Positions 1 to 10,235 of a DNA stretch of 10,235 nucleotides are shown here, piece after piece. Every line of letters starts with the position of its first letter. Within the stretch, counting starts at the first letter, position 1. The notes under the pieces were generated by a model. That model ran no database searches and had not been told where the DNA came from. It worked only from the letters and a program-made list of their open reading frames with translations. The position numbers and the translations under genes were made by a program. This DNA is from Asterionellopsis glacialis. Its lineage: Eukaryota > Bacillariophyta > Plagiogrammaphyceae > Rhaphoneidales > Asterionellopsidaceae. The stretch spans positions 1-10,235 of the forward strand of contig WKLE02001223.1 of NCBI GenBank assembly GCA_014885115.2, in the 5' to 3' direction.

Positions 1-1
1 T

Positions 2-432
2 TGTGCAGATGATGACAGCACTATACGTGCCCAGATGAAACATTCTATTCAAGACAAATTTGATGCTGAAAAAGACAACAACAAAAAGCAGAAGGTCGCA
101 AAAAAAATGACAAAATACAATCTGGCTTACAGGAAAGCAATCAAGATTTAAAAAATGGTGTCACTTATGCATCAGGAATTGGTTATGAAGCGCAAACCAA
201 AAATAATGCAAGACAGAGGCATATGACAATGCAAGCAGCAAAGGACAAGATATGTGTATTCTGTGGACTGAAAGGCCATAGCAGAAGATTGTCATGCAGT
301 TGTTTACAACACAAAGACAACCTGAATTTAAAAAAACAGGTGGCAAACCTTGCGTCAATTGAAGGACAAGAAGAAGGTAATAAAGGTACCGAGGATGCAC
401 ATGTGAAAAATTCTAAAAAAAATGACTATTGA
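2..432 (+). pseudogene. 3' remnant of an unassigned transposon-type gene with a zinc-knuckle-like motif
   Basis: The window opens inside a coding stretch. Frame 2 (2-148) reads CADDDSTIRAQMKHS and then a Lys-rich helix-like segment, ending at TAA 149-151. Frame 1 is open from 58 to 432 and overlaps it, so a frameshift between about 60 and 150 is likely. The frame-1 part carries KICVFCGLKGHSRR followed by further Cys and His (about 247-312), a C-x2-C-G-x2-G-H-like arrangement resembling nucleic-acid-binding zinc knuckles. A run such as DDDST-x-R followed by a C-terminal Cys/His knuckle reminds me of MULE-type transposase families in algal genomes, but I cannot name the family. The 5' part lies outside the window. 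It could also be a host gene fragment. The reading frames are real enough to support a decayed gene; the function is unknown. Confidence 0.45.
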
Positions 433-679
433 AAATGAACAAGTGCAGGAGAGCAATGACACCTATGTAACAAATGAAAACCGAACATTACTTAGGAGAG
501 AAGAAAAAGAGGAACTGCTGTTAGCAAGAGATGCAAGCCTGCCCTTGAACAGTATGTGCAAAAATGAAGAATTAGATTCCGTGGAGTGGCTTACAGACAG
601 GGTTTTGAAACTTGATATAATTGACTTTGATGAGGACTTGGAGATCAATTTTGATGACTCAGATGATGATCTGGTGTGA
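422..679 (+). pseudogene. Acidic C-terminal tail, probably of the preceding gene
   Basis: This 85-codon stretch overlaps the end of the zinc-knuckle fragment and lies in the next frame. The switch point is an 8-A run at about 414-421, so a one-base slip there would join the two into one reading frame. The product is strongly charged: a Glu/Lys/Arg-rich first half (RREEKEELLLARD) and a terminal acidic cluster (DFDEDLEINFDDSDDDLV) before TGA at 677-679. Acidic tails like this are common at the ends of transposase-like and nuclear proteins but are not diagnostic. I recognise no domain. The ATG at 422 is probably not a true start but part of the upstream gene. Alternatively it is a chance open frame, although the composition argues for former coding sequence. 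Confidence 0.4.
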
Positions 680-1426
680 ATATTACCAATCAGATCTGTT
701 AGATAGATACATAAACTAATATATTCTGGCCTAACATTGCAGATGAGGCCCTTCATAACATAACTTACAGCATATGAACATAAATTTTGTGATTTTAGCA
801 TTTTTAGTGTTTTTTTGGAAAAATTGAAAAAAACTAAGAACCGCATCTGAAACTTTGAGCCAGAATAAAATAGTTTATGTATCTATGTAAAAGGTTTGAT
901 ACTAGTTTCTGACCAAATTATGGGATTAAATGGATCATTCCCAGGGTGTTGGGGTCTAAAATGTGAAAAATTAAAAAAAATAAAATTTCTAGATGAAAGC
1001 ATGGAACATCTGTCCCCAGGGGGTTGAATTTTCATGTTTACGAAAAGGAGTGAATGTAAGCCAATCTACCACCTTCAAAGACAAATAAGACCCGTTCTTA
1101 TCCTTGTTTTTTTATTGTTTTTCTGGGCGCATATGGGCGGAAAAACATGGCAAGAATTGTAAATGAAGTGTTTTCTTCAATGTTTTTTGGGGTCTCTTAG
1201 CGGATATTTTACCGCCCAAATTGACTAATTAGTTACACATCAAGATTTACACACAAATTTTAAAAACATCAAATATACATTCAAGAATATGTTAATCTAA
1301 AAATAGAAACAATGACACAAAACTGTGTGTTATTCCAAGAGTCAACGGGTGGGTATTGTTGGAGATACAATCAAACCAAATCAGCCATTTTTTTCAAAAA
1401 ATTTCAAAGACTAATAGGTTACTAGT
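680..1426. other. AT-rich non-coding interval, possible transposon flanks
   Basis: No convincing coding frame is visible in either strand. The interval has several A and T runs and a short interrupted inverted repeat, TGGGCGG-AAAA (about 1134-1144) against TTTT-ACCGCCCA (about 1207-1218), which could form a stem around a 62-base loop. CCCAGGG-type G/C clusters near 938-956 and 1013-1024 look like transposon-end sequence, but I found no matching partner. It probably holds the 3' flank of the upstream remnant and the 3' non-coding end of the piggyBac relic that is read leftward into it. Confidence 0.4.
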
Positions 1427-2387
1427 TTAAAATTCCATTAACACTGTCAGTTTATGTGTTGTAAAGCATCCATTGCACAGATACTTTCCCTTGGTGCATT
1501 TGCAATACATGCAAGTTAATTTTCTGCATGGAGCTAACACCACTGTTTTTGGTATTTTTGTCTTGTCTTTGCAAATTTTTTTTCCTGGCATCCCATCAAA
1601 CCAGTTGTGTGATATATACTGGCCCAAACGAAATGGGACACCTTTGAACATATTCGGTTTGGTCGCGGACCACCAGTTGTGCCAGTTAGAGATGCCCTCC
1701 CAGCCAGCCATGAAAAACCAACAACCAACCCACCTGATGAACTCTGAAAAGTCCATAGGATCCTTCAAGACTTTATTGGTTTCAGGAATCAACACCTGCT
1801 CAAGATAATTGGTTGGAAACAAAATAAGAAATAATTGGAGTTTAGTCATCTTCGATACCTCTTCTTGTGAGAAATTTTTGAACGATGCAAAGAATTCATC
1901 AAATTACTGGATCTCCTTGGACAAATAATTCCTTCTCCCTTCCACACCAATCCATCAGCAGCCAGAGCTTGTTTGTTTGTTCCTCCTTGTGGTATATTCT
2001 TTGGTGACGTGATGGGTCATTGTCATTGTCAACAGTGATTCCCTGCCGGCAAAGGTTGTCCATATCAGTTGAACAAAGGGGCATGTTATGATGAACTTCT
2101 TGTGGGAGGTTCTCATCCCCCCTCCAGCAGCTTCCAACAGTCGCAATGCAACCACTTCATCTCCCACTTGTTGCTGGTACCAGCAGCATTTCATCTTGTT
2201 GTTTGACAATTGTGATGATAGATTCTGTTGGACCCTCTTCAATGACATGGATATATTTGGCTGCAGCGTAGAATTCTTGATTCTCGAAAACGGCATGCCG
2301 AAATGTATAAACCTTGCTTTCTTCTGCACCTCTATGTATGACTTTCATAGCCTCTCCAGTCAACAACAAGCACTCCATCAGATGGTG
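1427..2387 (-). pseudogene. PiggyBac-type transposase relic with catalytic core deleted
   Basis: Read leftward, the relic uses three frames. The first (about 2387-2015) carries LLLTGEAMKVIHRG, HAVFENQEFYAAAKY and VDNDNDP, with one in-frame TGA at 2157-2159. The second (about 2013-1910) carries SPKNIPQGG and KGEGIICPRRSSN. The third (about 1905-1427) reads through KMTKLQLFLILFP, then LIPETNKVL, FSEFIRWVGCWFFMAGWEGI and MFKGVPFRLGQYIS, the start of the DDE_Tnp_1_7 domain as I know it from algal piggyBac-like proteins. Near 1597 the homology jumps directly to a Cys-rich C-terminus (APCRK..C-x2-C-x-C..LC-x2-C-x3-H). PiggyBac transposases are usually several hundred residues with three catalytic Asp between these two parts; all of that is missing. 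The relic therefore cannot be active. Its upstream end abuts the LTR-like block of gypsy element 1. I found no TTAA-flanked terminal repeats. Confidence 0.75.
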
Positions 2388-2498
2388 AAGTAAACTCCCT
2401 GTAGGACACTCTTGAGGATGGATGATTGACGTGTGGGCAAGCAGACAGACTCACAAATAATTTACCATTTACTAATTTCCTGATTTCTTACTACTTAC

Positions 2499-2645
2499 TA
2501 GATTGCCGGATATTCTCCGGATTAAACTAAGCTCATAATTTTCATCACCAAATAATAGTCTTCTTTTCCTTTGTGTGTTGATTGTCTGATGGTTGTGTTG
2601 TGCCACCGTCGACACTAGCGGCATAGGGCATAGTAACGTTACTCC
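2499..2645 (+). repeat. LTR/leader-like block of gypsy element 1
   Basis: This block matches 5109-5235 in order: TAGATTG-x-CG followed by TATT, the exact 12-mer AGCTCATAATTT (2530-2541 against 5144-5155), a TTTTCC stretch, and GCATAGTAACGTTACTCC (2628-2645) against GCATAGTGTTAATACTCC (5218-5235). The spacing drifts through small indels, including about 24 extra bases here near 2600. It sits directly upstream of a gag region in both places, so it is probably the 3' part of the 5' LTR and/or the untranslated leader. LTR ends and primer-binding site are not resolved. The left part of the LTR is missing or is cut by the piggyBac relic. Confidence 0.6.
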
Positions 2646-2682
2646 CTCTTTCAGAGAATATTAACTTTCTTTTACTCCTCCA

Positions 2683-3406
2683 ATGACTTTCAAAAGAAAG
2701 CTCAGGAGTTGAGCCAACAGCAGACCCTGCTGAATCCTCTTGAAATCCCCTTCATTAAAACAAAGAAGGAGAGGTCAAAGTCAAAAGACGACGACAAATA
2801 TTCCTTCAAGACAATAGAAGTCAGAATCGATCCCTCTGAGGAAGGATCAGACTCTGAAACTATTGAAAAGAGAGTCAAACAATTTGAAGATGGAACTGCT
2901 GAAGAGTGGATCCAGTGGAGAATTGAATTTGCTGAGGTTGAGAGGGATTATCCCCTCACCAAAGCATCCTCCAAGACTTCCATGGCCCTCACCCTTTTGA
3001 AGGGTAGAGCAAGGCAGCTGTTTCAAGCAGCTAATGCCAATTGTCAGAGCAAAAATGCAAGCCTCAAGAAACCAGCCCAAAAAGATCCTGAACAGGTCTT
3101 TGAACTGCAAAACCACTTAAGTGGCAATCTGCCCTACTCGCTAGCAACCTTGATCCACACAATCTTTCGTGGGAGGATACCGTGGACTACTTTGAGAAGT
3201 TAGAGGTACACAATAATATCGAACGTGAACTTGCTAAGTCCAAAACACCTCTGGAAAGCAAGAAAAATCGCAAGCGTGAACGGACAGAAAAGAATTTGGA
3301 GCACAATAAAAGTGGTAACAATGACAAGCACCAGCGCACTCGTAAGTGGTGTAGCAACTGTCATATGAACAACGACAATACCAGCGAATGTACTGTGGAC
3401 AAGTAA
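2683..3406 (+). pseudogene. gag: Degenerate gag of gypsy element 1
   Basis: Gag would form the nucleocapsid particle that packages retrotransposon RNA. A likely start is ATG 2683, which aligns with ATG 5281 of element 2, but its frame stops at 2710, and coding potential continues in the frame open from about 2690 through 3203. The capsid signature KQFEDGTAEEWIQWRIEF is at 2877-2930, followed by ALTLLKGRARQLFQAA. Homology is then lost near 3110 and resumes in another frame at 3149 (LDPHNLSWEDTVDYFEKLE), which parallels FDPQDKSLPAFLEFLECME in element 2. The middle of capsid is thus deleted and shifted. A basic stretch precedes a nucleocapsid knuckle at 3350-3391, C-x2-C-x4-D-x4-C, in which Asp occupies the usual His position. 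TAA 3404-3406 interrupts it; the frame then continues. Confidence 0.7.
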
Positions 3407-3539
3407 AAAAAGAAGGATTTGGTTAAATCCAAGACATATAAGCAGGAGCAGGTAAATGCAATGATTAATTCGCTTAAGGTATTGAAAGATAAGCAGAAAA
3501 AGAAATGTAAAGTGCAGTACAAATTGAAAGCTTCCTCTA
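3407..3539 (+). pseudogene. Lys-rich gag-protease linker of element 1
   Basis: The gag frame continues past TAA 3404-3406 through a Lys-rich, helix-forming segment including QEQVNAMINSLKVLKDKQKK, up to TAG near 3548. Element 2 has a comparable piece after its own knuckle (KQELNAITVQVKELLTKELP, about 6226-6285), which supports real former coding rather than chance. Such Lys/Glu-rich stretches between nucleocapsid and protease are common in these elements. No catalytic function is expected. Confidence 0.45.
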
Positions 3540-4154
3540 ATGAAACCTAGTTCGTACTTTTCCCAACATAGTAAAATTAAACGTAAAACTAGTAGTGAAG
3601 ATTTAGACAATTACTTTATGCCTACTTCCTACACTGAATCAAACCTTTTCCCCAACGTAGAACAATCGTACAACATGCTGCGCAGTCAGCGAAAAGCGAA
3701 AAAGCAAAAATCTACACATTGCACTACTGAAGTAGTAGGCAAGCTCGTTCCAATACGAATCCTACTCATCACCAGTACTACCGCGACAATCATCCTTAAA
3801 GATTTTGAGGAATGGGGGAAGACCAGTTCTTACAAGAACCCTAAACCTACTCAGTCGAACACTATGGGAGGTAACTTTATCACTAAGCAAAAAGCTCAAA
3901 TAAATTTTACACTCCCGGAGTTCACTGACAAAAAGACAATAGTCTGGTCTTGTCACATGGACTAACGAACAAACCAAACATATTTGCAGTACAACATGAT
4001 CATTGGAACCAATCTGATGCAGGCCATTGGCCTGGACATACACCTTAGCATGAAAACAATACACTGGGAAGGGTATGAATTACCTATGAAATATGGCAGA
4101 GAGGTTTCAGACCCAGACCTATTAGCTCTGTTAGAGGTAGGTAGATGTCCATGA
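3540..4154 (+). pseudogene. pol: Retropepsin domain of element 1 with mutated active site
   Basis: The frame from 3540 holds a Ser/Asn-rich linker and then an aspartic-protease-like stretch: VVGKLVPIRILL, the active-site position, TTATIILKDF, and a later INFTLPEF segment. The triad should read Asp-Thr/Ser-Gly. Here codons 3768-3776 read ATC ACC AGT, Ile-Thr-Ser, so both the catalytic Asp and the Gly are gone, while the matching site in element 2 reads Asp-Ser-Gly. TAA 3963-3965 interrupts the frame, which then continues to TGA 4152-4154 through YNMIIGTNLMQAIGLDI and TIHWEGYELPMK, the conserved C-terminal part of the domain before RT. In this family the enzyme would cut the gag-pol polyprotein; this copy cannot. 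Confidence 0.75.
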
Positions 4155-4388
4155 ATCAATTTGTTAAGAGTTGGGCGGGGAAGAGACGTTCTTTAAGATG
4201 CATTCCAATGGCTTTCCCAGTCAATAATGTTGAATTGATTTTTTGACCAATTGTTTTGGGTAACCAAATATTCAATCATTGGTGTTACAGACATGTGAAA
4301 CCGGAGTTGGCTGGCGTGTTTAGACGTAATAGTACTTCCTCAAACAGAGAGTTGTGCTGTATTACCTGGGAGTTGTGGGACAGAAGTT
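4155..4388. other. Unrecognised filler at the RT-RNase H-integrase deletion junction
   Basis: Protease homology ends at about 4154 and integrase C-terminal homology begins at about 4389 (RDMIF). The DNA between has no coding frame I can match to RT, RNase H or integrase core and shares no obvious sequence with the rest of the window. It may be filler captured when the deletion was repaired, a decayed insertion, or a very degraded remainder of pol. No terminal inverted repeats are evident. Confidence 0.5.
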
Positions 4389-4697
4389 CGAGATATGATA
4401 TTTAGCATTCAGCATGAAGCAAACTGGGAACACATACATAGTAGGAAACAAGCTAGAATAGCTAGCAACAATCAGCACAAAAACGCTAAGAGAATTGAGC
4501 ATGATTATAAAGTAGGTGATAAAGCCCTACTAGAAAATGATAAGTCCAATCCACGTAAATATGCACAACCATGCGATGGACCATTTATAGTGCATCAAGT
4601 ACACTGCAATGGTACTGTAACTGTACAACACGGACCAGTACTCAACAGAATCAATATTCATTGCGTTAAGCCTTACCACATTGCTGCTGCCACATGA
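4389..4697 (+). pseudogene. Integrase C-terminal domain (GPY/F type) of element 1
   Basis: An open frame of about 100 residues has the typical order of a Ty3/gypsy integrase tail: RDMIFSIQHEANWEHIHSRKQ, a basic helix region, YKVGDKALL, the GPY/F-type core (CDGPFIVHQV, then NGTVTVQHG) and NIHCVKPY before TGA 4695-4697. The domain binds DNA non-specifically and helps target integration. It is unusually clean, with no internal stop, yet it is detached from its catalytic core. ATG 4395 is probably an internal Met, because homology starts upstream at 4389. The domain marks the 3' end of the element 1 coding region. Confidence 0.75.
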
Positions 4698-5108
4698 ATG
4701 TCCTAAGTACTCGATCCCTGGACATGGGGGCAAGTGCAGTAAGTGAGTCGCAAGACTTGCGTGATATGTCAATCAACCATAGTATGGACGTATCATGACG
4801 TGATGTTGTCATGGACAAGGACAGACATGATAACATGATGACATCATCAAGCAGAAAGACATGAACATGCGGTGATGCGCTGTGTACATACGAACGCTGA
4901 TGTCACAAGCAAAGCACATCAAAACCCACTCTGCAGCAGGAGCATGATGCATCACACCGGAACACGATGATGTGCAGGTCCGGTGGACTCTCATTGCCTG
5001 CCTAGGGGAGTTTGGTTCACATGGTAAAACCAAACTCCATTGGAACCAAACTCTAAGTAGATCTGTCATGGGATCCTGTGATGTAATTGGGTTGAGAAGA
5101 CAAATCAG
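4698..5108. other. 3' end of element 1 / LTR-like DNA between the two gypsy copies
   Basis: No supported gene lies here. A G-rich run in GGACATGGGGGCAAG (about 4720-4734) is a weak polypurine-tract candidate. From about 4790 to 4870 the sequence is rich in CATGA, GTCATG and TGATGACATCATCA motifs and contains TGACGTGA, which resembles a CRE-type site. Features like these are seen in retrotransposon U3 regions, so the interval may be the 3' LTR of element 1, possibly shared as the 5' LTR of element 2. Exact LTR ends cannot be set. Confidence 0.4.
5007..5053 (+). repeat. Perfect 11-bp hairpin plus a third repeat copy
   Basis: GGAGTTTGGTT (5007-5017) is the exact reverse complement of AACCAAACTCC (5028-5038), giving a perfect 11-bp stem with a 10-base loop. 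AACCAAACTC recurs at 5044-5053. It could be a fold in the LTR RNA, or protein-binding repeats in a U3 region. No T-tract or other evidence makes it a terminator. Confidence 0.6.
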
Positions 5109-5235
5109 TAGATTGTCGACTATTTTTAGCAACTAGTTAAAATAGCTCATAATTTATTCACTCTAACAAAACTCAGTCTATTTTCCTATCACTTTTCAAT
5201 ATTGTTGTCAGTATAGTGCATAGTGTTAATACTCC
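5109..5235 (+). repeat. LTR/leader-like block of gypsy element 2
   Basis: This is the counterpart of 2499-2645. Shared anchors are TAGATTG, AGCTCATAATTT (5144-5155) and GCATAGTG..ACTCC (5218-5235). It lies 46 bp upstream of the candidate gag ATG at 5281; in element 1 the gap is 37 bp. AACAAAACTC after the AGCTCATAATTT core may include an R/U5-like segment. Because it sits between two head-to-tail elements it may also be the 3' LTR of element 1. Confidence 0.6.
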
Positions 5236-5280
5236 ACGCAAAAAGTGGTAAGTAACTATCCAATATTATTCCAATTCCAA

Positions 5281-6405
5281 ATGACTCAACCATGAAAGTT
5301 GTTACACCTAACCAAGGCAATGGTCGAAGCTACCCGCCACCTTCTATCCCACTCAAAATTCCAATTACAGAAGAGTAGAAACTAGCTAAAGTGCAGTATG
5401 CCAAAGTTAGCCTGCTATCTAATCCCGGAGATCAAAACTCCAAAGAGAAGCATACTATGGAGTTTCCTTACTTTAGTCACAGATCTCCTAGGGAACTACT
5501 GGATTTGTTCAACAATCTGGACCAATTGATTTGCGGCCAGTGTATCATGACCAGGCCTGCTCACTACCTGTGATTTACTATGCAGAGAAGGTCTGCATGT
5601 ATTCAATGCCGCAGCTACCCAGTGCAGAAATGATACTGTGGAGCACTTCAAGTTGGTTGGTGATGACCTCAAGAAGCATTTTTCCCCACTTAAGTTTCTC
5701 ATGAAGCTACATGCACTGGTTCCTTAGGAAGCCATACAAACTAATATCCAAAGAGTACTAAGCTGCTCTCCACACTCTCAATAGCACTTAGAGAAATTCC
5801 CTGGAGCAGACAAAAACTCTAAGCTTTCCAATGAAGAACTACTCCAGATCCTTGAATTCAGAATTCCTACTACTTGGAGCAAGGAAATGACACGCCAAGG
5901 ATTTGACCCTCAGGACAAAAGCCTGCCAGCGTTTCTGGAATTTCTGGAATGTATGGAAGTTATGGATGACATAGGGGATCTGTCAGGCCCTAGGACTAAG
6001 GACAAGCTGGCTCACAAGGATAAACTTAACAATCCAACTAACGGCTGGGATGGTAAAGACCATAAGGCACCCAAAGGCAAATACAAGTACTGCAAGATTC
6101 ACAAGAAAATCTCACACGATACCAGTGAATGCTGTGCCTTTGACAAATATATTGACCACCATCAGAAAGATGGGGAAAAGCAAGAACATCCCAAGTAAAA
6201 GCACATGCACTACAACAAGTACGACAAGCAGGAATTGAATGCCATCACGGTTCAAGTCAAAGAATTATTGACTAAGGAGTTGCCTAGTAAGAACAAGCAC
6301 AAACGTGATGATACCAACCAGAAAACCAATGATACCGATACTGATGTAGAAGAATGCTACAACTTCAACTTTGATACCTTAAGTATCAACAGTGATGAAG
6401 AATGA
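5281..6405 (+). pseudogene. gag: Degenerate gag of gypsy element 2
   Basis: ATG 5281 (MTQP) aligns with the element 1 start but meets a stop within a few codons. Capsid homology runs in frame 3 from 5391 (KVSLLSNPGDQ, FSHRSPRELLDLFNNLDQL) to TGA 5571-5573, then in frame 1 from 5572 onward (DTVEHFKLVGDDLKKHFSP, LLQILEFRIPTTWSKEM, QGFDPQDKSLPAFLEFLE). The nucleocapsid knuckle at 6091-6132 is intact: C-x2-H-x4-H-x4-C within YCKIHKKISHDTSEC. A Lys/Asp-rich tail ends SINSDEE. Frame-1 stops are TAG 5725, TAG 5782, TAA 6196 and TGA 6403. No frameshift is needed from 5572 to the MITE at 6733, so this half decayed only by point mutation. Confidence 0.75.
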
Positions 6406-6726
6406 GATAATACCCCCATAGCAAGTAATGTAGAAGACCAATTATTTAATTACACTATGCCTAATCATCTGTCTTGCAATACTTTCAGAGACTTGCATAG
6501 TCCAATAAAAAGGCCTAAGACTAAGCATACTTGCCCAGTCACAGTCACGTTGATGCTAGTACGCAAGGGACAAAGGCAGAAAACCAAACCACTTTAAGTA
6601 CTTTTAGATTCAGGTGCTTCAGCCACTATAGTAAATAAGAAGTTTACTGAAAAGCTTAAGTGCAAGCCTGCACCCAAGACGCTTTGGAGAACCAAGGGCA
6701 GAAATTTCTCAACCAAATTTGATGAG

Positions 6727-6732
6727 CAAAAG
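6727..6732. repeat. Left target-site duplication of the 619-bp element (CAAAAG)
   Basis: CAAAAG directly precedes the left TIR and is identical to the six bases that directly follow the right TIR. It falls on codon boundaries of the interrupted protease frame (CAA AAG). Confidence 0.8.
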
Positions 6733-7351
6733 AGTTGTTCCAGGATTAGGTGGACCAACTTGTGACATCTGGTCCGTAGACTCCACGTAGACCCAAATTC
6801 ATATTTTTGAATTATACACATATTCATTGATTTATACTTTTATATACTTTGAAATTTTCAATATATATATTCATACTTTAATAATTTTATACTACTGAAA
6901 AATATACAATATATGTATACATATATTAATACATTATATTCTGGCATGGCCGACTTGTATCGAAATTGAATGCAATGACGGCCTTGCCAGTGCACTTTGG
7001 GGCATTGCAGGCTCCCTCAACGGACAAAAATTGGCTGTTGCACCCAGATCTCTTCCGATCAATCTTGCAAAATGGTGCTGTTTGCGGTACCGATTTCTCG
7101 ACAACCAGCCATTTTTACCTAAAAACCACCAGTGGCGTTCCATGCAGAAGCTCCTTGTGCATGGAACCCCACTAGTGGTTGTTAGTTGAAAATGGCTGGT
7201 TGTCAAGAAATCGGTACCGTAAAATGGTATGTCCGTCCTTCCTCACAAAAAAAATAACACGTAAAATTACTAGCTTTGACTAATTTGATTCAAAAAAAAA
7301 TTTTATGTCACAGCCCAGTACTGGACTGGTCCACCTAATCCTGGAACAACT
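6733..7351. mobile_element. 619-bp non-autonomous DNA transposon (MITE-like) inserted in protease
   Basis: The ends are perfect 25-bp inverted repeats: AGTTGTTCCAGGATTAGG and seven more bases at 6733-6757, and the reverse complement at 7327-7351. The element is flanked by identical CAAAAG at 6727-6732 and 7352-7357, a 6-bp target duplication. Past the TIR both ends share TGTGACAT at different spacing (6761-6768 on the left, reverse complement on the right near 7305-7312). The interior is AT-rich (about 6785-6945) and then holds a large foldback (7085-7219); it has no transposase. Six-bp duplications do not match the commonest classes (hAT 8, PIF/Harbinger 3, Tc1 TA, piggyBac TTAA), so the superfamily is open. 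A reading with 26-bp TIRs and a 4-bp AAAA duplication is possible but less natural. Confidence 0.85.
7085..7219. repeat. 135-bp foldback inside the MITE, possibly a nested insertion
   Basis: The arms 7085-7150 and 7154-7219 are inverted copies of 66 bp with about 7 mismatches by eye and a 3-base spacer (CTC). Each arm ends in the palindrome CGGTACCG. An identical 8-mer, AAAATGGT, lies at 7069-7076 and 7221-7228 and would bracket a 144-bp unit (7077-7220), like the 8-bp duplication of hAT-type elements. The left side carries eight extra bases before the arm, so the ends are not symmetric. As RNA it would fold into a nearly perfect long hairpin. Confidence 0.75.
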
Positions 7352-7357
7352 CAAAAG
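7352..7357. repeat. Right target-site duplication of the 619-bp element (CAAAAG)
   Basis: This is the second copy of CAAAAG, directly after the right TIR. Protease homology resumes with the next base, 7358. Confidence 0.8.
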
Positions 7358-7615
7358 GCCATTGAATGGGAATGTCATGTGGACAAGACAGAAGGTCAAC
7401 AATCATACAATATGATAATCAGATGCAAGCTCCTAAAAGAGCTAGGTATGATACTTGACTATAAACAGTGCGTAATAACTTGGGAGGATGCAGAAGTCCC
7501 AATGATGTCAACTGATTATGAGATCAAGGAATTGTACAGTATGCTACAGGAACTCACCAAGCCTAGACAAGTATGCAAAGTCACCAGTTGTATGGACAAG
7601 ATACTGGCCACCTAA

Positions 7616-8500
7616 TACGATAAGGCTGACCTAGACAAAGTAACAAGATTGTGCTGGCATCTGCCTCCTAAGGACAGAACAGCTTTCAATGTACTACTTA
7701 AGAAATACAAACCTCTGTTTGATGGTACTCTGGGCATGTGGAACACCAACCCAGTGAGTATAGAAATAAAAAAAGGCTCTAAGCCCTATCATGGGAAAGC
7801 CTATCCTGTACCCCAGATATATGACTGACTACTTAGAGAAGAGGTAGACAGGCTCATTCGCATAGGAGTATTACAAAAAGTTAACAGGTCAGAATGGGCA
7901 GCACCTAGCTTCCCACGACCTAAGAAAAACAACACTATCTGGTTTATTTCTGACTTTAGGAATCTGAACAAATGTATCATATGACATCTGTTCTCTATTC
8001 CCCAAATTCAGGAATTACTTACAAAACTTGAAGGTTTCTCATATGCATCATTTCTAGACTTAAATATGGGATACTATCTCATACAGCTAGATGCAGATGC
8101 TAGCAAACTATGTACAATTGTACTACCATGGGGCAAGTATAAATACCTATGCCTACCCATGGGAGTTACAAATTCAGCGGACATTTTCCAAGAGAAGATG
8201 AGCAAACTTATGATGTGCAGATAGAATTTGTACGCATTTACATTGATGATCTATTGCTCCTTACAATGGACAAATTTGAACATCACATACACAAAATGTA
8301 CCTGGTACTACAAAGACTACAGGAAGTAGGACTTAAAGTCAATGCAGAGAAATCCTTCTTCAGACAAACCAAAATGGACTATCTTGGATTCCACGTATGT
8401 TGCAAGGGCATAAGGCCATTCAACCATAAGGTCTCTGTCATACTAAACATAGCACCCCCTACAACTACCAAAAAGACATGATCCTTTGTAGGAATGTCAA
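7616..8500 (+). pseudogene. pol: Reverse transcriptase domain of gypsy element 2
   Basis: RT copies the element RNA into cDNA. Frame 2 gives PVSIEIKKGSKPYHGKAYPV, REEVDRLIRIGVLQKV, FISDFRNLNKCI, then FLDLNMGYYLIQLD with the first catalytic Asp at 8057-8059, and LCLPMGVTNSADIFQEKM. TGA codons interrupt at 7826 and 7982. A frameshift near 8209-8218 moves to frame 1, where IEFVRIYIDDLLLL carries the catalytic YIDD at 8239-8250, followed by GLKVNAEKSFF and YLGFHV. TGA 8479-8481 and another shift near 8497 lead into frame 3 (NYYKQMWIHRSHVLAPL). All three catalytic Asp survive, and the motif order is that of Ty3/gypsy RT. The product is broken by three stops and two shifts. Confidence 0.88.
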
Positions 8501-8993
8501 TTACTATAAACAAATGTGGATACATAGATCCCATGTACTGGCTCCCCTATTTAAACTACAAGGCCAAGGGGTTAAGTTTAAATGGGACAAGGAACAACAG
8601 ATAGCCTTTGATAATATAAAGAAAACTATAGCCAAAGAAGTACTATTGTCCTACCTGGACTTCAACAACACTTTCCACATATACACTGATGTCAGTAAGT
8701 ATCAACTAGGGGCCATTATCACGCAAGACAACAAACCCATTGTATTCTACAGTAGGAAACTTACTGACACCAAAACTAAATAGGACACTTGCAATCAAGA
8801 ACTATTGTTGATCGTGGAAGTACTTAGGGGGTACTGGTACATACTACTTGGTCACCATGTCATCATACATACAGACCATAAAAATCTAACCTACAACAAA
8901 TGTCAGACCAAATGCCACGCACACTGGTGATGGTTTGTAGAAGCATTTGCACCTGAAATACACTATATAAAAGGCAAACATAACAGATCCTGA
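8500..8993 (+). pseudogene. RNase H domain of gypsy element 2
   Basis: RNase H degrades the RNA strand of the RNA-DNA hybrid. Frame 3 reads VKFKWDKEQQIAFDNIKK, VLLSYLDFNNTFHIYTDVSK (first catalytic Asp, codon 8688-8690), YQLGAIITQDNKPIVFYSRK, then after TAG 8781-8783 NQELLLIVEVLRGYWYILLG (Glu) and IIHTDHKNLTY (Asp). TGA 8928-8930 precedes WFVEAFAPEIHYIKGKHN. The usual ADALSR-type end of the domain is missing and the frame breaks at TGA 8991. The catalytic D-E-D set is otherwise present. It lies directly after the RT connection region, as in Ty3/gypsy. Confidence 0.85.
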
Positions 8994-9823
8994 CATACAA
9001 GCTGTTCTGGAATGCTATATCACTGATGAAGATATGGCGGAAATGTACTGCCTTAATATGCCTCAGCATAGCAATAGTGGTGAGGGATTTCCCCTAAGTT
9101 ACCCAGGTATTCTTAAACATCAACTAAAGGACAATCAACTCAGATGAGACGCACTTAAGAAGAAAGGTTTCTCCGAATGCCTATTTCTTACAGCCTTATA
9201 TGCTACAAAGACAAAATATGCGTTCTGTCAACCCTACAGAAACTAATGGTACAATGGTACCACATGTACTCATGTCATCCCCGGTAAGACCTGCACCAAA
9301 GAGACAATACAACAGCACTTATGGTGGCCCAAACTACATGAACACGTAACAACCTACTGCAAAACTTGCCACACCTGTCAACTGAACAAGACTCAAAGTA
9401 AAAAGTATGGACACCTGCCTGAAAAAGACACAGAAGCCACTCCATGAAACCACCAATGTGTAGAACTCATAGGACCCTATCCTATCAAAAGAAAAAGTCA
9501 TAAGGATCTTACCCTTTGCTACGTTACTATGATTGACCTTGCTACAGGATGATTCAATATTGCCCTTTGGTCCATAAGGAGCAGTATTGAAATTGCAAAC
9601 ATAGTAGAACAACAGTGGTTTGCACGATACCCAAAGCCTACACAAGTTCTGTAGTATGTTAGACAATGAATATCATGTCAAAGGTAAACCAATCACTACC
9701 CATAACCCACAGGCAAATGTCATCATGGAGAGGATACATCAAGTAGTGGGAAACATGGTACGAACCCACAAGGTACAACGTAGTACTGAAGAAAACCCTT
9801 GGGCTGGTGTATCATCACATACA
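8983..9823 (+). pseudogene. Integrase zinc finger and damaged catalytic core of element 2
   Basis: Integrase would join cDNA to host DNA. After an RNase H-integrase linker (MAEMYCLNMPQ, FPLSYPGILKHQLKDNQL), the zinc finger is recognisable. The two His are in frame 3 (WYHMYSCHP, codons 9261 and 9276) and the Cys pair in frame 1 (YCKTCHTCQLNK), so a one-base shift near 9282 splits it. The core starts with CVELIGPYPIKRKSHK and MIDLATG (first Asp, 9535-9537). After RYPKPTQV it jumps to FCSMLDNEYHVKGKP in frame 2; the segment with the second catalytic Asp is absent. The Glu is in NVIMERIHQ (9728-9730). Stops are TGA 9145, TAA 9244, TGA 9445, TGA 9550 and TAG 9652. Two TGA stand where Trp is usual in related integrases. 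Confidence 0.82.
9559..9823 (+). repeat. First copy of a 265-bp-period duplication in integrase
   Basis: This copy runs from ATTGC at 9559 to the junction at 9823. Its first 198 bases match 9824-10021 at a constant offset of 265. It spans the integrase stretch from just after the first Asp past the Glu, plus about 67 bases of downstream coding DNA not repeated later. Confidence 0.8.
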
Positions 9824-10021
9824 ATTGCTTTTTGGTCCAAAAGGAGCAGTATCAAAATCGCAAACATAGTAGAACAACAGTGGTTTGCATGATACCCAAA
9901 GCCTACACAAGTTCCATAGTATGTTAGATGATGAATACCACATCAAGCGCAAACCAATCACTACCCATAACCCACAGGCAAATGCCATCATGGAGAGGAT
10001 ACATCAAGTAGTAGATAACAT
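9824..10021 (+). repeat. Second, partial copy of the integrase duplication
   Basis: This copy repeats 9559-9756 with about 21 differences in 198 by eye, roughly 18 of them transitions. It shows the same loss of the second-Asp segment and the same stop (TAG 9917-9919) and frame change as the first copy. ATTGC marks both left ends. Because 265 is not a multiple of 3, the duplication shifts the frame. Similarity ends at 10021, where the AT-rich array begins. Confidence 0.8.
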
Positions 10022-10042
10022 CGTCACATAAAGTGAACTTTC

Positions 10043-10235
10043 TAACCTAGGTTACAAATGTACAAATCCCAAGTTACAAATAAATTTAACTTAGGTTACA
10101 AATTATTAGTGGATTTCTGGTTACAATTTTGTATTTTAAAATTGCAATTTTGCTAATTTATTTTTTTACAAATTTGTAATCACAGGTTACAAATTTGTAA
10201 CTTCATAATATTTTTCATGTTACAAAATTGTAATT
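10043..10235. repeat. AT-rich array of GTTACAAAT-like motifs at about 22-bp spacing
   Basis: GTTACAAAT occurs at 10051, 10073, 10095 and 10186, with close variants at 10120 (GTTACAATT), 10165 (TTTACAAAT) and 10219 (GTTACAAAA). Steps are 22, 22, 25, 45 (about twice 22), 21 and 33. TTACAAATTTGTAA, a 14-bp palindrome, occurs at 10166-10179 and 10187-10200, so the motif lies on both strands. The array opens with the 12-bp palindrome TAACCTAGGTTA (10043-10054). No gene is present. It may be the subterminal end of another transposon that cut into the integrase, or the edge of a minisatellite; the window ends inside it. Confidence 0.65.

Follow-up and report, generated by a model that had tools for sequence, protein, structure and literature searches.

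Insertion into a TTAA target is the rule for the piggyBac, Kolobok and Sola3 transposons. According to the excerpted text of PMC10741241, Sola elements combine a DDD transposase and target-site duplications (TSDs) of 4 bp with very variable terminal sequences, Ginger elements have TSDs of 4-6 bp and ends of the form TG...CA, and miniature inverted-repeat transposable elements (MITEs) are mostly under 500 bp. TSDs of 4 bp are also given for Sola2 elements in an excerpt of PMC3627910, where an AT-rich AWWT target is described for an amoebozoan Sola2 set; for Ectocarpus, a brown alga, an excerpt of PMC12477816 lists both Sola-1 and Sola-2. Histomonas families of IS481EU have the termini TGT...ACA (PMC10045372).

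The window analysed here, a whole stretch of 10,235 nt of DNA from the diatom Asterionellopsis glacialis, contains a MITE of a multicopy family which has a 26-bp terminal inverted repeat (TIR) and a 4-bp TSD. The TIR and the left end of this family are linked to a transposase gene. The object itself is of a fairly ordinary kind; added interest comes from the transposase family, which has relatives in several algae.

Searches and samples

The genome search was performed on one assembly (G000; 40.3 Mb, 1503 contigs), in which the element search yielded 146 first-look candidates, 40 of them scored. A SYP7-type syntaxin encoded on contig C202 has a 100% identical counterpart in the mmetsp and jgi sources, and where species names could be read among the 120 listed relatives (of 292), they belong to diatoms such as Nitzschia, Pseudo-nitzschia, Helicotheca and Thalassiosira, in agreement with a diatom genome. 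For the copy alignment 46 copies of 500-631 bp each were used. The TSD tally was based on 47 distinct innermost TIR pairs of this one genome with both flanks present; left out beforehand were pairs without 16 bp of flank, duplicates, TIR pairs that enclose another pair in a nest, and copies in which a TIR had more than 6 mismatches.

Element boundaries and target-site duplication

The MITE in the window is bounded by a perfect inverted repeat, GAGTTGTTCC...GGAACAACTC, with the termini GAG...CTC (Table 1), and the TIR pattern of the family is GAG(T/A)TGTTCCAG. In shuffles of positions 6401-7700 an inverted repeat of at least 16 bp, of any sequence, appeared in 3 of 500 cases. The original prediction had placed an element of 619 bp at 6733-7351, with identical TIRs of 25 bp and a 6-bp duplication. 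The identity of the TIRs stands and CAAAAG is indeed found on either flank, but each boundary is off by one base: G precedes AGTTG in 42 of the 47 TIR pairs and C follows CAACT in 44, so that the terminal G and the terminal C belong to the element, which is 621 bp long.

Table 1. Positions of the features discussed, numbered from the first base of the window.
Feature	Position	Strand	Size or property	Basis
Host retrotransposon, retropepsin-type, upstream of insertion	6400..6731	+	2 in-frame stops	
Left target-site duplication AAAA	6728..6731	none		47 TIR pairs
MITE, non-autonomous DNA transposon	6732..7352	+	621 bp	genome matches, 47 TIR pairs, copy alignment
Left TIR	6732..6757	+	26 bp	
Left subterminal region common with transposase-bearing copies, by the 3′ end of the gene	6733..6970	+	75-80% identity	
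Internal palindrome of the MITE	7081..7223	none	70-nt arms, 89% complementary	
Right terminal region, similar to the end 5′ of the gene in the sister-family element on C58	7306..7352	-	47 bp	
Right TIR	7327..7352	-	26 bp, perfect	
Right target-site duplication AAAA	7353..7356	none		47 TIR pairs
Same reading frame resumed downstream of insertion	7357..7700	+	1 in-frame stop	

Read as 4 bp next to a 26-bp TIR, the TSD is exact in 32 of the 47 pairs and has at most one mismatch in 42, while two or more mismatches within the 4 bp occur in 5. Read as 6 bp it agrees in six pairs, the window copy among these. Since C stands outside the 4-bp duplication on the left in 14 pairs and G on the right in 15, about 4-5 six-bp agreements are expected by chance; in the window, AAAA looked like CAAAAG because of the terminal G and C of the TIRs together with a chance C before and a chance G after the duplication. 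A 25-bp TIR with a 6-bp TSD was ruled out by the 47 pairs, and the chance that the element belongs to a superfamily with 6-bp TSDs is negligible. The element had been set outside the common superfamilies for its 6-bp duplication, a ground that was lost when the tally over the other copies gave 4 bp, an outcome named in advance as a refutation; the wrong length would have placed it in a wrong superfamily.

At the 32 exact sites the target pattern is weakly palindromic, with C or T at -1 in 27 and G or A at +1 in 19 of them. The first and fourth duplicated bases are A or T at 25 and 28 of these sites and the two middle ones at 18 and 16, and TTAA was not found at any of the 32. Ginger, Tc1/mariner, IS481EU and the TTAA-specific families fail because of their termini or target. 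Ginger resembles the present family in its TSDs, 4-6 bp there and 4 bp here, and in the integrase-like fold of the transposase models described below, but as excerpted its ends are TG...CA, in contrast to GAG...CTC here; the latter differ equally from the TGT...ACA of IS481EU (PMC10045372). For Tc1/mariner the excerpted description gives a 2-bp duplication of TA, whereas the duplicated 4-bp sequence is varied here.

Copy number and age

Matches to the element were obtained at no fewer than 40 places, each on a contig of its own; 39 of these matches span at least 590 of 619 bases, and identity among the scored matches was 78-94%, the window itself excepted. With up to 3 mismatches, the 24-base TIR core occurs at least 204 times in the assembly (reversed-pattern control, 0). 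The expectation of copies elsewhere in the genome is borne out by these occurrences and by the 46 aligned copies. Being short, non-coding, bounded by TIRs and multicopy, with a TSD of fixed length, the family resembles ordinary MITEs; it differs from them in its internal palindrome with 70-nt arms and in its length, as 621 bp is long against the mostly under 500 bp of the PMC10741241 excerpt.

Pairwise identity among the 46 aligned copies averages 86.0% (range 76.7-98.2%). The closest to the window copy is L002 on contig C1373 with 98.2%, followed by one with 94.7%. The spread of identities suggests that the family has been mobile over a long time and that the window copy is a late one. Perfect TIRs in a decayed surrounding had been taken as a sign of a MITE probably much younger than that decay. 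Since the left and right TIR are identical to each other in 17 of the 46 aligned copies, perfect TIRs are by themselves no measure of the age of the insertion; the nearest copy does point to a rather recent move, and the insertion may have followed the decay. At L031 (C304), L081 (C904), L060 (C789) and L022 (C147) TIRs or MITE copies are clustered, probably as nested or adjacent insertions.

The host retrotransposon

As predicted, the MITE lies within a gypsy element, in its protease region, with the reading frame present on both sides: translated separately, the upstream flank ends in ...KFDEQ and the downstream flank begins with KAIEWECHVDK.... Upstream of the insertion and in frame stands VLLDSGASATIV, which we take to be a retropepsin-type motif; a related stretch from another contig gave a marginal match to Pfam RVP (E 0.09). 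The insertion adds 625 bp, a multiple of three plus one, and the entry of the window copy into the protease region would have broken the frame. Excision of these 625 bp had been offered as independent proof of the boundaries, but 621 + 4 equals 619 + 6, and as both readings remove the same total the frame argument cannot separate a 4-bp from a 6-bp duplication. Stops are present in the host element, although ‘riddled with stops’ was strong wording for three in about 225 flanking codons.

Transposase-bearing relatives and origin of the family

Coding DNA lies inward of several TIRs. The transposase gene was first met on C21, and the five best matches are on C21, C791, C242, C427 and C723. In all five of these close copies a TIR with 0-2 mismatches in 26 positions is located 351-481 bp past the 3′ portion of the gene covered by the match (shuffles: 0 of 200 per copy), and the first 207-238 bp of the MITE are matched at 75-80% identity (L048-L052, alignments of 210-243 columns). 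The gene is preserved most completely on C791, where it is interrupted by frameshifts and stop codons and lacks the third of the predicted catalytic acids; the homology of this copy with the one on C17 stops at about 10077.

A search for the right TIR at the C791 copy and in C222 found none, hence the two ends were observed on different elements; an element with both TIRs plus a complete gene was not recovered from the assembly. A larger element with the same TIRs and a transposase, as suggested originally, was thus seen by its left end, found at the gene in five of five copies, and not as a complete two-ended element. It is the resemblance to a sister family that would link the right end to the gene. 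On C222 a diverged transposase gene has a related TIR, GAGATGTTCCAGCCGCAGGTGGCCCA, 770 bp away; with up to 3 mismatches allowed, this variant occurs 8 times in the genome, against 0 for the control. On C58 a TIR of the C222 type is located 5′ of the N-terminal part of the gene, and the DNA at this TIR aligns with the right end of the MITE over 47 bp (76.6% identity, E 2e-5), 26 bp of which are the TIR.

We put the probability at about 0.85 that the MITE family derives from a cut-and-paste transposon by internal deletion and is moved in trans by the putative DDD transposase of that transposon. The ancestor would have encoded a protein of about 1,100 aa, for which the 26-bp TIRs common to both kinds of element would serve as recognition sites. 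After excising the MITE, this protein would insert it at a target cut with a 4-bp stagger, which would account for the 4-bp duplications; targets of the form pyrimidine - W N N W - purine are weakly preferred. An unlikely alternative is a separate MITE lineage that captured the TIR or converged on it, with no deletion involved. The middle of the MITE and its palindrome, which have no match in the fetched stretches of the coding copies L048-L051, would agree with such a lineage, but the homology with the coding copies at the left end reaches 207-238 bp inward, far past the TIR, and that with the sister family at the right end continues for about 20 bp past it.

On C202 (L029 and L040, about 7662-8282) a remnant of a DDE_3-type gene leads into the end of a MITE copy, its terminal 194 bp, and this gene has matches on eleven further contigs. 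Mobilisation by such a Tc1/IS630-like transposase is very improbable. The frame in L029 comes within about 194 bp of the TIR, with a Pfam E-value of 4e-4 that is below the curated cut-off, and L046 on C902 contains an internal MITE-like piece, the TIR of C902 (11817-11840) being outside the fetched stretch; against this, seven of the eight DDE_3 loci inspected have no TIR within about 1.5 kb on each side, C202 being the only one that does, and Tc1-type elements duplicate TA in the excerpted text of PMC10741241.

Two further transposase relatives, L061 on C690 and L054 on C1225, are 42% identical to P0001. No linked TIR was found beside these diverged genes, which perhaps represent further families with different ends. 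On C296 (42430-43940; L118, L119) two TIRs of the C222 type face each other 1.5 kb apart with the flanks AAAT and TAAT, likely a second non-autonomous element, belonging to the sister TIR family.

Transposase protein and superfamily placement

The transposase has 123 relatives, including two from diatoms. The residues D657, D754 and D795 are conserved; in our reading of the model their arrangement is that of an RNase H core, and they form a predicted DDD triad. Two structure models have an integrase-like core, and in the structure comparisons integrases ranked top, with short Argonautes next (Z 7.6 and 8.2 in two comparisons) at a Z gap of at most 1; Foldseek gave no match to the models at E <= 0.001. 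With the Argonautes so close behind and no Foldseek match, the fold indicates an RNase H-like nuclease core and not a function.

The best Pfam match of the transposase was no better than E 0.02, and the open-licence papers searched yielded no description of the transposase or the MITE family. An undescribed family, proposed originally for a 6-bp duplication that did not hold, is therefore possible by another route, with the linked transposase set against the known ones by description.

Membership of the transposase in the Sola superfamily, which would make the MITE a Sola MITE, has a little less than an even chance; it concerns the label and not the mechanism, the comparison being by description. 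The 4-bp TSDs are shared with Sola1-3 as characterized in the excerpts of PMC10741241 and PMC3627910, the predicted DDD triad would agree with the DDD transposase described for Sola, and Sola is listed for Ectocarpus (PMC12477816, excerpt). The AWWT of the amoebozoan Sola2 set (PMC3627910, as excerpted) is not matched by the target pattern, in which the middle bases are A or T about half of the time. More tentatively, and with the odds against it, the transposase may stand for a superfamily of its own or for a new branch deep within Sola, spread over diatoms, a haptophyte and many metagenome-type sources, that combines the DDD integrase-like core with a C-terminal domain resembling chromatin readers (BAH-like) and has at least one large MITE family in this genome. 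If this were true, the BAH-like domain could direct insertion towards particular chromatin. The linkage of TIR and gene ties a family of large proteins from algae and metagenome-type sources, which lack Pfam annotation, to transposition; with it come TIRs, a target footprint and a predicted catalytic triad that can be tested.

Internal palindrome and further repeats

Both arms of the internal palindrome are retained in 39 of the 46 aligned copies, and the likeness of the arms within copies is only slightly above that between copies. Elsewhere in the window there are a direct repeat of 201 nt (9559-9759 and 9824-10024; 89% identical, spacing 265 from start to start) and an inverted repeat with arms of 65 nt (689-753 and 836-900; 78% complementary, gap of 82 nt).
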